This document shows positions 1 to 64,000 of a DNA stretch of 64,000 nt, piece after piece (the first letter of the stretch is position 1; the number at the start of each line of letters is the position of its first letter). The position numbers and the translations under genes were made by a program. The DNA lies in the NCBI RefSeq assembly GCF_004745955.1, contig NZ_SRLD01000031.1, forward strand, positions 1-64,000, written 5' to 3'. Under the pieces are notes generated by a model. It searched no databases. It was not told the origin of the DNA and saw nothing but the letters and a program-made list of their open reading frames with translations. Origin of the DNA: Hymenobacter elongatus (GTDB lineage: Bacteria > Bacteroidota > Bacteroidia > Cytophagales > Hymenobacteraceae).

Positions 1-97
1 TGTCGCCCGCCGTGCGGCCCACGTCCCCGGCTTTGCCCGCCAGGTGCGGCGCCAACAACGCCCACGCGCGGTCACTGATTTCATCTAAACTTTGCAC
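1..97 (-). mobile_element. IS5-like transposase, N-terminal part, cut by the window edge
   Basis: Reading leftward from a GTG at 97 gives about 32 residues, beginning V-Q-S-L-D-E-I-S-D-R-A-W, then ALLAPHLAGKAGDVGRT. This matches the N-terminal domain typical of IS5/IS427-type DDE transposases (I-S-D-x-x-W-x-x-L-x-P-x-L). The frame is open to the window edge, so it cannot be judged intact. A Bacteroidota promoter lies just upstream and the 3' end of birA is only 39 bp away, so the element appears inserted close behind birA. The family call rests on motif memory and the catalytic residues lie outside the window. Confidence 0.65.
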
Positions 98-102
98 GAA
101 CG

Positions 103-132
103 CAAAGATAATTGTCCGTACAACCTAACAAA
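103..132 (-). promoter_or_regulatory. Bacteroidota-type promoter for the IS5-like transposase
   Basis: On the minus strand a -33 box TTTG (129-132) is followed after 18 bases by a -7 box TATCTTTG (103-110), a few bases upstream of the GTG start at 97. Both boxes fit the Bacteroidota primary sigma consensus. The match is visible; activity is inferred. Confidence 0.5.
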
Positions 133-135
133 CTG

Positions 136-900
136 TTAATTTATATATTTAATTTCCTGCAAGGCGAAAGTTCTGAGCTCATTGTCAATTTCGACCACCA
201 AGCGCCCGGTTTCATCGACGCCCACAATCTGACCGCGCACCAGCCGGCCGGCTACTTCGTAGGTGTGGTGCTCCTGGTAGCGGTAGAGCGCCTGCAGGTA
301 GTCGAAGCGCAACATGGCCAGCCGGCCGGCCCGCAGCATGAGGTAGCGGCGTTCCAAGTACTCCAGCAGCCGCGTTGCCAGGGTAGGCAGGGCATAGGTG
401 CGGTCGGTGATACTGGCCAGGGAAGTAGCCGTCGGAATCTCAAATTCCCGCTGGTTCACGTTTATCCCAATTCCTACTATGCTATATTGAATCTTGGCGC
501 CGCTTATGGTGTTTTCAATCAAGATGCCCCCCAGCTTTTGCGTGCCGAAATAGATATCGTTCGGCCACTTCAGCCGTAGGGCGGCATCGGCACCCAGCAA
601 ACTGCGGACCCAGTCCAGCACGCCTAGCGCTACCGCTTGGCTCAGCTGAAACTGGTCGGTAGGGGCCAAAAAGCGGGGCTGCCAGATGACCGATAATGTC
701 AGGTTTTCGCCCGGAATGGTGTCCCAGCGGTTGCCCCGCTGGCCCCGGCCGGCGGTCTGTTTGTCGGTTATGACGGTGCAGCCATCGGTGGCGCTGTTTT
801 TGACAACAAGGGCCTGCGCTTCGCTGTTTGTCGAGGTGCATTCGGGCAACCAAACAATTTGTTGGCCCGTGAACAGAGTTTGGGGGAATAGTGCCTCCAC
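136..900 (-). CDS. birA: biotin--[acetyl-CoA-carboxylase] ligase
   Basis: Cytoplasmic enzyme that activates biotin with ATP and attaches it to the biotin carrier domain of acyl-CoA carboxylases. The 254 residues contain the biotinyl-AMP binding motif AGRGQRG (about residue 50) and the catalytic-core motif KWPND (about residue 110), then G-G-I-L-I-E and G-I-G-I-N-V. A small C-terminal domain ends the protein. There is no N-terminal helix-turn-helix, so this is the monofunctional ligase without the repressor domain, usual in Bacteroidota. The start is a GTG at 900 and no ATG lies close by. The gene is divergent from rsfS with 41 bp between the starts. Confidence 0.93.
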   Translation of the reverse strand: MEALFPQTLFTGQQIVWLPECTSTNSEAQALVVKNSATDGCTVITDKQTAGRGQRGNRWDTIPGENLTLSVIWQPRFLAPTDQFQLSQAVALGVLDWVRSLLGADAALRLKWPNDIYFGTQKLGGILIENTISGAKIQYSIVGIGINVNQREFEIPTATSLASITDRTYALPTLATRLLEYLERRYLMLRAGRLAMLRFDYLQALYRYQEHHTYEVAGRLVRGQIVGVDETGRLVVEIDNELRTFALQEIKYIN

Positions 901-941
901 CTGATTTTCTTACTTTGTGCTTTCAAACCTAACAATACCCT

Positions 942-1328
942 ATGAAAAGTACCCTGGTTCGGCAGGATTCAGACAGATTGGCAGACGTAGTCGTCAGCGG
1001 CATGCAGGAGAAAAAGGCCGCCGATATCGTAGTGCTCAATCTGAAGGATCTTAAAAACGCAGTAGCTGATTATTTCATCATCTGCTCTGCCTCCTCCGAT
1101 ACCCAACTGGATGCCATTGCGCGTTCGGTGGAAGAAGAAGTTGAAAAGCTTACTGGCCAGAACCCCTGGCAAACTGAAGGCCGCATGAACCGGGAGTGGG
1201 TACTGCTCGACTACGTCGACGTAGTCGTGCATGTGTTCCTGCGCGACCGGCGTCAGTTTTATGCGCTGGAGGAGCTGTGGGGTGATGCCCAAATTAAGTA
1301 TATCACGGAAGAAGCGGCCGCCGTTTAA
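942..1328 (+). CDS. rsfS: ribosome silencing factor RsfS
   Basis: DUF143-family protein (128 residues) that binds ribosomal protein L14 on the 50S subunit and blocks subunit joining when nutrients are scarce. Family hallmarks are visible: A-D-Y-F-I-I-C-S-A-S-S-D-T-Q at about 45-58, then W-V-L-L-D-Y-x-D-V-V-V-H-V-F and R-x-F-Y-x-L-E-x-L-W-G-D-A near the C-terminus. The ATG at 942 follows a short leader with the weak -7-like TACTTTG at 911. ftsH follows on the same strand after about 80 bp, a pairing common in Bacteroidota, and the two are probably co-transcribed. Confidence 0.95.
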   Translation: MKSTLVRQDSDRLADVVVSGMQEKKAADIVVLNLKDLKNAVADYFIICSASSDTQLDAIARSVEEEVEKLTGQNPWQTEGRMNREWVLLDYVDVVVHVFLRDRRQFYALEELWGDAQIKYITEEAAAV

Positions 1329-1409
1329 GGTAAAGCCGGCTTCGGTGCGTCTTAACAATTAGCGTGGGCGGCGGTTCCGCCTTTGTTCTTCGTTACAGAA
1401 TTCCTTTTC

Positions 1410-3521
1410 ATGCCAGATACAACCCCCAAAAAGAAAAAACCAATGCTGCCCTCGCCGGCTCCCCGGCCGAGCATGCAGATGTGGGTACTTGCTGGGCTGG
1501 TGGTGTTCATCTTCGGGATGCTCTTCATCAACCGTAGCAGCTCAACTATTGACATCAACCAGCAGAAGTTTAAGCAAATGCTGCTGGCCGGTGACGTGCG
1601 CGACGTAACACTCGTCAACGACCGGGTGGTGGAAGTGCAGTTGAAGCCTGATGCGGCCCGCAACGCCAAGTACAGCCAGGAGCTGAACCGGCGCGGCCCC
1701 CTGACGATGGACGCTGGGGCGCAGTACAGCTTCCGCGTAGTCGATGGCAAAACCTTCAAGGAGGACTTGGATAAGATGCAGGCTACTTTGCCCGAAGCTC
1801 AACAGGTCGGCCTGAACATCGATACCCGCCAGGGCTACGGCGACCTGCTCACCAGCTGGGGCTTCATCCTGATTCTCTTCGTGGGCTTCTGGTTCCTGAT
1901 GCGCCGCATGAGTGGCGCGGGCGGACCCGGTGGCCAGATCTTCAACATCGGTAAGAGCCGCGCGGCTCTTTTCGAAGGTGGCGACAAAGTGAAGATTACC
2001 TTCAAAGACGTAGCCGGGCTGGAAGAAGCCAAAGAGGAGGTCGAGGAAATCGTGGAGTTCCTGCGGAACCCTTCGAAGTTCACGGTACTCGGTGGTAAAA
2101 TTCCGAAAGGAGCGTTGCTGGTTGGTCCTCCCGGCACCGGTAAAACCCTGATGGCGAAGGCCGTGGCTGGTGAAGCCGACGTGCCGTTTTTCTCCCTGTC
2201 GGGCTCCGACTTCGTGGAAATGTTCGTTGGAGTGGGTGCGGCCCGGGTACGTGACTTGTTTAAGCAAGCCAAAGCCAAAGCGCCGTGCATCATCTTCATC
2301 GATGAGATTGACGCCATTGGTCGTAGCCGCTCCCGTGGCAACGTGCCCGGCGGCAACGATGAGCGCGAAAACACGCTCAACTCGCTGCTGGTCGAAATGG
2401 ATGGCTTTGGTACCGATTCCGGCGTCATCATCCTGGCCGCTACCAACCGGCCCGACACGCTCGACTCTGCCTTGCTACGCCCCGGCCGCTTCGACCGGCA
2501 GATCAGCATCGACAAGCCCGATATCAACGGACGCACCCAGATTTTTGATGTGCATTTGAAGCCGCTGACGCTGGGCCCCGATGTGGATGCTCGCAAGCTC
2601 GCAGCTCAGACGCCTGGTTTTGCCGGCGCTGAAATTGCCAATGTCTGCAACGAAGCCGCCCTCATTGCCGCCCGCCGCGACAAGAAAATGGTAACAATGC
2701 AGGACTTTACTGATGCTGTCGACCGAGTGATTGGCGGCTTGGAGAAAAAGAACAAGATTATTTCGCCCGGTGAGAAGCGTATTGTGGCTTATCATGAAGC
2801 TGGTCATGCTATTGCTGGCTGGTTCCTGGAGCACGCCGATCCGCTGGTGAAGGTAAGCATCGTGCCGCGTGGGGTTGCCGCATTGGGGTATGCCCAGTAC
2901 TTGCCCCGCGAGCAATTCTTGTACAATACTGAGCAGCTCACCGACGAGATGTGCATGGCTTTAGGTGGCCGGGCCGCTGAGGAGCTGGTGTTTGGTAAAA
3001 TATCGACGGGAGCCTTATCCGATCTGGAGCGTATCACCAAAATGGCCTACAGTATCGTAACCATGTATGGGATGAATGCCAAGCTGGGCAATATCTCCTT
3101 TTACGATTCGAAAGGGCAGAACGAATACGGCTTCTCGAAACCCTATTCGGAGGCTACTTCGCAGATGATTGACGAAGAGGTACGCAACATCGTATCCAAC
3201 GCGTATATCCGTACCAAAGAGCTGTTGACGGAGCGCCGGCACGAGTTGGAGGTAATTGCCAAGGAACTGCTGGATAAGGAAGTGCTGCTCCAAGAAGATC
3301 TGGAGCGCCTGGTTGGCAAGCGTCCGTACGACAATCAGACGTCTTATCAAGCGCATATGGCTGGTACTGACCGGAGCGAAACGCTGAGTGAGCGGAAGCA
3401 GGAGCATCCGGTGCCGCTGAGCAATGACTTGCCGGAAAATAATCTGCCCGGCATGGAAAACAGACCCCGGGAAGCCGGCAACGATATACCAACCGGCAGC
3501 ACTGTGTCGTTGGACGTGTAA
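1410..3521 (+). CDS. ftsH: ATP-dependent zinc metalloprotease FtsH
   Basis: Membrane-anchored AAA+ protease for quality control of membrane and regulatory proteins, normally a hexamer. Starting at the ATG at 1410 ([10 protein letters not shown]) gives 703 residues. Order: one transmembrane segment at about 22-40, an extracytoplasmic FtsH-extracellular domain, a second segment at about 147-164, then the AAA module with Walker A GPPGTGKT (from about 239), Walker B FIDEID and an SRH region ending LLRPGRFDR. The M41 peptidase follows with zinc motif HEAGH (from about 462). The tail after about 630 is polar and probably disordered. A longer reading from TTG at 1383 is possible but adds no family sequence. 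A hairpin terminator follows the stop. Confidence 0.97.
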
Positions 3522-3540
3522 AGAGTTTTATGCCAGTAAA

Positions 3541-3572
3541 AAAAGCCAGTCTGTCTCAGGCTGGCTTTTTTT
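3541..3572 (+). terminator. Rho-independent terminator after ftsH
   Basis: The hairpin GCCAG/CTGGC with an 11-base loop, flanked by an A-run on the left and seven T on the right, lies 20 bp after the ftsH stop. Confidence 0.75.
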
Positions 3573-3604
3573 GTGCAGCCGCTGCTACTAGCCTAACGCT
3601 ATGG

Positions 3605-3633
3605 TTGCCTGTTCGCTGGTATTTCTATCTTTG
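3605..3633 (+). promoter_or_regulatory. Bacteroidota-type promoter of the LUD-domain gene
   Basis: TTG at 3605-3607, 18 bases, then TATCTTTG at 3626-3633, followed 34 bp later by the ATG of the LUD gene. It lies after the ftsH terminator, so it should start a new transcription unit. Confidence 0.55.
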
Positions 3634-3667
3634 AGCTACTCTTCACCTGTTTCCTTTGGTGATTCTT

Positions 3668-4321
3668 ATGTCCGAAACTTCCCGCGACATTATCCTGCGC
3701 CGTATTCGCGAATCGTTGCAGATGCCTGCGCCGCAGCCCGCAGCTCCCGATTTCTCGCGGCCTCTGCATCCGGCGCTACACGATGACCTGGCGGTGACGT
3801 TTGCCGAAAGCTTCGTCCGAGCTGGTGGTACGTTTTACTACTGCGTTTCGGAGGAGCACTTTTATGACCAGCTGTTCACGTACAAAAAAGACAAAGCCCT
3901 CGACAACTTGTATGTGTGGGAGCCAGAGCTGAAAAAGATGCTTCACACCGGTGGAATAGGCTTTATCGGCGACGAAACCGATTGGCTGCCCAAAGCCGAC
4001 GCGGGCCTGACGACCTGTGAAGCGCTGGTGGCCCGTACCGGCAGCGTATTGGTAAGCGCAGCTAGTGCCAGCGGCCGCCGCTTGAGTATTTATCCGGATC
4101 AACACTTGGTGCTGGCTCGTGCTTCTCAGATCGTGCCCGACATCGGGGACGCGCTGAAACGTGTGCAACAGACGCACGACAACAAGCTGCCATCGATGAT
4201 TTCGCTCACGACAGGTCCCAGCCGCACAGCTGATATTGAAAAAACGTTGGTGCTCGGCGCGCATGGCCCGCGCAGCATCGTACTGTTTTTGTTGGATGAT
4301 GCCCCCGAAGCAACTGCCTGA
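3668..4321 (+). CDS. LUD-domain protein (LutC/YkgG-like)
   Basis: 217 residues beginning MSETSRDIILRRIRES, the typical short helical start of LutC/YkgG proteins, followed by one LUD domain. C-terminal sequence L-T-T-G-P-S-R-T-A-D-I-E-K-T-L-V-L-G-A-H-G-P is the family signature. LutC proteins act with LutA and LutB in L-lactate oxidation, but no lutA or lutB lies in this window. The lone LUD gene may therefore have another role. The frame also opens at a TTG at 3656, but the ATG at 3668 fits the family. Its last 23 bases overlap the next gene, which implies translational coupling. Confidence 0.85.
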   Translation: MSETSRDIILRRIRESLQMPAPQPAAPDFSRPLHPALHDDLAVTFAESFVRAGGTFYYCVSEEHFYDQLFTYKKDKALDNLYVWEPELKKMLHTGGIGFIGDETDWLPKADAGLTTCEALVARTGSVLVSAASASGRRLSIYPDQHLVLARASQIVPDIGDALKRVQQTHDNKLPSMISLTTGPSRTADIEKTLVLGAHGPRSIVLFLLDDAPEATA

Positions 4322-5081
4322 TCTTGTGCTGCCCGCGGGCCGCAACGTATATTTTGCCTCCGATTTCCATTTGGGCGCCCCTGATGCCGCCCGCTCGGCT
4401 GAGCGGGAACGAAAGATTGTGCGCTGGCTCGACCAGTGTGCTGGCGATGCCGCGGCCATTTATTTGGTCGGAGATATTTTCGACTTCTGGTTTGAGTATC
4501 GGCATGCGGTGCCGCGCGGCTTCATTCGGCTGCAAGGCAAATTGGCCGAGCTGACGGATGCCGGGATTCCGGTTACGTTTTTCACCGGCAACCACGATAT
4601 GTGGATGTTCGACTACTTTACCAAGGAGCTCAATATTCCCATTCTGCGCCACCCTTTCAGCCAGCGTATCGGCGGGCAGGAGTTTCACATCGGGCACGGC
4701 GACGGTCTCGGTCCGAAGGACTATACCTACAAAGCGCTAAAGCAGATTTTTGCCAGCCCCGTGGCGCAATGGCTGTTTGCGCGTCTGCATCCTAACTTCG
4801 GCATTGGGTTAGCCAATAGGTGGAGCCAGCGTAGCCGGATTCAGAACAGCGTGGCCGACGAGCAGTATTTCGGCGACGACGAATGGCTGTTGGTGTACTG
4901 TCGGGAACTAGAGCGGCAGCAGCACCACGACTACTACGTGTTTGGCCATCGGCACCTGCCGCTCGACGTGCCAGTGACCCCGCACAGCCGCTACGTAAAT
5001 CTCGGCGAATGGGTCAATTATTGCTCCTATGCCGTATATGATGGGCATGAACTGGCATTGCGGCACTTTGAGCAGCAGTAA
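4299..5081 (+). CDS. lpxH: UDP-2,3-diacylglucosamine diphosphatase (LpxH-like)
   Basis: Metallophosphoesterase that hydrolyses UDP-2,3-diacylglucosamine to lipid X in lipid A synthesis, at the inner face of the membrane. The 260 residues carry the five phosphoesterase motifs in order: S-D-F-H-L-G, G-D-I-F-D-F-W-F-E, G-N-H-D-M-W, G-H-G-D-G and G-H-R-H-L-P. All metal-binding residues appear present. I chose the ATG at 4299; an adjacent ATG at 4296 is equally possible. The start lies inside the end of the LUD gene. Related Bacteroidota phosphoesterases with other substrates exist, so the exact substrate is inferred from motif match. Confidence 0.85.
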   Translation: MPPKQLPDLVLPAGRNVYFASDFHLGAPDAARSAERERKIVRWLDQCAGDAAAIYLVGDIFDFWFEYRHAVPRGFIRLQGKLAELTDAGIPVTFFTGNHDMWMFDYFTKELNIPILRHPFSQRIGGQEFHIGHGDGLGPKDYTYKALKQIFASPVAQWLFARLHPNFGIGLANRWSQRSRIQNSVADEQYFGDDEWLLVYCRELERQQHHDYYVFGHRHLPLDVPVTPHSRYVNLGEWVNYCSYAVYDGHELALRHFEQQ

Positions 5082-6027
5082 GCAAACAGGGCGATTCACT
5101 AGTAGAAGCCGGTGGCCGAAGCTATTGCTGAGCGCGACGTTGAGCGTGTTTTTTTTCCTGCCCGGCTACGCTCAAACAACGGTGCCTTCGGCTGCCTCGG
5201 TAGCACCGGCCGCCAAGCCAGCACCAGTGGTGCCCGCTTCGGTCGTCAGTGCAGCTGCGCAACCCGTCGCGGCAGCTGATGCCAACGGCTGGACGCTGGT
5301 CCGTACGATTGGGCTGGTTCAGCCCGGCGCGGCTTCTCTGGATCGGCGTGGCAACCTTTATCTGGCCGATGGCCAGAATAACATTCATCAGTATGGCCCC
5401 GATGGTCAGGCTCTGAATACGTATTCGCCTCCCCAGCCCGGCCACACCGCCCAGATTGAAGCCTGGAATACCTCGAAGGTGCTCGTGTTCTACGACGACC
5501 GCCAAGAAGTGCTACTCCTAGACCGGTTTATGGCTCCCATCACGCAAGTGCGGCTCCCCGATTTGCTCGATGGCATAGTGCGGGCAGCCACGCTGGCTCC
5601 CGATGACCGGCTGTGGCTGTTGGACGAGAGCAGTCTGGCACTCCGCCAATACGACCCTACGGGCCAACGTCTGGCCCTCACCACGCCATTGGATTTGTTG
5701 ATCGGGCGCTCCAAACCCGACTTTCGGTTCTTGCGCCAGTATCAAAACAACCTGTATCTGGTGGACCGTACCAGCGGCATTTTTGTGTTCGATAACCTCG
5801 GTAACTACCGCAAAAAGCTGCCGTTTCCGGGATTAAGCGCTGTCGGTTTTCGAGGTGATGAGCTCTACTATTTGACTGACCAAACAGTCCGGTTCTTTCA
5901 TCTATATACCCTAACCGAACGCACTTTGCCGTTGCCCACTGGCAGTACAGCAGTGAATCAGGTTTTGCTGGGTGAGCAGTTTGCGTATGTTATAACGCCG
6001 ACCGGAGTTCTGGTATACAAGTTTTGA
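5029..6027 (+). CDS. exported beta-propeller-like protein of unknown function
   Basis: 332 residues from the first ATG. The N-terminus carries a basic stretch, then a hydrophobic segment (about 30-48) ending P-G-Y-A-Q, a likely signal peptide, and an Ala/Pro/Val-rich linker. The rest shows repeated strands with N-L-Y-L, R-L-W-L-L-D and L-Y-L-V-D units like those of NHL or six-bladed propellers. No enzyme motif is visible. The start is uncertain: ATGs at 5029-5047 lie inside lpxH, and a TTG at 5065 would give a more normal signal peptide. The overlap suggests coupling with lpxH and an envelope role is plausible. Confidence 0.7.
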   Translation: MPYMMGMNWHCGTLSSSKQTGRFTSRSRWPKLLLSATLSVFFFLPGYAQTTVPSAASVAPAAKPAPVVPASVVSAAAQPVAAADANGWTLVRTIGLVQPGAASLDRRGNLYLADGQNNIHQYGPDGQALNTYSPPQPGHTAQIEAWNTSKVLVFYDDRQEVLLLDRFMAPITQVRLPDLLDGIVRAATLAPDDRLWLLDESSLALRQYDPTGQRLALTTPLDLLIGRSKPDFRFLRQYQNNLYLVDRTSGIFVFDNLGNYRKKLPFPGLSAVGFRGDELYYLTDQTVRFFHLYTLTERTLPLPTGSTAVNQVLLGEQFAYVITPTGVLVYKF

Positions 6028-6228
6028 GCCGCAAGGCGGAGGCAGGTCTGCTCAGATTTGAGATATACAGGTACTGCGGTAAGACGGGTTTTCGTGCCCG
6101 TAAGCAGTGTTTGGCGGCACAGTAGTCCGCAGTGAGGTTCATTTTCCCATCTGCGCTGCCTGTTTTTTCTATCTTTATTATCCTTGCCCGCGTAGGGTCG
6201 GAACCTGGTAGCTTATATCCTTTCCTTG

Positions 6229-8886
6229 ATGCGTCACTTTGCCCGAGTATTCCGCTATTCCACAGTACTATCGGGAATAGTGTGCGTCGGTGCGCTTCTC
6301 AGCTTACCGAATGATGCAGCAGCGCAGCAAGCGAAGCCGCTGAATCGCAAAGTAGCGCCAGCATTAGTTGATGGTCCATCGGAAGCCATCACCCAGACAG
6401 TGCGGGTAAGCCTACGGGAGAAAGACGCATTTCTGGCCTGGATGCATCGTACGCTGCCGGGTACTACAATACGCGCGGTGCCAGAAGCCCCCACGCAGAT
6501 TCTGCTGCTGGAAAATCTGACCGCCGACCAGATTCAGCTGGTGAGTGCTTCGCCCTGGGTCAATTTTGTGGATGTCGCGCATCGTCGTGCCCATGAGGAG
6601 CGTCAGCTCAACCAGTCCGATCTAACGGTCAACAAAATTGCGACGGTGCATACCCGCTTTCCGCAACTGGCCGGGCAGGGGCTCACGATTTCTATTAAGG
6701 AAGACGCCTTCGACCCGGCCGATATCGATTTCAAAGACCGGGTTGTGGCTAGTGATTTGTTCACTACTACTTTCTCGCCGCACGCTACGGCCGTGGCTAC
6801 CTTGGCGGGCGGCAGCGGCAATTCGGCTCCTTCGGGCAAAGGTGTCGCTTGGCAGGCAAGGTTGGCAACGTCGAGCTTCAAAAGCCTGTTTCCCGACGAT
6901 GGTGCGACCCTAGCCCAAACGGGCGTGTCAGTCCAGAACCATTCGTACGGAGTAGCCGCCATTGAGAACTATTACGGCTTGGAGTCGCAGGCCTACGACC
7001 AGCAGATTCGGCAGTATCCTGGTCTGCTGCACGTTTTTTCTTCGGGCAATGTCGGCACGCAAACCAGCACTACAGGCCGCTACGCGGGCATACCGAAAGT
7101 GGCTAACCTGACGGGACAATTCAAAACATCCAAAAATACGCTCACCATCGGGGCCACCGATGAGCTGGGACAATTGGCTCCGCTTAGTTCCCGTGGCCCG
7201 GCCTACGATGGTCGCATCAAGCCCGAGCTGGTGGCTTATGGAGCCGGCGGCACCTCGGAAGCGGCCGCTCTGGTGTCGGGTACTGGGGCACTGGTACAGC
7301 AGGCGTATCAGGCCCGGAATAGTGGTTCGTTGCCGCCAGTAGCTTTGGTAAAAGCCGTTTTGCTCAACAGCGCCGACGATACGGGCCGGCCTGGCGTTGA
7401 CTTTGAAACCGGGTTTGGCCAGGCAGACGCGGTAGGAGCGGTGCAAACCATTCGTGACCAGCGGTTTTTCCAAGGTTCAGCTGCCCAGAACTCTACGCGC
7501 ACCTATTCCATCACCGTGCCCGCCGGCCAGCAGGAGCTGAAAGTAACGGTAGCTTGGACTGACCCTGAAGCTTCGCCCACTGCTGCCCAAGCCCTCGTGC
7601 ATGATCTGGATATGGAGCTGGTACACGTCGGCTCCGGACAGCGCTGGCAGCCGTGGGTACTGAGCACTTACCCACACGCCGATTCATTGGTGCAGCTCCC
7701 CAAACGGCGCCCCGATCATTTGAACCCCGTGGAGCAGATATCCATAGCTATTCCCGCAGCCGGCAGCTATGAAATTCGGGTGCGCGGCGCGGTAGTTGGC
7801 GCTGTTGCCCAGCCATTCGGCGTCGCCTACGAGTATAGCGCCGGCTTCGAATGGACCCGCCCCGGCGAAACTACCAACCTACGCCCTGGTACTACAAATT
7901 TTCTCCGGTGGAACTGGTCGGGAGCTGCTACCGCTACGGGGCAGCTGGAGTACCAGCCATTGGGCACGCAAAAATGGCGTATTCTGCAAGCCAACCTGCC
8001 GTTAGCGCGCACTAATTTCAGCTGGGCAGTGCCCGACACAACTACGCTGGCCAGGGTCCGGATGGTGACCAGTAACGCTACTTTCCTCTCCGATACCTTC
8101 CTTATAGCGCAACCCCAGACCCCAACCGTGGGTTACGCCTGCGAAGAAGATGCGCTCATCCTGTGGAAACGGATACCCGGGGCTCAACAGTATCAGGTAT
8201 ATCAATTGAGTCAGACGTATCTGCAGCCCTATCTGCTGACGGCTGACACGGCGCTCCTCCTGAACAAGGCGCAGATGCAGGTCCGGTACTATGCCGTCGC
8301 CCCGGTTTTTGGTAAAATTACCGGGGAACGAGGCAATACCATTGAGTTCACGGAGCAAGGCACGGCCTGCTATATCAAGTCTTTTCTGCCACGTACCATC
8401 GTGACCGATACTGTGCTTTTTGATCTGGAAGTTGGTACGCTGTACGGGTTGAAATCAGTGACGTTGGAGCGGCTCACGCCGGGAGGAGCCATTGCCATCC
8501 AAACAATTATTCCGGTACAGGAACTGGTAATGACGTTTCTGGATCCTACGCCAGTGCTTGGCCGTAACGAATACCGCGTTCGGCTGGATCTGGCTGATGG
8601 TCGGGTGCTCTATAGCCAGCCGGAAGAAGTGCAGGTCACGCGTTTGGATGAACTACAGGCCTATCCCAACCCTATCGTAGCTGGCGAGACGCTTCGGGTT
8701 CTGCTGGCTGAAAGCCCTAATGCGCGCATCCAGCTCTACGATATGACGGGCCGGCTACTCCGCGAAACCATCGAATCGGGGGCCATTAAGGAAGTATCTA
8801 CCACCGGTTTGGCCAAAGGCATGTACCTGCTACGAGTCCGGACGGAAAGCAGTACCACGTTAACGACGCGCGTAGTAATACTGTAA
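6229..8886 (+). CDS. secreted S8 (subtilisin-like) serine peptidase with T9SS sorting domain
   Basis: 885 residues beginning MRHFARVFRYS, with a signal peptide ending near A-A-A-Q-Q. The peptidase domain spans about 110-430. Candidate triad residues are Asp in K-E-D-A-F-D, His in P-H-A-T-A-V-A-T-L-A-G and Ser in G-T-S-E-A-A-A-L-V-S-G, and the oxyanion Asn is in S-S-G-N-V-G. The Asp and His motifs are divergent from standard subtilisins. A beta-sandwich region (about 430-560) and Ig/Fn3-like segments follow. The last about 75 residues (A-Y-P-N-P ... G-M-Y-L-L-R-V) form a T9SS type A sorting domain, so it is exported across the outer membrane. TATCTTTA at 6170 is a weak -7 box. Confidence 0.88.
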   Translation: MRHFARVFRYSTVLSGIVCVGALLSLPNDAAAQQAKPLNRKVAPALVDGPSEAITQTVRVSLREKDAFLAWMHRTLPGTTIRAVPEAPTQILLLENLTADQIQLVSASPWVNFVDVAHRRAHEERQLNQSDLTVNKIATVHTRFPQLAGQGLTISIKEDAFDPADIDFKDRVVASDLFTTTFSPHATAVATLAGGSGNSAPSGKGVAWQARLATSSFKSLFPDDGATLAQTGVSVQNHSYGVAAIENYYGLESQAYDQQIRQYPGLLHVFSSGNVGTQTSTTGRYAGIPKVANLTGQFKTSKNTLTIGATDELGQLAPLSSRGPAYDGRIKPELVAYGAGGTSEAAALVSGTGALVQQAYQARNSGSLPPVALVKAVLLNSADDTGRPGVDFETGFGQADAVGAVQTIRDQRFFQGSAAQNSTRTYSITVPAGQQELKVTVAWTDPEASPTAAQALVHDLDMELVHVGSGQRWQPWVLSTYPHADSLVQLPKRRPDHLNPVEQISIAIPAAGSYEIRVRGAVVGAVAQPFGVAYEYSAGFEWTRPGETTNLRPGTTNFLRWNWSGAATATGQLEYQPLGTQKWRILQANLPLARTNFSWAVPDTTTLARVRMVTSNATFLSDTFLIAQPQTPTVGYACEEDALILWKRIPGAQQYQVYQLSQTYLQPYLLTADTALLLNKAQMQVRYYAVAPVFGKITGERGNTIEFTEQGTACYIKSFLPRTIVTDTVLFDLEVGTLYGLKSVTLERLTPGGAIAIQTIIPVQELVMTFLDPTPVLGRNEYRVRLDLADGRVLYSQPEEVQVTRLDELQAYPNPIVAGETLRVLLAESPNARIQLYDMTGRLLRETIESGAIKEVSTTGLAKGMYLLRVRTESSTTLTTRVVIL

Positions 8887-9234
8887 CAGGATAGCGGCCC
8901 AGTCGATAAAGGGCCTCCCAGGACTGCCTGCCACCTTTCGAGGAAAACAAAAAGAGGCCGTTGCAGATCTGAGCCAATAGCCTGTAGCAAGCGGGCTGCG
9001 GTGCTATTGCGCCTAGTGCCTGTTCTACAGCAAAAGCTAATCCCATACAGTGTCACGAGTAAGTCTCAACCGTAGGTCTTAGGGCAAAGCTAGTCTGATG
9101 TCTGCGTACCGAAGTACTACTGTCGCGCCGGTCGGGTCCTATTCAATGAAATTGCGAGCAGGTTTCGGTGGTGTTCAGTGAGCCAGAGCCTTATTTCTGT
9201 ACTTATGAATTCAGAACGTGTTTGGGGTTTTATT

Positions 9235-9333
9235 TTTCGCGTCCTGCTGCGCTTGCCGAAGCATCCCTGTTACAATGGCAATTGGCTTACTCTGGTGGTA
9301 GAGATGCTTCGGCAAGCGCAGCAGGACGCGAAA
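9235..9333. repeat. hairpin repeat with 31-bp perfect arms
   Basis: Arms at 9235-9265 and 9303-9333 are exact reverse complements across a 37-base loop. The arm contains GCTTGCCGAAGCATC, related to the GTCGAAGCATC module in hairpins at 29406 and 59558. It has no GAAGCTGTTT-type outer ends. It sits between convergent genes. Confidence 0.8.
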
Positions 9334-9428
9334 TCAGCGTTTTTGAAAAATCCCAAATACCTTCTTAGAGGCTAGGTGACAGATCCAGAGGCTGAAAATT
9401 AGCTGCCGTAGCGTCACCGTATGCACAC

Positions 9429-9465
9429 AAAAAAAGGCTCGGCTCCATCCGGAGCCAAGCCTTTT
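9429..9465 (-). terminator. terminator of the M57-like peptidase gene
   Basis: Read on the minus strand: a stem GGCTTGGCTCC/GGAGCCGAGCC with one mismatch and a four-base loop, followed by a T-run, 20 bp after the stop codon. Confidence 0.75.
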
Positions 9466-9484
9466 CTACAGCCTGTTCGATGGG

Positions 9485-10294
9485 CTAGTATACGTAGCGC
9501 AGAGCAGTTACGTCGTTTGTGTTGAAGGGGCGGTTGGCACCGCTGCCGATGCAAGCCAGCATCCAGGAGTTCGGGTCAGCACCGCTAGGCGTGCCGGGAA
9601 TGTAGACAGCACCCACTGTGCTAGCACCTTCGTTGGTAAAGGCGCCACCGCAGCTATAAGCGCGGTTGGCATAGTCGGTGTGGCGGAAACCGATGCAGTG
9701 ACCAACTTCGTGCGCCAGGATAGTGGCGATGTACGTGGTGGCGTTAGCCGTGCCGATAGCACCCGAGTTAACCTGTACGCTGCCGTAGGGGTTGCCGCCC
9801 GATGGGAAACCAGCCGAAGCCAAATAACCCGAGCCTGCTGGAGCTGCGCTCAGAACGATGTTGCCACCCGAAGTAACGCGGGTGAAGCGAATGAGCAAAT
9901 TCTGCGCGTTGTAGCGACGAATCAGCTCGTCAGTAGCGGTTACGTAAGCAGAAGGAAGCGAGGTAGATACCCGGATGCTCACCGTACGACCCGAGCCTAC
10001 GCTCACCAGGTTGTTGGTGCGATACTGCTCTTCTTCGCCAACGCGCATCATTTTGTAGTCGGACTTGCTGTTCAGAGCCTCCTCTGTCAGCATGATGTCA
10101 CCTTCTACGAGGTAGCCGCCCTCAACTTTCTGGGCATCCTTGGTAGTGAAGCCCATCTGCTGAATCTTGCTCATGGCATCTTCGGAAATCTCGTTTTTCG
10201 CCGTTACGTCTTTTGCCTCTTTCGAGCAAGACGATAAGGAAGCCACCGAGAGGGCGCAAAGAGCTACCGCGGAAAGTACTTTGTTGATTTTCAT
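9485..10294 (-). CDS. lipoprotein zinc metalloprotease, M57 (HEIGH)-like
   Basis: 269 residues. The N-terminus MKINKVLSAVALCALSVASL then S-S-C-S is a lipoprotein signal with its lipobox Cys near residue 23. The C-terminal half carries the extended metzincin-type zinc motif H-E-V-G-H-C-I-G-F-R-H (HExxHxxGxxH), with all three His ligands and the Glu. This agrees with the M57 / dual-action HEIGH peptidase family common in Bacteroidota. The pro-region (about 30-100) may be inhibitory. It is convergent with the S8 peptidase gene and has its own terminator. Substrate unknown. Confidence 0.85.
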   Translation of the reverse strand: MKINKVLSAVALCALSVASLSSCSKEAKDVTAKNEISEDAMSKIQQMGFTTKDAQKVEGGYLVEGDIMLTEEALNSKSDYKMMRVGEEEQYRTNNLVSVGSGRTVSIRVSTSLPSAYVTATDELIRRYNAQNLLIRFTRVTSGGNIVLSAAPAGSGYLASAGFPSGGNPYGSVQVNSGAIGTANATTYIATILAHEVGHCIGFRHTDYANRAYSCGGAFTNEGASTVGAVYIPGTPSGADPNSWMLACIGSGANRPFNTNDVTALRYVY

Positions 10295-10784
10295 AAAAGG
10301 GTTTGGTTGGGTTGGTTGGTGAGGGATGGATGAATTATGGGCATAAATAGGGGATAAAAATTTAAAATGTCAACGGTTATTTAGTGAAACTTTAAAATAA
10401 TTGCAAAGTATGCGGGCGAGCGGGTGCGTGTTCCTGTAAAATATGACCCGGTTGCTTATATAACATTTACTATATAATCTCCCCTTCGTCAACAAGCCTG
10501 TGCGGGAACTCCTTCACGTAAGGGGCCGGGATATAGATTTTTTAAAGGCCATTAGGCTTGCTTCGGCCAGAGGGAGATACAATACCTGATAGATTACTGC
10601 ATTTATTTAGTAATCTGATGAAATCCAGAATGATACGACTGGGTGAATCACTGTAGCGGCGAGATTTTAGTAGCATCAGCGCCTCAATTTGCCGATATCT
10701 GGCATAGGGGGTGAAATGCTTATCTTTGTTCAAACTGATTCCGTGTGAACGTTTCGTTCACCTCACGATATAAAATCCCAAGCC
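10295..10784. other. intergenic region between divergent genes
   Basis: 490 bp between the metalloprotease start and ricT. It is more AT-rich than its surroundings on the left side (10330-10520). Only the -7-like box at 10721 was recognised; no convincing small gene. Confidence 0.5.
10721..10728 (+). promoter_or_regulatory. -7 box of the probable ricT promoter
   Basis: TATCTTTG matches the Bacteroidota -7 consensus and lies 57 bp before the ricT start. A -33 box at the usual spacing is not obvious. Confidence 0.4.
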
Positions 10785-12386
10785 GTGGCTTGCACTTCTT
10801 GTTCCTCGGGCGGCTGTTCTACTTCCGCGACGGGCTGCGGCTCCAAAGGTAGTTGTAGCTCAGGCGGCTGCACGCGTCTGAATGTATTTGACTGGCTGCA
10901 GGATGTGGACCTGCCCGTCGATTTTAAAGAGTTTGATATAGTTGAAATCCGTTTTAAAGGCGGCCGCAAAGATTTTTACCGCAACACGCAACGCCTGCCT
11001 TTGGTAACCGGCGACGCGGTGGTGATAGAGGCTGCTGGCAACGGCTGGCATCTGGGTCATGTGTCGTTGAAAGGAGAGTTGGTGCGCCTACAGATGCGCA
11101 AGAAGAAAGCTCCTGTCGATTCCAACGAGATTCGGGGAGTTCTGCGCGTGGCTACGGAGCAGGATGTAGAGCGCTGGCAAGCTGTGCGCGACCTCGAAAC
11201 GGGTACTATGTTTCGGGCCCGCTCGGTGGTAGAGGAGCTACGACTGAAGATGAAGCTCTCGGACGTGGAATACCAAGCCGACCGCACCCGCGCCACGTTC
11301 TTCTATTCTGCCGATGACCGGGTAGATTTCCGCGACCTGATTAAGCGGCTGGCCGATGAGTTTCGGGTGCGGGTAGAAATGCGGCAGATTTCGCTGCGCC
11401 ACGAAGCCGGCCGCCTGGGCGGTATTGGCTCCTGCGGGCGTGAGCTGTGCTGTTCTACCTGGCTCACCGATTTCAAGAGCGTGAGCACTACCGCTGCCCG
11501 CTACCAGAATCTGAGCCTGAACCCGGCGAAGCTTTCCGGCCAGTGTGGTCGTCTGAAATGCTGCCTCAATTATGAGCTCGATACCTACCTCGATGCGCTA
11601 AAAGATATTCCGCAGGTATCGCGCCCGTTGCAAACGGAGAAAGGCGATGCTTTCCTGCAAAAGACGGATATCTTCAAAAAACGCATGTGGTTTGCCTTCC
11701 GGGGCGACAACAACTGGGTGATGCTTTCCATTGATCGGGTCCGTGAAATTCAGGACCTCAACAAGCGAAGCGAAAAGCCCGAAAACCTGCTGGCTCCCGT
11801 GCTGGAAGCCGAGCGGGAGCCCGAAGTATCGGCCCACGTGGAAGGCAACCTCGACCGCCTCGATGATAAAATAAAGGGCAGCAAGCGACCTAAGCGTAAA
11901 AAGAAGAAGGAGGGAGGATCAACTGCTGCTGCCCTCCCGCCGGCCCCGCGTGCCAGCACTTCTGCTCGTGCTGAGAGCGTGACCAAAGCACCTACGGCGG
12001 ACTCTGCCGACAGCGCTGAGGAGACAACTGCTGGTGAGCCCCGGCGTCCACGCGGGGCCGCAGCCCGGCCACTAAACCGTCGCAACAATCGCGGCCGCGG
12101 GGAGAGCAGCCGCGGCCCGGAAAGTGGTAGCAAGGCCGACGGACGCCGCTCCGATGGCAATACGCTGGGTCCGGAAGGTACTGGGGAAGCCCGCCCGCCG
12201 CGTGGCGAAGGCCGGCCGCCACGCGCCTCTGCGGGTGGTACGCCGCCGGAAGGCGCGGCTGGCCGTGCCCCGCGTGATGAAAATGCCGAGCGTGGTAGTC
12301 GCGGCGGTCGTTCTTCGCGCCGGGGGCCCCGTCGGTCGGGCGGTGGGGAGGGCGGAAATGCGGGTTCTACGCCAGCAAGTGCTTAA
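10785..12386 (+). CDS. ricT: PSP1-domain protein (RicT/YaaT-like) with long basic tail
   Basis: 533 residues from a GTG, the only start after an in-frame stop. The N-terminus is Cys/Gly/Ser-rich (seven Cys in the first 31 residues), as in Bacteroidota homologues. The PSP1 domain spans about 40-300 and includes the conserved C-G-R-E-L-C-C-S-T-W and G-Q-C-G-R-L-K-C-C-L-N-Y Cys clusters. In Bacillus, RicT forms an Fe-S complex with RicA and RicF affecting RNA processing; the role here is inferred. From about 370 the chain becomes Arg/Gly/Ala/Pro-rich and low-complexity, probably disordered. gldH starts 4 bp after the stop, so the two are one operon. Confidence 0.88.
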   Translation: MACTSCSSGGCSTSATGCGSKGSCSSGGCTRLNVFDWLQDVDLPVDFKEFDIVEIRFKGGRKDFYRNTQRLPLVTGDAVVIEAAGNGWHLGHVSLKGELVRLQMRKKKAPVDSNEIRGVLRVATEQDVERWQAVRDLETGTMFRARSVVEELRLKMKLSDVEYQADRTRATFFYSADDRVDFRDLIKRLADEFRVRVEMRQISLRHEAGRLGGIGSCGRELCCSTWLTDFKSVSTTAARYQNLSLNPAKLSGQCGRLKCCLNYELDTYLDALKDIPQVSRPLQTEKGDAFLQKTDIFKKRMWFAFRGDNNWVMLSIDRVREIQDLNKRSEKPENLLAPVLEAEREPEVSAHVEGNLDRLDDKIKGSKRPKRKKKKEGGSTAAALPPAPRASTSARAESVTKAPTADSADSAEETTAGEPRRPRGAAARPLNRRNNRGRGESSRGPESGSKADGRRSDGNTLGPEGTGEARPPRGEGRPPRASAGGTPPEGAAGRAPRDENAERGSRGGRSSRRGPRRSGGGEGGNAGSTPASA

Positions 12387-12390
12387 GCGT

Positions 12391-12870
12391 ATGCGAAAAC
12401 TTGCATCGGTAGTCGCCGGGCTGGGAATGCTGCTCTCACTAGCTAGCTGCGACCAAAATCAGGTGTTTGAGCAGAACCTGGACCTTGATAAATACGTCTG
12501 GACCGTGCAGCAAAAGCCCGCGTTTACGTTTGATATTCAGGATACTACCCAGCGCTATGACATCTATTTCAACGTGCGCAACCAGTCGGTATACGGGTAT
12601 TACAACCTGTACGTGAAGCACACCCTACAGGAGCCCAGCGGTAAGCGCGTATCGCAGCTTCTGCACCAGATGCTACTGATGGACCCCCAGACCGGGGAGC
12701 CGCGCGGGCAGGGCTCCGGCGACATTTTCGACCACCAGTTTCTGGCGCTGCGTCAGCAGCAGTTTCACCAGACTGGTACGTATAAAATCATCCTGGAGCA
12801 GTATATGCGTCAAGACCAGCTGCCGGGTATTATGGCAGTAGGGGTGCGCGTCGCGAAAACAGCGAATTAG
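12391..12870 (+). CDS. gldH: gliding motility lipoprotein GldH
   Basis: 159 residues starting MRKLASVVAGLGMLLSLASC, a lipoprotein signal with lipobox Cys at about 20, followed by D-Q-N-Q-V-F-E-Q-N. The body contains the GldH features W-x-x-x-x-K-P-x-F-x-F-x-I-x-D, N-V-R-N-Q-S-x-Y-x-Y-Y-N-L-Y and a C-terminal L-E-Q-Y-M-R-Q-D-x-L-P-G-I. GldH is needed for gliding in Flavobacterium johnsoniae. The tight ricT-gldH arrangement is a recurrent Bacteroidota neighbourhood. The ATG at 12391 is the only one giving a signal sequence. A terminator follows. Confidence 0.9.
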   Translation: MRKLASVVAGLGMLLSLASCDQNQVFEQNLDLDKYVWTVQQKPAFTFDIQDTTQRYDIYFNVRNQSVYGYYNLYVKHTLQEPSGKRVSQLLHQMLLMDPQTGEPRGQGSGDIFDHQFLALRQQQFHQTGTYKIILEQYMRQDQLPGIMAVGVRVAKTAN

Positions 12871-12883
12871 CCCTCAAAAGTAT

Positions 12884-12923
12884 AAAAAAGACCTCCCTAG
12901 CCGTGGCTGGGGAGGTCTTTTTT
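12884..12923. terminator. bidirectional terminator between gldH and the csp gene
   Basis: A6-GACCTCCC and GGGAGGTC-T6 form a strong hairpin with T-runs on both strands, so it can end both the gldH transcript and the convergent cold-shock transcript. Confidence 0.8.
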
Positions 12924-12959
12924 ATGGCAGCAGCTGAGCAGCCGCTCCAGAAAGGCAGG

Positions 12960-13154
12960 CTAATCGACCAAACGCACGCTAACGGCGTTCAGGCCTTTTT
13001 TGCCCTGCTGCACTTCGAATTCTACGCGGTCAGCATCACGAACGGGTTGCTTAAGGCCCGTGGCGTGTACGAAGATGTCCTCACCACCGCCATCCGGCGT
13101 GATGAAGCCAAAGCCCTTGGCTTCATTGAAAAATTTGATAATACCGGTACTCAT
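12960..13154 (-). CDS. cold-shock domain protein
   Basis: 64-residue single cold-shock domain: MSTGIIKFFNEAKGFGFITP then D-G-G-G-E-D-I-F-V-H. RNP1 (K-G-F-G-F-I) and RNP2 (D-I-F-V-H) are intact and the C-terminal K-K-G-L-N-A-V-S-V motif is typical of Bacteroidota. Such proteins bind single-stranded nucleic acid and melt RNA structure. A second csp gene lies 230 bp upstream on the same strand; they share about half of their residues. Whether either is cold-induced cannot be read here. Confidence 0.95.
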   Translation of the reverse strand: MSTGIIKFFNEAKGFGFITPDGGGEDIFVHATGLKQPVRDADRVEFEVQQGKKGLNAVSVRLVD

Positions 13155-13383
13155 GCTGGAAGATGGTGAGATGAAAGAATGAGGTAAATGTAAGAGTATT
13201 TTTCTCTATTCAAATCGGGGTTTGCAGCACTACGGCGGCGGTTCGTGTGCCGTAGTTACTATGCTGCTCGACGAGCTTCACGCAACTCTTGCGGGTAGGT
13301 ATAGACCAATACCACCCTGCTCCGGGTAACCAGGGCAGGGTGGGAATAGCTGGGAAAACCCAAAGATTAGCGACAACAGCGAA

Positions 13384-13575
13384 TTAGATTCGCTCAACTT
13401 TAACGGCGTTCAATCCTTTTTTACCTTCAATTACGTCAAAGGAAACCCGGTCATTTTCCCGGATTTCGTGTACCAGGCCCGTTTGGTGAACAAATATATC
13501 CTCGTTGGTATCATCCTCAACGATGAAACCGAACCCTTTGGACTCATTAAAAAATTTCACTTTGCCAGTTTTCAT
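13384..13575 (-). CDS. cold-shock domain protein
   Basis: 63 residues, MKTGKVKFFNESKGFGFIVE then D-D-T-N-E-D-I-F-V-H, with both RNP motifs and the ending K-K-G-L-N-A-V-K-V-E-R-I. It is a second RNA-binding cold-shock protein next to the one at 12960-13154; the 230-bp gap suggests separate transcription. Upstream (13576 onward) is a long AT-richer leader, as often seen for csp mRNAs, without a motif I can name. Confidence 0.95.
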   Translation of the reverse strand: MKTGKVKFFNESKGFGFIVEDDTNEDIFVHQTGLVHEIRENDRVSFDVIEGKKGLNAVKVERI

Positions 13576-13912
13576 AACTAGGACTTGGTTGTGTTAGTAA
13601 GAGGTTGATACGTGAACAAGGCGGTAAAACTAAGGGTATTTTTTCAATTGTAGCATTGCCTCCAGATAGAACATAGGCCGGTAATTGCTCTGTCAGACCC
13701 AGCGTGCGGCCGAACAGCGAAGAGCACGTACCAGAAGGTTCCGCTGGGTGTAGTTGACAGTATGCGCCACTCTTAAGTAGTAATAATCAAGTAACAGAGT
13801 GGGTAGGCGGTAGTGCCGGATGATACATCGTGCCGGCCTTTCAGCAGACGAGCCTTCCAGGGATATGGAAGGCTCGTCTGTTGATAAACGCGGATAAGTG
13901 GGAGGAAAACAG
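13576..13912. other. intergenic region upstream of csp
   Basis: 337 bp. It contains the inverted repeat at 13845-13880. The part next to csp probably holds its promoter and leader, but no consensus box is clear. Confidence 0.4.
13845..13880. terminator. perfect 15-bp inverted repeat, terminator-like
   Basis: CAGACGAGCCTTCCA and its exact complement with a six-base loop lie 32 bp past the stop of the minus-strand NmrA gene. No T-run follows on the minus strand, so it may be an mRNA 3' end stabiliser rather than a classic terminator. Confidence 0.5.
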
Positions 13913-14794
13913 CTAGCTTTTAGCTTTGAAGCGGTGGCTGTTGTGCTGGGCGAACTGCTCGAAGGTGTGCGGAGCGCAGCCCGTAATGTCTTCTACTGTA
14001 GTGGTGATATTCGCCGTGTAGCCCGCCTTGGACAAGCGGTAAAGCTCCAGCATCGCGTCGCGCATCCAGGTTGGCGCCTTGTCCATAGCCTGGCGGGCGG
14101 TTTCTTCTGGTACATCAACGTAGTGCACCGGCTGGCCCGTGGCCTGCCCGATGGCTGCTGCTGCCTCGGCGATGCCCAAGGCTTGCGGGCCGCTGAGCTC
14201 GTAGGCTTTGCCGTGGTGCTCCGTGGTGTCGGCGCTGAGAATCTGGGCGGCGGTGGCGGCAATATCGCGCGCATCGATGTAGCTGACTTTCGCCTCACCC
14301 AGGGGCATATAAATCTTCCCTTCCTGACAGATTGAATCAGCGTTGTAATTCACGAAATTCTGCATGAAGCTGCCGGGCCGCAGATGGGTGAACGGAATAC
14401 CGCTCTGCTCCAGATATTTTTCGACTTCCCGATGCCAGCGGCCCAACTGAATACCCGGCTCCACAGCTGCCCCGGCTACGGAAAGCCGCACAATGTGCTG
14501 CACGCCAGCTTGCTTGGCGGCATCAATAACGCGCTGGCCGATTGCCACTTGGTCCTCGGTGAAAGGGGTAATCAGGAAAAGGCGGTTCACGCCGGTCAGG
14601 GCTACCTGCAGCGTTTGGGGCTTGTCGTAGTCCAGCTCCACCAGCTGCACATCGGGGTTGAGCTGCTTGAGCCGGTCGCCTTTGATGAGGGAGTGCACGC
14701 CGGCGCGCACGGTCAGGCCGCGGTTCGACAGGGCTTTAATTGATTCGGTACCAACAGTGCCCGTGGCACCCGTAACCAGGATAGTATTGGACAT
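13913..14794 (-). CDS. NmrA-family NAD(P)-binding oxidoreductase
   Basis: 293 residues of the atypical short-chain dehydrogenase family (NmrA/QOR2-like). The N-terminal dinucleotide motif is T-G-A-T-G-T-V-G (about residues 8-15), then R-A-G-V at the end of the second strand, where NADP(H) is selected. A conserved S-V-A-G-A region, H-L-R-P-G-S-F-M-Q-N and the mid-chain D-A-R-D-I-A-A follow. Relatives reduce quinones or act as redox-sensing regulators; the substrate here is unknown. Two other NmrA-like genes lie at 59763 and 60663. Monocistronic by position. Confidence 0.85.
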   Translation of the reverse strand: MSNTILVTGATGTVGTESIKALSNRGLTVRAGVHSLIKGDRLKQLNPDVQLVELDYDKPQTLQVALTGVNRLFLITPFTEDQVAIGQRVIDAAKQAGVQHIVRLSVAGAAVEPGIQLGRWHREVEKYLEQSGIPFTHLRPGSFMQNFVNYNADSICQEGKIYMPLGEAKVSYIDARDIAATAAQILSADTTEHHGKAYELSGPQALGIAEAAAAIGQATGQPVHYVDVPEETARQAMDKAPTWMRDAMLELYRLSKAGYTANITTTVEDITGCAPHTFEQFAQHNSHRFKAKS

Positions 14795-14848
14795 GGTTAA
14801 ATGATTTAGAGAAAAAGAAGAAAACTTGCCTGTTGCAGTGCCGCCGCC

Positions 14849-15715
14849 TTATTTCCGATAGGTAGCCCGGTAAATCTTGCCCTTCTCGTTGCTGAATACA
14901 AAGTCGCGGTCAGTAACGAAAACCAGCGCCTCGGCCTGCCCGCTGGTCGGAATTGGCAAACAGGTTTTGGCCCCATCGAAAAGCTTACGGCCGGCAGCCA
15001 CGTCGATTAAGTATACGTGGCCGTAGCCCAGCAGGGCTACCGTGCGGCCATCGGGGCTGATGTCGGCGGCCGTAATCCAGGTATTGATCTGGACGCTATC
15101 CACGAGACGGGCCGTGTAGGTGCCGGGGCGGGCCGGCAGCACATACTGCTTTACCCAGTGCCCTTCGCCCCGGTTTTTGGTGAACAGATACAGGCTATCC
15201 TGCCGGTAATAGAACGCTTCGCAGTCGAAGTTACGCCCGGGCTTTTTCGGAGGGAAGCGGTGCTGGTCGGGGTAGCTGAAACGGATGGTGTCGACTTCCT
15301 GCAGCGTGGGGCCACCCAGGCGGTAGATGGCCAGGTTGCGGCGCTTATTCTGGTTGTTGCCGAAGTCGCCGACGAAGAGGTGGTTGTCTTCGTCGCGCGT
15401 CAGGTCCTCCCAGTCGTTGTTGGCTAGGAGTTCCAGGTTGAGGGTTTGGAGCAGGTCGCCTTGCTGCGTAATGCGGTAGAGCTTGGCCGTGTTGCCGCCG
15501 TCGCCGTGGGTCCAGAGGTCACCGGTGGCGTTAGCTATTTCCAGGCCCGAGCTTTCCACGACTTCGGTCTTAGCCATGCGGCCTACCTGCTTCACATCGT
15601 AGGCCTGGCTTACTTTCTCAAAGTTACCCCGGCCCTCATCCGTGGCGCAGCCACAGAGCACAGACTGGATAAATACCAAAACCGGGAACAGCTTATCGCG
15701 CAGCAAAAACAGCAT
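14849..15715 (-). CDS. lipoprotein with propeller-like repeats, function unknown
   Basis: 288 residues. The start MLFLLRDKLFPVLVFIQSVL then C-G-C-A-T-D is a lipoprotein signal. The body has blades such as L-W-T-H-G-D-G-G-N-T-A-K-L-Y-R-I and D-N-H-L-F-V-G-D-F-G-N-N-x-N-x-R, a pattern of Bacteroidota propeller-like lipoproteins of unknown role. The C-terminal half has S-L-Y-L-F-T-K-N-R and D-R-D-F-V-F-S-N-E-K-G-K-I-Y-R-A. Probably anchored in the outer membrane. The gene follows the NmrA start by 54 bp on the same strand but no functional link is evident. Confidence 0.75.
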   Translation of the reverse strand: MLFLLRDKLFPVLVFIQSVLCGCATDEGRGNFEKVSQAYDVKQVGRMAKTEVVESSGLEIANATGDLWTHGDGGNTAKLYRITQQGDLLQTLNLELLANNDWEDLTRDEDNHLFVGDFGNNQNKRRNLAIYRLGGPTLQEVDTIRFSYPDQHRFPPKKPGRNFDCEAFYYRQDSLYLFTKNRGEGHWVKQYVLPARPGTYTARLVDSVQINTWITAADISPDGRTVALLGYGHVYLIDVAAGRKLFDGAKTCLPIPTSGQAEALVFVTDRDFVFSNEKGKIYRATYRK

Positions 15716-15902
15716 TGTAGAAGATCGTTAGCAGGGAAATACGGCTTGGCGTAGCGCACAAGAGCTCATCGTCCATACGCAGTATGGCCCCCAATGGGCC
15801 AAGCTGCTGTCGTACACAGCAGTGTAGTGCAAGTAATTGTTTTTTAAACGGCAGGCTAGCAGTATCTTGGTGGAGTTAACTTTTTACTGTTCAGTCTTGT
15901 CA

Positions 15903-16727
15903 ATGCATTTTCGCTGCGTTCTGCTGCTGGTTTCTGGCTTGCTTAGTCTGCGTGCTACCGCCCAGCGGCCCACTGTGGGGCCAGTGCCCGACTCCAGTCT
16001 GGTAACAGCTGCGGCCGCGCCGTTGCGGCCAACCAGCACGGTTTCCCGTCAGGCACTACGGTTCCTGGCGCGGCCTGCTACGCTACGGGTCGCAGTGCCG
16101 CTCACGCTGATTGGCGTGGCGTGGCTAAGTAGTCAGGATAATATGCTGCGCCGGGCCAAGATTGAGTTTCAACAAGGAACCCGCGAAGCCTTTCCTACTT
16201 TCAATACTCGTCTCGATGACTATACCCGACACGTGCCACTGGCGGCTGCCTACGCGCTGCAAGTGGCTGGCGTGAAAGGAGAGCGGGGTGTCGTGCCGTT
16301 CACCCTGATGTATCTGGTGGCCCACCAGCTGAATATGGGTGTAACCAGCAACCTCAAACGGCTCTGCCGCGAGCAGCGCCCCGATATTGCCACCGATTAC
16401 AGCTCTTTCCCGTCGTCGCACACGAGTGCAGCTTTCATGACGGCGACGCTGCTGCATGAGCAATATGGGAAGGTGAATCCCTGGATCAGCGTGGGCGGCT
16501 ACGCCGTAGCCACGGCCACCGGCGCTATGCGCGTGCTACACAACCGCCATTGGATAACTGACGTGGTTGCCGGGGCTGGTATCGGGTTTCTATCGGCTGA
16601 GGCGGTCTGGCGCTTGTATCCGGCCATGACGCGCCTGCTTCCCGACAAGCTGGCCCACAAGCTGCTGCTGGTGCCCACGTATGCGCCGGGTGGGGCGCTG
16701 GGCATTACGATGGTCATGCGGCAATAG
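15903..16727 (+). CDS. PAP2-family phosphatase (membrane/exported)
   Basis: 274 residues starting MHFRCVLLLVSGLLSLRATA with a signal peptide. The PAP2 motifs are seen in order: K-R-L-C-R-E-Q-R-P (K-x6-R-P type), P-S-S-H-T-S (P-S-G-H type, with Ser for Gly) and H-W-I-T-D-V-V-A-G (R-x5-H-x3-D type, from R-V-L-H-N-R-H-W). The catalytic His residues are present. Such enzymes dephosphorylate lipid pyrophosphates or phosphatidic acid in the envelope. The ATG at 15903 gives the signal peptide; longer starts do not. A hairpin repeat follows the stop by 5 bp. Confidence 0.88.
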   Translation: MHFRCVLLLVSGLLSLRATAQRPTVGPVPDSSLVTAAAAPLRPTSTVSRQALRFLARPATLRVAVPLTLIGVAWLSSQDNMLRRAKIEFQQGTREAFPTFNTRLDDYTRHVPLAAAYALQVAGVKGERGVVPFTLMYLVAHQLNMGVTSNLKRLCREQRPDIATDYSSFPSSHTSAAFMTATLLHEQYGKVNPWISVGGYAVATATGAMRVLHNRHWITDVVAGAGIGFLSAEAVWRLYPAMTRLLPDKLAHKLLLVPTYAPGGALGITMVMRQ

Positions 16728-16732
16728 ACAAG

Positions 16733-16891
16733 GAGGCTGTCTAGAAAGTAAAATAGAACGTCATGTCGACCACCGGGAGACATCTCGCGTGCAATAGTAT
16801 ATGATTACTGTGGCAACGTCAGCACGCGAGATGTCTCCCAGTGGTCGACATGACGTTTTAGCGTGTTTCGAGCGACTTCCTAAACAGCTTC
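16733..16891. repeat. MITE-like hairpin, GAAGCTGTTT family
   Basis: Inner arms 16757-16792 and 16822-16857 pair over 36 bp with one mismatch and carry the modules CGTCATGTCGACC and GAGACATCTCGCGTGC. Outer ends GAGGCTGTCTAGAAAG (16733-16748) and CTTCCTAAACAGCTTC (16876-16891) form an imperfect terminal repeat. It lies between the convergent PAP2 and helix-hairpin-helix genes. Confidence 0.85.
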
Positions 16892-16905
16892 AAGGTCAGG
16901 GAATA

Positions 16906-17940
16906 TCAAAACCGCAGGTAGGGGCGGAGCTTTTCCAGCGTTTCAGCATCCATAATCCGGATTTGGCGCAGGTCGTCGGCTTGCCGGAAAGGCGGATGCT
17001 GCTGGCGAAATGCCACGACCACCCGGGCTAGCCGCTTGCCCATGTAGGGATGCGCCTGCAGTACCTCGAACGGCGCAGTGTTGACATCGATGGGCGCGGG
17101 CGCGAAGGCGGGGGCCACAAACGTGTATTTGCGCAGGCTGTCGACCAGGTCAGGGGCGTCGCGCAGGGTATATATTTCCGCCAGCTGGTCTTCGCGCAGG
17201 AAGCCGCCCAGCTGCAGCCGATACTCGACTACCCGCCTGGACAGTCCCCGCCCAATACCGCGAATCTGCATCAGCTGAGTGGTATCGGCCAAGTTCAGGT
17301 CGAAGGGCGCCAGATGGGTGGGCTTGCGGGCATATTTGCTCGGCGCTTTGGGCTCGTATGAGCGAGAAAACTCCCCCTTGCCGGCCGCATACGCAGCACG
17401 GCTGGCGCGCGGTGGCAACTGGTCGGGCAGTTGCATATAGGGAGCCAGGCGCGCATACACAGAATCAGGAAAGCCGTAGGTGCGCCGAATCTGCTCTTTG
17501 GCTTTAAAGCCCCCGATGACGTCCCGGAAGCGCACAATGCGCTGGGCCAAAAAGTGAGCCAGACCCCGGGCTTCCCAGTCGGTGGCGGTCAGGGCATTGG
17601 GGTCGAAAGGAGCCAGCGGTACCTGCGCAACCACGGCCCGGCGGGGATATGTCCGCCGGGCGTAGCGCGGCGCAAACACGCGAGGCTGCCGCCGGGTGGT
17701 CAGCTCGGCGGCCAGCTGGTCGAGGCGTTGTTGGTCGGGTGTTGGGTTGTAGGCGGGTAACGCTGGGAGCAGCAGCTTCGGGGCCGCCAGCAGCAGCAGT
17801 AGCAGCACCAATAGCACCGCCATGCCCGAGGTTTCACGGCGCGAGAAACCAAAATACCGCCGGGTCCAGCGCTGCCAGCCAGTGGCGGGCGAAGATTTAT
17901 TACTCTTATGTTTCACGAGATATTGTACTAGCTGCCGCAT
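16906..17940 (-). CDS. helix-hairpin-helix (ComEA-like) DNA-binding protein, membrane anchored
   Basis: 344 residues. A basic N-terminus is followed by one strong transmembrane segment (about 41-60, Leu-rich). The C-terminal two thirds contain several helix-hairpin-helix units: F-D-P-N-A-L-T-A-x-D-W-E-A-R-G-L, F-D-L-N-L-A-D-T-T-Q-L-M-Q-I-R-G-I-G and I-D-V-N-T-A-P-F-E-V-L-Q-A-H-P. This is the layout of Bacteroidota ComEA-like proteins with repeated HhH domains. A role in DNA binding at the envelope, possibly uptake, is inferred; no other competence gene is nearby. Confidence 0.8.
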   Translation of the reverse strand: MRQLVQYLVKHKSNKSSPATGWQRWTRRYFGFSRRETSGMAVLLVLLLLLLAAPKLLLPALPAYNPTPDQQRLDQLAAELTTRRQPRVFAPRYARRTYPRRAVVAQVPLAPFDPNALTATDWEARGLAHFLAQRIVRFRDVIGGFKAKEQIRRTYGFPDSVYARLAPYMQLPDQLPPRASRAAYAAGKGEFSRSYEPKAPSKYARKPTHLAPFDLNLADTTQLMQIRGIGRGLSRRVVEYRLQLGGFLREDQLAEIYTLRDAPDLVDSLRKYTFVAPAFAPAPIDVNTAPFEVLQAHPYMGKRLARVVVAFRQQHPPFRQADDLRQIRIMDAETLEKLRPYLRF

Positions 17941-18182
17941 AATAAAAAAATGGCGGCAGAGCGGCTAACGAAGCCAATGCTTATTTTCAGGAAAATGCTA
18001 TCCTCAGCCGGGTAGCAGGCAAAACGCGCCGGGCGCCGGGCAAAGCCGGAATAAGTTGGGTAGCGGATGCCGGCAAACGCGGCGACATCCGAATACCTTG
18101 GGGCTCGTAATTGTCAATAAACCGGTGCCAGGGTGTAATATTACACCCCGATTCCCGCTACCCATATTCTACCTCGTCTGTC

Positions 18183-18764
18183 ATGAGCAAGTCTGCCCCG
18201 CGTACCACCGAGTTTCTGGACCATCTTGCCGCCGACTTGCACACGTTGCGGGAGGTGACGACGCGCCGGTTTCGCCCGCTTTCCGACGACCAGCTCAACC
18301 GCCGGCCCGCCACCGACAAGTGGAGCGTGGGCCAGTGTCTGGAGCATCTCAACATCATCGGGGGGCACTACCTACCCACGATCAGCCGCAAGCTCAAGCA
18401 GGCCCAGGAGCGGGGCAGCCGCCCGGCCGAGACGGTGAAGTCGGGCTTCTTTGGCCACAAGCTGATTGAGGCCATGCAGATACCGGCCAGCGAGAAGCCG
18501 TTGAAGTCGCCGCAGCAGTATGCGCCCAGCGGCAGCCGTCTGCCCCGCACGGTAGTAGAGGTATTCGGGCGGCAGCTCGATGAGCTACTCAACATCGTGC
18601 AGCAGGCGCGCAGCATTAATGCCAACGCGGTGCGAATTGCGAATCCTATCATTCCGCTGCTCTACCTGCGCCTGACCGACCAGCTGGAGTTCATCGTTGT
18701 GCACTTGCAGCGCCACGTGGCGCAGGCCGAGCGGGTGCTGGATGCCAGCCCGACCCAGCAGTAG
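18183..18764 (+). CDS. DinB-family protein
   Basis: 193 residues starting at the ATG at 18183. The four-helix DinB/YfiT-type fold is suggested by R-P-L-S-D-D-Q-L-N-R-R-P-A-T-D-K-W-S-V-G-Q-C-L-E-H-L and the C-terminal L-R-L-T-D-Q-L-E-F-I-V-V-H-L-Q-R-H. The His residues in C-L-E-H-L and V-H-L-Q-R-H are the usual metal ligands. DinB-like proteins are often metal-dependent thiol-linked enzymes or of unknown function; no substrate can be assigned. A terminator shared with the convergent barrel gene follows. Confidence 0.85.
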   Translation: MSKSAPRTTEFLDHLAADLHTLREVTTRRFRPLSDDQLNRRPATDKWSVGQCLEHLNIIGGHYLPTISRKLKQAQERGSRPAETVKSGFFGHKLIEAMQIPASEKPLKSPQQYAPSGSRLPRTVVEVFGRQLDELLNIVQQARSINANAVRIANPIIPLLYLRLTDQLEFIVVHLQRHVAQAERVLDASPTQQ

Positions 18765-18784
18765 CAGCAGCGGCCTTATACGCA

Positions 18785-18820
18785 CAAAAAAAGCGCCTTA
18801 CGTAGTGTAAGACGCTTTTT
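18785..18820. terminator. bidirectional terminator
   Basis: A7-GCG-C-CTTAC and GTAAG-A-CGC-T5 form a hairpin between the convergent DinB and outer-membrane genes, with A/T runs on both sides. Confidence 0.75.
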
Positions 18821-18840
18821 GCTTTTCGGATCGAGTGCTG

Positions 18841-19551
18841 TTACTCGCCGAAGAAGTACGAGATGCTCAGGTTTAGCACCCGGTTCTTTATTTTGTTTTC
18901 TGGCTCCTTGTCATCCTCATCATTCGGAATCAGATTGGATAGGCCAAAGCCATACCCCAGCTGCGCCTGAATGGGGCCCGCTTTGTAGCCGATACCAGCA
19001 TTGGCGCCAAGATCCAGGCTGCGCACATAGTCCGTATCGTCCTCATCGCCATACTTGTTGGCGAATTTAATCTTGTTTTCGCCCTTTTCATTGATTGAGC
19101 CGGCGCCGGAGCCGCCAGAAAACTCATACTTAGACTTGCCACCCAGACCAATACCGATGTAAGGTCCGGCAAAAATCTGGAAGCCTTCGGTTTCACCGAG
19201 CGTATAGACCACGTTTATCGGAATCTCAGCGTAGCTCAGCCGAGTAGTTTCCTCGTATTTGAACTTAACGCCGCTGTTGGTTTCTTCTTCGTCTATTTTG
19301 TAGCCCTTCTGGGAAAAGAGCAGGGAAGGCTGAATGGACAAATTGCCGAACTGCGCGTTCAGCGTCAGGCCAATTTGGGGGCCAAGCACAATATTGGTGT
19401 CAAACTCGTCGTCGCTGTCTTTAAAATCCTGCGAGATATTCGCTGCGTTCAGACCTACGCGAGGCCCGAAGGTAATTTGGGCTTGCGCCGAGGTGGCACC
19501 GGCTACTACCAGCGCGGCGGCCAACAGGCCATTGCGTACGTGCTTTTTCAT
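18841..19551 (-). CDS. outer-membrane beta-barrel (porin-like) protein
   Basis: 236 residues starting MKKHVRNGLLAAALVVAGAT with a signal peptide cleaved near S-A-Q-A. The rest has alternating strands (T-F-G-P-R-V-G-L-N-A-A-N-I, G-P-Q-I-G-L-T-L-N-A-Q-F) and ends in N-L-S-I-S-Y-F-F-G-E, with the aromatic-rich last strand of outer-membrane barrels. This matches the PorT / OmpW-like barrel family of Bacteroidota. Acidic loops rich in Asp/Glu (around 50 and 170) may bind cations. The ATG at 19551 was chosen over upstream codons because it begins the signal peptide. Confidence 0.88.
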   Translation of the reverse strand: MKKHVRNGLLAAALVVAGATSAQAQITFGPRVGLNAANISQDFKDSDDEFDTNIVLGPQIGLTLNAQFGNLSIQPSLLFSQKGYKIDEEETNSGVKFKYEETTRLSYAEIPINVVYTLGETEGFQIFAGPYIGIGLGGKSKYEFSGGSGAGSINEKGENKIKFANKYGDEDDTDYVRSLDLGANAGIGYKAGPIQAQLGYGFGLSNLIPNDEDDKEPENKIKNRVLNLSISYFFGE

Positions 19552-19786
19552 AATGGTAAGGAAGAGAGTGAGAAATAGGTGAGCCTGTATTCGTTGACGA
19601 AGCAAATATAGGATTATTGGAAGTACTTTACTGGATGTAACAATTTTATTTGCAGTTCAATAATCGGAAAAATGCACAAACTATAATAGAATAAAATTAT
19701 AGTCAGATACTTACCTGTTTACTGCTCGTGTGAAATCGTTCTGTGCCGTGCATCATACCTTGCGCAACCTTATCGTTTCTGCCAGC

Positions 19787-22700
19787 ATGCGTACATTCCT
19801 CCTGCTTCTTTTGCTCAGTCTACTCATGTTGGTTGGTTCTTCCGCGCCGTTATTGCCCTCCGCTCCCGATCCGCCGCAATGGAAACGGATTGACGCCTTG
19901 CTGGCCAAGAATCAGACGGCCTCGGCTGACAAACTCGTGGAAGAACTCTACCAGGCCGCCCGTCAGCGTCAGGACACGCCCGACTATCTGCGGGCGCTCT
20001 TGTACAAGTTGCGCTTGCTGGAGAACAGAGAAGAAGAGGCCGATGAAAAAGCCATTGCGCTGGTCGAAGCCGACTTGGCAGCGGCCCGGTTTCCGGCCCG
20101 GCCCATTCTGCATAGTCTGCTGGCTCAGCTGTATGCCAGCTATTACGACGAGCACCGCTACCAGCTGTATGACCGCACCGGCGGCGCGGCCACCGGGGCT
20201 GCTGCTACCGATACGACTGCTCTGGATATCCGGACCTGGGATGCCGCCCGGCTTGGCAGTGCGGTGGTGCGACATTATCGGGCGTCGCTGACAGACGAGC
20301 CCCAGCGCCAGCAGCAGCTTCTGCTGGCTCGCTTGGGCTACGCCGTGCGGGGTGGTACTGCCGAAGGTCGGAGCCTGCGCCCCACACTCTACGACCTGCT
20401 GGCTCATCGCGCAGTGGATGGCCTGCGGAATGATGAATACTACATAACGCGCCCCGCGGCCCAGTTTGCTCTGAAAACGGGCGCTTTGTTCGGCCCCGCC
20501 GCCGAGTTTGCCGGCCTCCAGCTCGTCGCCCCGCCCGCTGATTCGCTCAATGGGCAGTTTCACGCCTTGCAGGTGCTACAACAGCTCACGGCGTTTCGGC
20601 TGCGGGACGCCCGCAATCAGACCGCCCTGGCTGATGTGGACCTGAAGCGGCTGGAGTTTGTGCACGAGCACGCCACGCTGGTCAGCAAAGACTCGCTGTA
20701 TCAGACGGCGCTGGCCCGGGCCGCCGACACCTACCAGCACCTACCCGGTAGCACCCTGTTTTTGGCCGCTCAGGCCGAGCTGCTGGTCGAAAGTCAACCC
20801 GCCAAAGCCCGGGAGCTGGCTCTGCGGGCCGAAGCCCGCTTCCCAACATCGCGCGGCGGCCGTTGGGCCCGCGCCCTGCGGCAGCGCATTGAGGCCGTAG
20901 AAGTAGCATTCACGACCGAAGCGGCGGTGCTGCCCAACCAAGCGTGGCTGCTGAAGCTGAACGTGCGCAACGTGCCGAAGCTCTATGCTACGGCTTACCG
21001 CATCAGCACGGCTCAGGCCGTGCGCGAGCTGGAGCGCGACGACCAACGGCCCCGCAGCTGGCAGCAGCAGCATGCCCGTGTGTTGGCTGGCAAGCCCGCC
21101 GCCACCTGGCCCCTGACCGTACCTGGCCCGGCCGACTTCAAGCCGCATACCGTGCAGCAGGCGGGGCCGGCTTTGCCGCTGGGCCGCTACCTGCTGGTGC
21201 TAAGCACCGCTGCCGAAAACCCGACAAAGTCGCAGCCGGCCGTAGTAACCGCTTATGCCGAGCTGAACGTGAGCCAGTTGAGTCAGGTGCGCCGCACTGC
21301 CACCTCAGAAGGCGTGGAGCTGCTGGTGCTGCACCGGCAAAGCGGCGCGGCTGAGGTCGGCGCTACCGTTCTACCCTTCTTTCAATATTATGACCAACCC
21401 GCCCGAACCTACAAGCAACGGCGCGGCGCGGAGCTCCTGACCAGTGCCGAGGGCCAGGCCAGCATCGGGCGCGACCCGGCCATGGGTGCCGATGCCAACC
21501 TGCGGGCCGTGCTCCTGACGAAAGGACCTGATTCGCTGCTGGTGCGTGAGGGCGGCTACTATATGCCCCGCCGCGCTACCACTGCTGAAGCTGAGCAGCC
21601 CCAGCGCCGTGCGTTTCTGTACACTGACCGGGCTATCTACCGCCCCGGCCAGACACTCTATTTCAAAGGCATTCTGACGGAAAGTCTCGCTGGCAAATCA
21701 CGGCTGCTCACCAAGCAGCCACTTACGGTGCGGCTACAGGACGTGAATGGCCAAACGGTACAGACCCTGCCTTTCACCAGCTCCGACTTCGGTTCCTTTC
21801 ACGGCTCCGTGGTGTTGCCGACAGGCTTGCTAAACGGCGAAATGAGCCTGCAAGCCGATTATGGCAGCGCAAGCTTCGCGGTGGAAGACTACAAGCGGCC
21901 CACGTTTCAGGTGACGCTGGAGCCGGTGCAGGGTACGCCGGTATTGGGCCAGCGTGTTTCGGTAAGCGGGAAGGCCGTGGCCTATGCCGGGCAGCCCGTC
22001 GATGGCGGCACGGTGCAATACCGCGTGGTGCGGCGCACGTTCTGGCCGTTTTATCGGCCGTATGGCGGCGGCCGAAGCAGCTTTCCCAACTATGGGGGCG
22101 AGCCGGAGGTTGAAATAGACAACGGCACTACCCAAACCGATTCGGCGGGTGGCTTCACGGTAACTTTTGTGGCCCAGGCCGACGCGCAAACTGCTAAGCA
22201 GCGCGGCGGCGGGCCGGGCTACGTGTTCGAAGTGACGGCCGACGTGACCGATGCCGCCGGCGAAACCCGCACGGGTCAGCAGAGCGTCAGCCTGGGTACT
22301 ACGGCCCTCACGCTGCGGCTGGAAATGCCCGAGCTGCTCAATCAGGACGCTATTCCAGTCCTCCGGCTGCTCAGCACCAATGCCGCCGGCGAAGCCCGGG
22401 CCGCGCGCGGGCAATTGCGGCTGTTTCGGCTCGTGCCACCCGCCCGGGCATTGCGGCCCCGCCCGTGGGAGCGGCCCGAGCGCGAGGCGCTGAGCCCGGC
22501 GGAGTTTCGGCGCCAATTTCCGTTGGACGCCTACGGCTCGGAAGACAATGACAGCGCTTGGGCGCGCACCGAAGTATTGACCCAGGAATTCGATACCGAC
22601 AAAACCCCGCTGCTTGCGGCTCTGGCCACGCAGCTGGCCCGGCAAGCGCCGGGGCGCTACCTGCTACAAGCTTCCACCGCAGGCCCCGTGGCGGCGGGCC

Positions 22701-25700
22701 CGCCCGCGGAGCACCGATTCACGCTGTACGCTCCTGCCGCCAGGCAGCTTCCCGTGCCCGCTCCCGATTGGTTTGTTCCGCTCCAGGACAGCGTGCCGCC
22801 CGGCCAGGCCGTGCAATTTTTGGTAGGCAGCAGCGAAGCCAACGCCCGGATTCTGGTGGAGGTGGAGGCGAAGGGCGCAACGCTGTATCGTGAATGGCTG
22901 ACGCTGGCGGCCAATGAGCAGCGCCTGGTGGCGGTGCCGGTGCCCCTAGCTCTTGGCGAGACGCAATTGTATGTGCACACCACGCAAGTGCGCGACAACC
23001 GTCTGTATCTGCATTCGGCCACCGTGCAGGTTGCCGTGCCGCCCGCGCCACTGCGTCTGGGCATCGCCACGTTTCGCGACAAGCTTCAGCCCGGCCAGAA
23101 GGAAACGTGGCGCGTCACGATTCAGCAGGCCGATGGCAAGCCCGCCGCCGCCGAGCTGCTGGCCACGCTCTATGACCAGTCGCTGGACACGTTCCGGCCA
23201 CATTCGTTCGAGGCATTGGTATTTCCGACGCCATATTATCCGGCCGTGCTGGGCTGGAAGGGCCGGTTTGGCGTGGAGGAGTCGCAGGAACTGTTTGGCG
23301 ATGCGCTGGTAGACATTGATTTAGAAATGCTTTATCCACATCTGAATTGGTGGGGCTATTCTTTGGGTGAAGAAGAAAGCAGCAATGACTATAAGCTATT
23401 GCCTAAAAACTCCCAGATGAAGTTTACGCCCCCTGTAATAAAGCGGGATGAGGAAGTTATGGTAGCTAGTGGTGCTGCCGCGCCACAAGCTGCTATGCGG
23501 ATGGAAATGGCCGCCGACGCCAAGCAGCTCAACGAAGTTGTAGTAACTGGCGGACCCAAGCAGCAACCCGCTGCCCAAGCCGACCTCTCCGCCATTCCGG
23601 CCCGCGCTGATTTTCGCGAAACGGCCTTCTGGCTGCCCGCGCTCCGCACCAACGCCGCCGGCGAAACCGTGCTCGAATTCCAGATGCCCGAGGCCGTGAC
23701 GCGCTGGCAGCTGCTGGCATTGGCCCATGATGAGCAGCTGCACACCGGTGTGCTCCGCCGCGACCTAGTGACCCAAAAGCAGCTGCAGGTGACGCCCAAC
23801 GCGCCACGCTTTTTCCGGGAAGGCGACCAGCTGCGTTTCTCTGCCAAACTCAGCAACCTCACTGGCCAGCCCATGCGCGGCACCGCCCAGCTGTTTCTGT
23901 TCGATGCCCGCACCCAGCAGCCAATCGAGAGCCGCGTGCTCCGGGGTACGGCACAGCTAGACTTTGACCTGCCAGCCAACCAAAGCAGCGCCTTGAGCTG
24001 GGAGCTACATATTCCGGAGACTGCCGAGGGGCAAGTGCCGCTGGCAGCCATCACCTACCGCGTGGTGGCACAAACGGGCCCGGCGAAAACCAAAAAGCGC
24101 AAAACGCAGGACGAGCAGCCGGTTTTCAGCGACGGGGAGGAAAACACGCTGCCTGTGCTGCCCAACCGCCTGCTCGTCACCGAGAGTCTGCCGCTGCCCA
24201 TCGTGGGGCCGGCCACGCGGGAGTTCGAGCTGAAAAAGCTGACGACCAGTATTTCGGCCACGCGGCGCAACTACTCCCTGACGCTGGAAATGACGCCCAA
24301 CCCTGCCTGGTATGCCGTGCAGTCGTTGCCTTACCTCATGGAGTACCCCTACGAGTGCTCCGAGCAGATATTCAGCCGCTTGTATGCCAACTTGCTGGCG
24401 GCCCGAATTCTGCAGCAAAACCCGAAGCTGCAACCCGTGCTGGCCGAATGGCGCCGCGCGGCCCAGGCAGGCGACAAAACGGCCCTGACCAGCAGGCTGG
24501 AGCAAAATGAAGAGGTAAAAGCGCTGCTGCTGCAGGAAACTCCCTGGGTGCGCGATGCCCACAACGAAACCGAGCGGATGCGCCGCCTGGCGGAGCTGCT
24601 GGACGAACCCCGCCTGAAGGCCGAAACTGCCCGCGCCTTGGCCAAACTAGCTAAAATGCAGCAGCCTAATGGAGCTTTTCCGTGGTTTGAGAAAATGCCC
24701 GATGACCGCTACATCACCCAGCTGATTGTGGCCGGATTTGGCAAGCTGCGCAAGCTGGGAGCCTTCGATGCCGCCCAGCACGAGCAGGGCCGGCCGCTGC
24801 TGGAAAACGCCCTGCGCTACCTCGACGAACAGCTCCAAAACGATTACATCCGTCTGCGGCAGCAAAAGGGAGTAGACCTGAAAAAAGCGCACCTAACCGA
24901 TATACAGGTGCATGCCTTATACGCTCGCAGCTTCTGGCTGACTCCGGTGGTAGCAAAGCAGGCCCAGCCGGCACAGGCGTACTACCAGCAGCAGGCCGCT
25001 ACATTTTGGCCCGCGCAAACGCGCTACTTGCAGGCTCAGATTGCCTTGACGCTGCAGCGGCGGCAAGTGCAGCCCGCAGCCGTGAAGGATATTATGACGG
25101 CTCTCACCGAAAATGCCCTGCACTCGCCCGAGCTGGGAATGTACTGGAAGGAGGTGCGTGGCGGCTACTATTGGCGCGAAGCACCCACCGAAACCCAGGC
25201 CACGCTCATCGAAGCCTACGACGAGGTGCTCAGCGACCAGAAGGCTGTGGATGAAATGAAGCTCTGGCTGCTCAAGCAAAAGCAAACTCAGCACTGGGAA
25301 AGTACCCGGGCCACCGCCGATGCCTGCTACGCCCTGCTGCTGCGCGGCTCCGACTGGCTCCAGCCCACCCAGCCGCTCCAGATCAACGTAGGCGGCGTGG
25401 CAGTTGCGCCAAGCCGTCAGCAAGCGGGCACGGGCTATTTCAAAACCACGTGGTCGGCGGCCGATATCAAGCCCGCGCAAGGCAAAGTGACAGTGCAAAA
25501 AACCGATGCCGGAGTAGCCTGGGGAGCGTTGTATTGGCAGTATTTCGAGCAGCTCGACCACATCACGCCCGCTGCCACGCCTTTGAGCCTGGAGCGGCAG
25601 CTATTTCGGGAGCAGCGCACGGCCAGTGGCCCGGTGCTGGAGCGCCTCACCGCCGCCACACCCCTGCGCGTGGGCGACGTGCTGGTGGTACGCCTCGTGC

Positions 25701-26014
25701 TGCGCTCCGACCGCGACCTGGAATACGTGCATCTTAAAGACCAGCGCGCCGCTGGCTTGGAGCTTATCAGCCAGACTTCGGGCTACCGCTACCAAGGCGG
25801 CCTGGGCTACTATGAAAGCCCCCGCGACGCGGCTACCAATTTCTTTCTGAGCTATTTCCCGAAGGGCACCCACACGTTCGAATACCGGCTGCGGGCGGCC
25901 CAAAGCGGGGACTTCTCCGGCGGCCTCAGCCAAGTGCAGTGCCTGTACGCGCCGGAGTTTACGAGCCATTCGGCCGGAGTTCGGGTACCGATTGAGCCGC
26001 TTGTAAGTAGGTAG
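19787..26014 (+). CDS. giant alpha-2-macroglobulin family protein with thioester motif
   Basis: 2075 residues from the ATG at 19787, starting MRTFLLLLLLSLLMLVGSSA (signal peptide). An N-terminal helical-repeat region (about 30-430) precedes the MG domains; R-A-F-L-Y-T-D-R-A-I-Y-R-P-G-Q-T-L-Y-F-K-G at about 630 is the MG2 signature. The bait-like region is followed by the alpha-2-macroglobulin signature F-R-E-T-A-F-W-L-P (about 1280). The thioester motif C-S-E-Q begins at about 1524, so the protease-trapping chemistry appears intact. A complement-type toroid and a receptor-binding-like C-terminus follow. An odd insert with L-N-E-V-V-V-T-G, like a TonB plug box, begins at about 1248. Likely a periplasmic protease trap. 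Confidence 0.92.
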   Translation: MRTFLLLLLLSLLMLVGSSAPLLPSAPDPPQWKRIDALLAKNQTASADKLVEELYQAARQRQDTPDYLRALLYKLRLLENREEEADEKAIALVEADLAAARFPARPILHSLLAQLYASYYDEHRYQLYDRTGGAATGAAATDTTALDIRTWDAARLGSAVVRHYRASLTDEPQRQQQLLLARLGYAVRGGTAEGRSLRPTLYDLLAHRAVDGLRNDEYYITRPAAQFALKTGALFGPAAEFAGLQLVAPPADSLNGQFHALQVLQQLTAFRLRDARNQTALADVDLKRLEFVHEHATLVSKDSLYQTALARAADTYQHLPGSTLFLAAQAELLVESQPAKARELALRAEARFPTSRGGRWARALRQRIEAVEVAFTTEAAVLPNQAWLLKLNVRNVPKLYATAYRISTAQAVRELERDDQRPRSWQQQHARVLAGKPAATWPLTVPGPADFKPHTVQQAGPALPLGRYLLVLSTAAENPTKSQPAVVTAYAELNVSQLSQVRRTATSEGVELLVLHRQSGAAEVGATVLPFFQYYDQPARTYKQRRGAELLTSAEGQASIGRDPAMGADANLRAVLLTKGPDSLLVREGGYYMPRRATTAEAEQPQRRAFLYTDRAIYRPGQTLYFKGILTESLAGKSRLLTKQPLTVRLQDVNGQTVQTLPFTSSDFGSFHGSVVLPTGLLNGEMSLQADYGSASFAVEDYKRPTFQVTLEPVQGTPVLGQRVSVSGKAVAYAGQPVDGGTVQYRVVRRTFWPFYRPYGGGRSSFPNYGGEPEVEIDNGTTQTDSAGGFTVTFVAQADAQTAKQRGGGPGYVFEVTADVTDAAGETRTGQQSVSLGTTALTLRLEMPELLNQDAIPVLRLLSTNAAGEARAARGQLRLFRLVPPARALRPRPWERPEREALSPAEFRRQFPLDAYGSEDNDSAWARTEVLTQEFDTDKTPLLAALATQLARQAPGRYLLQASTAGPVAAGPPAEHRFTLYAPAARQLPVPAPDWFVPLQDSVPPGQAVQFLVGSSEANARILVEVEAKGATLYREWLTLAANEQRLVAVPVPLALGETQLYVHTTQVRDNRLYLHSATVQVAVPPAPLRLGIATFRDKLQPGQKETWRVTIQQADGKPAAAELLATLYDQSLDTFRPHSFEALVFPTPYYPAVLGWKGRFGVEESQELFGDALVDIDLEMLYPHLNWWGYSLGEEESSNDYKLLPKNSQMKFTPPVIKRDEEVMVASGAAAPQAAMRMEMAADAKQLNEVVVTGGPKQQPAAQADLSAIPARADFRETAFWLPALRTNAAGETVLEFQMPEAVTRWQLLALAHDEQLHTGVLRRDLVTQKQLQVTPNAPRFFREGDQLRFSAKLSNLTGQPMRGTAQLFLFDARTQQPIESRVLRGTAQLDFDLPANQSSALSWELHIPETAEGQVPLAAITYRVVAQTGPAKTKKRKTQDEQPVFSDGEENTLPVLPNRLLVTESLPLPIVGPATREFELKKLTTSISATRRNYSLTLEMTPNPAWYAVQSLPYLMEYPYECSEQIFSRLYANLLAARILQQNPKLQPVLAEWRRAAQAGDKTALTSRLEQNEEVKALLLQETPWVRDAHNETERMRRLAELLDEPRLKAETARALAKLAKMQQPNGAFPWFEKMPDDRYITQLIVAGFGKLRKLGAFDAAQHEQGRPLLENALRYLDEQLQNDYIRLRQQKGVDLKKAHLTDIQVHALYARSFWLTPVVAKQAQPAQAYYQQQAATFWPAQTRYLQAQIALTLQRRQVQPAAVKDIMTALTENALHSPELGMYWKEVRGGYYWREAPTETQATLIEAYDEVLSDQKAVDEMKLWLLKQKQTQHWESTRATADACYALLLRGSDWLQPTQPLQINVGGVAVAPSRQQAGTGYFKTTWSAADIKPAQGKVTVQKTDAGVAWGALYWQYFEQLDHITPAATPLSLERQLFREQRTASGPVLERLTAATPLRVGDVLVVRLVLRSDRDLEYVHLKDQRAAGLELISQTSGYRYQGGLGYYESPRDAATNFFLSYFPKGTHTFEYRLRAAQSGDFSGGLSQVQCLYAPEFTSHSAGVRVPIEPLVSR

Positions 26015-26094
26015 TAAGAAGTTGCATTTTTCGGGAACGGAGTGCGGCTGGCGCGGCCGTAAGCAGCTTTGCCAGAACCCGAAGCCCCAGCTGG

Positions 26095-26126
26095 TTTGGT
26101 AGTAGGAGGCGGCAATAGTAATTTTG
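26095..26126 (+). promoter_or_regulatory. Bacteroidota-type promoter
   Basis: TTTG (26095-26098), 20 bases, then TAATTTTG (26119-26126), 23 bp before the ATG of the small basic protein. Confidence 0.5.
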
Positions 26127-26149
26127 CCGCCTCTTAGTCTTTTGGAACG

Positions 26150-26629
26150 ATGCCTATGCGTACGATATATGTTCTGGCTGGTATGCTGCTGTGCGGCACT
26201 CCGGTTTTCGCTCAAGGAGGAAAAAATCCCGTTTCTGCTGACACGAAAGGGCAAGCAGCGCTGCCCGTAGCGCCCACGTTGCCGGGCGAGGAAAAGCTGT
26301 CGGCACGGGAGCGGGCCGAGCGTGATTTTCTCATGCCGATACGGCGCAAGCAGGCCGCCGCGCTCAAGGACGCAGCACAGGAGGAAGTGGCAACCCAGGC
26401 GGCGGCTACCACGGCCGAAATGACGGCCCGCAATTTCATCGGTCCGGAAGAAGCGAAGGTGGAGGAAGCGGCGGCTCCCGCCAAGCCGACTGCTCGTCCG
26501 CGCACCTACCACCGGCGGAGCTCGACGCGCCGGCGCTCAGCAGGCTCATCGGCGCGCAAGCACACAACCAAAAAAAAGGCGAGTGCCACCAAGAAAAAAA
26601 GTGCTACCACCACGAAGCGTCGGCGGTAA
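26150..26629 (+). CDS. small exported Lys/Arg-rich protein, function unknown
   Basis: 159 residues. MPMRTIYVLAGMLLCGTPVF followed by A-Q-G-G-K-N is a signal peptide. The middle is Glu/Ala-rich (about 45-110). The last 40 residues are strongly basic, with Arg/Ser/Thr/Lys runs such as R-R-S-S-T-R-R-R and K-K-K-A-S-A-T-K-K-K, resembling histone-like tails. No domain recognised. It could bind polyanions such as lipopolysaccharide or DNA outside the cytoplasm; this is only inferred from charge. An ATG at 26156 is an equal start candidate. A strong terminator follows. Confidence 0.65.
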   Translation: MPMRTIYVLAGMLLCGTPVFAQGGKNPVSADTKGQAALPVAPTLPGEEKLSARERAERDFLMPIRRKQAAALKDAAQEEVATQAAATTAEMTARNFIGPEEAKVEEAAAPAKPTARPRTYHRRSSTRRRSAGSSARKHTTKKKASATKKKSATTTKRRR

Positions 26630-26639
26630 AAAGCCGGAG

Positions 26640-26690
26640 CAAGTCAACAAAAAAGGAGAACCGTACTGGTTCTCCTTTTTTGTTGACTTG
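26640..26690. terminator. very long perfect hairpin terminator
   Basis: 23-bp perfect arms with a 5-base loop (GTACT) and internal A6/T6 runs lie between convergent genes, so it can stop transcription from both sides. Confidence 0.8.
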
Positions 26691-26717
26691 CTTCTCGGGC
26701 GGCACGCCGCTAAAATG

Positions 26718-27044
26718 CTACGTCGTTTGGGGCATCAGGCGCACTACCAGGCCGTCGAGGCGGTTGGTGATGCGGATCTGGCAGGAGAGGCGGCTGCCCT
26801 GGGTCATGATGGGCAGGCTTTCGAGCATGGCCAACTCATCGTCGCTGGGTTCGTCGAGGGCAGGGCCAGCCAGCACTTCCACGTGGCAGGTGCCACACAG
26901 AGCCATGCCGCCGCAGGTAGCCTGAATATCATAGCCGCTGGCTTTGAGCACCTCCATCAGGCTCAGCGCCATATCGGTAGGAGCCACGACTTCACGCCGC
27001 TGGCTGGGCGCTTCCTCTACATATACGCGTACTTCGTCGGTCAT
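26718..27044 (-). CDS. [2Fe-2S] ferredoxin
   Basis: 108 residues from the ATG at 27044 (MTDEVRVYVEE). The adrenodoxin-type cluster ligands are clear: C-G-G-M-A-L-C-G-T-C (C-x5-C-x2-C) at about 47-56 and the fourth Cys in R-L-S-C-Q-I. The gene sits 87 bp downstream of a ferredoxin-NADP reductase gene on the same strand, so the two likely form an electron-transfer pair. A longer reading from TTG at 27107 would add 21 non-conserved residues. Confidence 0.92.
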   Translation of the reverse strand: MTDEVRVYVEEAPSQRREVVAPTDMALSLMEVLKASGYDIQATCGGMALCGTCHVEVLAGPALDEPSDDELAMLESLPIMTQGSRLSCQIRITNRLDGLVVRLMPQTT

Positions 27045-27131
27045 TGTGTGGATGGTGATGTTCAGGTGGCGGACTCCCGAAGCTGGGAACACAAGTGGAA
27101 CCCCCAAGAGCAGGTGCCCGCCACCGGAAAG

Positions 27132-28148
27132 CTAGAGCGTAGGAACCCCGTTTACGGTCGTGTATTTCAGCACGTAGCGCTTGTCGGGGAACATGTATTT
27201 GTAGGCTCCCTGGGCCATGAGGGCTGCTTCGTGAAAGCCGCAGAGAATAAGTTTCAGCTTGCCCGGATACGTATTGATGTCGCCGATGGCGAAAATACCG
27301 GGCACGGAAGTGGAATAGTCCAACGTGTTAACTTTCACCGCGTCGTCTTCCAGCTCCAGGCCCCACTCACCGATAGGACCGAGTTTGGGCGTGAGGCCGA
27401 AGAGGGGAATGAAGGCATCGACGTGCAGAGTTTCGGCAGTGCCGTCGTTGGCCGTGATGGTTACCGCCTCCAGCGTATCGGCCCCGTGCAGGTGCGTCAC
27501 GTTCGACGACAGCACGAGGCGGGCGCGGCCGGCTTCGTGCAGGTTTTTTACTTTCTCGGCCGAGTCGGCGGCTCCGCGGAACGTGGTGCCGCGGTGAACC
27601 AGAGTCACCTCTTTCGCCACGTCGGCCAGGAACACGGTCCAGTCGAGGGCGGAGTCACCGCCACCGGCAATAACGATGCGCTGGTCGCGGAAGGTTTCGG
27701 GGTCGCGCACCATATAATACACCCCCCGACCAGCTTCGTAGTTTTCCAGGCCTTCCACGGCCGGCTTGCGGGGCTCAAACGAGCCCAGGCCGCCGGCAAT
27801 GGCAATGGCCTTGCAGAAGATTTCGGTGCCGTCGGTGGTGTAGAGCTGGAACGTGCCGTCGTCGAGCTTGGCCAGGCGCTCTACCCGCTCCCCGAGGGTG
27901 AACGTAGGATGAAAAGGTTCAATCTGACGCATCAGATTGCGTACCAGGTCGCCGGCCAGAATGTCGGGGAAGCCGGGAATATCGTAAATCGGCTTCTTCG
28001 GATAAATTTCGGAAAGCTGGCCGCCCACCTGGGGCAGGGCGTCGACTACGTGGCAGCGCAACTTCAGCAAACCGGCTTCAAACACCGCAAATAAGCCCAC
28101 TGGGCCCGCCCCGATAATGCAGATATCGGTGGAAATGGAATTCGTCAT
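27132..28148 (-). CDS. ferredoxin--NADP+ reductase (thioredoxin-reductase-like)
   Basis: 338 residues from ATG 28148. The FAD motif G-A-G-P-V-G-L-F lies at about 13-20, the NADP motif G-G-G-D-S-A-L-D-W at about 155-165 and a C-terminal G-I-F-A-I-G-D-I that binds FAD. There is no redox-active C-x-x-C between them, which separates it from thioredoxin reductase and matches the YumC-type FNR. It should transfer electrons between NADPH and the [2Fe-2S] ferredoxin encoded just downstream. The final residues L-K-Y-T-T-V-N-G form the aromatic C-terminal segment of this class. Confidence 0.92.
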   Translation of the reverse strand: MTNSISTDICIIGAGPVGLFAVFEAGLLKLRCHVVDALPQVGGQLSEIYPKKPIYDIPGFPDILAGDLVRNLMRQIEPFHPTFTLGERVERLAKLDDGTFQLYTTDGTEIFCKAIAIAGGLGSFEPRKPAVEGLENYEAGRGVYYMVRDPETFRDQRIVIAGGGDSALDWTVFLADVAKEVTLVHRGTTFRGAADSAEKVKNLHEAGRARLVLSSNVTHLHGADTLEAVTITANDGTAETLHVDAFIPLFGLTPKLGPIGEWGLELEDDAVKVNTLDYSTSVPGIFAIGDINTYPGKLKLILCGFHEAALMAQGAYKYMFPDKRYVLKYTTVNGVPTL

Positions 28149-28327
28149 GAACAAAGCAATATGATGAGCGGCCCACGGCCAGAAGCATAACAGATAAACC
28201 CCTGGAAACGTTGGCGTAAGTGCCCTTAAAGCACCCGTAATACGCGCTAAAGAGCGGCTTTATACCTAATGCAAAAGCCTGACAGGGCGCAAAGATACAC
28301 ACAAGCCGGGCGTTTTCGCCGCCAAAC

Positions 28328-28744
28328 TTACGCCTGGGCCAGCCAGGCCACCGCTTCCGTGGGCACGCTGAAAAAGCGGAACGTGAGGGGAATGGCCACT
28401 GCCTCGCCCACGGCCCGGGCTGCCAGCCGGCCCAGCGGTGTCTGGTTTTCGACAATGGCGCAGTGGCTGTAGCTGGCCTCGCGTACGGCGCGTGGAATCC
28501 ATTCTTGGGCAATCCATTGCTGGGTGCTCAGCGGTAGTGGCTGGCGCTGGCGGTGGTCGGTGAGGAGCTTGCCGGTGCGGTGGTGCCTCAGCGCCTGCAG
28601 AGTATGCTCGTATAAGGCCTGCAGCTCGGGGCCGGTGGTAGCGACGGCTGTCCAGAGCAACTGCAGGTAGCCTTCAGCGTGGTAAGAAATCGTACACAGT
28701 GGATTGCGAAAATAAATCGAAGAGGTAGCAGTAGGCTTAAGCAT
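28328..28744 (-). CDS. STAS/SEC14-like small protein
   Basis: 138 residues from ATG 28744. The layout, a strand after I-Y-F-R-N-P-L-C-T-I-S-Y-H, then G-K-L-L-T-D-H-R-Q-R-Q-P-L, W-I-P-R-A-V and F-R-F-F-S-V-P-T-E-A-V-A-W-L at the end, resembles the STAS/SEC14-type (SpoIIAA-like) proteins abundant in Hymenobacter. These are of unknown role and possibly regulatory. No phosphorylatable Ser could be identified with confidence. About 180 bp separates it from the ferredoxin reductase start. Confidence 0.6.
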   Translation of the reverse strand: MLKPTATSSIYFRNPLCTISYHAEGYLQLLWTAVATTGPELQALYEHTLQALRHHRTGKLLTDHRQRQPLPLSTQQWIAQEWIPRAVREASYSHCAIVENQTPLGRLAARAVGEAVAIPLTFRFFSVPTEAVAWLAQA

Positions 28745-28859
28745 AGAACAAAGAAACACCCTCTACGAGGAGAACCAATGCGGAATGGTGAGGACAGGCT
28801 TGGTTTCTTTTGTAGAGCTGCTTGGGAAGGTGTTTTTCGGGTTGTGCCAGCGCGTTTCC

Positions 28860-28900
28860 AGGCGGCGTGTGTCAAGCTGCGTGTCTGACACACGCCGCCT
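28860..28900. repeat. perfect 15-bp inverted repeat
   Basis: AGGCGGCGTGTGTCA (28860-28874) and its exact complement (28886-28900) with an 11-base loop. No T-run follows, so it is not a typical terminator. Confidence 0.65.
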
Positions 28901-28979
28901 GACAGCAGCACAAACGGCTTGATAAAGCATTATTCTTTGGTTGAACAGGTTTTATATCGTGCCGATTGCTGTGGTGGGC

Positions 28980-29152
28980 ATGCCGGACCAGACTAAACGC
29001 ATTTGAATAAGCTCGACCATTCCAGATGGTTTTGGAGCCACTTTTTGCTTTGATGCGTGCCGTCGTCGCGGAACAGGCTTTCATCAAAAGCCCCCTTTAC
29101 AGACCTGCTGAACAGTCGAGCTTATTCAAATGCGTTTAGTCTGATGCCGGAC
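28980..29152. mobile_element. 155-bp MITE with perfect 29-bp TIRs and 9-bp target duplication
   Basis: Positions 28989-29017 and 29115-29143 are exact reverse complements over 29 bp, ending CAGACTAAACGC at both outer tips. Immediately outside, ATGCCGGAC occurs on both sides (28980-28988 and 29144-29152) as a direct 9-bp repeat. This is the hallmark of a transposition event. The 97-bp interior has no reading frame, so movement would need a transposase in trans. Element 28989-29143; coordinates given include the duplications. Confidence 0.85.
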
Positions 29153-29405
29153 ATACCTTTATTGAGCTGACAGGTCGGACCTGGCAACGTACTTCCGGCC
29201 CCCGCGTCTCTACTGGTCAAGCTGCCAGGCTGTGCAGGCGGGTGCGAATTGGTTGGGCAAGTCGGGGTACTGCTGGCTGCTGGCCGGCTCTGCATCGTTC
29301 CGCGCACCACGACCCCGGTTGCGGTGTAGTAGTTAGGAGCCCATGTGCTAACTTTGCAACTTTCCTGATCCGGGTGACTTTCTACTAACGCAATGCGGTG
29401 CTATT

Positions 29406-29577
29406 GAAGCTGTTTAGAAAGTCAAAAGAACGTCATGCTTCATCTGGCGTTCGCTAGTCGAAGCATCTCGCGTGCACTGGTAATTTGAATTACTACTGCA
29501 CGCGAGATGCTTCGACTAGCGAACGCCAGATGAAGCATGACGTTCTTTTGACCTTCAGCGACTTCCTAAACAGCTTC
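29406..29577. repeat. MITE-like hairpin, GAAGCTGTTT family, 55-bp perfect arms
   Basis: Arms 29422-29476 and 29497-29551 are exact complements over 55 bp. Outer ends GAAGCTGTTTAGAAAG and CTTCCTAAACAGCTTC (29562-29577) match those of the copy at 16733. The stem carries CGTCATG, a middle module and GTCGAAGCATCTCGCGTGC. Confidence 0.88.
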
Positions 29578-29653
29578 ATTGTGTGTACTCCCTATCCGTG
29601 ACGTAATGCCGTTCTCGTTGCTCTTTTTTAGCTTTCTTCAGTAGAATTCCCAC

Positions 29654-30310
29654 ATGGAAGTTATTATTTACGGAATAGGTAATCAGGCCGAAATGACGCA
29701 TTACCTTTTCACGCACGATAGTCCCCACGAAGTCGTGGCTTTCTGCGTGGATTCGGCCTACCTCACGTCCACCACTGCTACCTTCTTTGGGCTGCCGGTA
29801 GTCGCGTTTGAAGAGTTAACGACCTACTATCCGGCTGCCCGCTACCAGCTGCACATTGCCATTGGCCAGATTAGAGCCCGCCGGCGCGTGTTTGAGGCCG
29901 CTAAAGCTCAGGGCTATTCCTTTGCTAGTTACATCTCCTCCAAAGCCCAGACCTGGCCCGACCTCGTTGTTGGCGAACATGTTTTCATCGACCCGGTGAC
30001 CATTATTCACCCCTTCGTTACATTCGGCGACAATATCATCAGCATTGGCTGTCGAATCGGGCATCATTCCCACATCGGCAGTCACATTCTCATTTCGAGC
30101 ACCACGCTGGGCGGCAATGTTACCATTGGAGACGGCACCTTTATCGGCATGGGCAGCATTATCAACGAGGACGTAGTGATAGGCCGCAACAACATTATTG
30201 GATCTGGCTGCCTGATTGGCAAGCGGACCGAGGATAATGCCGTGTATTCGGGGCAATACACCCAGAAACGGCTGGTGACTGCCGACCGGGTGGCGTTGTT
30301 CAGGAAGTAG
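29654..30310 (+). CDS. left-handed beta-helix acyltransferase (NeuD/PglD-like)
   Basis: 218 residues. The N-terminus MEVIIYGIGNQAEMTHYLF is the Rossmann-like PglD_N domain that binds a nucleotide sugar or substrate. Hexapeptide repeats follow from about 105 to 200 (I-D-P-V-T-I-I, V-T-F-G-D-N, I-G-C-R-I-G, I-G-D-G-T-F-I-G, V-I-G-R-N-N-I-I-G). The usual catalytic His candidate is in I-G-H-H-S-H-I-G. Such enzymes use acetyl-CoA to acylate sugars for glycans. It stands alone, without other glycan genes, so the substrate is open. Confidence 0.82.
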   Translation: MEVIIYGIGNQAEMTHYLFTHDSPHEVVAFCVDSAYLTSTTATFFGLPVVAFEELTTYYPAARYQLHIAIGQIRARRRVFEAAKAQGYSFASYISSKAQTWPDLVVGEHVFIDPVTIIHPFVTFGDNIISIGCRIGHHSHIGSHILISSTTLGGNVTIGDGTFIGMGSIINEDVVIGRNNIIGSGCLIGKRTEDNAVYSGQYTQKRLVTADRVALFRK

Positions 30311-30390
30311 TTTCTGCGGTCAGAACTGCGGCTCAGCACACAGACCCAGGGCGTTTCTGCTGCGCAATACCACGTTGCCGGCTATTACGC

Positions 30391-31071
30391 CTACGCCCGG
30401 CGGTCTTCGAGAATGTAGCCGATACCGTTGAGGGTATGAATCAGCTTGGGCGAGAATTCCTTGTCGATTTTCTTGCGCAGGTAGTTCACGTACACGTCCA
30501 CCACGTTGGTGCCCGTATCGAAGGCCAAATCCCAGACCTTGTGCACGATTTCGTGGCGGGTTAGGGCACGGCCCTGGTTGTGCATAAAATACTCCAGCAG
30601 GGCCAGCTCCCGCCCCGTCAGATCGATGCGCCTGTCGCCGCGCTTCACGATTTTGCTGCTGCCGTACAGCGCCAGGTCGGCCACTTTCAGCACATTTTCT
30701 TCCGGGGTAGTAGGGTAGCGGCGGTGCAACGCCCGCAGGCGGGCCAGCAGCTCGCCAAACTCGAAGGGCTTCACCAAATAATCGTCGGCCCCGGCATCGA
30801 AGCCACGCAGCTTGTAGTCGGTGGCGCTATTGGCCGTAAACATGAGCACCGAGAGCTTCTCGTGCCGCTGCCGAATAAAGCGACACAACTCAAAGCCGCT
30901 GATTTCGGGCAGGTCGGCTTTGAGCAACACCGCCGTGTAGCTGGCCGCTTCCAACATTTGCTGAGCCGAGGGCACGCTCAGCGCCACGGCCACCTCCAGG
31001 GTGTGCTGCTCCAGCGCGCTTTTCAACAGCGCCGCGGCTATCAGGTCGTTTTCTACGAGTAATATTTTCAT
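30391..31071 (-). CDS. OmpR-type response regulator with non-canonical receiver
   Basis: 226 residues from ATG 31071. Receiver domain 1-118, winged-helix DNA-binding domain about 128-222 (I-D-L-T-G-R-E-L-A-L-L-E-Y-F ... R-K-K-I-D). Where the phosphoacceptor Asp belongs (V-L-L-D-x-x-L-P) the sequence reads V-L-L-K-A-D-L-P, placing Lys at 51. One residue of the acidic pocket is Asn (V-E-N-D, residues 6-9). The switch Thr (F-T-A) and Lys (L-V-K-P-F) remain. It cannot be phosphorylated in the usual way and may work as a phosphorylation-independent regulator. No partner kinase is adjacent. Confidence 0.88.
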   Translation of the reverse strand: MKILLVENDLIAAALLKSALEQHTLEVAVALSVPSAQQMLEAASYTAVLLKADLPEISGFELCRFIRQRHEKLSVLMFTANSATDYKLRGFDAGADDYLVKPFEFGELLARLRALHRRYPTTPEENVLKVADLALYGSSKIVKRGDRRIDLTGRELALLEYFMHNQGRALTRHEIVHKVWDLAFDTGTNVVDVYVNYLRKKIDKEFSPKLIHTLNGIGYILEDRRA

Positions 31072-31185
31072 CCGCGCGTAAGCAAGTGGAGCTGCCGCTC
31101 GGCCCGCCACCAGGGCCGGCCGCAGCAGCGGCAATCGTGAAAGTGGGCACTTAGGGTGGGATGGAGAACCGGGAGGGAAGGGCGG

Positions 31186-33555
31186 CTACGGCACGCCCAG
31201 CGCCGCGTCGCCGTCGAAGGGCGGAATGGCGATGATGGGGCTGCGGCCAGTGCTTACCGAATAGATGGAGGGAGCCTGATGCAGTTGGCCAGACAGGCGG
31301 CGCAGGCCTTCGGGTGCCACTTGGTAGCGGAAAATGGTGTCGTATTCGGCAAAATCCCGGCGGACATCTACCTCCAGATCCTGGATTACGCCGCCGTGGA
31401 TGTCATATACCCAGCCGTGCAGGTGCAGCGGCGTTTCGCGCGCGTAGGCCTGCTGCACGGTGGGCGACTGGTGCAGGTTATACACTTGCTCGATGACGTT
31501 CAGCTCGACCAGGCGGCGGTACCGCTCGTCCTCGGTTTCCAGCGCGCCCAGCTCGTGCGCGTGGCGGCGCATCACGTCGCGCACATTGCTGAGCCAGCTG
31601 CTGACCACGCCGGGTTCCGTGTTTTGCATCGCCGTTTTCACGCCCCGGCAGCCGTAGTGGCCACACACGATAATGTGCTGGATATGCAGCGTCTCGACAG
31701 CGTAGTGCAGCACCGAAGCCAGGTTCAGGTCGGTACTCACGACCAGGTTGGCCACGTTGCGGTGCACGAAAACTTCGCCGGGCGCCGTGCCGGTCATTTC
31801 GCTCACCGCAATATGATTGTCGGAGCAGCCGACGAACAGGAATTTGGGACTCTGCTGCGCCGTGGCCTCGAAGAAGCGCGGGTTGCGCCGTAGCTTTTCC
31901 GCTACCCAGTCGCGGTTATTCTGAAACAGCTTGTAGTAGGCTTCAAAATCGGCCTCCTTGGTGCTCACGTGGGGCTGGGCGGCAATGCTGTGGGCGTAGT
32001 CGTCGCCTTTGCGCAGAAAAATCAGCTGGATGTTGCGCTGGCGGGCCGTTTCGCGAAAGTTCTCAATGGCGCTCAGCACGTCCCGGTCGATGTAGATAGA
32101 GTTGGTGCCGTCAATTTCGACGGTCGTATCCATCGGGATGTCCTTGAGCACGGTCATGATGCTGGCCTTGTTCAGAAACGACACATGCTCGCCCAGATTG
32201 ATGCGCAGGTGCTCCTGGCCGGCCACGGAATAGTGCTGAAAAAGGTGCGCGTTCTTGTAGGTTTCGCGCAGAATGAAGAACAGGCCCACGGCCGCGCCGA
32301 CACCAATGCCGATCAGCAAATCGGTGAGCAGAATGGCAGCAATAGTCACGATGAAGGGCAAAAACTCGGTCAGGCCTGCCTGGAAGTGCTGGCGGAAAAT
32401 GCTGACCCGCGCCAGCTTGTAGCCCGTCACGAGCAGAATAGCCGCCAACGCCGCCCACGGCACCAGGTTGAGCAGGCGAGGAAATACCAGCACGCTCAGC
32501 AGCAAAAACGACCCGTGTACCAGCGCGGCCACCTTCGTGCGGCCACCGGCGTTGATGCTCACCGAGCTACGCACAATCACAGACGTGAGCGGCAGGCCAC
32601 CCAGCAGGCCACTGACGATATTGCCCGCTCCCTGCGCCTTCAGCTCGTGGTTGGTAGGCGTTTTGCGCTTTAGTGGGTCCAGCTCGTCGGTGGCCTCCAC
32701 AGCCAGCAGTGCCTCCAGGCTGGCTACCAGCGCAATGGCAAAAGCCGCGGAATATATCTTCGGATTGGTGATTTGGGAGAAGTCAGGCAGCGTGAAGAGC
32801 TGCATGAACTCGGCGGCACTTTGTGGCACGGGCAGCTGCACCAAGTGGGTGCCTGCCAGCGCAAAAGCAGGGTTGAGCAGGGCGGCGGCGGCGTTCAGCG
32901 CCACGCCCAGCACGATAACTACCAGGGCCGCCGGAATGGCCGCCAGCACCGCATTGCGCCGACACATTGGCCGCTCCCAGAAAAGTAGCACCGCCAGGCT
33001 CGCCAGCGCAATGACCAAGGCCGTCGGGTTGAACTCCTGCACGGCGTGCGCAAGCAGGGACTCAAGCTCGCCGCCGTTCCACGAAAACAGCGCCAGCGAC
33101 TCTACCGCGTCGGCGTCGTAGCCCAGCACGTGGGGCAGCTGCTTCAAAATCAGGATGATGCCGATGGCGGCCAGCATGCCCTTGATAACCGACGAGGGGA
33201 AAAAGTTGCTGATAATGCCGGCTTTGGCGATGCCTAATCCTATTTGCATCACTCCCGCTATGCACAAGGCCAGCTGCAACGCCCCAAACGAGCCCAGCGC
33301 CTCCAGACTGCTGACCACGACCAGAATCAGACCCGCTTCCGGCCCCGAAATGCTGACCGCCGACCGGCTCAGCGCCCCCACTACCACCCCCCCCACGATG
33401 CCGGCAATAATGCCGGCAAACAGCGGGGCCCCCGAGGCCAGCGCAATGCCCAGGCACAGCGGCACGGCCACCAAAAACGACACCAGGCCGCCTTGCAGGT
33501 CACTTTTGAAGTAAGAAAAATCCCAGGTTTTAGTTCTGGCAGCTGCGGTAGACAT
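31186..33555 (-). CDS. SulP anion transporter fused to a beta-carbonic anhydrase domain
   Basis: 789 residues from ATG 33555; a further ATG lies at 33573. The first about 430 residues are a SulP transporter (signature G-L-V-S-F-L-V-A-V-P-L-C-L-G-I-A-L-A-S-G, multiple membrane helices). A short STAS-like region (about 450-530) is followed by a beta-carbonic anhydrase domain (about 560-760). Zinc ligands are Cys 577 in G-C-S-D-N-H and the H/C pair in C-G-H-Y-G-C. The expected Arg of the C-x-D-x-R motif is His at 581. The fusion suggests bicarbonate uptake linked to CO2 hydration, but the dyad change could weaken or abolish the activity. Confidence 0.9.
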   Translation of the reverse strand: MSTAAARTKTWDFSYFKSDLQGGLVSFLVAVPLCLGIALASGAPLFAGIIAGIVGGVVVGALSRSAVSISGPEAGLILVVVSSLEALGSFGALQLALCIAGVMQIGLGIAKAGIISNFFPSSVIKGMLAAIGIILILKQLPHVLGYDADAVESLALFSWNGGELESLLAHAVQEFNPTALVIALASLAVLLFWERPMCRRNAVLAAIPAALVVIVLGVALNAAAALLNPAFALAGTHLVQLPVPQSAAEFMQLFTLPDFSQITNPKIYSAAFAIALVASLEALLAVEATDELDPLKRKTPTNHELKAQGAGNIVSGLLGGLPLTSVIVRSSVSINAGGRTKVAALVHGSFLLLSVLVFPRLLNLVPWAALAAILLVTGYKLARVSIFRQHFQAGLTEFLPFIVTIAAILLTDLLIGIGVGAAVGLFFILRETYKNAHLFQHYSVAGQEHLRINLGEHVSFLNKASIMTVLKDIPMDTTVEIDGTNSIYIDRDVLSAIENFRETARQRNIQLIFLRKGDDYAHSIAAQPHVSTKEADFEAYYKLFQNNRDWVAEKLRRNPRFFEATAQQSPKFLFVGCSDNHIAVSEMTGTAPGEVFVHRNVANLVVSTDLNLASVLHYAVETLHIQHIIVCGHYGCRGVKTAMQNTEPGVVSSWLSNVRDVMRRHAHELGALETEDERYRRLVELNVIEQVYNLHQSPTVQQAYARETPLHLHGWVYDIHGGVIQDLEVDVRRDFAEYDTIFRYQVAPEGLRRLSGQLHQAPSIYSVSTGRSPIIAIPPFDGDAALGVP

Positions 33556-33779
33556 ACGCGTAGGTAAAGGCATGAGAAGTCCGGCGCGGCCCAACAGGCA
33601 GCGAAGAGAAAAATGTTGGAAGCAAACAGGGAGCAAAACCGGCCACTTGGGGTCAGTTGCGGACGGCACAGAGTTAAAGCAGGTATCTGCTTCGTTGTGC
33701 TGGCGAAATGCTTTTGAGTCAGATGATTAATTCTACTAACACAAAGGTATAGACCCAAAGCAGGCTAGGAATTAAAGGA

Positions 33780-34140
33780 ATATTATAAGTCAATTAGATT
33801 TTCATTAAAATAACATTAGAAAATGATGAGAATCTATTTAATTTAATAATGTTGAAAATAGTAGTATTAGTCAACTTTAAGCTTAATTTAATGCCTGTTC
33901 TTTTGTTATAGTAAGTATATGAAAATAAGGCATTTGCGATTATATGTCTTAGGATTTATTGTGTCTTTATTTATTGACCAATACTTTTATATTGATACGT
34001 ATAGTGTGGTTTGTAAGCTGGATTTTTATATTAATTATTGATTTAAAAAAAACAATTTCAATCTTTTTATACCCGATTTATTAGGAGCAGAAAATGGGCG
34101 TTTGAGTAGCATGCCTTTTCTGCAAGTCATTGGGTGTATA
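33780..34140. other. AT-rich island
   Basis: About 360 bp of clearly AT-rich sequence (long runs of A, T, TTTAT, AAAATAAC) in otherwise GC-rich DNA. It lies between the SulP gene start and the hairpin at 34145. It may be foreign DNA or a promoter-rich regulatory region. Apart from the short frame at 33919 nothing recognisable is present. Confidence 0.7.
33919..34041 (+). CDS. possible 40-residue membrane peptide in the AT-rich island
   Basis: ATG at 33919 opens MKIRHLRLYVLGFIVSLFID, followed by 20 more residues rich in Tyr and ending D-F-Y-I-N-Y before TGA at 34039. A basic N-terminus and one hydrophobic stretch (about 8-19) resemble small membrane peptides or toxins of AT-rich islands. No homologue is known to me, and the frame could be chance in AT-rich sequence. 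Confidence 0.25.
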   Translation: MKIRHLRLYVLGFIVSLFIDQYFYIDTYSVVCKLDFYINY

Positions 34141-34144
34141 GCTA

Positions 34145-34275
34145 TTTTACGAACGAGGTCCTAGTGGCTTGTAGCGCGAGCTGTGTAGTTCGCGTCTCAG
34201 AACGACCCTTTGGTACGGGGACGTGAACTACACACTTCGCGCTATTTCGTGGGCACGTATACTGTTCGTAAAACC
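34145..34275. repeat. hairpin repeat of the TAGCGCGAA family with outer TIRs
   Basis: Inner arms 34172-34195 and 34221-34244 pair with two mismatches in 24 bp. Outer ends TTTTACGAAC (34145-34154) and GTTCGTAAAA (34266-34275) are perfect complements. The inner arm TAGCGCGAGCTGTGTAGTTC and the adjacent CAGAACGAC are shared with the hairpin at 39150. Confidence 0.75.
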
Positions 34276-34362
34276 GCTACAAGGCCCTGAGAATAGACCG
34301 CATAAAAGGGTCGGGCACTGCCATAAGAACCATGCAAGCGGTGGGTGCTGGCCTCAACCGAA

Positions 34363-34402
34363 AACGCCCCACCAGCCATTCTTAGATGGCCAGTGGGGCG
34401 TT
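34363..34402 (-). terminator. terminator-like hairpin at the end of the urate operon
   Basis: AACGCCCCAC and GTGGGGCGTT pair around an inner AGCCA/TGGCC stem, 19 bp after the stop of the last operon gene. The minus-strand side continues into TTTTCGG. Confidence 0.6.
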
Positions 34403-34420
34403 GCTCATACGCGCGAAGAG

Positions 34421-35857
34421 CTACGCTTGCTGCCGACGGCGACCTTCCAGAATGCGGAAGAAGGAGCGGGTCTGGATTTCCTCCAGCGTGAGGCCGGTGG
34501 CCAGCACTTCCTGCTCCGTGATGGCACCGCAGTTCATGGCCCTCAGGAAAAAGTTGAGCAGGCCCTGACCCGTGGCGGCGTCGTCGAAAATGTCGCCGGT
34601 GAGCGTGGAAATAGCGGCGCGCTCCACGAAGGTTTTCAGGCGGTTCAGAGCCTCATCGTAGCTGCTCAAAAAGAAGTTGTAGGTGGCCGCGTAGCGCATC
34701 GGCAGCTGAGCCGGGTTCAGGTCCCAGCCTTGGTAGAGGCCGTTGATGAGCGAGTGGGTGGTGTGCTGAAAACCCTGCCGCCAGGCGTTGTGCACCGAGT
34801 CGCGGTTCTCCTTGAGTTGCTCGAAGCTCAGATTGTCGCCCCGGTGCGGACCAATGGGCATAACGTTGGTCGCGCCATCGGAGAGGAAGATGCCCGTGCC
34901 GCCCAGCGCTACCTTGGTCATGTGGTGGGCAAAGTCGCAGACGGGGTGGGCCATGGTTTGGTAGCGGGCCGTGATGCCGGCTGAAGCCGTGTAGTCGTAC
35001 GTGCCGAAATGAGCGGCCACACACCGGCCCTCACTGGCCCGGATGATGCGCAGGAGCGGATTGCGGCCTTCCTCGTCCATGATGATCTGGGTGGCTTCGA
35101 CCATCGTCTCCATTTTCAGAGCGCCGGCGGGCAGGTTGTTGGCCTTTTCGATCAGCTCAAACAAGCGCACCATCGTGGTCATCTGCTCCGGAATGGTCAC
35201 TTTGGGCAGCATCACCACGAAGTTTTCGGGTAGCCGGCCGCCGGTCTGCTCCAGCAGCGTGGTCAGAAAAATATCGAGCGTGCGCACGCCCCGGGCCTTC
35301 ATGTCCTCGGTAAACGGCTTGATGCGGATACCGATGAAGGGCGACAACGTGCCGTTTTGCATGCCTGTGGCTACTTCGCCGGCCGCGCGCACGGCGGTTT
35401 CGTCTTCCTCCGCGTCGGGGCGGTTGCCGAAGCCATCCTCAAAGTCAATCCGGAAATCCTCCACCGCTTCGCGCCGCAGCTTCTGGACGATCTTGTTGTA
35501 GACCGAATACGCCAGCCAGGCAGGCTCGTGCTTGCGGGCCTCGGGGCTCATGGCGTCGAGGCGCTCGGTGAGGGCCGCAACGTCGGTGGAAAGCGTGGGC
35601 AGGTGCTCGTAGCCGTTGAGCCGGAGCACGCGGGCCAGCTCGGCGAAGTTGGGCGCGTAGCTTTTCAGGTTGTTGAGGGCAATGTCGCCCATCCGCACGC
35701 ACGTATCTGCCTTAAACAGGTTGGCCCCGCCGTACACGGTGTGCACGGGCTGGCGGTCGGGCTTGTCGCCGGGGTAGGTGTGCTGAAAGTGACGGTTGGC
35801 CACGCCCAGCTGTTCGAGCAGCTGGTCTTTGGCGGTGTCCGGGAGGCTTAGTTTCAT
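34421..35857 (-). CDS. HpcH/CitE-like lyase or synthase family protein (DUF6986-like)
   Basis: 478 residues. Features of the HpcH/HpaI-CitE TIM-barrel superfamily are visible: I-D-F-E-D-G-F-G-N-R (about 140), V-V-M-L-P-K-V-T, M-E-T-M-V-E-A-T with the metal-binding Glu, and H-F-G-T-Y-D-Y-T-A-S-A-G-I. Homologues are sometimes annotated as phosphoenolpyruvate kinase or DUF6986 proteins and lack a proven role as far as I know. It is the last gene of the urate-degradation run, 216 bp after uraH with a repeat in between. Since the pathway ends in glyoxylate, a C-C bond reaction on glyoxylate (malate-synthase-like) is a reasonable inference. Confidence 0.75.
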   Translation of the reverse strand: MKLSLPDTAKDQLLEQLGVANRHFQHTYPGDKPDRQPVHTVYGGANLFKADTCVRMGDIALNNLKSYAPNFAELARVLRLNGYEHLPTLSTDVAALTERLDAMSPEARKHEPAWLAYSVYNKIVQKLRREAVEDFRIDFEDGFGNRPDAEEDETAVRAAGEVATGMQNGTLSPFIGIRIKPFTEDMKARGVRTLDIFLTTLLEQTGGRLPENFVVMLPKVTIPEQMTTMVRLFELIEKANNLPAGALKMETMVEATQIIMDEEGRNPLLRIIRASEGRCVAAHFGTYDYTASAGITARYQTMAHPVCDFAHHMTKVALGGTGIFLSDGATNVMPIGPHRGDNLSFEQLKENRDSVHNAWRQGFQHTTHSLINGLYQGWDLNPAQLPMRYAATYNFFLSSYDEALNRLKTFVERAAISTLTGDIFDDAATGQGLLNFFLRAMNCGAITEQEVLATGLTLEEIQTRSFFRILEGRRRQQA

Positions 35858-35908
35858 AGGGAAAAAGAAGGCGGGAATTTAAAAATGGGAGGGTACTAGA
35901 GCTAAAAA

Positions 35909-36053
35909 GCTAGTTGCCCTCCTCAGATGAGGAGGGGTTAGGAGTGGTTGAAACGGTAGAACGATGGTCAGAATTAGCTCTAAGCTTCGTTCTACCGTGG
36001 TCAACCACCCCGCCCTTCGGGCACCCCTCCTCATCTGAGGAGGGAAACTAGCT
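35909..36053. repeat. MITE-like hairpin with CTCCTCAGATGAGGAG ends
   Basis: Outer arms 35909-35939 and 36023-36053 pair over 31 bp with one mismatch; each contains the palindrome CTCCTCAGATGAGGAG. Inner sequences ACGGTAGAACGA (from 35953) and TCGTTCTACCGT (to 35998) also pair, so the whole 145 bp can fold into one long hairpin. It lies between uraH and the HpcH-like gene. Confidence 0.82.
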
Positions 36054-36073
36054 GTCTAATTCATAACTTTAGC

Positions 36074-36415
36074 TCAGCTGCCGCGGTACGTTGAATACCC
36101 GAAGGGGTTCAGCAACAGGGGAATGTGGTAATGCTCGGCGGCCAGCACATGGAACACGATTTCCACGAACGGGTAGAAGTTGGCCGTGCTCTGCCGCTCG
36201 AAGTATTCCTGGGTGAAAAACTTCATTTTGTAGGTGCCCAACGGTACGTGCTGCTCCTTGGGCAGCAGGTCCGGAATGCGGCCGTCGGCGTTAGTGCGGC
36301 CGCGGGCCAGCTCCTGCCAGACGTCGCCGGGCTGCTGGGCGAAAAGGGCAATGGTGACGCCCTGGGCCGGCCGGCCGGCCGTGGTATCCAGAATGTGGGT
36401 TGTAATCTGACTCAT
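36074..36415 (-). CDS. uraH: 5-hydroxyisourate hydrolase
   Basis: 113 residues starting MSQITTHILDTTAGRPAQG. This is the transthyretin-like enzyme that opens 5-hydroxyisourate to OHCU. Family marks are present: H-I-L-D-T-T-A-G-R-P at the N-terminus, the central F-Y-P-F-V-E-I-V-F and the diagnostic C-terminus Y-R-G-S. The catalytic His, Arg and His (H7, R15 region and H near H-V-L-A-A-E-H-Y-H-I-P) can be seen. The ATG overlaps the uraD stop by 4 bases (ATGA), so the two are translationally coupled. Confidence 0.95.
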   Translation of the reverse strand: MSQITTHILDTTAGRPAQGVTIALFAQQPGDVWQELARGRTNADGRIPDLLPKEQHVPLGTYKMKFFTQEYFERQSTANFYPFVEIVFHVLAAEHYHIPLLLNPFGYSTYRGS

Positions 36416-36921
36416 GCGGCTAAGAGTTTTTCGAGGCGGAGGCGGGTGATTTTGTTCTGCTCGCCCATGGCAATATGGATTTCCTGCGCGGGCGGGTTGG
36501 GCAGGCGCGCTTGCAGCAAGGCCAGCATTTCCTGGGCCGACTTGCCCGTGGCGCACACGATGAAGATGTAGCCGAATTTTAGCTCGTACTCCTTGTTGCC
36601 GCTCGCCAAAGCTTCCAGCACGTTCTGTGAAGCCTGCTTCACGGCCTCCTGCTCGCCTTCCGCCCAGGTGCTGGTGCTGGCAAACTTTTCACGCAAAGCG
36701 GCTACATCACCACCGATTTTGGGGTGGTGGGTAAACGCCTCGCGCCAGTCGGCTTGCGAGAGGCCGTACCACATGGTTTTGGCCTGGGTGAAAAGCGCGT
36801 CAGCGTCGGCAACGGGGAAAGTGGCATTCATCTGGTTCACCCAGGCCGTAGCGCCGCAGCACTTGGCCAGGGCCTCGGCGCGGGCAGAAGCGGGAAGAAA
36901 GTTGAGTTCAGGAAGGGTCAT
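36412..36921 (-). CDS. uraD: OHCU decarboxylase
   Basis: 169 residues from ATG 36921 (MTLPELNFLPASARAEAL). The enzyme decarboxylates 2-oxo-4-hydroxy-4-carboxy-5-ureidoimidazoline to S-allantoin. The catalytic H-P-K-I-G-G motif is present at about residue 58, and N-K-E-Y-E-L-K-F-G-Y-I-F-I-V-C-A-T-G follows. An upstream ATG at 36954 adds 11 residues with no family match. Coupled to uraH by a 4-base overlap; separated from the ureidoglycine aminohydrolase gene by a hairpin repeat. Confidence 0.94.
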   Translation of the reverse strand: MTLPELNFLPASARAEALAKCCGATAWVNQMNATFPVADADALFTQAKTMWYGLSQADWREAFTHHPKIGGDVAALREKFASTSTWAEGEQEAVKQASQNVLEALASGNKEYELKFGYIFIVCATGKSAQEMLALLQARLPNPPAQEIHIAMGEQNKITRLRLEKLLAA

Positions 36922-36973
36922 TGAAGTACTGGATATGCGCAACAGCAGAGTCATTTTGCGAAAATCAACAGCC

Positions 36974-37070
36974 CGTCATGTCGACCAGCGGAAGACATCT
37001 CGCGTGCTATGGTAACTAGGTGCCACGACAACGTATGCACGCGAGATGTCTCCCGTTGGGCGACATGACG
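36974..37070. repeat. hairpin repeat, CGTCATGTCGACC / CATCTCGCGTGC type
   Basis: Arms 36974-37007 and 37037-37070 pair over 34 bp with three mismatches. They share CGTCATGTCGACC and GACATCTCGCGTGC with the hairpin at 16733, but the GAAGCTGTTT-type outer ends are missing. It lies inside the urate operon, between the ureidoglycine aminohydrolase gene and uraD. Confidence 0.82.
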
Positions 37071-37097
37071 ACCTGGATGAGATGACCAAAACAACGC

Positions 37098-37844
37098 CTA
37101 CAGCATCGTCGGAAAGCGGTTCACGTTCTTGTAATAGATATAAACCGACGGCTCCTTACCCATCGTGGTGGCCCACTGCTGGCAGTAGGGTGCCATCCAG
37201 ATCGAGTCGCCTTTCTGCACGGGGTACCACTGCTGGTCGAGCATGTAGATGGCCTGGCCCTCGAGGTAAAGCAGGCCGTGCTCCATGATGTGGGTTTCGA
37301 CCATAGGCAGGTGGCCGCCCATGTCGTACGTGAAGATATTCACGGCCATGTCGAAGCCCAGCTCATTGGGCAGCAGCTCCTGAATGCGCAGCGCCTCGTC
37401 GTTCATATACACCGGGGCCTTGCTCAAATCCCGCTCTCCGAACAGCACGGCGGGCGTGTCGTAGCTGGCCAGCGGCTCGTATACTTTATGGAACGTCAGT
37501 AGCTGGGTGCCGTCGGTGGGGTTGTGGAAGAGGTAGCGCTTCTCAATGGGCACGTACACAAAGTGGCCCGCCGTCAGGGTCTTCTCCTGCCCGTCGATGG
37601 TGGCCTGCACCTGGCCTGCCACTACGTAGAAGAAAATCTGCGAGGCCTGGGTCTGGCCTTGCAGCTGGCCGCCTTCGCGCAGCGTAATAATGGTCTGGGC
37701 CAGGCGCGCGCCCATTTGCTCGTTGATAATGACGTTCACCGTGCAGTTCGTCCAGCCGGGCACGTTGCTGTTGATGTAGCCATCGGGAGCAATGATGGCG
37801 TGGTTGTGCTTCACTACGGAGCGGGTGAGGGCAGATAATTCCAT
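37098..37844 (-). CDS. (S)-ureidoglycine aminohydrolase
   Basis: 248-residue bicupin that releases ammonia from S-ureidoglycine to give S-ureidoglycolate. Two cupin halves are seen, with V-V-A-G-Q-V-Q-A-T-I-D-G in the first and V-E-T-H-I-M-E-H-G-L-L-Y-L-E-G in the second, where the manganese-binding Glu and His residues lie. The start MELSALTRSVVKHNHAIIAP matches the family. It begins directly after the allC-like stop codon (37845-37847), with no gap, so they are coupled. Confidence 0.92.
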   Translation of the reverse strand: MELSALTRSVVKHNHAIIAPDGYINSNVPGWTNCTVNVIINEQMGARLAQTIITLREGGQLQGQTQASQIFFYVVAGQVQATIDGQEKTLTAGHFVYVPIEKRYLFHNPTDGTQLLTFHKVYEPLASYDTPAVLFGERDLSKAPVYMNDEALRIQELLPNELGFDMAVNIFTYDMGGHLPMVETHIMEHGLLYLEGQAIYMLDQQWYPVQKGDSIWMAPYCQQWATTMGKEPSVYIYYKNVNRFPTML

Positions 37845-39104
37845 CTAGTGGGAAGAGGATGAATAGTGAGAGAAAAGTAGCTGCAAAAACCGCTCGGCAA
37901 CCTGCACGGCGGCGGCCACGTCGGCCAGCTCCACGTTTTCGAGCGGGTTGTGGCTAATGCCCTTAAAGCAGCGGATAAACAGCATCGTAGCCGGCGACAC
38001 GGCCGAAATCGGTACCGCATCGTGGCCCGCGCCACTCACCAGCGGCACCACCGCGTAGCCCGATTCGGTGATGGCCTGGGCCAGCAAGGTATTCATTTCG
38101 GGCGCGCAGCTCACGGGCGCGGTGTACTGAATCAAGTTCCAGTGCAGCTTCAGGTTGCGCCGGTCGGCAATGCCCTGGGCGTGGTGGTGGAGCTCGTCGT
38201 AGGCCGTGGCCAGGCGGGCCGCGTCGGCACTGCGCAGGTCGAGGCTGCACACCACTTCGCCGGGAATAACGTTGCTGGCCGCGTGGCGCACGTCGAGCTT
38301 GCCCACGGTGGCCACCAGTTCCTGCGTATTAGCCACGCCAAACTGCTCGGCCGCCAGCACAAATTCGGCCGCGCCGGCCAGGGCATCCTGGCGCATGTGC
38401 ATCGGTACGGTGCCGGCGTGGCCGGCCATGCCCTGCCAGGTAAGCTCCACGCGCTGCTGCCCGGCAATGGCCGTTACCAGCGCCACCGGAATGTTGCGCT
38501 CCCACAGCACTGGGCCTTGCTCAATGTGGGTTTCAAAGTAGCCCAGCCATTGGTCGGCGGCAAGGGCGTCGGCGGGCAGCAGCTGCGCGTTGCCCCCCAT
38601 GGTGTCGATGGCCTGGGTGAGGGAAATACCCTGGGCATCGGGCTTGGTGAGCAGGTTGAAATCGAAAGAGCCGGCCACGACTTTACTGCCCAGATAGGTG
38701 GTGTGGTAGCGCACGCCCTCCTCGTCGCTGAAGGCAATCAGCTCGACGTGGAACGGCAGCTCCACCGGGCTTTGCACCAGCTGCTCCAGCAAATCGAGGC
38801 CCATGAGCACCCCCAGTGGCCCGTCGTATTTGCCCGCATTCACCACCGTATCGATGTGGGAGGCTATAACGAAGGTTTTGGCTCCGGCCGCGCGGCTCAC
38901 CAGCCGCCCGCGCACGTTGCCGATGCTGTCGAGGCGGGTGCTGAGGCCGGCCGCGTCCATCCAGGATTTAACCAAGGCGCTGCCCTGCAAAAAAGCCGGG
39001 GTGCCGAAGGTGCGCGTTACGCCCTGCGCATCCTCACTGATGGCGGCCAAGGCCTCAATGCGGCGCATGATTTTATCGGCGCGGGAAGTGTAGTTGTCGT
39101 TCAC
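37845..39104 (-). CDS. allC: allantoate amidohydrolase (M20 family)
   Basis: 419 residues from a GTG start at 39104; an in-frame stop lies just upstream and no ATG is available. The M20 metallopeptidase fold has metal-site motifs S-H-I-D-T-V-V-N-A-G-K-Y-D-G, D-E-E-G-V-R-Y and T-H-I-E-Q-G-P, plus the dimerisation-domain G-M-A-G-H-A-G. It should hydrolyse allantoate to ureidoglycine, CO2 and ammonia. The M20 family also includes N-carbamoyl amino acid hydrolases, but position between allB and ureidoglycine aminohydrolase decides for allantoate. Confidence 0.9.
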   Translation of the reverse strand: MNDNYTSRADKIMRRIEALAAISEDAQGVTRTFGTPAFLQGSALVKSWMDAAGLSTRLDSIGNVRGRLVSRAAGAKTFVIASHIDTVVNAGKYDGPLGVLMGLDLLEQLVQSPVELPFHVELIAFSDEEGVRYHTTYLGSKVVAGSFDFNLLTKPDAQGISLTQAIDTMGGNAQLLPADALAADQWLGYFETHIEQGPVLWERNIPVALVTAIAGQQRVELTWQGMAGHAGTVPMHMRQDALAGAAEFVLAAEQFGVANTQELVATVGKLDVRHAASNVIPGEVVCSLDLRSADAARLATAYDELHHHAQGIADRRNLKLHWNLIQYTAPVSCAPEMNTLLAQAITESGYAVVPLVSGAGHDAVPISAVSPATMLFIRCFKGISHNPLENVELADVAAAVQVAERFLQLLFSHYSSSSH

Positions 39105-39149
39105 CCAGGTGGCGGGTTAAAGGATGGTAAGTGAAAATCGGGTTGTCAG

Positions 39150-39224
39150 TAGCGCGAACTTTGTAGTTCGCGTGCCAGAACGACTCTAACGGCGCGGGCC
39201 ACGCGCACTACAAAGTTCGCGCTA
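39150..39224. repeat. hairpin repeat of the TAGCGCGAA family
   Basis: Arms 39150-39173 and 39201-39224 pair with one mismatch in 24 bp (TAGCGCGAACTTTGTAGT). The right arm ends on the base directly next to the allB stop codon. A related copy is at 34145. It lies between allB and the allC-like gene. Confidence 0.8.
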
Positions 39225-40559
39225 CTACCTCCGTTGCAGCTGCCCTTGGTTGAGGGCCAGAAACTCGGGCCGCTGGTAGACCAGCTGCCCGCCCAAAAAC
39301 GTCTGTTCGACCACGCCCCGCAGCTGGCGCCCCACATACGGCGACACTTTATGCCTGTGGTGCAGCAGCTCCGGCGTGACGTCGAACGTCTGCTCCGGGT
39401 CCAGAATCAGTAGGTCGGCCTCGTAGCCGGGCGCAATCTGGCCTTTTCTGTGGCTTTGCCCGATGAGCTTGGCCGGGTTCGTACTCAGCCATTTCGCCAG
39501 GTCGGATAGCGTGGCACCACGCGGCTGGGCGGCGGTCCAGAGTACGGGCAGGGCGAGCTGCAAAGAGGCAATGCCGCCCCAGGCCGTGGTAAAATCGCCG
39601 GTTTCAATCTGCTTCAGGTCCGGCGGAGCGGGGGAGTGGTCGGTGGCCACAAAGTCGATAATGCCCTGCTGCAGGGCGTCCCAGAGCTGGTCGTTATTGG
39701 CTTTTTCGCGAATCGGGGGGGCACACTTGAACTGCGTTTGGCCGTCTTCGATATCCTCGGCGTTGAAAAACAGGTAGTGCTGGCCCGTTTCCACCGTGAG
39801 CGGCAAGCCTTTCATCTTCGCCACGGCAACGGCGGCAATAGAATCGGCCGACGACAGGTGCACGATGTGGGTGGGGCAGCTGAACTCCTCGCACAGCCGA
39901 ATCATCAAATCCACGGCGTCGTCTTCCCAGCTTTTGGGGCGCGAGGCCAGGTAGTTTTGGTAGGAGCGTTTGTCGCGCTGCTTCCACTGCGCGTCGTCGG
40001 TAGTCAGCTCGCAGTGCACCAGCAGGGGCAGGCCGTGGCGGGCCAATAGCGGCATCACCTGCCGCAAGTCGGCTTCCGTGGCGTTGGGAAAATCATCGAT
40101 GCCGGAGTGGGTAAGAAAGGCTTTGAAGCCCAGCACGCCGCGCGCAATCAGGCCTGGCACCTCGCCCGCGTTGCCGGGCACGATGCCGCCCCAGAAGCCG
40201 ATGTTGGTGTGCAGCTGCCCGTGGGTAGCCGCCAGCTTCAGCTCAAAATTCGCCACCGACGTTGTCACCGGAGCCGAGTTCAGGGGCATATCCACCAGCG
40301 TGGTGAGGCCACCGGCCAGCGCGGCGCGGGTGGCCGTGTCGAAGCCTTCCCACTCGGTGCGGCCCGGCTCGTTGATGTGCACGTGCGGATCGATGAGGCC
40401 GGGCAGCACAGCCAAGGGCCCCACATCGAGCACCGGGCAGCCCACGGCCGCGTCGATGGGCAGCACGGCGGCAATACGGCCGTTTTCGATCAGCACCAGG
40501 GCGGGCTGCTCGCCGGCGGGCAACACCACGCGCTGGCTTTTTATGGCTACCTCTGACAT
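39225..40559 (-). CDS. allB: allantoinase
   Basis: 444 residues. Zinc amidohydrolase that opens allantoin to allantoate. Metal motifs: D-P-H-V-H-I-N-E-P-G-R (about 57-67), the carboxylated Lys in G-F-K-A-F-L-T-H-S-G, then L-V-H-C-E, H-I-V-H-L-S-S and the late D-H-S-P. The order and the C-terminal L-G-G-Q-L-V-Y match allantoinase rather than dihydropyrimidinase. It is the first gene of the minus-strand operon and divergent from puuD over a 222-bp gap that probably holds both promoters. Confidence 0.93.
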   Translation of the reverse strand: MSEVAIKSQRVVLPAGEQPALVLIENGRIAAVLPIDAAVGCPVLDVGPLAVLPGLIDPHVHINEPGRTEWEGFDTATRAALAGGLTTLVDMPLNSAPVTTSVANFELKLAATHGQLHTNIGFWGGIVPGNAGEVPGLIARGVLGFKAFLTHSGIDDFPNATEADLRQVMPLLARHGLPLLVHCELTTDDAQWKQRDKRSYQNYLASRPKSWEDDAVDLMIRLCEEFSCPTHIVHLSSADSIAAVAVAKMKGLPLTVETGQHYLFFNAEDIEDGQTQFKCAPPIREKANNDQLWDALQQGIIDFVATDHSPAPPDLKQIETGDFTTAWGGIASLQLALPVLWTAAQPRGATLSDLAKWLSTNPAKLIGQSHRKGQIAPGYEADLLILDPEQTFDVTPELLHHRHKVSPYVGRQLRGVVEQTFLGGQLVYQRPEFLALNQGQLQRR

Positions 40560-40781
40560 ACGGAACGTACTTTCTCTTTAAATTAGAGGCTTTTCCAAGC
40601 CCGATTTCCACGACTTTGCCCGCGCGGTCCAGGTATTCTATGCAGTGGCTTGCGACCGAAAATATCCTTTAAAGATCTTCTGAGGCGGGTTTTCCACCGG
40701 AAAATAGCCCTTCAGAATAGAACACCCGAGCTACCTCATTTTTTCACAAGACCCCACGGTGGGGTTCTGCTTTCTGAGTGC

Positions 40782-42191
40782 ATGATGCAATTTTTACTTC
40801 TTTCCGCCTTTCTGCTGGGCCTGCTGCTGCTGCTAGGAGCTACGTACGCCTTGCAGCGGTTTGCCACCGTCGACAAAAGGGGCGGTAAGCTAGGCGAAAA
40901 TGGCCTGACTATGCAAGGCTTCTCCTATCTGCTTATCCTGCTGACGGTTATTTATGTGCTGGCCGTGTTCTACGTTCTGGTGCAGGGCACGCCCTGGGAA
41001 GGCCACCTGCTGGAGTGGCTCAACATTGTGGTGCGCCTGATGCACATCACCTTTGGTATCGCCTGGATCGGGGCTTCCTTCTACTTCGTGTTCCTGGAAA
41101 ACTCCCTGAACCGCACCGACAACGTGCGCGACGAGCTGGCGGGCAACCTTTGGGCGGTGCACGGCGGCGGCTTCTACTACCTCGAAAAATACAAGCTGGC
41201 CCCCAAGGAAATTCCCCGTGATCTGCACTGGTTTAAGTACGAGGCTTATTTCACCTGGCTTTCGGGCTTTAGCCTGCTCTTCGTCGTGTATTATTTCAAT
41301 GCTGGCTCCATGCTCATCGACCCGCAGGTGCTGGATCTGGCCCCGCTGGCGGGCGTGGGCATCGGCGTGGCCTCGTTCGTGGTGGCCTGGCTCATCTACG
41401 ACGTACTCTGCAAGTCGGCGCTGGTGACGAAGGGAATGTGGTTTGCGCTGTTGGGCTTTCTGGTTATCGTGGCTTTTGCGTTTTTCTATTGCCAGGTGTT
41501 CAGCGCCCGGGCTGCCTACATTCATTTCGGGGCTATGCTGGGCACGCTCATGGTCGGCAACGTCTTCTTTACCATCATTCCGGCCCAGAAAGCCATGGTG
41601 AAGGCCGCCACCCTGGGCCAGCCACTCGACCCCACGCTGGGCAAAAATGCCCTGACGCGCTCCTTGCACAACAACTACTTCACGCTGCCGGTGCTGTTCG
41701 TGATGGTCAGCAACCACTTCCCCAGCACCTTCGGCAACTCCCAGCCCTGGCTTATTCTGGCCGCTATTTCGCTGGGCACGGCGGGCGTAAAGCACTGGCT
41801 GAATCTGCGCGAGAAAAAGCAGGCTACAGTGTGGGTCTTGCCCGCGTCGGTCCTGTTTCTGCTGGCCGTGGCTTTTGTGTCGGCGCCCCAGCGCCAGGCC
41901 AGTGCCGGAGCGGCCGTATGCACGCCCAACGTGAGCATTGTGCAGGTAAACGCCATTGTGCAGAACCGCTGCGTGCGGTGCCACTCCTCCAATCCCACCG
42001 ACGACGTGTTCAAATCGGCGCCAAACGGGGTGAAATACGACTCACCCGAGGATATCATTCGCCTTCAGGATAAGATTATGCAGCGCGTAGTCGTCACCAA
42101 GACGATGCCGCAGAATAACAAAACCAACATGACCCAGGCAGAGCGTGACCTGATCCGCTGCTGGATTGAGCAGGGCGCGCCGAATAAGTAG
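40782..42191 (+). CDS. puuD: urate hydroxylase PuuD (membrane, cytochrome c domain)
   Basis: 469 residues from ATG 40782; another ATG follows at 40785. Membrane oxidase that converts urate to 5-hydroxyisourate. About eight hydrophobic helices fill residues 1-370, with R-L-M-H-I-T-F-G-I-A-W-I-G-A-S-F-Y-F typical of the family. A C-terminal cytochrome c-like domain has the haem motif C-V-R-C-H from residue 397 and a likely Met ligand in V-T-K-T-M-P-Q-N-N-K-T-N-M-T. Unlike soluble urate oxidase it passes electrons to the respiratory chain. Divergent from the operon that processes its product. Confidence 0.93.
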   Translation: MMQFLLLSAFLLGLLLLLGATYALQRFATVDKRGGKLGENGLTMQGFSYLLILLTVIYVLAVFYVLVQGTPWEGHLLEWLNIVVRLMHITFGIAWIGASFYFVFLENSLNRTDNVRDELAGNLWAVHGGGFYYLEKYKLAPKEIPRDLHWFKYEAYFTWLSGFSLLFVVYYFNAGSMLIDPQVLDLAPLAGVGIGVASFVVAWLIYDVLCKSALVTKGMWFALLGFLVIVAFAFFYCQVFSARAAYIHFGAMLGTLMVGNVFFTIIPAQKAMVKAATLGQPLDPTLGKNALTRSLHNNYFTLPVLFVMVSNHFPSTFGNSQPWLILAAISLGTAGVKHWLNLREKKQATVWVLPASVLFLLAVAFVSAPQRQASAGAAVCTPNVSIVQVNAIVQNRCVRCHSSNPTDDVFKSAPNGVKYDSPEDIIRLQDKIMQRVVVTKTMPQNNKTNMTQAERDLIRCWIEQGAPNK

Positions 42192-42628
42192 GCGCGCTTC
42201 GTATTCTGCTGAGCGCAGCCCAAGCACTTCTACCGCAAATGGTAAGCAAATACTACTGCAGTGCGGTGATTCGCCTGCGCTCAGTAGGAGGGAGGTACTG
42301 TTTTTTAGATTTGCAACCTGCTCGCAGCGCTTCCTGAACCAGGCACATGTCAGTAGTGCCCGACTCTTCGCTGAGCGTGCCCACCCTTTTTTAACTGCTT
42401 GAGGGCGTGTTGCAGCAGTCCGCTGGGCCAGTCAGGCAACAGCCTTACAGCAGGTGGTAAGAACGTGGCTGCCAGAAAGCGGACCACGATTTTTCGTCTA
42501 CCACCACACCATGTTCAACCAGCCCCGGCCGGTGTTGGCGTGGCAGCGGAACCGATTCAACCAAAAATACCCTTTCTCGTTTTCAAACTCCATTTCTTGC
42601 GTATTGCCCCCATGTCGTAGTGCCCAAT
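42192..42628. other. intergenic region with a degenerate hairpin
   Basis: 437 bp with no credible gene. CTGAGCGCAG (from 42210) and CTGCGCTCAG (to 42283) pair, and GCTGAGCGCAG with a nearby CTTCTACCGC resembles the stem modules of the hairpin at 59558, suggesting a decayed copy at about 42205-42287. Confidence 0.45.
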
Positions 42629-45600
42629 ATGCCAGAATTGACTTCTTCCCATCCTTCTCCCAGCGTAACAGATTTTACCCAGGCGCAGGAGCGTATTGCG
42701 CACCTGGAGGAGGCATTACGGCAGGCAAACGAGGCCAAAGTGGCGGCCGATAGTCGGCTCGCCCAGTACGCCGACTATCTCACCGAAGGCGTGGTGCTGC
42801 TCGACGCGGAAGGCCAGATTTTGTTGCTCAACGAGCCGTATTGTCGGTTTTTTGGCATCCCGTTGCCTACCAGCCAATGGCTGCGGCGACCAGTTGCCGA
42901 GCTCAGCGAAGCTATTACCCTTTGCAGTGACCAAACCCAGCAGCTAAGCCACGAATTTGCGGTAGCCGTGCGCAGCGGAGCCCCCTCGCACAACGTGCAG
43001 GTGTGCCTGACCAGTGGCCGGGTGCTGGACCGTGACGTGGTGCCCCTGCAAGCGCTGGAGCCCGGAGCTACTAACGTTTTATTACGCTACCGCGACATCA
43101 CGGCGCAGCAGCAGGCTGCCGCCGAGCTCCAGGCCATGTCGCGCATTCCGGAGCAAAATCCTAACCCGGTGCTGCGCTTCAGCAAGGCCGGTGAAACGCT
43201 GTTTGCGAACCAGGCCGTGCGCCAGTTGAGTGCCAGCGTGGCCAAGTCGGAGCTGGTGAGTATGTGGCAGCAGCTGCAGCAAGCCGCCCTGCACGCCCTG
43301 ACCGTGGATGCCCGACAGCAGCTGGAAGTCCCCTTTGGCGAGCGGTTGTTCCGGGTTACGGTGATGCCCTTCGTGGCCGAGGACTACGCTAATCTCTACC
43401 TGCAGGACATCACCGAGCAGCGCCAAAGCGAGCTGCAGCTGGCAGCCCAGCGCCAGTTCTACGAAACGATTCTGGCCGAGCTGCCCGTGGAAGTAGTGGT
43501 GCTGGATGCCGAGCGGCGCTACCTTTACGCCAACCCCTACGCCGTGCCCGAGGCCGAAGCTCGCACGTGGCTGCAGGGCCACACTGTCACCGAGTTTTGC
43601 CAGCGCTACCAGTATCCGGTCGGGCTGGCCGAGCAGCGCCACCGCATGTTCGAGCTGGCCCAGCGGGAGCAGCAACTCGTCGTCTGGGATGATATCACCC
43701 CTTACCCCGACGGGGCGCGCTGCCACCAGCGGCATTTCAAGGCCATTACCGAGCCCAACGGCACCTTGCGCTTCATGCTGGGCTACGGCCTCGATATCAC
43801 CGACCGGGTGCAGGCCGAGCAGCAGCTCGTCGATCAGCAGAAGTTCACCCAGCAGGTTCTCGACACCACGCCCAGCATGATTTATGTGCGCGACAGCACC
43901 GGCAGGCTGGTTTTCAGAAACCAGGCTATGCAGCAGCTGCAGGAGTTTCAGGCCTACCGGCTGCGGGCCGCTCAAGACCCCGCTAGCGCCGTGGCCCGTG
44001 AAGAGCAGCAATACAGCGCTGCCGATACGCACGTGCTGACTACGGGGGAAGAAATCAAGAAGGAAGACCCCTACACGCTGCCTACGGGCGAGGTTATGTG
44101 GTTTCAAACCATTAAGCGCCCCCTGCGCCGCCCCAATGGCAGCGTGGAAGTGCTGGGCGTGAGCACCGATATTACGGACCTGAAAAAAGCTACCGAAGCC
44201 GCCCAGGCCTCGGCCCAAGCCCGCGAGAATTTCTTGTCCAACATGAGCCACGAGATTCGTACGCCGCTCAATGGGGTGCTGGGCATGGCTGGGCAGCTAG
44301 CCAAAACCCAACTCAATCCGCGCCAGCAGGAGCTGCTGAAGGTGATTCGCTCCTCGGGCCAGCACCTGTTGGGCGTACTCAATGATGTGCTCGACATGGC
44401 TAAAATCACGTCGGGCAAGCTGGAGTTTGAGCAAACGGCCTTTAATCTCTGTGACTCGATGAGCCAGGCCGCGGAGCCGCTGGTGCTCCTGGCTACCGAG
44501 AAGGGGCTTTCGTTTGGCGGAACGCTGCTGCGGGAAAGCTGCCCAAACTCCTGGGTGGTGGGCGACTCGTTCCGGCTCAACCAGATTTTGATCAACCTGG
44601 TCTCCAATGCCATCAAGTTTACGGAGCAGGGCAGCATCACCGTGGGAGGCTATTTGGTCAACGAAACGGCGACCCACCTGACCACCGAATTCCGGGTCAC
44701 GGACACCGGTATTGGCATTGCTCCCGATAAGGCAGCCCGTATTTTTGAGGGCTTCACGCAGGCCTATGCCGATACCACCCGCCGCTTTGGGGGCACGGGC
44801 CTGGGCCTGAGCATTAGTCGGGCCTTGGTCGAAAAGATGGGTGGCACCCTGCGGGTAGAAAGTGAAGTAGGCCGGGGCAGCATGTTTGCCTTCTCCCTCA
44901 CCTTACCCAAAGCGGAGCCGCCCCGCCTGAAGAATGTGGAAGCCATCGACACTACCTTTCTGAGTGGCCGCCGCGTGCTGCTGGTCGAAGACAACGAAAT
45001 AAACCGGGAAGTGGCCCGGCTGATGCTGGAGGAATGGCAGGTGCAGATCGACGAAGCGCCCGATGGCTTGGTGGCCGTGCAGCTGCACGCCGAAAACCAC
45101 TACGATGTGGTGCTGATGGATATTCAGATGCCCAGCATGAATGGCCTGGAAGCTACGGCCCGCATCCGGCAGCACCCCGACCGGCAGCGGGCACACGTCC
45201 CGATTCTGGCGCTTACGGCCAATGCTTTCCGGGCCGACAACGAGCTGTATCTGGCCGCTGGCATGAATGACTGCCTGGCCAAGCCGTTCGACGAAGACGT
45301 ATTGTATCAAAAACTGGTGAACCTGATAGCTGCCGCACCCACCGGCGCGGCCCGCAGCTACGACCTGACTAGTCTGCGGGAGCTAGCGCGGGGCAAGCAG
45401 ATCTTTGTCGATAAGATTATCCACTCATTTCTGCGCAATATTCCCGACACCGTGCAGCAGATCCGGGAGGCTGCGGCCGACAGCCACTGGACGCGGGTGG
45501 CCGAGCTGGTACACCATATCAAGCCCAACTTGGTGCAGCTGGGTGTGGAGGGCGTCGAAGAAGCGGTAAAGCAGCTCGAACAGGCTCGCCACGGCATCGG

Positions 45601-45700
45601 CAACCCCGAGGTCCGCGCCGCCGCCGTGGGCCACCTCACCACCTGCCTCGACCGGGTGGTGCAGGAGCTGACAGCCGAGCTGACAACGGAAGGCGAATAA
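42629..45700 (+). CDS. hybrid PAS sensor histidine kinase with receiver and Hpt domains
   Basis: 1023 residues from ATG 42629. An N-terminal coiled coil (about 10-45) is followed by at least four PAS domains (about 45-165, 170-270, 280-405, 410-530). The HisKA region is N-F-L-S-N-M-S-H-E-I-R-T-P-L-N-G, then HATPase with N-A-I-K-F-T and G-T-G-L-G-L-S-I. The receiver has the phosphoacceptor in V-V-L-M-D-I-Q-M-P, with E-D-N-E and K-P-F. The Hpt domain ends with the histidine in L-V-H-H-I-K-P-N. No membrane helix, so it senses a cytoplasmic signal. The convergent LytTR regulator gene is broken. Confidence 0.92.
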   Translation: MPELTSSHPSPSVTDFTQAQERIAHLEEALRQANEAKVAADSRLAQYADYLTEGVVLLDAEGQILLLNEPYCRFFGIPLPTSQWLRRPVAELSEAITLCSDQTQQLSHEFAVAVRSGAPSHNVQVCLTSGRVLDRDVVPLQALEPGATNVLLRYRDITAQQQAAAELQAMSRIPEQNPNPVLRFSKAGETLFANQAVRQLSASVAKSELVSMWQQLQQAALHALTVDARQQLEVPFGERLFRVTVMPFVAEDYANLYLQDITEQRQSELQLAAQRQFYETILAELPVEVVVLDAERRYLYANPYAVPEAEARTWLQGHTVTEFCQRYQYPVGLAEQRHRMFELAQREQQLVVWDDITPYPDGARCHQRHFKAITEPNGTLRFMLGYGLDITDRVQAEQQLVDQQKFTQQVLDTTPSMIYVRDSTGRLVFRNQAMQQLQEFQAYRLRAAQDPASAVAREEQQYSAADTHVLTTGEEIKKEDPYTLPTGEVMWFQTIKRPLRRPNGSVEVLGVSTDITDLKKATEAAQASAQARENFLSNMSHEIRTPLNGVLGMAGQLAKTQLNPRQQELLKVIRSSGQHLLGVLNDVLDMAKITSGKLEFEQTAFNLCDSMSQAAEPLVLLATEKGLSFGGTLLRESCPNSWVVGDSFRLNQILINLVSNAIKFTEQGSITVGGYLVNETATHLTTEFRVTDTGIGIAPDKAARIFEGFTQAYADTTRRFGGTGLGLSISRALVEKMGGTLRVESEVGRGSMFAFSLTLPKAEPPRLKNVEAIDTTFLSGRRVLLVEDNEINREVARLMLEEWQVQIDEAPDGLVAVQLHAENHYDVVLMDIQMPSMNGLEATARIRQHPDRQRAHVPILALTANAFRADNELYLAAGMNDCLAKPFDEDVLYQKLVNLIAAAPTGAARSYDLTSLRELARGKQIFVDKIIHSFLRNIPDTVQQIREAAADSHWTRVAELVHHIKPNLVQLGVEGVEEAVKQLEQARHGIGNPEVRAAAVGHLTTCLDRVVQELTAELTTEGE

Positions 45701-45718
45701 AACCAGCGGAAAGTTGAA

Positions 45719-46455
45719 TTACAGACTGCGCAGCTTCCGGAAAAAATCTTCCTGAAACGATTTGCCAACCGGAATTTCGTGGCCGCCCAGCAGCAGCTGG
45801 TTGTCTTCCACGGCCTCAATCCGCTTGGTGTTGACGATAAAGGAGCGGTGCATGCGCGCGAAGTGCGCAAATGGCAGCCGCTCTTCCAGCGCTTTGAGCG
45901 TGATATAGACGATGTGATTCTGCTTCGGCGTCACGAACACCGAGTCCGTCGACATGGCTTCCTATACAGCACCTCGTCGAAGTCCAGCTTCAGAAGCTTA
46001 CTATTAACCTTCACGAACAGTTCCGAGCCCTCCGCTACCAGCGTAGCCTCGGGCCGGGTGGCGGGGGCCGGCTTGGGTGGGCGTTGGGCCAGGGCGCGGG
46101 CCACGGCTTGGCTGAAGCGGCCATACTCCACGGGCTTTACCAGGTAGTCGACTACGGCCAGCTGGAAAGCGGCCACCGCAAAATCAGAATGGGTGGTAAC
46201 GAGTATCACCGCGGGCTGGGGCTGGGGTAGCGCCCGCACCAGGTCCAGGCCGCTGAGGTGGGGCATCTCACTATTCAGAAACAGCACATCTGCCGGCGTG
46301 CCGCCACGCAGCAGGTTCAGGGCCTGCACCGCGTCGGGTAGGGAGGCTACCAGCTCCAGGGCATCGGTCATTTCTACGAAATGCTCGAGCGTAAGACGGT
46401 TGATTTCGTTGTCGTCGATGATCAGACAGCGCAGGCGGGCAGGAGCAGTAGACAT
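45719..46455 (-). pseudogene. LytTR-type response regulator, frameshifted
   Basis: The frame from ATG 46455 gives a receiver (L-I-I-D-D-N-E at 11-17) and the start of a LytTR domain to L-L-K-L-D-F-D-E-V-L-Y. It then reads R-K-P-C and stops at 45931. The rest of the LytTR domain continues in another frame from about 45960 to 45719 (E-A-M-S-T-D-S-V-F-V-T-P-K ... M-H-R-S-F-I-V-N). A one-base deletion near 45957 explains the break. The receiver phosphoacceptor is Asn 61 (V-L-F-L-N-S-E-M-P) instead of Asp. The gene is convergent with a hybrid kinase. A sequencing error at the frameshift cannot be excluded. Confidence 0.85.
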
Positions 46456-46646
46456 AAAAAAACAAAAGAACAGGGCCAGCTAACGGCGCGAAGCGGTGTG
46501 GGCAGAAGCGTCGGCACTGCAAACTGGGGCATTCAGACAGCGTCGAGGGCTATTGGGCCAAAAGGACAGGGCGAATACCGCGCGCAATCTACGTTTGTAG
46601 TGTTCAGTTTCCCACCTACTTCTCACCAACCTATTGCTGCTGCCCG

Positions 46647-47085
46647 ATGAAAAACGTACTACGCCTACTGATCGGATTTACCCTCGCCGCAACCAGCGCC
46701 CTGTAAGCCGCCGCGGCTCCCGCTACCACCACCCGCTTTATGGCCCTCCCCCGACGGATCAGGGGTGGCAGACCCGTTCTTTGCAGCTGGCTTGCTTCTA
46801 CACCGCTGCCCTGCGGCTGAGCAGCAGCCAAGCAGCAGTCAAGCAACCGCCGTTAAGCAAGCGACCCAGCAGGAGCTGCAGCAGCTGAGCCAGCTGGATG
46901 CTGCCATCGTTGCGCCGCCGGCTCTACCTCAACCCTTGTCGTTCACGGCCGAGCAGGTGCTTCGCCAATACGACGAAGCGATGCTGCATATCCTCACTCC
47001 CGGCCAATACAGCGCGTTTCAGCTGCTACAGGAGCGACAGTCGGGCCTGCAATGGCAACCAGCCAACAGCCCGACTCAGCAATAA
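46647..47085 (+). pseudogene. degenerate gene for a small secreted protein
   Basis: ATG 46647 gives MKNVLRLLIGFTLAATSAL, a clear signal peptide start, then TAA (46704-46706). The three frames each carry a part of what looks like one protein. The last part, open from 46765 to 47085, contains Q-Q-L-S-Q-L-D-A-A-I-V and a helical A-E-Q-V-L-R-Q-Y-D-E-A-M-L-H-I-L-T-P-G-Q-Y. At least two lesions are needed. Alternatively 46765-47085 is an independent small gene. Function unknown. Confidence 0.45.
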
Positions 47086-47288
47086 CCGATACGGAGCGGC
47101 TCCTGTGCTCCGTGCAGAGACGCAGGAAAGGCGCGTGCTACCTCAGTGGCGCGCGTCTATATTTTTTTCAGGATAAATCAAGTGAAATAGTGGCTTCTAG
47201 CCTGATTAACAGATGCTAACAACATAGGAAATAGCTTTTATTATTATTTTTTGCTAATCTTAAGGGTCGCTTTTATCATTCTGCGCCC

Positions 47289-47783
47289 ATGAAATACCTG
47301 GCTGTATTCTCGCTTCTGCTGGCCCTAGCCGGCCCCGCCGTAGCACTGCCAGGCCAGCCGGGGCGCGTATTGGAGCAGCGCCGGGCTACGCTCGGCACCG
47401 ATATCAGCAAGTTCCGCCACCTGACTCCCGAGCGGGTAGAAACCAGCACCCAAACCGTGTACTACACCAGTAAGCGCGAAAATCTGCGCGTGGGCTCCTA
47501 TACCGTCACTGGCATCAGCTACGGTTTTTATAAGGATAAGCTCTGCTCGATTGAGCTGCGCGTGATGGGCGACGCCAACTGCCGTGGAATCCACAACCTG
47601 CTGCTCGCCGAATATGGCCCTGGCCAGCATGTAGCCGCGAAAAGTGAGCACTGGACCGATCCGCAAATCAGCCTGCGCTACACCGAAGTGCCACAAGGCT
47701 TCGCCACCATTGTGCTGGCCAGCAAAACCCTGCTGGAACAACGCCTGGCCGAAAGTAAGATACCCGCTTACCACAGCGCGTAG
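47289..47783 (+). CDS. small exported protein, function unknown
   Basis: 164 residues beginning MKYLAVFSLLLALAGPAVAL, a signal peptide. The mature part has Y-T-V-T-G-I-S-Y-G-F-Y-K-D-K-L-C-S-I-E-L-R-V, with two Cys that may pair (C-S-I-E and N-C-R-G-I), and L-L-L-A-E-Y-G-P-G-Q, a pattern of small periplasmic Bacteroidota proteins. No family I can name. It is preceded by an AT-rich leader (47180-47285) that probably holds the promoter. Confidence 0.7.
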   Translation: MKYLAVFSLLLALAGPAVALPGQPGRVLEQRRATLGTDISKFRHLTPERVETSTQTVYYTSKRENLRVGSYTVTGISYGFYKDKLCSIELRVMGDANCRGIHNLLLAEYGPGQHVAAKSEHWTDPQISLRYTEVPQGFATIVLASKTLLEQRLAESKIPAYHSA

Positions 47784-48127
47784 CCTCTGCTGAATCGGCG
47801 CTATTACCCGGCAACCAAACGCTTGGGCAAGACTGGCCTATTACAACTGCCAAGTGGGGACTGGGTGCACGACTTAGCAGTCCATCCCACTGAATTTGCA
47901 CTGCATAAGAGCACCGCGTGCCCGATTGTGCTTAATGACGAGACGCAAGGTTGCGTATACCTCGTTCTGAATACCCAGAACACTACCGCAATAACTTCTC
48001 AGCTTTGAGTACGCTCATGCAAGCGGACCTCACCCCAAAAGCCGACGCCCACGCCTGACTCCTGTAACCGGGAACCAGCCGTGGGCGAGGCGTTTGTACT
48101 AGAGTTGTCGGGGGAATGGCCCGGTGC

Positions 48128-49550
48128 TTATTTGCTGAAGCGCCGGGTGAGCTTCTGGCTATCTTTCGTCGTGACGACCAGTATGTACAAGCCCGTTTTC
48201 AGGGCTGCTACATTCAGAAGGCCGGCGTGAGTGACACCGCTGGCTACCATCTGGCCCCGGCCATCCAGAATCTGGTAGTGGCTGCCGCTCAGGTCAAGCT
48301 CTGATTGGAAGCTGATCTGCGTCGTCGCGGGAGTAGGATAGAGTTCTAGCTCCTGACCAGTGGCGGCGGTGGCCGTGCTGGCCGCCGGTGCCGCCAGCCG
48401 CGTGCTGCTCGCTTTGGTGATGCGAATCCAGTGGATATTCCAGCCGCCGGCCTGGGCAAAGACGCCGAAGTTATAGGTGCCCGCATTGACGGGTACGGTT
48501 TGGGCCACGGTGGCCCAGTTCTGCCAGCCGCCGGTGGCCGGAATGGCTACGCTGCCGAGCTCCCGCGTTCAAATTGGCGGATATACGGCCGCCGCCGGGG
48601 CTGGCCACGCGATACTCAATGGTGTAGGAGCCCGAAGTGGGGAAGTTGATGTTGCTGTAGGCCAGCCAGTCGTTGGTATCAATCCAGCCCACATCCTGGC
48701 CGCCGCCCGTGTCCGAGCAGCCTTCCAGCTGTACGCCGCTCATGGCACTAGAGGCCTCAGCCTGGAGCAGCAAGGATGGCGGTGGTGTGCTGCTCTTTTG
48801 GTACACGCGTACGTAGTCCACATACATGGTAGTGGGCAGCTTGCTTTCGTCGACGGTCTGGCCGGGCCAGTTGCCGGCCACGGCCAGGTTGAGCAGCAGA
48901 AAGAAAGGCCGGTGAAATTCCTCCGTGCTGCCCGCATTGTTCTGAATGCTCATGCTATGATACTGGGTGCCGTCCAGAAACCACCGAATGGAGCTGGCAT
49001 CCCACTCTACCGAGTACACGTGGTAGTCAGCTGGCGTCGTCACGGCGCTGTCGCTGTATTCGGCGTGGCCGCCGTTGCTGTCCCAGTGGGGTGTGCCGTA
49101 GATCCTGTTTTCGGAGTTGATATGCTCCATAATATCAATTTCGCCGCAGGCTGGCCAGCCCACCGAGCTGATAGTACCACCCAGCATCCAGAAGGCCGGC
49201 CACAGGCCCAGGCCCAGGGGTAGCTTGAGCCGCGCTTCAATCTTGCCGTAGGTAAACTCCTTGATGCCCTTGGTAATCATGCGGGCGGAAGTATAGGGCA
49301 GGCCGCCCACGTTTTGCTTGCGGGCCGTGATGAGCAGGTTGCCATTGACCACGGAGGCGTTGGCAGCCTGGTAAAACTGCTTTTCGTTGTTGCCCCAACC
49401 GCCGCCGCCGGTTTCAACCTGCCACGCCGAGCTGATGCTGCCGTTGAGCTCATCGGCCCATACTTGCTGGTAGGTTTGGGCTTCGGCCGGCGCGTTGCAC
49501 AACGCCAAGATAGCCGTAGCGCGCCACAGAGTAGTAGGTAGTGTTTTCAT
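48128..49550 (-). pseudogene. GH16 glucanase-like hydrolase with CBM and T9SS domain, frameshifted
   Basis: From ATG 49550 the frame encodes a signal peptide, a GH16 domain with catalytic G-E-I-D-I-M-E-H (Glu 137, Asp 139, Glu 142) and a following CBM6-like domain (Q-A-E-A-S-S-A ... G-W-I-D-T-N-D-W-L-A-Y). Near 48560 the frame breaks in L-N-A-G and stops at 48471. The remainder (E-L-G-S-V-A-I-P-A-T-G-G-W ... T9SS tail ending R-R-F-S-K) is read in another frame to 48128. One extra base fits. If intact it would be a secreted laminarinase or similar beta-glucanase. Natural frameshift or sequencing error cannot be told apart. Confidence 0.85.
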
Positions 49551-50044
49551 AGAGTGGTAGGGTTGGTAAGTGAAAAGAGTAGACACAAAGGATCCAAACC
49601 AGCCTGAAATTGGGACGGGAATGCCGGCGTGGCGGCACGTGCAGGGTAGGTGAGTAGTAAGCGGGGCGAGCGGCTATGGGCGGCGCGGCAGGAGCGGGTG
49701 ACGCTGGTGCACTAGAGGAGGCGTACCCAAATATATCGAGGTGCTACTGGTAAACATAAGCTTGTAAATGCCTCGCAACGAACGGGGAAAGTGCTTTTGC
49801 AGCGTTGCTACACACCTAGCGCACCCGAACCGCCCGAAAGCCACGCGGGGAGGCCGTTATCGGCGGACGTGGGTGCGCGGTTAAAAGACACGCAAAAAAC
49901 ATCCGACGGAGAATAGTGATTTCTTAAATACGGGTAACTCCGATAATCTGCTAATGAAAAAAGGGAAGTGCATTCCCGCCTTGCGCTGCGGGCGCGTCAC
50001 CAAGAAATATATGCTAGGGCAGCTGCCGCCGCGCCAACTAGCTA
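49551..50044. other. gene-free region
   Basis: 494 bp between the GH16 start and the TetR stop. The GH16 promoter should lie at its left end, but no clear TAnnTTTG box was found. Nothing else recognisable. Confidence 0.4.
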
Positions 50045-50575
50045 CTATTGCGCCTGGTACTTCGATTTGATGAAGTCCAGCATTTCCTGAATCTGCTCGT
50101 CGGTTTTCTGGGCCTGAATTTTCCACAGGGCGTCGATCAGCAGCAGCAGCAGGCTCACCTCCTTGTCGGGCGACGCGTAGCCCAGCTGCACGAACGCACG
50201 GTGCAGCATGGCCGGCACGGGCTGCAAAAACCGCTCGTGCTGCTTCTGGGCCACTTCGCTGTTGGTCAGGCGCGACTGTAGCTTCCAGAAGTGCGGCTCT
50301 TCCAGCACCAGCTTATACGGCAGCTCAATCACGCTGTGAATAAACTCCAGCGCTTCCCGCTCTTCCAGCCAGCCCCGGTTGTGCTCGATGATACGCTTGT
50401 AGCCGTTTTTGATGATAAACTCCAATAGCTGCTCTTTGGAGCCGAAGTATTTGAAAATCAACGCCTCCGAAACGCCGGCTTCCTTCGCGATAAGCTGCGT
50501 GGGCGTGTGCTCGAAGCCCTTGTCGCCGAATAGCTGCAAGGCTACCTGGGCGATATGCTGCTTACGGTTCGTCAT
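50045..50575 (-). CDS. TetR/AcrR-family transcription regulator
   Basis: 176 residues. The helix-turn-helix at about 10-50 is typical (H-I-A-Q-V-A-L-Q-L-F-G-D-K-G-F-E-H-T-P-T-Q-L-I-A-K-E-A-G-V-S-E-A-L-I-F-K-Y-F-G-S-K-E-Q-L). The ligand domain is unremarkable. TetR proteins usually repress nearby genes when no ligand is bound, but no efflux or enzyme gene is adjacent, so the target is unknown. The start is the ATG at 50575. Confidence 0.9.
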   Translation of the reverse strand: MTNRKQHIAQVALQLFGDKGFEHTPTQLIAKEAGVSEALIFKYFGSKEQLLEFIIKNGYKRIIEHNRGWLEEREALEFIHSVIELPYKLVLEEPHFWKLQSRLTNSEVAQKQHERFLQPVPAMLHRAFVQLGYASPDKEVSLLLLLIDALWKIQAQKTDEQIQEMLDFIKSKYQAQ

Positions 50576-50892
50576 GGATTTGTTCTAATGCGTCGGGGTG
50601 TTCCGGCTCCTGGGCAGCTGGTCGAAAAAAGGGCGGCGGGGGTGGCTCAGGTCTTCCGGCAGCGTGCCCTCGTCCTTCCTGGTGGTCGCCGGTGGGAAGT
50701 GGGGCGACGCGCGGCAATCTTGCAAATCTATCAATCTGCGGCTTGGGAACCACACCCCTCACCCGGCAACGCACAATAGTTTTGCTACTGGTGGCTTTCA
50801 ATAGTCGGCTATGGCATAAAAAAGCCCCTGTATACTCGATGCAGGGGCTTTTTCAGAAAGATTAAAGTCAGCTAAGCTAACCAGGCAGCCAA
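50576..50892. other. intergenic region
   Basis: 317 bp. It holds the presumed promoter of the TetR gene and, at its right end, the terminator of the aldolase gene (50818-50854). No gene seen. Confidence 0.4.
50818..50854 (-). terminator. terminator of fba
   Basis: A6-GCCCCTG and CAGGGGC-T5 with an 11-base loop form a hairpin 38 bp after the fba stop; on the minus strand it ends in a T-run. Confidence 0.78.
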
Positions 50893-51978
50893 TTAGGGGC
50901 GACGGTTAATAGCGTTCAGGTCGTCGAAAGCCTGCTTGAGGCGCGTCACGAAGGTCTCTTCGCCCTTGCGCAGCCACACGCGCGGGTCGTAGTACTTCTT
51001 GTTGGGCGAGTCGGCCCCAGTGGGGTTGCCAATCTGACCTTGCAGGAAGCCTTCGTTTTTCTGATAATATCCGCGCACACCATCCCACAGGGCCCACTGC
51101 AAGTCGGTGTCCAGGTTCATCTTGATGGCCCCGTAGCTGATAGCCTCGCGGATTTCTTCCTGGCTGGAGCCCGAACCGCCGTGGAAGACGAAGTCGATGG
51201 GCAGCGCTTCCGCAATGTTGTGCTTGCTGCGCAGGAACTCCTGGGAGTTGTGTAGAATCTTCGGCTGCAGCTTCACATTGCCAGGCTTGTACACGCCGTG
51301 CACGTTGCCAAAAGCGGCGGCAATGGTGAAACGGTTGCTTACCTCGCTTAGCTGCTCATAGGCGTAGGCCACTTCCTCGGGCTGGGTATAGAGCTTGCTG
51401 GAATCCACGTCGGAGTTATCGACGCCGTCTTCTTCGCCGCCGGTTACGCCCAGCTCGATTTCGAGCGTCATCCCGATTTTGCTCATGCGCTCCAGGTAGC
51501 GCTTGCAGATTTCAATGTTTTCCTCAATCGGCTCTTCCGACAAGTCCAGCATGTGGGAGCTGTACAGGGGCTGGCCGAACTGGGCGAAATGCTTCTCGCC
51601 GGCTTCCAGCAGGCCGTCAATCCAGGGCAGGAGCTTCTTGGCGGCGTGGTCGGTGTGCAGAATCACGGGCACGTTATAGAGCTCGGCCATCAGGTGCACG
51701 TGGTGGGCCCCCGAAATGGCCCCAACGATGCTGGCTCGCTGGTCGCCGTTGGCCACCGATTTGCCAGCAAAAAACTGGGCTCCCCCGTTCGAAAACTGAA
51801 TAATAACCGGGGAATTAACGGCGCTGGCCGTTTCGAGCACGGCATTTACCGTGTTGCTGCCCGTTACGTTGACGGCCGGCAGGGCGAAAGCCTGGGCCTT
51901 GGCCACCTGAAACAGAGATTGTACTTCGTCGCCGTGGAGCACGCCGGCCCGCAAACCGGTAAGCGTAGATTCTGCCAT
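50893..51978 (-). CDS. fbaA: class II fructose-bisphosphate aldolase
   Basis: 361 residues from ATG 51978 (MAESTLTGLRAGVLHGDEVQ). Zinc-dependent aldolase that splits fructose 1,6-bisphosphate in glycolysis. Zinc and catalytic motifs: I-L-H-T-D-H-A (His and Asp), N-V-H-G-V-Y-K-P-G and V-F-H-G-G-S-G-S. Length and motifs fit the type A long form. The frame is open much further upstream, but those residues are not part of the family. A LacI-type gene lies divergent, starting 215 bp away, and may control it. A TATCTTTA box on the minus strand near 52103 is a possible -7 element. Confidence 0.95.
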   Translation of the reverse strand: MAESTLTGLRAGVLHGDEVQSLFQVAKAQAFALPAVNVTGSNTVNAVLETASAVNSPVIIQFSNGGAQFFAGKSVANGDQRASIVGAISGAHHVHLMAELYNVPVILHTDHAAKKLLPWIDGLLEAGEKHFAQFGQPLYSSHMLDLSEEPIEENIEICKRYLERMSKIGMTLEIELGVTGGEEDGVDNSDVDSSKLYTQPEEVAYAYEQLSEVSNRFTIAAAFGNVHGVYKPGNVKLQPKILHNSQEFLRSKHNIAEALPIDFVFHGGSGSSQEEIREAISYGAIKMNLDTDLQWALWDGVRGYYQKNEGFLQGQIGNPTGADSPNKKYYDPRVWLRKGEETFVTRLKQAFDDLNAINRRP

Positions 51979-52192
51979 TGAGGAAAGGAAATTAGAGTAT
52001 GAAACGAGAATGGGAAGAGGAGAAAGCAGGTGAAACAGCTGCCGGAAAGGCCCCAAAAACAGGCTCATGGCTTCCGGCTCGGCAGGCCCCGGAACCGGGT
52101 TAAAGATAAGGCAGATTTCATACACGCGTGGCCCCAGATCTAAAATAGGCTCTATCTTGAGCCCCGACAAAAGCTTCCTCAATCTTACGCAC

Positions 52193-53245
52193 ATGGCAAA
52201 TCGTCGGGCTTCCATTACTGATGTAGCCAAAGCCCTGAACCTGTCGGCCTCCACCATTTCGCGGGCCCTGGCCGACCACCACGATGTGAGCGAGGCTACC
52301 AAGGAGCGAGTGCGGGCCCTGGCCAAGGAGCTGCACTACCAGCCCAACCAGCTGGCGGCGGCCCTGCGCCGGGGGCGCAGCAAAACCCTGGGCGTGCTGG
52401 TGCCGCACATCACCGGCAACTTCTTTCCGCACGTCGTGCACGGCATTGCTACCGAGGCCAGCAAGGCGGGCTACAACGTACTGATTTGCCAGTCGGATGA
52501 GGATGTGCAGCAGGAACGCAAGAACATTGACCTGTTTCTGAACGCGCAGGTAGAGGGTATTCTGGTGTCGTTGGCTAACACCACGCAGGATTTTGCCCAC
52601 TTCGACGCGGTGCAGACCCAACGGTTGCCGCTGGTTTTTTTCGACCGGATTATCGAAGGCTTTCAGGGTCCCAACGTGAGTGCCGTGGTGCTCAATGACT
52701 ACCTGGGGGCCTATCAGGCCGTGTCGCACCTCATCGAGCAGGGCTGCACCCGCATTGCTATTTTTAGCGGCCCGCTGCACGTCAACATCAACAAAAACCG
52801 CTACCAGGGCTACCTCGATGCGCTGGAAGTACACGGCCTGCCGCTGCGGCCCGAGTATGTGTCGCACCATCCCGACATCAACCTGAAAAGCGGCACTCAA
52901 GCCATGCGCAAGCTGCTACGGCTGCCCGAGCGCCCCGACGCAGTTTTCGCCTCCAACGACCTGGCTATTGTGGGGGCCATGCAGGTAATAAAAAGCCACA
53001 AGCTGCGCGTGCCCCAGGATGTGGCGCTGGTAGGCTTCAGCAACGAGGTTTTCACCGAGCTCACCGAGCCCACACTCACGTCCGTCGATCAGCGCAGCGA
53101 GCAGATGGGCCGCACCGCCGTGCGGCTGCTGCTGAAGCTCCTGCACCGGCCCGCCACGGCCCCGCCGTTGAAACCCGTAGTGCTCGAGCCTAAGCTTATT
53201 ATTCGGGATTCGTCGGTTCGGCTGGTGGGCAAGGCCAACGGGTAA
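52193..53245 (+). CDS. LacI-family transcription regulator
   Basis: 350 residues from ATG 52193. The LacI helix-turn-helix is evident (A-S-I-T-D-V-A-K-A-L-N-L-S-A-S-T-I-S-R-A-L), with the hinge region L-N-E-type P-N-Q-L-A-A-A-L-R. The periplasmic-binding-like sensor domain has L-G-V-L-V-P-H-I, P-L-V-F-F-D-R-I and the C-terminal V-A-L-V-G-F-S-N-E. Binding a sugar or sugar phosphate is typical. Divergent to the aldolase gene, hence possibly sugar-responsive control of central metabolism (inference). A -7-like TATCTTGA lies at 52153. Confidence 0.92.
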   Translation: MANRRASITDVAKALNLSASTISRALADHHDVSEATKERVRALAKELHYQPNQLAAALRRGRSKTLGVLVPHITGNFFPHVVHGIATEASKAGYNVLICQSDEDVQQERKNIDLFLNAQVEGILVSLANTTQDFAHFDAVQTQRLPLVFFDRIIEGFQGPNVSAVVLNDYLGAYQAVSHLIEQGCTRIAIFSGPLHVNINKNRYQGYLDALEVHGLPLRPEYVSHHPDINLKSGTQAMRKLLRLPERPDAVFASNDLAIVGAMQVIKSHKLRVPQDVALVGFSNEVFTELTEPTLTSVDQRSEQMGRTAVRLLLKLLHRPATAPPLKPVVLEPKLIIRDSSVRLVGKANG

Positions 53246-53469
53246 CAGGCCTGTCAGCTCCTGAGCCCTCACTACGCTGGAGCAGCGGGTAGTGGAGTCG
53301 TCGTCGTCGTCGTTGAGGAGAATGCCGGACGGACTGCAAGCTGTTTGAGCTGCTTTTTCAGGTCACCGAAACGGGGTAGCGAAGATGCCAGCCGGCACCT
53401 CCGCTACCCCGTTCGGCTGGCGCTTTTGGTGCCGCAAGCAGCTTTCTGGCGAACCAACGACTCCGGCCC

Positions 53470-53585
53470 TCGTGTTTTGGCGGCTGACGTTTGTGGCTTC
53501 CCCGCTGTGGTGGTGCCTTGTCGGAAGGCATTCGGAGAGAGGCCGTCCGATAAAAGTGAAGCAGCGGCCGTCGGCGGCCGCCGCT
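53470..53585 (+). repeat. relic copy of the leader and N-terminus of the gene at 58000
   Basis: About 115 bp similar to 57928-58042: shared landmarks are TTTGG, a GTGCCTTGTCGGAAGGCATTC block (TACCTTGTAGGAAGGTATTC in the other copy), GATAAAA and GCAGCGGC-GCGGCCGC. The translated ends P-C-R-K-A-F ... S-D-K-S-E-A-A-A-V-G-G-R and P-C-R-K-V-F ... S-D-K-N-K-V-A-A-A-G-G-R also match. The start codon is missing and no coding continues, so this is a decayed duplicate. The surrounding 53246-53807 has no gene. Confidence 0.6.
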
Positions 53586-53667
53586 TTTGGGCCAAAGCAG
53601 ATGCGCCGGGCGGCGAGTTGCAGCCACCCTACAGTAGCTCGCATCATCCAGGCGGCACCGCCGCCAG

Positions 53668-53706
53668 CTGAAACGCCCCGAACGTATTATTTCCGGGGCG
53701 TTTCAG
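53668..53706. terminator. hairpin terminator-like structure
   Basis: CTGAAACGCCCCG and CGGGGCGTTTCAG pair exactly over 13 bp with a loop of 13, 102 bp from the stop of the T9SS protein gene (minus) and 420 bp past LacI. T-runs are short. Confidence 0.5.
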
Positions 53707-53807
53707 GTAGTATTTGATGAAAACCTCCGGCTAACCAGAAGAGGCTAAGGGGGCAAAATATGCCTGCCCCGTGCGTTGCACCGGGTAGCGTTCGGAAAAC
53801 GCCAAGC

Positions 53808-54464
53808 CTACTCTACGAGCAGTCGGGCGGTCTGCACGTGGGTGCCAGTATGCAGTTGTACCAAGTAAATGCCGGGCGCAAGACCCTGCAGAGAAACCGG
53901 CTGCTCCTGCGAGCCCGCGCCCTGGCGGATCGGCGCGAGCTGGCGCACCGTCTGGCCCAGCAGGTTTTGTACCGTTATGGTAGCCGTGGCAGCTGCCGGC
54001 AGTTCGTAGGCTACGCGCACCACCGTTCGGGCTGGGTTTGGGGCCACCGTCAGCTTGAGCAGCGTCAGCTCGGCCGCTGCCTGAGTGGCTGTTGTCGTCT
54101 GTTTGGTAAACTGATAGGCCCCGGTAATATCATTGAACTGTACGGTGTACATACCGCTCGTGGCTACGACGACATTGCTGCCATCACGCGTGCCAACGCC
54201 GGCAGGAAATGCAGTCGAGCCCCAGTTCACAATCCAAGCGTTGTCGGCGCGAAACTTCACTTCATTCTGGGTCAGGCTTAGCGTAATACTCCATTGGTGC
54301 TTGTTGTTGCTATCGGTCAGCGTCATAGGAGTAGACTCAAGCCAGCCCTTCGCGGTGGCGGAGCCGATAATGCCTACACTCTGGTAGGTAGTTTGCGCCA
54401 TTGCTGCCGTGGCCGTGAGTAGCGCCGCCAAGAATAGAGTAAGCTTACGAGTAGCATTGATCAT
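53808..54464 (-). CDS. SusE/SusF-like exported protein with T9SS sorting domain
   Basis: 218 residues from ATG 54464 (MINATRKLTLFLAALLTATA, signal peptide to A-M-A-Q). The first domain (G-S-A-T-A-K-G-W ... K-F-R-A-D-N-A-W-I-V-N-W-G) resembles the SusE/SusF starch-binding repeat with its pattern W-x-x-x-x-x-K-F-R and N-W-G. The C-terminal about 80 residues (V-A-P-N-P-A-R ... G-I-Y-L-V-Q-L-H-T-G) form a T9SS type A sorting domain. Probably a surface polysaccharide-binding protein. No SusC/SusD neighbours are present. Upstream frame continues into a kinase fossil, so the ATG was chosen for its signal peptide. Confidence 0.78.
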   Translation of the reverse strand: MINATRKLTLFLAALLTATAAMAQTTYQSVGIIGSATAKGWLESTPMTLTDSNNKHQWSITLSLTQNEVKFRADNAWIVNWGSTAFPAGVGTRDGSNVVVATSGMYTVQFNDITGAYQFTKQTTTATQAAAELTLLKLTVAPNPARTVVRVAYELPAAATATITVQNLLGQTVRQLAPIRQGAGSQEQPVSLQGLAPGIYLVQLHTGTHVQTARLLVE

Positions 54465-54719
54465 GTATTTGCTGGGTAAAAAGTGATTATTAAAGAAGTC
54501 GGAATGCAAAGCTACGATGTGAAGAAGCAACTTCCAGCCCGGCTTCAAGCAGTGAGGTGGTCTGAACGGAGCCAGACAGAGCCGGCACGTGGTGTGTAAG
54601 GCTCCATGCGAAAGAAGGTTCCGCTCCCGGGGTGATGCCTGTGGCCCGACCACCAGCATACCGGGGCCGGTACGCGGTATTGACCACCATTGCCGCAAAA
54701 CGGATGAGGGCAGTGGTAT

Positions 54720-54875
54720 CTGGCTGCTCAGGCCGGCCATGCGCTGGGCAGCACGATGAAAGTAGTCGAGGTCGAAATCAACGATAGTAACGCCTCCGGG
54801 TTCGTACACCGGGCGCAGTAGATTTACGACAGTGAGCCAGAGGGCCGGCAGCGTATAGCCAGCAGCTCCTCGGGG
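54720..54875 (-). pseudogene. fossil of a PAS sensor kinase N-terminus
   Basis: On the minus strand, in a frame without start, one reads Y-T-L-P-A-L-W-L-T-V-V-N-L-L-R-P-V-Y-E-P-G-G and I-V-D-F-D-L-D-Y-F-H-R-A-A-Q-R-M. This matches the start of the intact kinase at 57624 (I-V-D-F-T-F-E-Y-L-N-P-A-A-Q-R-M) and is preceded by an E-E-L-L-A segment in a shifted frame. Frameshifts separate the parts. The rest of 54465-55194 holds nothing recognisable. Confidence 0.65.
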
Positions 54876-55194
54876 AAGGCGTAGGTGGCGCGGTCAGGAG
54901 CCGAAAAATATGGGATGAGAGAAGACGGCAACGAGTGTAGGTACCGAAACAATGCGTTTAGTGCGGCCACCGGCTGCCTGCTGGTGCGGGAGGCTGATAT
55001 TCCGGAAACGGTGCAGGCCAGGATGCGCAAGTACAAAGCTGGGGCTCGTCACGAAGCGTGTTGTGCTAGCAGCACCAGGGCCAGCTATGGGGCCGGATAG
55101 GAAGAAGGAGCTGTAGCACGCGGTAGAGCCAACACCAGCGACGCTTTTTAAGTAGTAATGGCTGTCAAAATGAAATTCTGTTGCGGGGCGACGC

Positions 55195-57624
55195 TCAAGA
55201 AGTTTGCGGCGGTAGGCGGGGGAAATACACGGAAAACGTGGTGCCCTGGCCGAGTTTACTTACCACTTCGATACGGCCGCCGCCATTTTCCACCATACGC
55301 TTGACCATAAACAAGCCTACGCCAGTGCCTTCGACGTGGGTATGGTAACGCTGAAAGAGTTGAAACAAGGGCTGTTCACGGGTCAGGTCGATGCCGAGGC
55401 CGTTGTCCTGAACTTCGAGTACGGAGTAGGTAGCTTCAGCGCGGCTGCGCACCTTCACCTGGGGCGGGCGGTCGGGGTGATGGTACTTGAGGGCATTGCT
55501 GAGTAGGTTATAGACCACGGAGCGCAGGTTTTTTTCGGCAAAGGTGATGGTGGGAGTAGGGCGCACATCGACGAGGAGACGCCCGCCGGTTTGGTGCAGC
55601 AGAGGTGCCAGGTCGAGGCGCACGTCTTCGATAAGGGGGGCCAGCGCCACGGCCACGGCCGGCTGGTCGTGCTCGCGCTGTAGCTTGCTCACGTCGGTCA
55701 GGTGCTCGATGGTGCGCGTAAAGCGGTTGACGGAGTCCTGCATCAGATCCAGAATGTAGGCGATTTCGCCGGCGGGGCTTTGCGGGGGCAACTCGTGCTG
55801 CAAGGTATGCAGCAGGCCTTCGATGTTGGTAATAGGAGCCTTGAGGTCGTGCGAGGCCGTGTAGATGAAGGTGTCCAGGTCAACGTTGGTGCGCGTGAGC
55901 TGCTGGTTGGCAGTAGTCAACTCGGCGGCCAAGGCTTGGGCTTGCTGGCGGGCGTGCACTTGGTCCGTAACTTCGAAGGCGAAGACCAACACCCCATCAG
56001 GCTGCCCATAGGCGTTGCGGCGAGCCTGCTGAATGTAGTTGAAATAGCGGTCCTCCAGCGTTCCGTCCGGCCGATCCAGTGGAACCAGGATACCCTTTTC
56101 CTCATGGGTTACACCCGTCTCATACACGGCGCGAAACGTGCGGGACACGGCATGATCGGCGATTTCGGGCAAGGCGTCGAGCAGCGGCCGGCCGTGTAGC
56201 TGGCGGTCCGGGAACAGGGCCTGGTAGCTAGGATTTACCAGCTCAAACACCAGGTTGGGGCCGTCGAGGATGCAGATGGCGGCCGGAGCCTGCATAAACA
56301 GGCTGTGGAGGCGCTGGCGCTGGGCTTCGCGCTCCTGGCGGGCCAGCACCTGCTCGGTTACATCGTAGGCAAAGCTGGATACGCCAGCAATTTCGCCAGC
56401 TTCGCGGTAGGCCTGGTAGGTGAAGTTGTAGTAGCGGGTGCGGGGGGGCTGGCCCTCGGGCGGAGTCAGTGTGAAGGCAACCTCCTCGCCAAGGAATGTT
56501 TCGCCGGTTTGGTACACGCGGTCCAGCACTTCCACGAAGCCTTGTGCTCGTAGCTCGGGCACAGCCACGTCCAGATGGAGCCCTACCAGTTGGCGGCCTG
56601 GAAAGAGCGCCTGATAGGCGGGGTTCACGTATTCGAAGCGGTGCCCGGGCGAGCCAAGCAAGGCAATAAGGGCCGGGGTTTGTTCGAACACGTCGTGGAA
56701 AGCCTGCCGTTCTTGCACCTGGCGTTGGGCGGCGGCCAGCACATCAGCCTGGAAGGCCAGCGCGGCATTGGTCCGCTCACTCACGCGGCCTTCCAGCTCT
56801 TGGCTGGCGCGCACCTCCCGGGTTACGTCGAAGGCATATACTACTACCCCACGGGGCCGGCCGTCCGCACCGAGGTCGGGCTGAAAAATGTGATTGAAGT
56901 AGAGGTCTTCCAGCGGGCCATCGGCACGGCGGGCCAGAGCGATGCGCACACCCTGGTCGACGTGGGTGTGGCCACTGTGGTATACGCGCTGCAGGATGTC
57001 CCACACGGCATGGCCCCGTAGTTCGGGCAGCGCGGTCAGCAGCGGCAGGCCCAGCAGCGGGCGACTGGGAAACAGCTGCTGGTACACGGGGTTGACCAGG
57101 GTATACACCAATTCGGGGCCGTCGAGCCGACAGAGCGCAGCGGGGGCTTGCATAAATAAGCCTTCGAGCTGGGCCCGCTGCTGCTCGGTGCGCGCCTGAG
57201 CTTCGCGCAGCGCAATTTCGACGGGACTACGGGGCTGATCGGCCGTGTCGGTGACGCTGACCAGCAAGCCGCTCCCGGCCCGACGGGCCGCTAGGCGGTA
57301 ATAATTGTCGTAGCCGTCGGCCTGGTAGTTGATGGTGTACTCACGGGGTTCGCCCGACACGAAGGCGTCGACGTGGAACCGGAAAGTGCCGTGCGTCTTG
57401 CTCTGCGGCCACTGCTCGTTGTGCGTAAGCGCGGGCTGCTCGGGCATGCGCATCATGCGCTGGGCAGCGGGGTTAAGGTATTCGAACGTAAAGTCAACGA
57501 TTTCACCCGAGCCGGCGGAGTCGTAGAGGGGGGTATAGAAGATGATGCCCGTCAGCGACACGGCCAGCAGCTCTCGTAGCAGGGCATCGGCGGGGGCAAT
57601 GGCGGCAGCGGCGGGTGGAAGCAT
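55195..57624 (-). CDS. PAS-domain sensor histidine kinase
   Basis: 809 residues. Four PAS-type modules follow one another (about 1-105, 115-245, 260-400, 410-550), three of them with the recurrent F-x-Q-A-P-A-A-x-C or Q-T-P-A-L-I-A start. HisKA at about 580 has Y-T-A-S-H-D-L-K-A-P-I-T-N, with the phosphorylated His. The HATPase has N-A-L-K-Y, D-N-G-L-G-I-D and G-T-G-V-G-L-F-M-V. There is no membrane helix and no receiver, so it is a soluble kinase of the Hymenobacter multi-PAS type. No response regulator is adjacent. Confidence 0.92.
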   Translation of the reverse strand: MLPPAAAAIAPADALLRELLAVSLTGIIFYTPLYDSAGSGEIVDFTFEYLNPAAQRMMRMPEQPALTHNEQWPQSKTHGTFRFHVDAFVSGEPREYTINYQADGYDNYYRLAARRAGSGLLVSVTDTADQPRSPVEIALREAQARTEQQRAQLEGLFMQAPAALCRLDGPELVYTLVNPVYQQLFPSRPLLGLPLLTALPELRGHAVWDILQRVYHSGHTHVDQGVRIALARRADGPLEDLYFNHIFQPDLGADGRPRGVVVYAFDVTREVRASQELEGRVSERTNAALAFQADVLAAAQRQVQERQAFHDVFEQTPALIALLGSPGHRFEYVNPAYQALFPGRQLVGLHLDVAVPELRAQGFVEVLDRVYQTGETFLGEEVAFTLTPPEGQPPRTRYYNFTYQAYREAGEIAGVSSFAYDVTEQVLARQEREAQRQRLHSLFMQAPAAICILDGPNLVFELVNPSYQALFPDRQLHGRPLLDALPEIADHAVSRTFRAVYETGVTHEEKGILVPLDRPDGTLEDRYFNYIQQARRNAYGQPDGVLVFAFEVTDQVHARQQAQALAAELTTANQQLTRTNVDLDTFIYTASHDLKAPITNIEGLLHTLQHELPPQSPAGEIAYILDLMQDSVNRFTRTIEHLTDVSKLQREHDQPAVAVALAPLIEDVRLDLAPLLHQTGGRLLVDVRPTPTITFAEKNLRSVVYNLLSNALKYHHPDRPPQVKVRSRAEATYSVLEVQDNGLGIDLTREQPLFQLFQRYHTHVEGTGVGLFMVKRMVENGGGRIEVVSKLGQGTTFSVYFPRLPPQTS

Positions 57625-57927
57625 GGGTACTAGCGGCGGGACGAGTCCGGCCTGGGTGCGGGGCTAAGTAAGCCGTAGACACATTCGGCGGACGGATATG
57701 GCCATGAGAACGTACCGCGCGAACGAGAGTTGCCGCCGCAAAGCCAGCTTACGGATAGGCAAGCTGCTATTCGGCCAGCCTGGCGCTGCCGCTTGGCTTC
57801 GTGCGTACAAGCCCAATTTATTTGCTAGCAGATTATGAGGAAGTTCTGCGTCAAATGCTGGCCGGACAACCGGAGCCAGATGCAGCTGTTGGGGTAGGCG
57901 TTCAGGAAAAGTAACGGTTCTAACGCT

Positions 57928-58042
57928 CGTTTTTGGTAGCTGCTGTTTGCGAATCCATCCGCTTTGGCGGTACCTTGTAGGAAGGTATTCAGGACGTGTA
58001 TGCAGTCAGATAAAAACAAAGTAGCGGCAGCCGGTGGCCGCT
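57928..58042 (+). repeat. leader duplicated at 53470-53585
   Basis: The region before and into the small gene at 58000 has a diverged copy near 53.5 kb (see there). The conserved TACCTTGTAGGAAGGTATTC block lies 20-30 bp before the start codon and may be a promoter or translation signal. The gap 57625-57970 shows nothing else. Confidence 0.5.
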
Positions 58043-58464
58043 TGTACGTGCGGCGTGCGGTGCAGACTTCGGTGCTGCTAGCTGCTGAGGTGTCGAGTGC
58101 GGCAAAATCCCGCACGCAAGACCGGCTCCAGGGCACGCTCGTTTCCACGGCGACGAAGCTGCTGCCCCTGGTCGAGCTGATAGAGCGAATACGGCCGCAC
58201 ATGGTCAACGATTCGGTTTTTACTTCTCGGCGCGCCAAGATGAACGCCCAGCTAGTCATTATTCAGGAGCAGCTGCGAGCCGACGAGCCCAAGCACAAAG
58301 CCATTGCCCAGGCGTTCAAAACCATGGGCGAGTTTGTGCTGGAAGAATCCCGGGAAGTCAGCAAGGACGAAGTAAAGGAATCGGCGAAGCGCTTCGTGCT
58401 GGTAGCCCTCAAAACTGCTCCCGACCTGATCCGGGCCGCGCACACGGCCGGACTGTTGTCGTAG
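58000..58464 (+). CDS. small helical protein of unknown function
   Basis: 154 residues from ATG 58000 (MQSDKNKVAAAGGRLYVRRA). The sequence is mostly alpha-helical in appearance, rich in Ala, Lys and Glu, with heptad-like spacing and without membrane segments or Cys. No family recognised. Its N-terminus and leader recur as a relic at 53.5 kb, so it belongs to a family with local duplication. It is divergent from the PAS kinase gene. Confidence 0.6.
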   Translation: MQSDKNKVAAAGGRLYVRRAVQTSVLLAAEVSSAAKSRTQDRLQGTLVSTATKLLPLVELIERIRPHMVNDSVFTSRRAKMNAQLVIIQEQLRADEPKHKAIAQAFKTMGEFVLEESREVSKDEVKESAKRFVLVALKTAPDLIRAAHTAGLLS

Positions 58465-58576
58465 CTATATGGTCTGTTTTGCTGGGTATTCGAACCCGCC
58501 GCCAGCTACAGGGAGCTCTTGGCTACGGGTTGAGTAGCTGACCCTCCCGAAACAACGCCTTGACCTTTTCCATCCG

Positions 58577-59442
58577 ATGAGCGAACGTATCCCCACCTAT
58601 CAGCTGCAGGCGTTTGCTCGCTACAGCGATGCTCCTTCGGAGGTGTACTTTCCCGATTATGCGACGGCAAGCCCACGATTCCCCTGTACCAGCCGTATCG
58701 GGGCGACTACTACAAAATCAGCCTCTGCCTGCGGGGCACCGCCGCGCTAAAAGCCAACCTGGAAACCTACGACATCACCCCCGGCTGCCTGGTATTTGCC
58801 ACGCCGGATGTGATTAAGCAGTGGCTGCACCTCGGGGAGGACTACGAGACGTTGTCCGTCTTTTTCACCAAAGATTTCATCGCGACGAACAATGCGGCCA
58901 CCGGCAAATTTGGCTTTCTCGTGCAGCCAACGACCTACGTACTACCCCTTTCGGCCGCCGAGGAGGCGAGTATTACCGCCTCCTTCCGCTTTTTGCAGCA
59001 GAAATACCACACCCCGCACCCGCAGCGCGAGAACATTGTAAAAAATATCATCACCAGCTTGCTCTACGAAATAGCTGGCCTCTACGACCAGCGGCCCGTC
59101 CCGCTCGGGGTGGGAAAACCGAGAAGCCAGGTGCTGTCCGCAGAATTCAAGCAGCTTGTGCAGACGCACAGCGCCTCCGCGCGCAGTGTCGCCTTCTACG
59201 CTGGGGCGCTACGCATCACGCCGCGACACCTGACCGAACTGGTGAAGGAAGTGACCGGCAAAACGCCCAGCGACTGGATAGCCGAAGCCGTGGTGCTCGA
59301 AGCCAAAGTATTGTTGCAAAACCCCGCCTTACCCATCCAGTAAGTAGCGGCGAGCCTGCAGTTTGCCGACCAATTCGCGTTCAGCCGATTTTTCAAAAAC
59401 AGCACCGGTTGCTCGCCCACGGCCTATCGGCAGGCAAGCTAG
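58577..59442 (+). pseudogene. AraC-family regulator, broken by a frameshift and a stop
   Basis: ATG 58577 opens M-S-E-R-I-P-T-Y-Q-L-Q-A-F-A-R-Y. At about 58662 an extra base shifts the frame; in the next frame reading continues D-G-K-P-T-I-P-L-Y-Q-P-Y-R-G-D-Y-Y-K-I through an AraC cupin and the first helix-turn-helix (L-R-I-T-P-R-H-L-T-E-L-V-K-E-V-T-G-K-T-P). It then hits TAA at 59341 where relatives have Gln, after which V-A-A-S-L-Q-F-A-D-Q-F-A-F-S-R-F-F-K completes the second HTH. Two independent lesions mark it as a real pseudogene. It probably controlled the NmrA genes downstream. Confidence 0.88.
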
Positions 59443-59557
59443 GGGCGTTTGCCATCTTTTTGCCACACCTTGCCACCATCTGGCCATTGCACCGGCTGGC
59501 CTTAGAAGGGAATTTTGTGTCCGCTACTTCCGGCAACCCGCTGCTGCTTTTGGCTTA

Positions 59558-59707
59558 GAAGCTGTTTGAGTTAGTGAAAAATTTCCGGACCGGTCATGCT
59601 GAGCGCAGTCGAAGCATCTCTACCGCTTCGTAGGAGTCGTTCAACGAAACGGTAGAGATGCTTCGACTGCGCTCAGCATGACCGTTTTTAACAACTCAAA
59701 CAGCTTC
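59558..59707. repeat. MITE-like hairpin, GAAGCTGTTT family
   Basis: Perfect 35-bp arms at 59591-59625 and 59650-59684 with the modules GGTCATGCTGAGCGCAGTC and GAAGCATCTCTACCG. Outer ends GAAGCTGTTTGAGTT (59558-59572) and AACTCAAACAGCTTC (59693-59707) are exact complements. It lies between the araC pseudogene and the NmrA gene. One spurious frame through the stem reads MLSAVEASL. Confidence 0.88.
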
Positions 59708-59762
59708 TTAGCCAAACACGTATCAGCAGTGGGCCTTTGGGTACGCGCGCAAAACATCTCCC

Positions 59763-60626
59763 ATGATTTTGATGACCGGCGCAACGGGCCACCTCGGCTC
59801 GGCCACCATTGAATTCCTGCTGCAAAAGCTGCCGGCCTCCCAGATTGCAGCCCTGGTCCGCGACGCAAGCAAAGCCGCCAGCTTACAAGCAAAGGGCGTA
59901 GACCTACGCGTTGGCAGCTACGATGACCCCGCCGCGCTCGACCAAGCCATGCGCGGCGTCGAGAAGGTATTGCTCATTGCCGGCACCGACGAAGATCACC
60001 GCGTGCAGCAGCACCAGAACGTGGCGGATGCCGCCAGGAAAGCGGGCGTGCAGTGGCTGGGCTACATCAGCCGCACGCTAAAGAACCGCGCCACCATGGC
60101 CAATCAGCTAATGGAAGGCCATTTCCAGACCGAAGACTATATTAAAGCCAATGGCCTAGCCTATAGCTTGTTTCGCAACGTCTTGTACCTGGATGCCGTC
60201 CCGCAGTTCGTGGGGCTCAACGTGTTGGACACGGGTATGTACCTGCCGGCTGGGGTGGGCAAAGTGCCCTTTGCCTTGCGCCGCGAAATGGGCGAAGCCA
60301 TTGCCACGGTCTTAGCCGCTGGTGGCGGTGCCAAGCCGGTGTATCAGCTTACCGGTAGCGCGTCGTATTCTTTTGCCGATGTGGCGGCGGTCCTCACGGA
60401 GCTCTCTGGTCAAACGGTGAAGTATACTGCGGCCGAGCTGCCCGCCTTTGCGCAGAGCCTCCAGGCGCGCGGGCTACCCGACCTGGTTGTGCAGCGGATT
60501 GCCGGCTTCCTCGCCGACATCAAAAACGGCCAGGAAGACGAGGTCAGCCCGGACCTGGAGCGGCTGCTCGGCCGCAAGCCCGCAACGCTCCGCGAGGGAC
60601 TGAAAGAGTTGTACCAGCTCCGGTAG
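59763..60626 (+). CDS. NmrA-family NAD(P)-binding oxidoreductase (QOR2-like)
   Basis: 287 residues. N-terminal T-G-A-T-G-H-L-G (about 5-12) binds NAD(P); A-L-V-R-D follows at the second strand, then L-L-I-A-G-T-D and Y-I-S-R-T. Family relatives such as YtfG reduce quinones. It is followed by a second NmrA gene after 36 bp, so they form an operon. The pseudogene of an AraC regulator lies upstream and may once have controlled it. Confidence 0.85.
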   Translation: MILMTGATGHLGSATIEFLLQKLPASQIAALVRDASKAASLQAKGVDLRVGSYDDPAALDQAMRGVEKVLLIAGTDEDHRVQQHQNVADAARKAGVQWLGYISRTLKNRATMANQLMEGHFQTEDYIKANGLAYSLFRNVLYLDAVPQFVGLNVLDTGMYLPAGVGKVPFALRREMGEAIATVLAAGGGAKPVYQLTGSASYSFADVAAVLTELSGQTVKYTAAELPAFAQSLQARGLPDLVVQRIAGFLADIKNGQEDEVSPDLERLLGRKPATLREGLKELYQLR

Positions 60627-60662
60627 TCACTTTCATTCATTGCAACCTAGAATTCCCCACTC

Positions 60663-61550
60663 ATGAAGATTGTCATAACCGGTTCATTAGGAAACATCGG
60701 CAAGCCCCTGGCCGAAGAGTTGGTGCTAAAACGGCACGCGGTTACCGTTATCAGCAGCAAGCCGGAAAGGCGGGTAGCCATCGAAGCCCTGGGCGCCACG
60801 GCGGCCATTGGCTCGCTGGAAGACACGGAATTTCTGGCCACTACTTTCGCCGGGACCGAGGCCGTATTTGCGATGGTGCCGCCCAATTTTGGCGCACCCA
60901 ATCAGGTGGACTATTACCGGAGCATCACCCGTAGATACGCCCAGGCCATTGTGCGGGCGGGAGTGAAGCGGGTGGTACACCTGAGCAGCTACGGCGCCCA
61001 TCTGGACCAGGGCACCGGCTTCGTCCTGGGTTCGCACCACGCCGAAGGCCTGCTAAATGAGCTTTCCAGCGTCGCCCTGACGCACCTGCGGGCGGGGTAC
61101 TTCTATACCAATTTGTACGGCTTTGCCGGCATGATAAAAGGCCAGGGTCTGATTGGAGCCAACTACGGGGGCGACGACAAGCTGGAGCTGGTGCACCCGC
61201 GCGACATTGCTGCCGTCGCGGCCGAGGAGCTGACGACTGCGGCTACTGCCCAGCCCGTGCGCTACGTGGCCAGCGACGAGTGCACAGCCAGCGAAGCCGC
61301 CCGCATCCTGGGAGCCGCCATCGGCAAGCCGGACTTGCAATGGCTCACCTTCACCAACGAGCAAACTCAACGCGCCATGGAACAGCGCGGCGTGCCGGCC
61401 CACTTGGTGGCCAATTTTGTCGAACTGGGCGCTAGCACCCATAGCGGGGCTTTGCGGGAGGATTACGAGCAGCACAAGCCAGCGGCAATGGGCAAGACCA
61501 AGTTGGCCGATTTCGCCCAGGAGTTCGTGGCGGCTTACGACAAGGTATAG
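60663..61550 (+). CDS. NmrA-family NAD(P)-binding oxidoreductase
   Basis: 295 residues starting MKIVITGSLGNIGKPLAEEL. The dinucleotide motif is T-G-S-L-G-N-I-G (about 6-13), with S-S-K-P-E-R-R after the second strand suggesting NADP(H). H-L-S-S-Y-G-A-H and T-H-L-R-A-G-Y-F-Y-T-N are family marks of NmrA/HSCARG-type proteins. Only distantly similar to the gene before it. Both may reduce small carbonyl or quinone compounds; no substrate can be named. Confidence 0.85.
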   Translation: MKIVITGSLGNIGKPLAEELVLKRHAVTVISSKPERRVAIEALGATAAIGSLEDTEFLATTFAGTEAVFAMVPPNFGAPNQVDYYRSITRRYAQAIVRAGVKRVVHLSSYGAHLDQGTGFVLGSHHAEGLLNELSSVALTHLRAGYFYTNLYGFAGMIKGQGLIGANYGGDDKLELVHPRDIAAVAAEELTTAATAQPVRYVASDECTASEAARILGAAIGKPDLQWLTFTNEQTQRAMEQRGVPAHLVANFVELGASTHSGALREDYEQHKPAAMGKTKLADFAQEFVAAYDKV

Positions 61551-61626
61551 GAGTGTGGCACAGCCCCTGTTTGTCAACTTACGCCGCCCGTAGCTGTTCA
61601 TATCGTCGCTACTCTTCCGTTATCCA

Positions 61627-62061
61627 ATGACCCTTTCCGAAAAAGGCCCGCTGACCCCGGTTTCCACGCTGGCGGCTGTCTTCGAACCAATTTCACTAAC
61701 CATCCAACGCTGGCCCGGCATCACCGCCGCCGCCCACTGGGACCTCTACCGGGTGGGAGAACTAGTGGACGGAGCCGATTTTTACGTGGGCGACGAGGAA
61801 CTGGGCCACCTCCACCTGAACGGCGAGGCGCACCTGGCCACAAGTCCGGCTCTGGGCGCAGCGTTGGTGGCTGGCGGGCTGGCCCGGCCGCTACGCTTCG
61901 GCGGGGCGGCATACCGGGGATGGACGGAATTCAGCGTGCGCACTGCCGCCGATGCGGCGCACGCCACTTGGCTGTTCGAGTTGAACTACCAACGGCTGCA
62001 GGGCCGCCCCGAAGCCGAACTGGTCGCGGAAATTGCGACTCGGCAGCCCGCCTCGCGGTAG
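61627..62061 (+). CDS. luciferase-domain (DUF5519-like) protein
   Basis: 144 residues from ATG 61627. W-P-G-I-T-A-A-A-H near the N-terminus, D-F-Y-V-G-D-E-E-L-G-H-L-H-L-N-G-E-A-H-L and W-L-F-E-L-N-Y-Q-R-L at the end match the small luciferase-domain family of unknown function; it is unrelated to bacterial Lux enzymes. It follows the NmrA pair by 76 bp on the same strand. Likely cytoplasmic. Confidence 0.72.
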   Translation: MTLSEKGPLTPVSTLAAVFEPISLTIQRWPGITAAAHWDLYRVGELVDGADFYVGDEELGHLHLNGEAHLATSPALGAALVAGGLARPLRFGGAAYRGWTEFSVRTAADAAHATWLFELNYQRLQGRPEAELVAEIATRQPASR

Positions 62062-62174
62062 GAGCAGCCATAAGCCGAGGCTTGCTAAATGGCCTCGACG
62101 ACTACTCAGAATAGTACTAGCCCAAGCGCCTGACACTCTGCCGTGCCCTTGGGCTATTGATGAGTGTGAAACAC

Positions 62175-62550
62175 CTACTTGATTGCGGTAGCTTCCAGTT
62201 CAACTGTCAGGGTTTCAAACAGGCCTTTTACTTCCAGCAACGTCGTTGCTTACTGTATCCCGTGCTGGAGGGGGCCATGCTTGAAATACATTGAAGCAAG
62301 CGAACAACTCGGCGGACGAAGGGAGGTAGACATTCAACCGCACAACGTTATTGGGCTCGTACCTGGCCTCGCGGATGAGTTATTCCAGGTTTTGCAGAGT
62401 TTGCATGTCGGCGATGCTGGATTTGCCATCTGCGTCGATGGCCGTTTGGCCGGAACAGGAGAACGTGCCGATGGCCTGGGTTACTTCCACGGCTTGCACG
62501 TAGTTGCGGGCGTCCTGCCGTTGCCAGGGATTGTTGATGTTCTTTTTCAT
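62175..62550 (-). pseudogene. RidA/YjgF-family protein, decayed
   Basis: From ATG 62550: M-K-K-N-I-N-N-P-W-Q-R-Q-D-A-R-N-Y-V-Q-A, then G-T-F-S-C-S-G-Q-T-A-I-D-A-D-G, a RidA start. TAA at 62380-62382 interrupts Q-N-L-E / L-I-R-E-A, and R-L-N-V-Y-L-P-S-S-A-E continues. A frameshift after F-Q-A-W (about 62275) leads to Q-H-G-I-Q, a second TAA, then A-T-T-L-L-E-V-K-G-L-F and a proper end at 62175. Both stops sit where relatives have Gln (CAA to TAA). The intact enzyme would remove reactive imine intermediates. Confidence 0.85.
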
Positions 62551-62580
62551 GTGCTGTGTTGGTTGGGTTTGGGCTGATGC

Positions 62581-62664
62581 TTACTTGATAACACGAGTGA
62601 CCGGATGGGCTTGGTATAATCCTTTCCCAACCAGCGGGGCGAATAGCTGGTTGGCCGCCTCGAC
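62581..62664 (-). pseudogene. C-terminal gene fragment
   Basis: Minus-strand reading R-Q-V-E-A-A-N-Q-L-F-A-P-L-V-G-K-G-L-Y-Q then A-H-P-V-T-R-V-I-K and TAA at 62581. It looks like the end of a real protein whose front was replaced by the rearranged sequence to its right. Family not recognised. Confidence 0.4.
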
Positions 62665-62738
62665 CTGCCGGACCACGGCAACGCCCGCGCCTATGCTATT
62701 TTCGCGCACTGCTTCACCTGCACCTATGCCAACCGGCA
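62647..62738 (+). pseudogene. fragment of an alpha/beta hydrolase-OsmC type protein
   Basis: Plus-strand reading R-L-D-L-P-D-H-G-N-A-R-A-Y-A-I-F-A-H-C-F-T-C-T resembles the N-terminal part of bifunctional alpha/beta hydrolase-OsmC proteins (L-D-L-P-x-D-G, A-L-F-A-H-C-F-T-C). It has no start and runs directly into a transposase remnant in the same frame. Confidence 0.45.
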
Positions 62739-62862
62739 TCACCTTGAGCAGACGGTGAATAAATTAAAGCAGCACCGCCGCCGCGCCACCCGCTACGACA
62801 AACTCGACGCCTCTTTTGAGGCCTTCCTCTGCGCACGCAGCGCCACGCTATACCTTAACTGA
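62739..62862 (+). mobile_element. IS5-like transposase C-terminal remnant
   Basis: In frame with the preceding fragment: R-H-H-L-E-Q-T-V-N-K-L-K-Q-H-R-R-R-A-T-R-Y-D-K-L, then F-E-A-F-L and stop at 62860. V-N-K-L-K-Q-x-R-x-x-A-T-R-Y-D-K-L is the conserved C-terminal block of IS5-type DDE transposases with its catalytic Glu in L-E-Q-T. Only about 40 residues remain. Sequence up to 63020 is not recognisable. Confidence 0.6.
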
Positions 62863-63020
62863 GAACACCTCCTAGGCCACATTACCCACCATTTTGCCGG
62901 GCACCTAGCCGAAATTGAGGCCGAAGGCCCAGGGAGTGGCAGCGGAACATAACCCAGGCAATGCCGAAGTGCTGTTCAACGGCTTTTAGGTAGCCGCCAT
63001 CGCACCCGACTATCAGCCCA

Positions 63021-63207
63021 TCAGCCGTTCAGCACCGTGAAGTTCTGGCGGGCGTAGTGGGCCAGGAAATCAAGTAAATCGTCCCAGTCTTCCCCGCGAA
63101 AAAACCGGGGGTCGTGCGACTCGAATATGGCCAGCACCTGTGCCTGGTAGTCGGGGTGGGAGGTTCTAATAAGCGGGGGGGAGGTGGCTGGGGATGGTAG
63201 CTTGCAT
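63021..63207 (-). pseudogene. small protein gene interrupted at a C7 run
   Basis: ATG 63207 reads M-Q-A-T-I-P-S-H-L-P-P-A-Y then TAG. Removing one C from the seven-C run (G7 on the plus strand, 63175-63181) restores one open frame: M-Q-A-T-I-P-S-H-L-P-P-L-I-R-T-S-H-P-D-Y ... F-E-S-H-D-P-R-F-F-R-G-E-D-W-D-D-L and stop at 63021, about 60 residues. The gene may be a pseudogene, a phase-variable gene or a sequencing error. Family unknown. It is divided from the nitrilase gene by 25 bp, on the same strand. Confidence 0.55.
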
Positions 63208-63232
63208 TGATTCAGCCACAGAAGAATACAGA

Positions 63233-64000
63233 TTAGGCAGCCGGCCCAAATACATCGGGGCGGGCGTAGTGGCCGGTTACGTCCAGCGTCATCTGCTCCT
63301 CGGTGATGCGAGCCAAATCAATTTCGGCCATCAGAATCAACTCTTCGTCGTAGACTGGGCCGGCTAGGATGGTGCCATCGGGGCCGATGATGACGCTGCC
63401 GCCGCGCAGCAGGAAGGCGTCGGGGTCGGTGGGCAACTCGGGCGCGGGCTCCAGCCCGGCCGGCAGGTCTTTGACCTGCATCAGCGCTCCGGCCGCCACC
63501 ACGAAGCAGCGGCCCTCGAAGGCGTAGTGGCGGCTGGCTACCAAGTTCATTTCCTTGAGCTGGGGCCAGGCCGCCACGTGTATGTCCTCGCCCGACTCGT
63601 GCAGGCGCTGGCGTGCCGGCGGCATCCAATGCTCCCAGCAAATGAGGCCGCCCACCCGGCCCACGGCCGTGGGCACGGCGTGCAGGCTGCGGCCGTCGCC
63701 CTGGCCCCAAATCAGGCGCTCAGTGTAGGTGGGCATAAGCTTGCGGTGGATGTGGGCCAGCGTACCGTCGGCGTCGAAGGTGAGCATGGTGTTGTAGAGC
63801 GTGCCGCGGCCGCGGCCGGCCAACACCCGCTCATGCACGCTGATGTTGAGCACCACGCCGTGGGCGCGGGCCGCCGCGCCCAGCGCCTCGGTCACGGGGC
63901 CGGGCACCACCACGCTGTTTTCCGCGAGGCGGCGGTACACCTGCTTCACGGCCGGCGAGTCCCAGAGGTTCACGTCGCGGCAGCTGTCGAGCCAGGCGGG
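63233..64000 (-). CDS. nitrilase-family carbon-nitrogen hydrolase, partial
   Basis: Open from the window edge to the stop at 63233 (256 residues of the C-terminal part). The catalytic Lys is in [11 protein letters not shown] and the Cys region is [10 protein letters not shown], as in true nitrilases (C-W-E). The general-base Glu of the triad should lie upstream of the edge. [11 protein letters not shown] and [12 protein letters not shown] are further matches. The enzyme should hydrolyse nitriles to acids and ammonia. An internal GTG exists at 63973, but the homology continues through it to the edge. Confidence 0.9.

What the first reader, a model, noticed from the sequence alone, without database searches (positions are those of the whole stretch)
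34421..35857. HpcH/CitE-like protein of unknown reaction ending the urate operon
The protein is in a family with names such as PEP kinase that are not convincingly supported. Its fixed place behind enzymes that release glyoxylate suggests a carbon-carbon bond reaction with glyoxylate, for example a malate-synthase-like or ureidoglycolate-cleaving role. This would be a new enzyme function.
Basis: inference. Interest (0 to 1): 0.65.

Follow-up and report, generated by a model that had tools for sequence, protein, structure and literature searches.

The report
Likely new ureidoglycolate-splitting enzyme family
The last gene of this bacterium's uric-acid breakdown operon probably makes the enzyme, so far unidentified there, that splits ureidoglycolate into glyoxylate and urea, using a fold known for carbon-carbon chemistry.

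Summary
The gene is real: 478 aa, minus strand, last in a Hymenobacter urate operon, Pfam DUF6986 (PF22484). Its predicted fold is that of malyl-CoA lyase/CitE/malate synthase (Z 24); the superfamily's metal and arginine residues are invariant in 26 of 26 aligned relatives. AllA, the known ureidoglycolate lyase, was found in 0 of 59 relatives and 0 of 50 further DUF6986 genomes; the own genome has one AAH/UAH-type amidohydrolase over cut-off, the operon's AAH. In 7 of 80 related loci allantoicase replaces the pair that makes ureidoglycolate here, while DUF6986 stays. In a sample of 375 Bacteroidota genomes, all 12 with either route carry DUF6986. Urease genes lie nearby in 7 of 80 loci, five of them of the route with no other urea-making step, and directly downstream on a Gordonia plasmid. 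Best reading: a second, non-homologous ureidoglycolate lyase (glyoxylate + urea), a C-N version of malyl-CoA cleavage (confidence 0.7). Main rival: a glyoxylate-condensing, malate-synthase-like enzyme. No activity has been measured; the own genome lacks urease, as do about half of the other DUF6986 genomes tested outside the genus; three divergent members sit outside purine genes; the oxalurate route was not searched.

The parts
34421..35857 (-). DUF6986 (PF22484) protein, proposed (S)-ureidoglycolate lyase, CitE/malyl-CoA-lyase-like fold
35880..36080 (-). strongly self-complementary stretch, mostly the gap between the HIU hydrolase and DUF6986 genes (folded as DNA -67.5 kcal/mol, z -13.35); a 19-base near-palindrome at 35917 and again at 36025
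36074..36415 (-). 5-hydroxyisourate hydrolase UraH (start taken at the ATG at 36415)
   Evidence: TIGR02962 from residue 48 of the longer ORF; start codons
36412..36954 (-). OHCU decarboxylase UraD
   Evidence: PF09349; TIGR03180
37098..37844 (-). (S)-ureidoglycine aminohydrolase; its product is (S)-ureidoglycolate (established pathway knowledge)
   Evidence: TIGR03214 288.8 bits, cut-off 200
37845..39104 (-). allantoate amidohydrolase (M20); the only TIGR01879 match over cut-off in the genome
   Evidence: NF006775
39225..40559 (-). allantoinase AllB
   Evidence: TIGR03178 551.6 bits
40650..42191 (+). urate oxidase with PF06181 (Urate_ox_N), divergent from the operon

Best explanation
The gene encodes a metal-dependent (S)-ureidoglycolate lyase (the reaction of EC 4.3.2.3) that is not homologous to AllA. 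Inferred mechanism: E254 and D288 hold Mg2+ (E140/D141 through waters), which binds the carboxylate and hydroxyl of ureidoglycolate; R178, positioned by D138, helps take the hydroxyl proton; the C-N bond breaks, leaving Mg-bound glyoxylate; an acid of the C-terminal lid (D425 or D426) protonates the leaving urea. This is malyl-CoA lyase cleavage with urea in place of the acetyl-CoA enolate. Shown: gene, operon, predicted fold, residue conservation, co-occurrence, absence of AllA in the genomes searched. Inferred: substrate, products, metal and each catalytic step.
For: (1) Gap: AllA (PF04115) in 0 of 59 relatives, 20 of which have DUF6986 (the control E. coli rings), in 0 of 50 DUF6986 genomes (50 of the 80 loci) and in none of the 15 strong DUF6986 genomes of a 375-genome sample. 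The own genome has one TIGR01879 amidohydrolase over cut-off, the operon's; 10 of 16 allantoicase-type DUF6986 genomes have none over cut-off. (2) Swap: 69 of 80 loci have the ureidoglycine aminohydrolase, 7 allantoicase, none both, 4 neither (allantoicase confirmed for L068 and L115). DUF6986 also abuts an annotated bifunctional allantoicase/aminohydrolase gene in Tsukamurella and an allantoicase in Nocardia. Both routes end at ureidoglycolate. (3) Co-occurrence: 8 of 8 allantoicase and 4 of 4 aminohydrolase genomes of 375 carry DUF6986 (7 genera). In Hymenobacter all 19 DUF6986 genomes have the aminohydrolase, against 1 intact copy in the 18 others (p 1e-9 without regard to kinship). (4) Urea: urease genes in 7 of 80 loci, five of them Mucilaginibacter/Niastella clusters of the AAH + aminohydrolase route, in which no other step makes urea; Gordonia DUF6986 lies directly upstream of a urease operon; intact urease in 15 of 19 DUF6986 Hymenobacter against 6 of 18 (p 0.008). 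(5) Fold and residues: malyl-CoA lyase 4l9y Z 24.1, rmsd 2.4 over 279 residues; six of the seven catalytic positions invariant in 26 of 26, the lid acid D425 invariant too but its assignment open.
Against: No activity measured. The own genome has no urease, nor do G009 and G016; G030 has only an interrupted piece; of 42 DUF6986 genomes outside Hymenobacter tested, 22 have a strong urease match, 2 a weak one, 18 none (G077 and G198 may be one genome). Six of 16 allantoicase-type genomes have an amidohydrolase over the TIGR01879 cut-off that could be a UAH, and 2 of 19 Hymenobacter a second one. Ureidoglycolate is only moderately stable and decays by itself to glyoxylate and urea (PMC3793230, passages), so an enzyme is not strictly required. 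Three divergent members (36-45% identity) have no purine gene of my reference set nearby, in genomes without allantoicase or an aminohydrolase over cut-off; near the Nonomuraea copy none of the reference genes was found either. G025 has a lone aminohydrolase gene and no DUF6986. The lid motif DDAAT resembles EDAAT of malate synthase, and a malate synthase G gene lies about 9 kb from the Gordonia copy. In the 375-genome sample AllA is so rare (6) that its non-overlap with DUF6986 is not significant (p 1). Oxidation of ureidoglycolate to oxalurate was not searched for.
Confidence: 0.7

Rival explanations
1. A glyoxylate-consuming enzyme: it condenses glyoxylate with acetyl-CoA (malate-synthase-like) or another acyl-CoA or 2-oxo acid, and ureidoglycolate is split by spontaneous decay or an unknown enzyme.
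For: Fold shared with malyl-CoA lyase and malate synthase; profile similarity to malate synthases (E 2e-6, probability 89) and CitE-like proteins (E 9e-10, probability 96); lid motif DDAAT beside EDAAT of malate synthase; 7 of 19 DUF6986 Hymenobacter have no canonical malate synthase match; malate synthase G gene in the Gordonia region.
Against: Canonical malate synthase in the own genome and in 12 of 19, independent of DUF6986 (p 0.5). DUF6986 follows the making of ureidoglycolate (12 of 12), whereas glyoxylate has many sources and sinks. It leaves the ureidoglycolate step empty and the urease neighbours unexplained. PMC12694930 (passages) notes that allantoin breakdown does not co-produce acetyl-CoA.
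Confidence: 0.15
2. It acts on another glyoxylate adduct or ureide (for example the other isomer of ureidoglycolate, or a different 2-hydroxy acid), as a side-product or repair enzyme of the pathway.
For: Strict coupling to the pathway and an intact catalytic set do not fix the substrate; divergent members outside purine genes suggest that the family can change role.
Against: Does not explain how ureidoglycolate itself is cleaved where AllA is missing and no UAH candidate is seen; an optional repair enzyme should be absent sometimes, yet 12 of 12 have it.
Confidence: 0.1
3. It is a phosphoenolpyruvate kinase or other phosphotransferase, as the label mentioned by the first reader says.
For: Only the label, which no call of mine returned; plasmid records call relatives 'aldolase/citrate lyase family protein'.
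Against: Fold and residues of the CitE/malate synthase type; 'phosphoenolpyruvate kinase' with 'allantoin' found two papers that look unrelated by title and start of abstract.
Confidence: 0.01

Closest known systems
Malyl-CoA lyase (Rhodobacter sphaeroides, PDB 4l9y/4l9z) and the CitE-like superfamily, including human CLYBL
   Same: TIM barrel plus C-terminal lid; Z 24.1, rmsd 2.4 over 279 residues; D-x-E-D, Arg, and the Glu and Asp metal ligands in the same order; chemistry on a Mg-bound glyoxylate adduct.
   Different: 17% identity over the aligned part; longer (478 aa) with an N-terminal helical extension; its own Pfam family; Tyr (Y287) before the metal Asp where 4l9y and 5ugr have Ala; proposed leaving group urea, not an acyl-CoA enolate.
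Malate synthase A/G (PF01274)
   Same: Fold (3cv2 Z 23.4); LPK, xDY and DAAT-type motifs.
   Different: Scores 15.8 bits, under the PF01274 cut-off of 26.4; a true malate synthase is elsewhere in the genome (G000:C46).
AllA / Dal3 ureidoglycolate lyase (PF04115, EC 4.3.2.3)
   Same: The proposed reaction, ureidoglycolate to glyoxylate + urea.
   Different: No sequence match to PF04115. AllA is Ni-dependent (PMC3793230, passages), of cupin-like fold (recalled). The two did not occur together in the genomes searched.
Ureidoglycolate amidohydrolase UAH (M20 family; EC 3.5.1.116, number recalled)
   Same: Acts on the same proposed substrate.
   Different: Releases ammonia; unrelated M20 family; no second TIGR01879 protein over cut-off in the own genome.

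Membership tests
PF22484 DUF6986 | HMM score over the gathering cut-off across the domain | tested here: met
   644 bits, cut-off 27, profile 4-408 of 408
CitE-like / malyl-CoA lyase superfamily | TIM barrel with C-terminal lid | tested here: met
   model pLDDT 88.8, pTM 0.88; 4l9y Z 24.1 over 279 residues
CitE-like / malyl-CoA lyase superfamily | Metal ligands Glu and Asp (E141, D168 in R. sphaeroides MCL) | tested here: met
   E254 and D288, 26 of 26
CitE-like / malyl-CoA lyase superfamily | Catalytic Arg and the D-x-E-D motif (R76, D42, E44, D45) | tested here: met
   R178, D138, E140, D141, 26 of 26
CitE-like / malyl-CoA lyase superfamily | Catalytic Asp in the lid hairpin (D299) | tested here: inconclusive
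   D425 invariant; 426 is Asp in 22 and Glu in 4 of 26; strands 418-420 and 423-425 in the model; no residue-level superposition available
CitE-like / malyl-CoA lyase superfamily | Acyl-CoA substrate and CoA pocket | not testable with these tools
   model coordinates not readable here; needs docking or assay
HpcH_HpaI PF03328 | HMM score over cut-off | tested here: not met
   21.1 bits, cut-off 25; fold-level kinship is another question
Malate synthase PF01274 | HMM score over cut-off | tested here: not met
   15.8 bits, cut-off 26.4
AllA ureidoglycolate lyase PF04115 | HMM match | tested here: not met
   no PF04115 match at E 0.01
Ureidoglycolate amidohydrolase (M20) | M20 peptidase family match | tested here: not met
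   no M20 match at E 0.01
EC 4.3.2.3 ureidoglycolate lyase (function) | Release of urea and glyoxylate from (S)-ureidoglycolate | not testable with these tools
   enzyme assay needed

The most novel reading that the evidence does not exclude
DUF6986 is a second, independently evolved ureidoglycolate lyase and a carbon-nitrogen lyase within the CitE/malate synthase superfamily, derived from a malyl-CoA-lyase-type ancestor by exchanging the acetyl-CoA enolate for its nitrogen analogue, urea; it closes the purine pathway in many Bacteroidota and in some Actinomycetota.
Probability: 0.62. Interest if true: 0.72.

Novelty: new variant of a known kind. Interest (0 to 1): 0.62.

Why it matters
It would give a function to a Pfam family that has none, fill a missing step of urate breakdown in many bacteria, replace kinase and generic aldolase labels, and show an aldol-type active site turned to C-N cleavage. 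Whether this step frees urea or ammonia decides how purine nitrogen is recovered and whether urease is needed. The claim can be tested directly with a published coupled assay (PMC3793230, passages).

Tried and rejected
Malate synthase as the primary reading: considered because of fold and the DAAT motif, lowered. Action on ureidoglycine or allantoate: rejected because allantoicase can replace both upstream enzymes while DUF6986 stays. Anticorrelation of AllA and DUF6986 in the phylum sample as proof: rejected, not significant (p 1). Urease in the own genome as support: not found. A relative with a solved structure by sequence: the single sequence gave two matches at E 0.6-0.7 to an unrelated enzyme; the profile gave malyl-CoA lyases at E 3e-4 and 1e-3. 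Dropped rows: of 16 genomes over the PF22484 cut-off, G393 (29.3 bits) was left out because its protein reads like PTS enzyme I (own recognition, sequence), leaving 15; G216, G278 and G451 (and a second match in G142) were under the cut-off. Weak aminohydrolase matches under the TIGR03214 cut-off (73 of the 77 matching genomes, 10 of 31) were not counted. Urease matches of 23-24 bits (G085, G101) were counted as weak, and the Hymenobacter G030 piece with stops as absent. Literature: ten searches; DUF6986 is named in 0 papers of the held library. Among the titles and abstract beginnings listed (20 of 392, 20 of 24, 40 of 113, 20 of 255, all hits in the others) none describes a CitE-like ureidoglycolate lyase; subscription papers and preprints are not held, so this is no proof of absence. 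PMC5041015 and PMC12506659 (passages) only cite PMC3793230.

Full report
What is there. The ORF at 34421-35857 is on the minus strand, begins with ATG and encodes 478 aa. It is a full-length DUF6986 protein (PF22484, 644 bits), with matches under the cut-offs to HpcH_HpaI and malate synthase and no NCBIfam match at E 0.01. Order on the minus strand: allantoinase, allantoate amidohydrolase, (S)-ureidoglycine aminohydrolase, OHCU decarboxylase, HIU hydrolase, DUF6986; urate oxidase (PF06181) is divergent. The genus is Hymenobacter, judged by the closest matches, up to 91% identity.

Conservation of the place. The genome scan found 327 relatives and kept the best 80, all Bacteroidota, 44 of them Hymenobacter, so these loci are not independent. 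Of the 80, 77 have UraD and UraH in the fetched DNA, 69 the ureidoglycine aminohydrolase, 7 allantoicase, none both, and 4 neither (L048, L050, L052, L059; L048 and L059 are short contigs). In L050 DUF6986 is followed by xanthine dehydrogenase and urease genes. Where the allantoate amidohydrolase/aminohydrolase pair is missing in the seven, an allantoicase stands between allantoinase and UraD (L068 tested and confirmed). Eight further regions from unnamed Bacteroidota genomes (L147-L151, L161-L163) also have allantoicase with DUF6986, with some change of order; in L147 and L148 UraH comes after DUF6986. Both routes give (S)-ureidoglycolate (established pathway knowledge), so the substrate of DUF6986 lies at or after that compound.

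The gap. Two enzymes are known to take ureidoglycolate to glyoxylate: AllA (releases urea) and UAH (releases ammonia); another fate is oxidation to oxalurate (starts of abstracts in the listing). AllA was found in 0 of 59 relatives, 20 of which have DUF6986, in 0 of 50 DUF6986 genomes, 50 of the 80 loci, and in none of the DUF6986 genomes of the phylum sample, where 6 of 375 have it. For UAH I used the M20 subfamily model TIGR01879. The own genome has one match over cut-off, the operon's own. Among the 19 DUF6986-bearing Hymenobacter, G019 and G028 have a second one over cut-off, G004 and G016 carry split or partial extra matches under it, and G027 has only a fragment. Among 16 allantoicase-type DUF6986 genomes, 10 have none over cut-off and 6 have at least one (G087, G089, G090, G092, G099, G290). 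The oxidation route was not searched.

Co-occurrence. In a sample of 375 Bacteroidota genomes, 8 have allantoicase and 4 have the aminohydrolase over cut-off; all 12 have DUF6986. Fifteen genomes of the sample have a strong DUF6986: these 12 and three divergent ones. Drawn at random the chance of 12 of 12 is 3e-20, but the genomes are related (7 genera, 3 of the 12 in Hymenobacter), so the number is only a guide. Among 37 Hymenobacter genomes, the own one counted, 19 have DUF6986 and all 19 have the aminohydrolase; of the 18 others, G025 has an intact lone aminohydrolase and G011 an interrupted one in a decayed cluster where DUF6986 is gone.

Urea. Urease genes lie near DUF6986 in 7 of 80 loci. 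Five of these (L044, L045, L054, L055, L056: Mucilaginibacter and Niastella) have the allantoate amidohydrolase and aminohydrolase route, which makes ammonia; the only urea source left within that route is a lyase acting on ureidoglycolate. In Gordonia DUF6986 lies directly upstream of a urease operon (143 bases apart); a malate synthase G gene lies about 9 kb on the other side. Over Hymenobacter, an intact urease alpha gene is in 15 of 19 genomes with DUF6986 and 6 of 18 without (p 0.008, not corrected for kinship). Against this, the own genome has none, and of 42 DUF6986 genomes tested outside Hymenobacter 22 have a strong match, 2 a weak one and 18 none (G077 and G198 show identical places and may be one genome).

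Other bacteria. tblastn against plasmid records found five DUF6986 genes, all in Actinomycetota. In Tsukamurella the gene abuts a gene annotated as bifunctional allantoicase/ureidoglycine aminohydrolase; in Nocardia it is followed by allantoicase and allantoinase PuuE, with UraD, UraH and a xanthine-dehydrogenase-like match upstream; in Paenarthrobacter it lies between a PuuE-like gene (under that model's cut-off) and an NCS1 transporter; in Gordonia before urease. Near the Nonomuraea copy the record shows no annotation and none of my reference genes was found. So four of five are in purine or urea context.

Structure and residues. AlphaFold2 on 35 aligned sequences gave pLDDT 88.8, pTM 0.88. 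The best structural matches are malyl-CoA lyase 4l9y (Z 24.1, rmsd 2.4, 279 residues), CLYBL (23.4) and malate synthase A (23.4); rows within 1 of each other are tied (Foldseek). Profile comparison: E 9e-10, probability 96, to three CitE-like proteins; E 2e-5 and 2e-6, probability 78 and 89, to malate synthases. The study of malyl-CoA lyases PMC3832036 (passages, and sections 9 and 13 in full) names E141/D168 (metal), E44/D45 (second shell), D42 and R76, and D299 of the lid. By alignment the first six are E254/D288, E140/D141, D138 and R178 here, each the same in 26 of 26 sequences chosen for the alignment. D299 should be D425 (26 of 26) or D426 (22 Asp, 4 Glu); register with the DxAT motif favours 426, invariance favours 425. 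Y287 stands where 4l9y and 5ugr have Ala, which would fit a small leaving group; that is inference.

Reading. Ureidoglycolate and malyl-CoA are the same kind of molecule, a 2-hydroxy acid made by adding a nucleophile to glyoxylate; the nucleophile is urea in one, the acetyl-CoA enolate in the other. An enzyme that holds glyoxylate on Mg2+ and protonates a leaving group could serve either. Gene context places this one at ureidoglycolate. I therefore take it as a ureidoglycolate lyase, confidence 0.7. The main rival is consumption of glyoxylate.

Limits. A tree of 26 sequences, rooted at its midpoint, places the three divergent, non-purine members (L144-L146) on very long branches inside the Bacteroidota part, which suggests that they left the purine role, but long branches make this unsure. 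Their neighbours (a deaminase with weak TadA similarity, YbdK- and RimK-like ligases, an LD-carboxypeptidase) gave no clue. Actinomycetota genomes could not be surveyed. Nothing biochemical was shown.

Noticed in passing
window 35880-36080 (-), also L084 in the same gap, and L105: A strongly self-complementary element (19-base near-palindrome twice, folding z -13.35) sits between the HIU hydrolase and DUF6986 genes; of 164 loci searched for the exact pattern, only the own locus, L084 (same gap) and L105 (beside a malate synthase gene of another Hymenobacter) have it. It looks like a REP/MITE-like repeat (inference) and may affect transcription of DUF6986.
   Followed up: partly
window 31186-33669 (-): SulP transporter fused to a carbonic anhydrase domain (827 aa), downstream of DUF6986 here and in 3 of 80 related loci; may deal with bicarbonate from ureide breakdown, or be unrelated.
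   Followed up: no
window 19730-26014 (+): Large bacterial alpha-2-macroglobulin-like protein (MG2, A2M, bMG10 domains; 2094 aa).
   Followed up: no
L160 (unnamed Hymenobacter G011): Decayed urate cluster: fragments of allantoinase and UraD and an interrupted aminohydrolase, with DUF6986 gone.
   Followed up: partly
L144, L145, L146: Divergent DUF6986 proteins (36-45% identity) with the catalytic residues kept, but beside unrelated genes (LD-carboxypeptidase; YbdK-type ligase and RimK-like protein; deaminase): a possible second function of the family.
   Followed up: partly
L119-L124 and L153-L158 (six Bacteroidota genomes): Weak AllA-family (PF04115) proteins, 46-51 bits, with none of my purine reference genes within about 10 kb; probably not the lyase of a urate operon.
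   Followed up: partly
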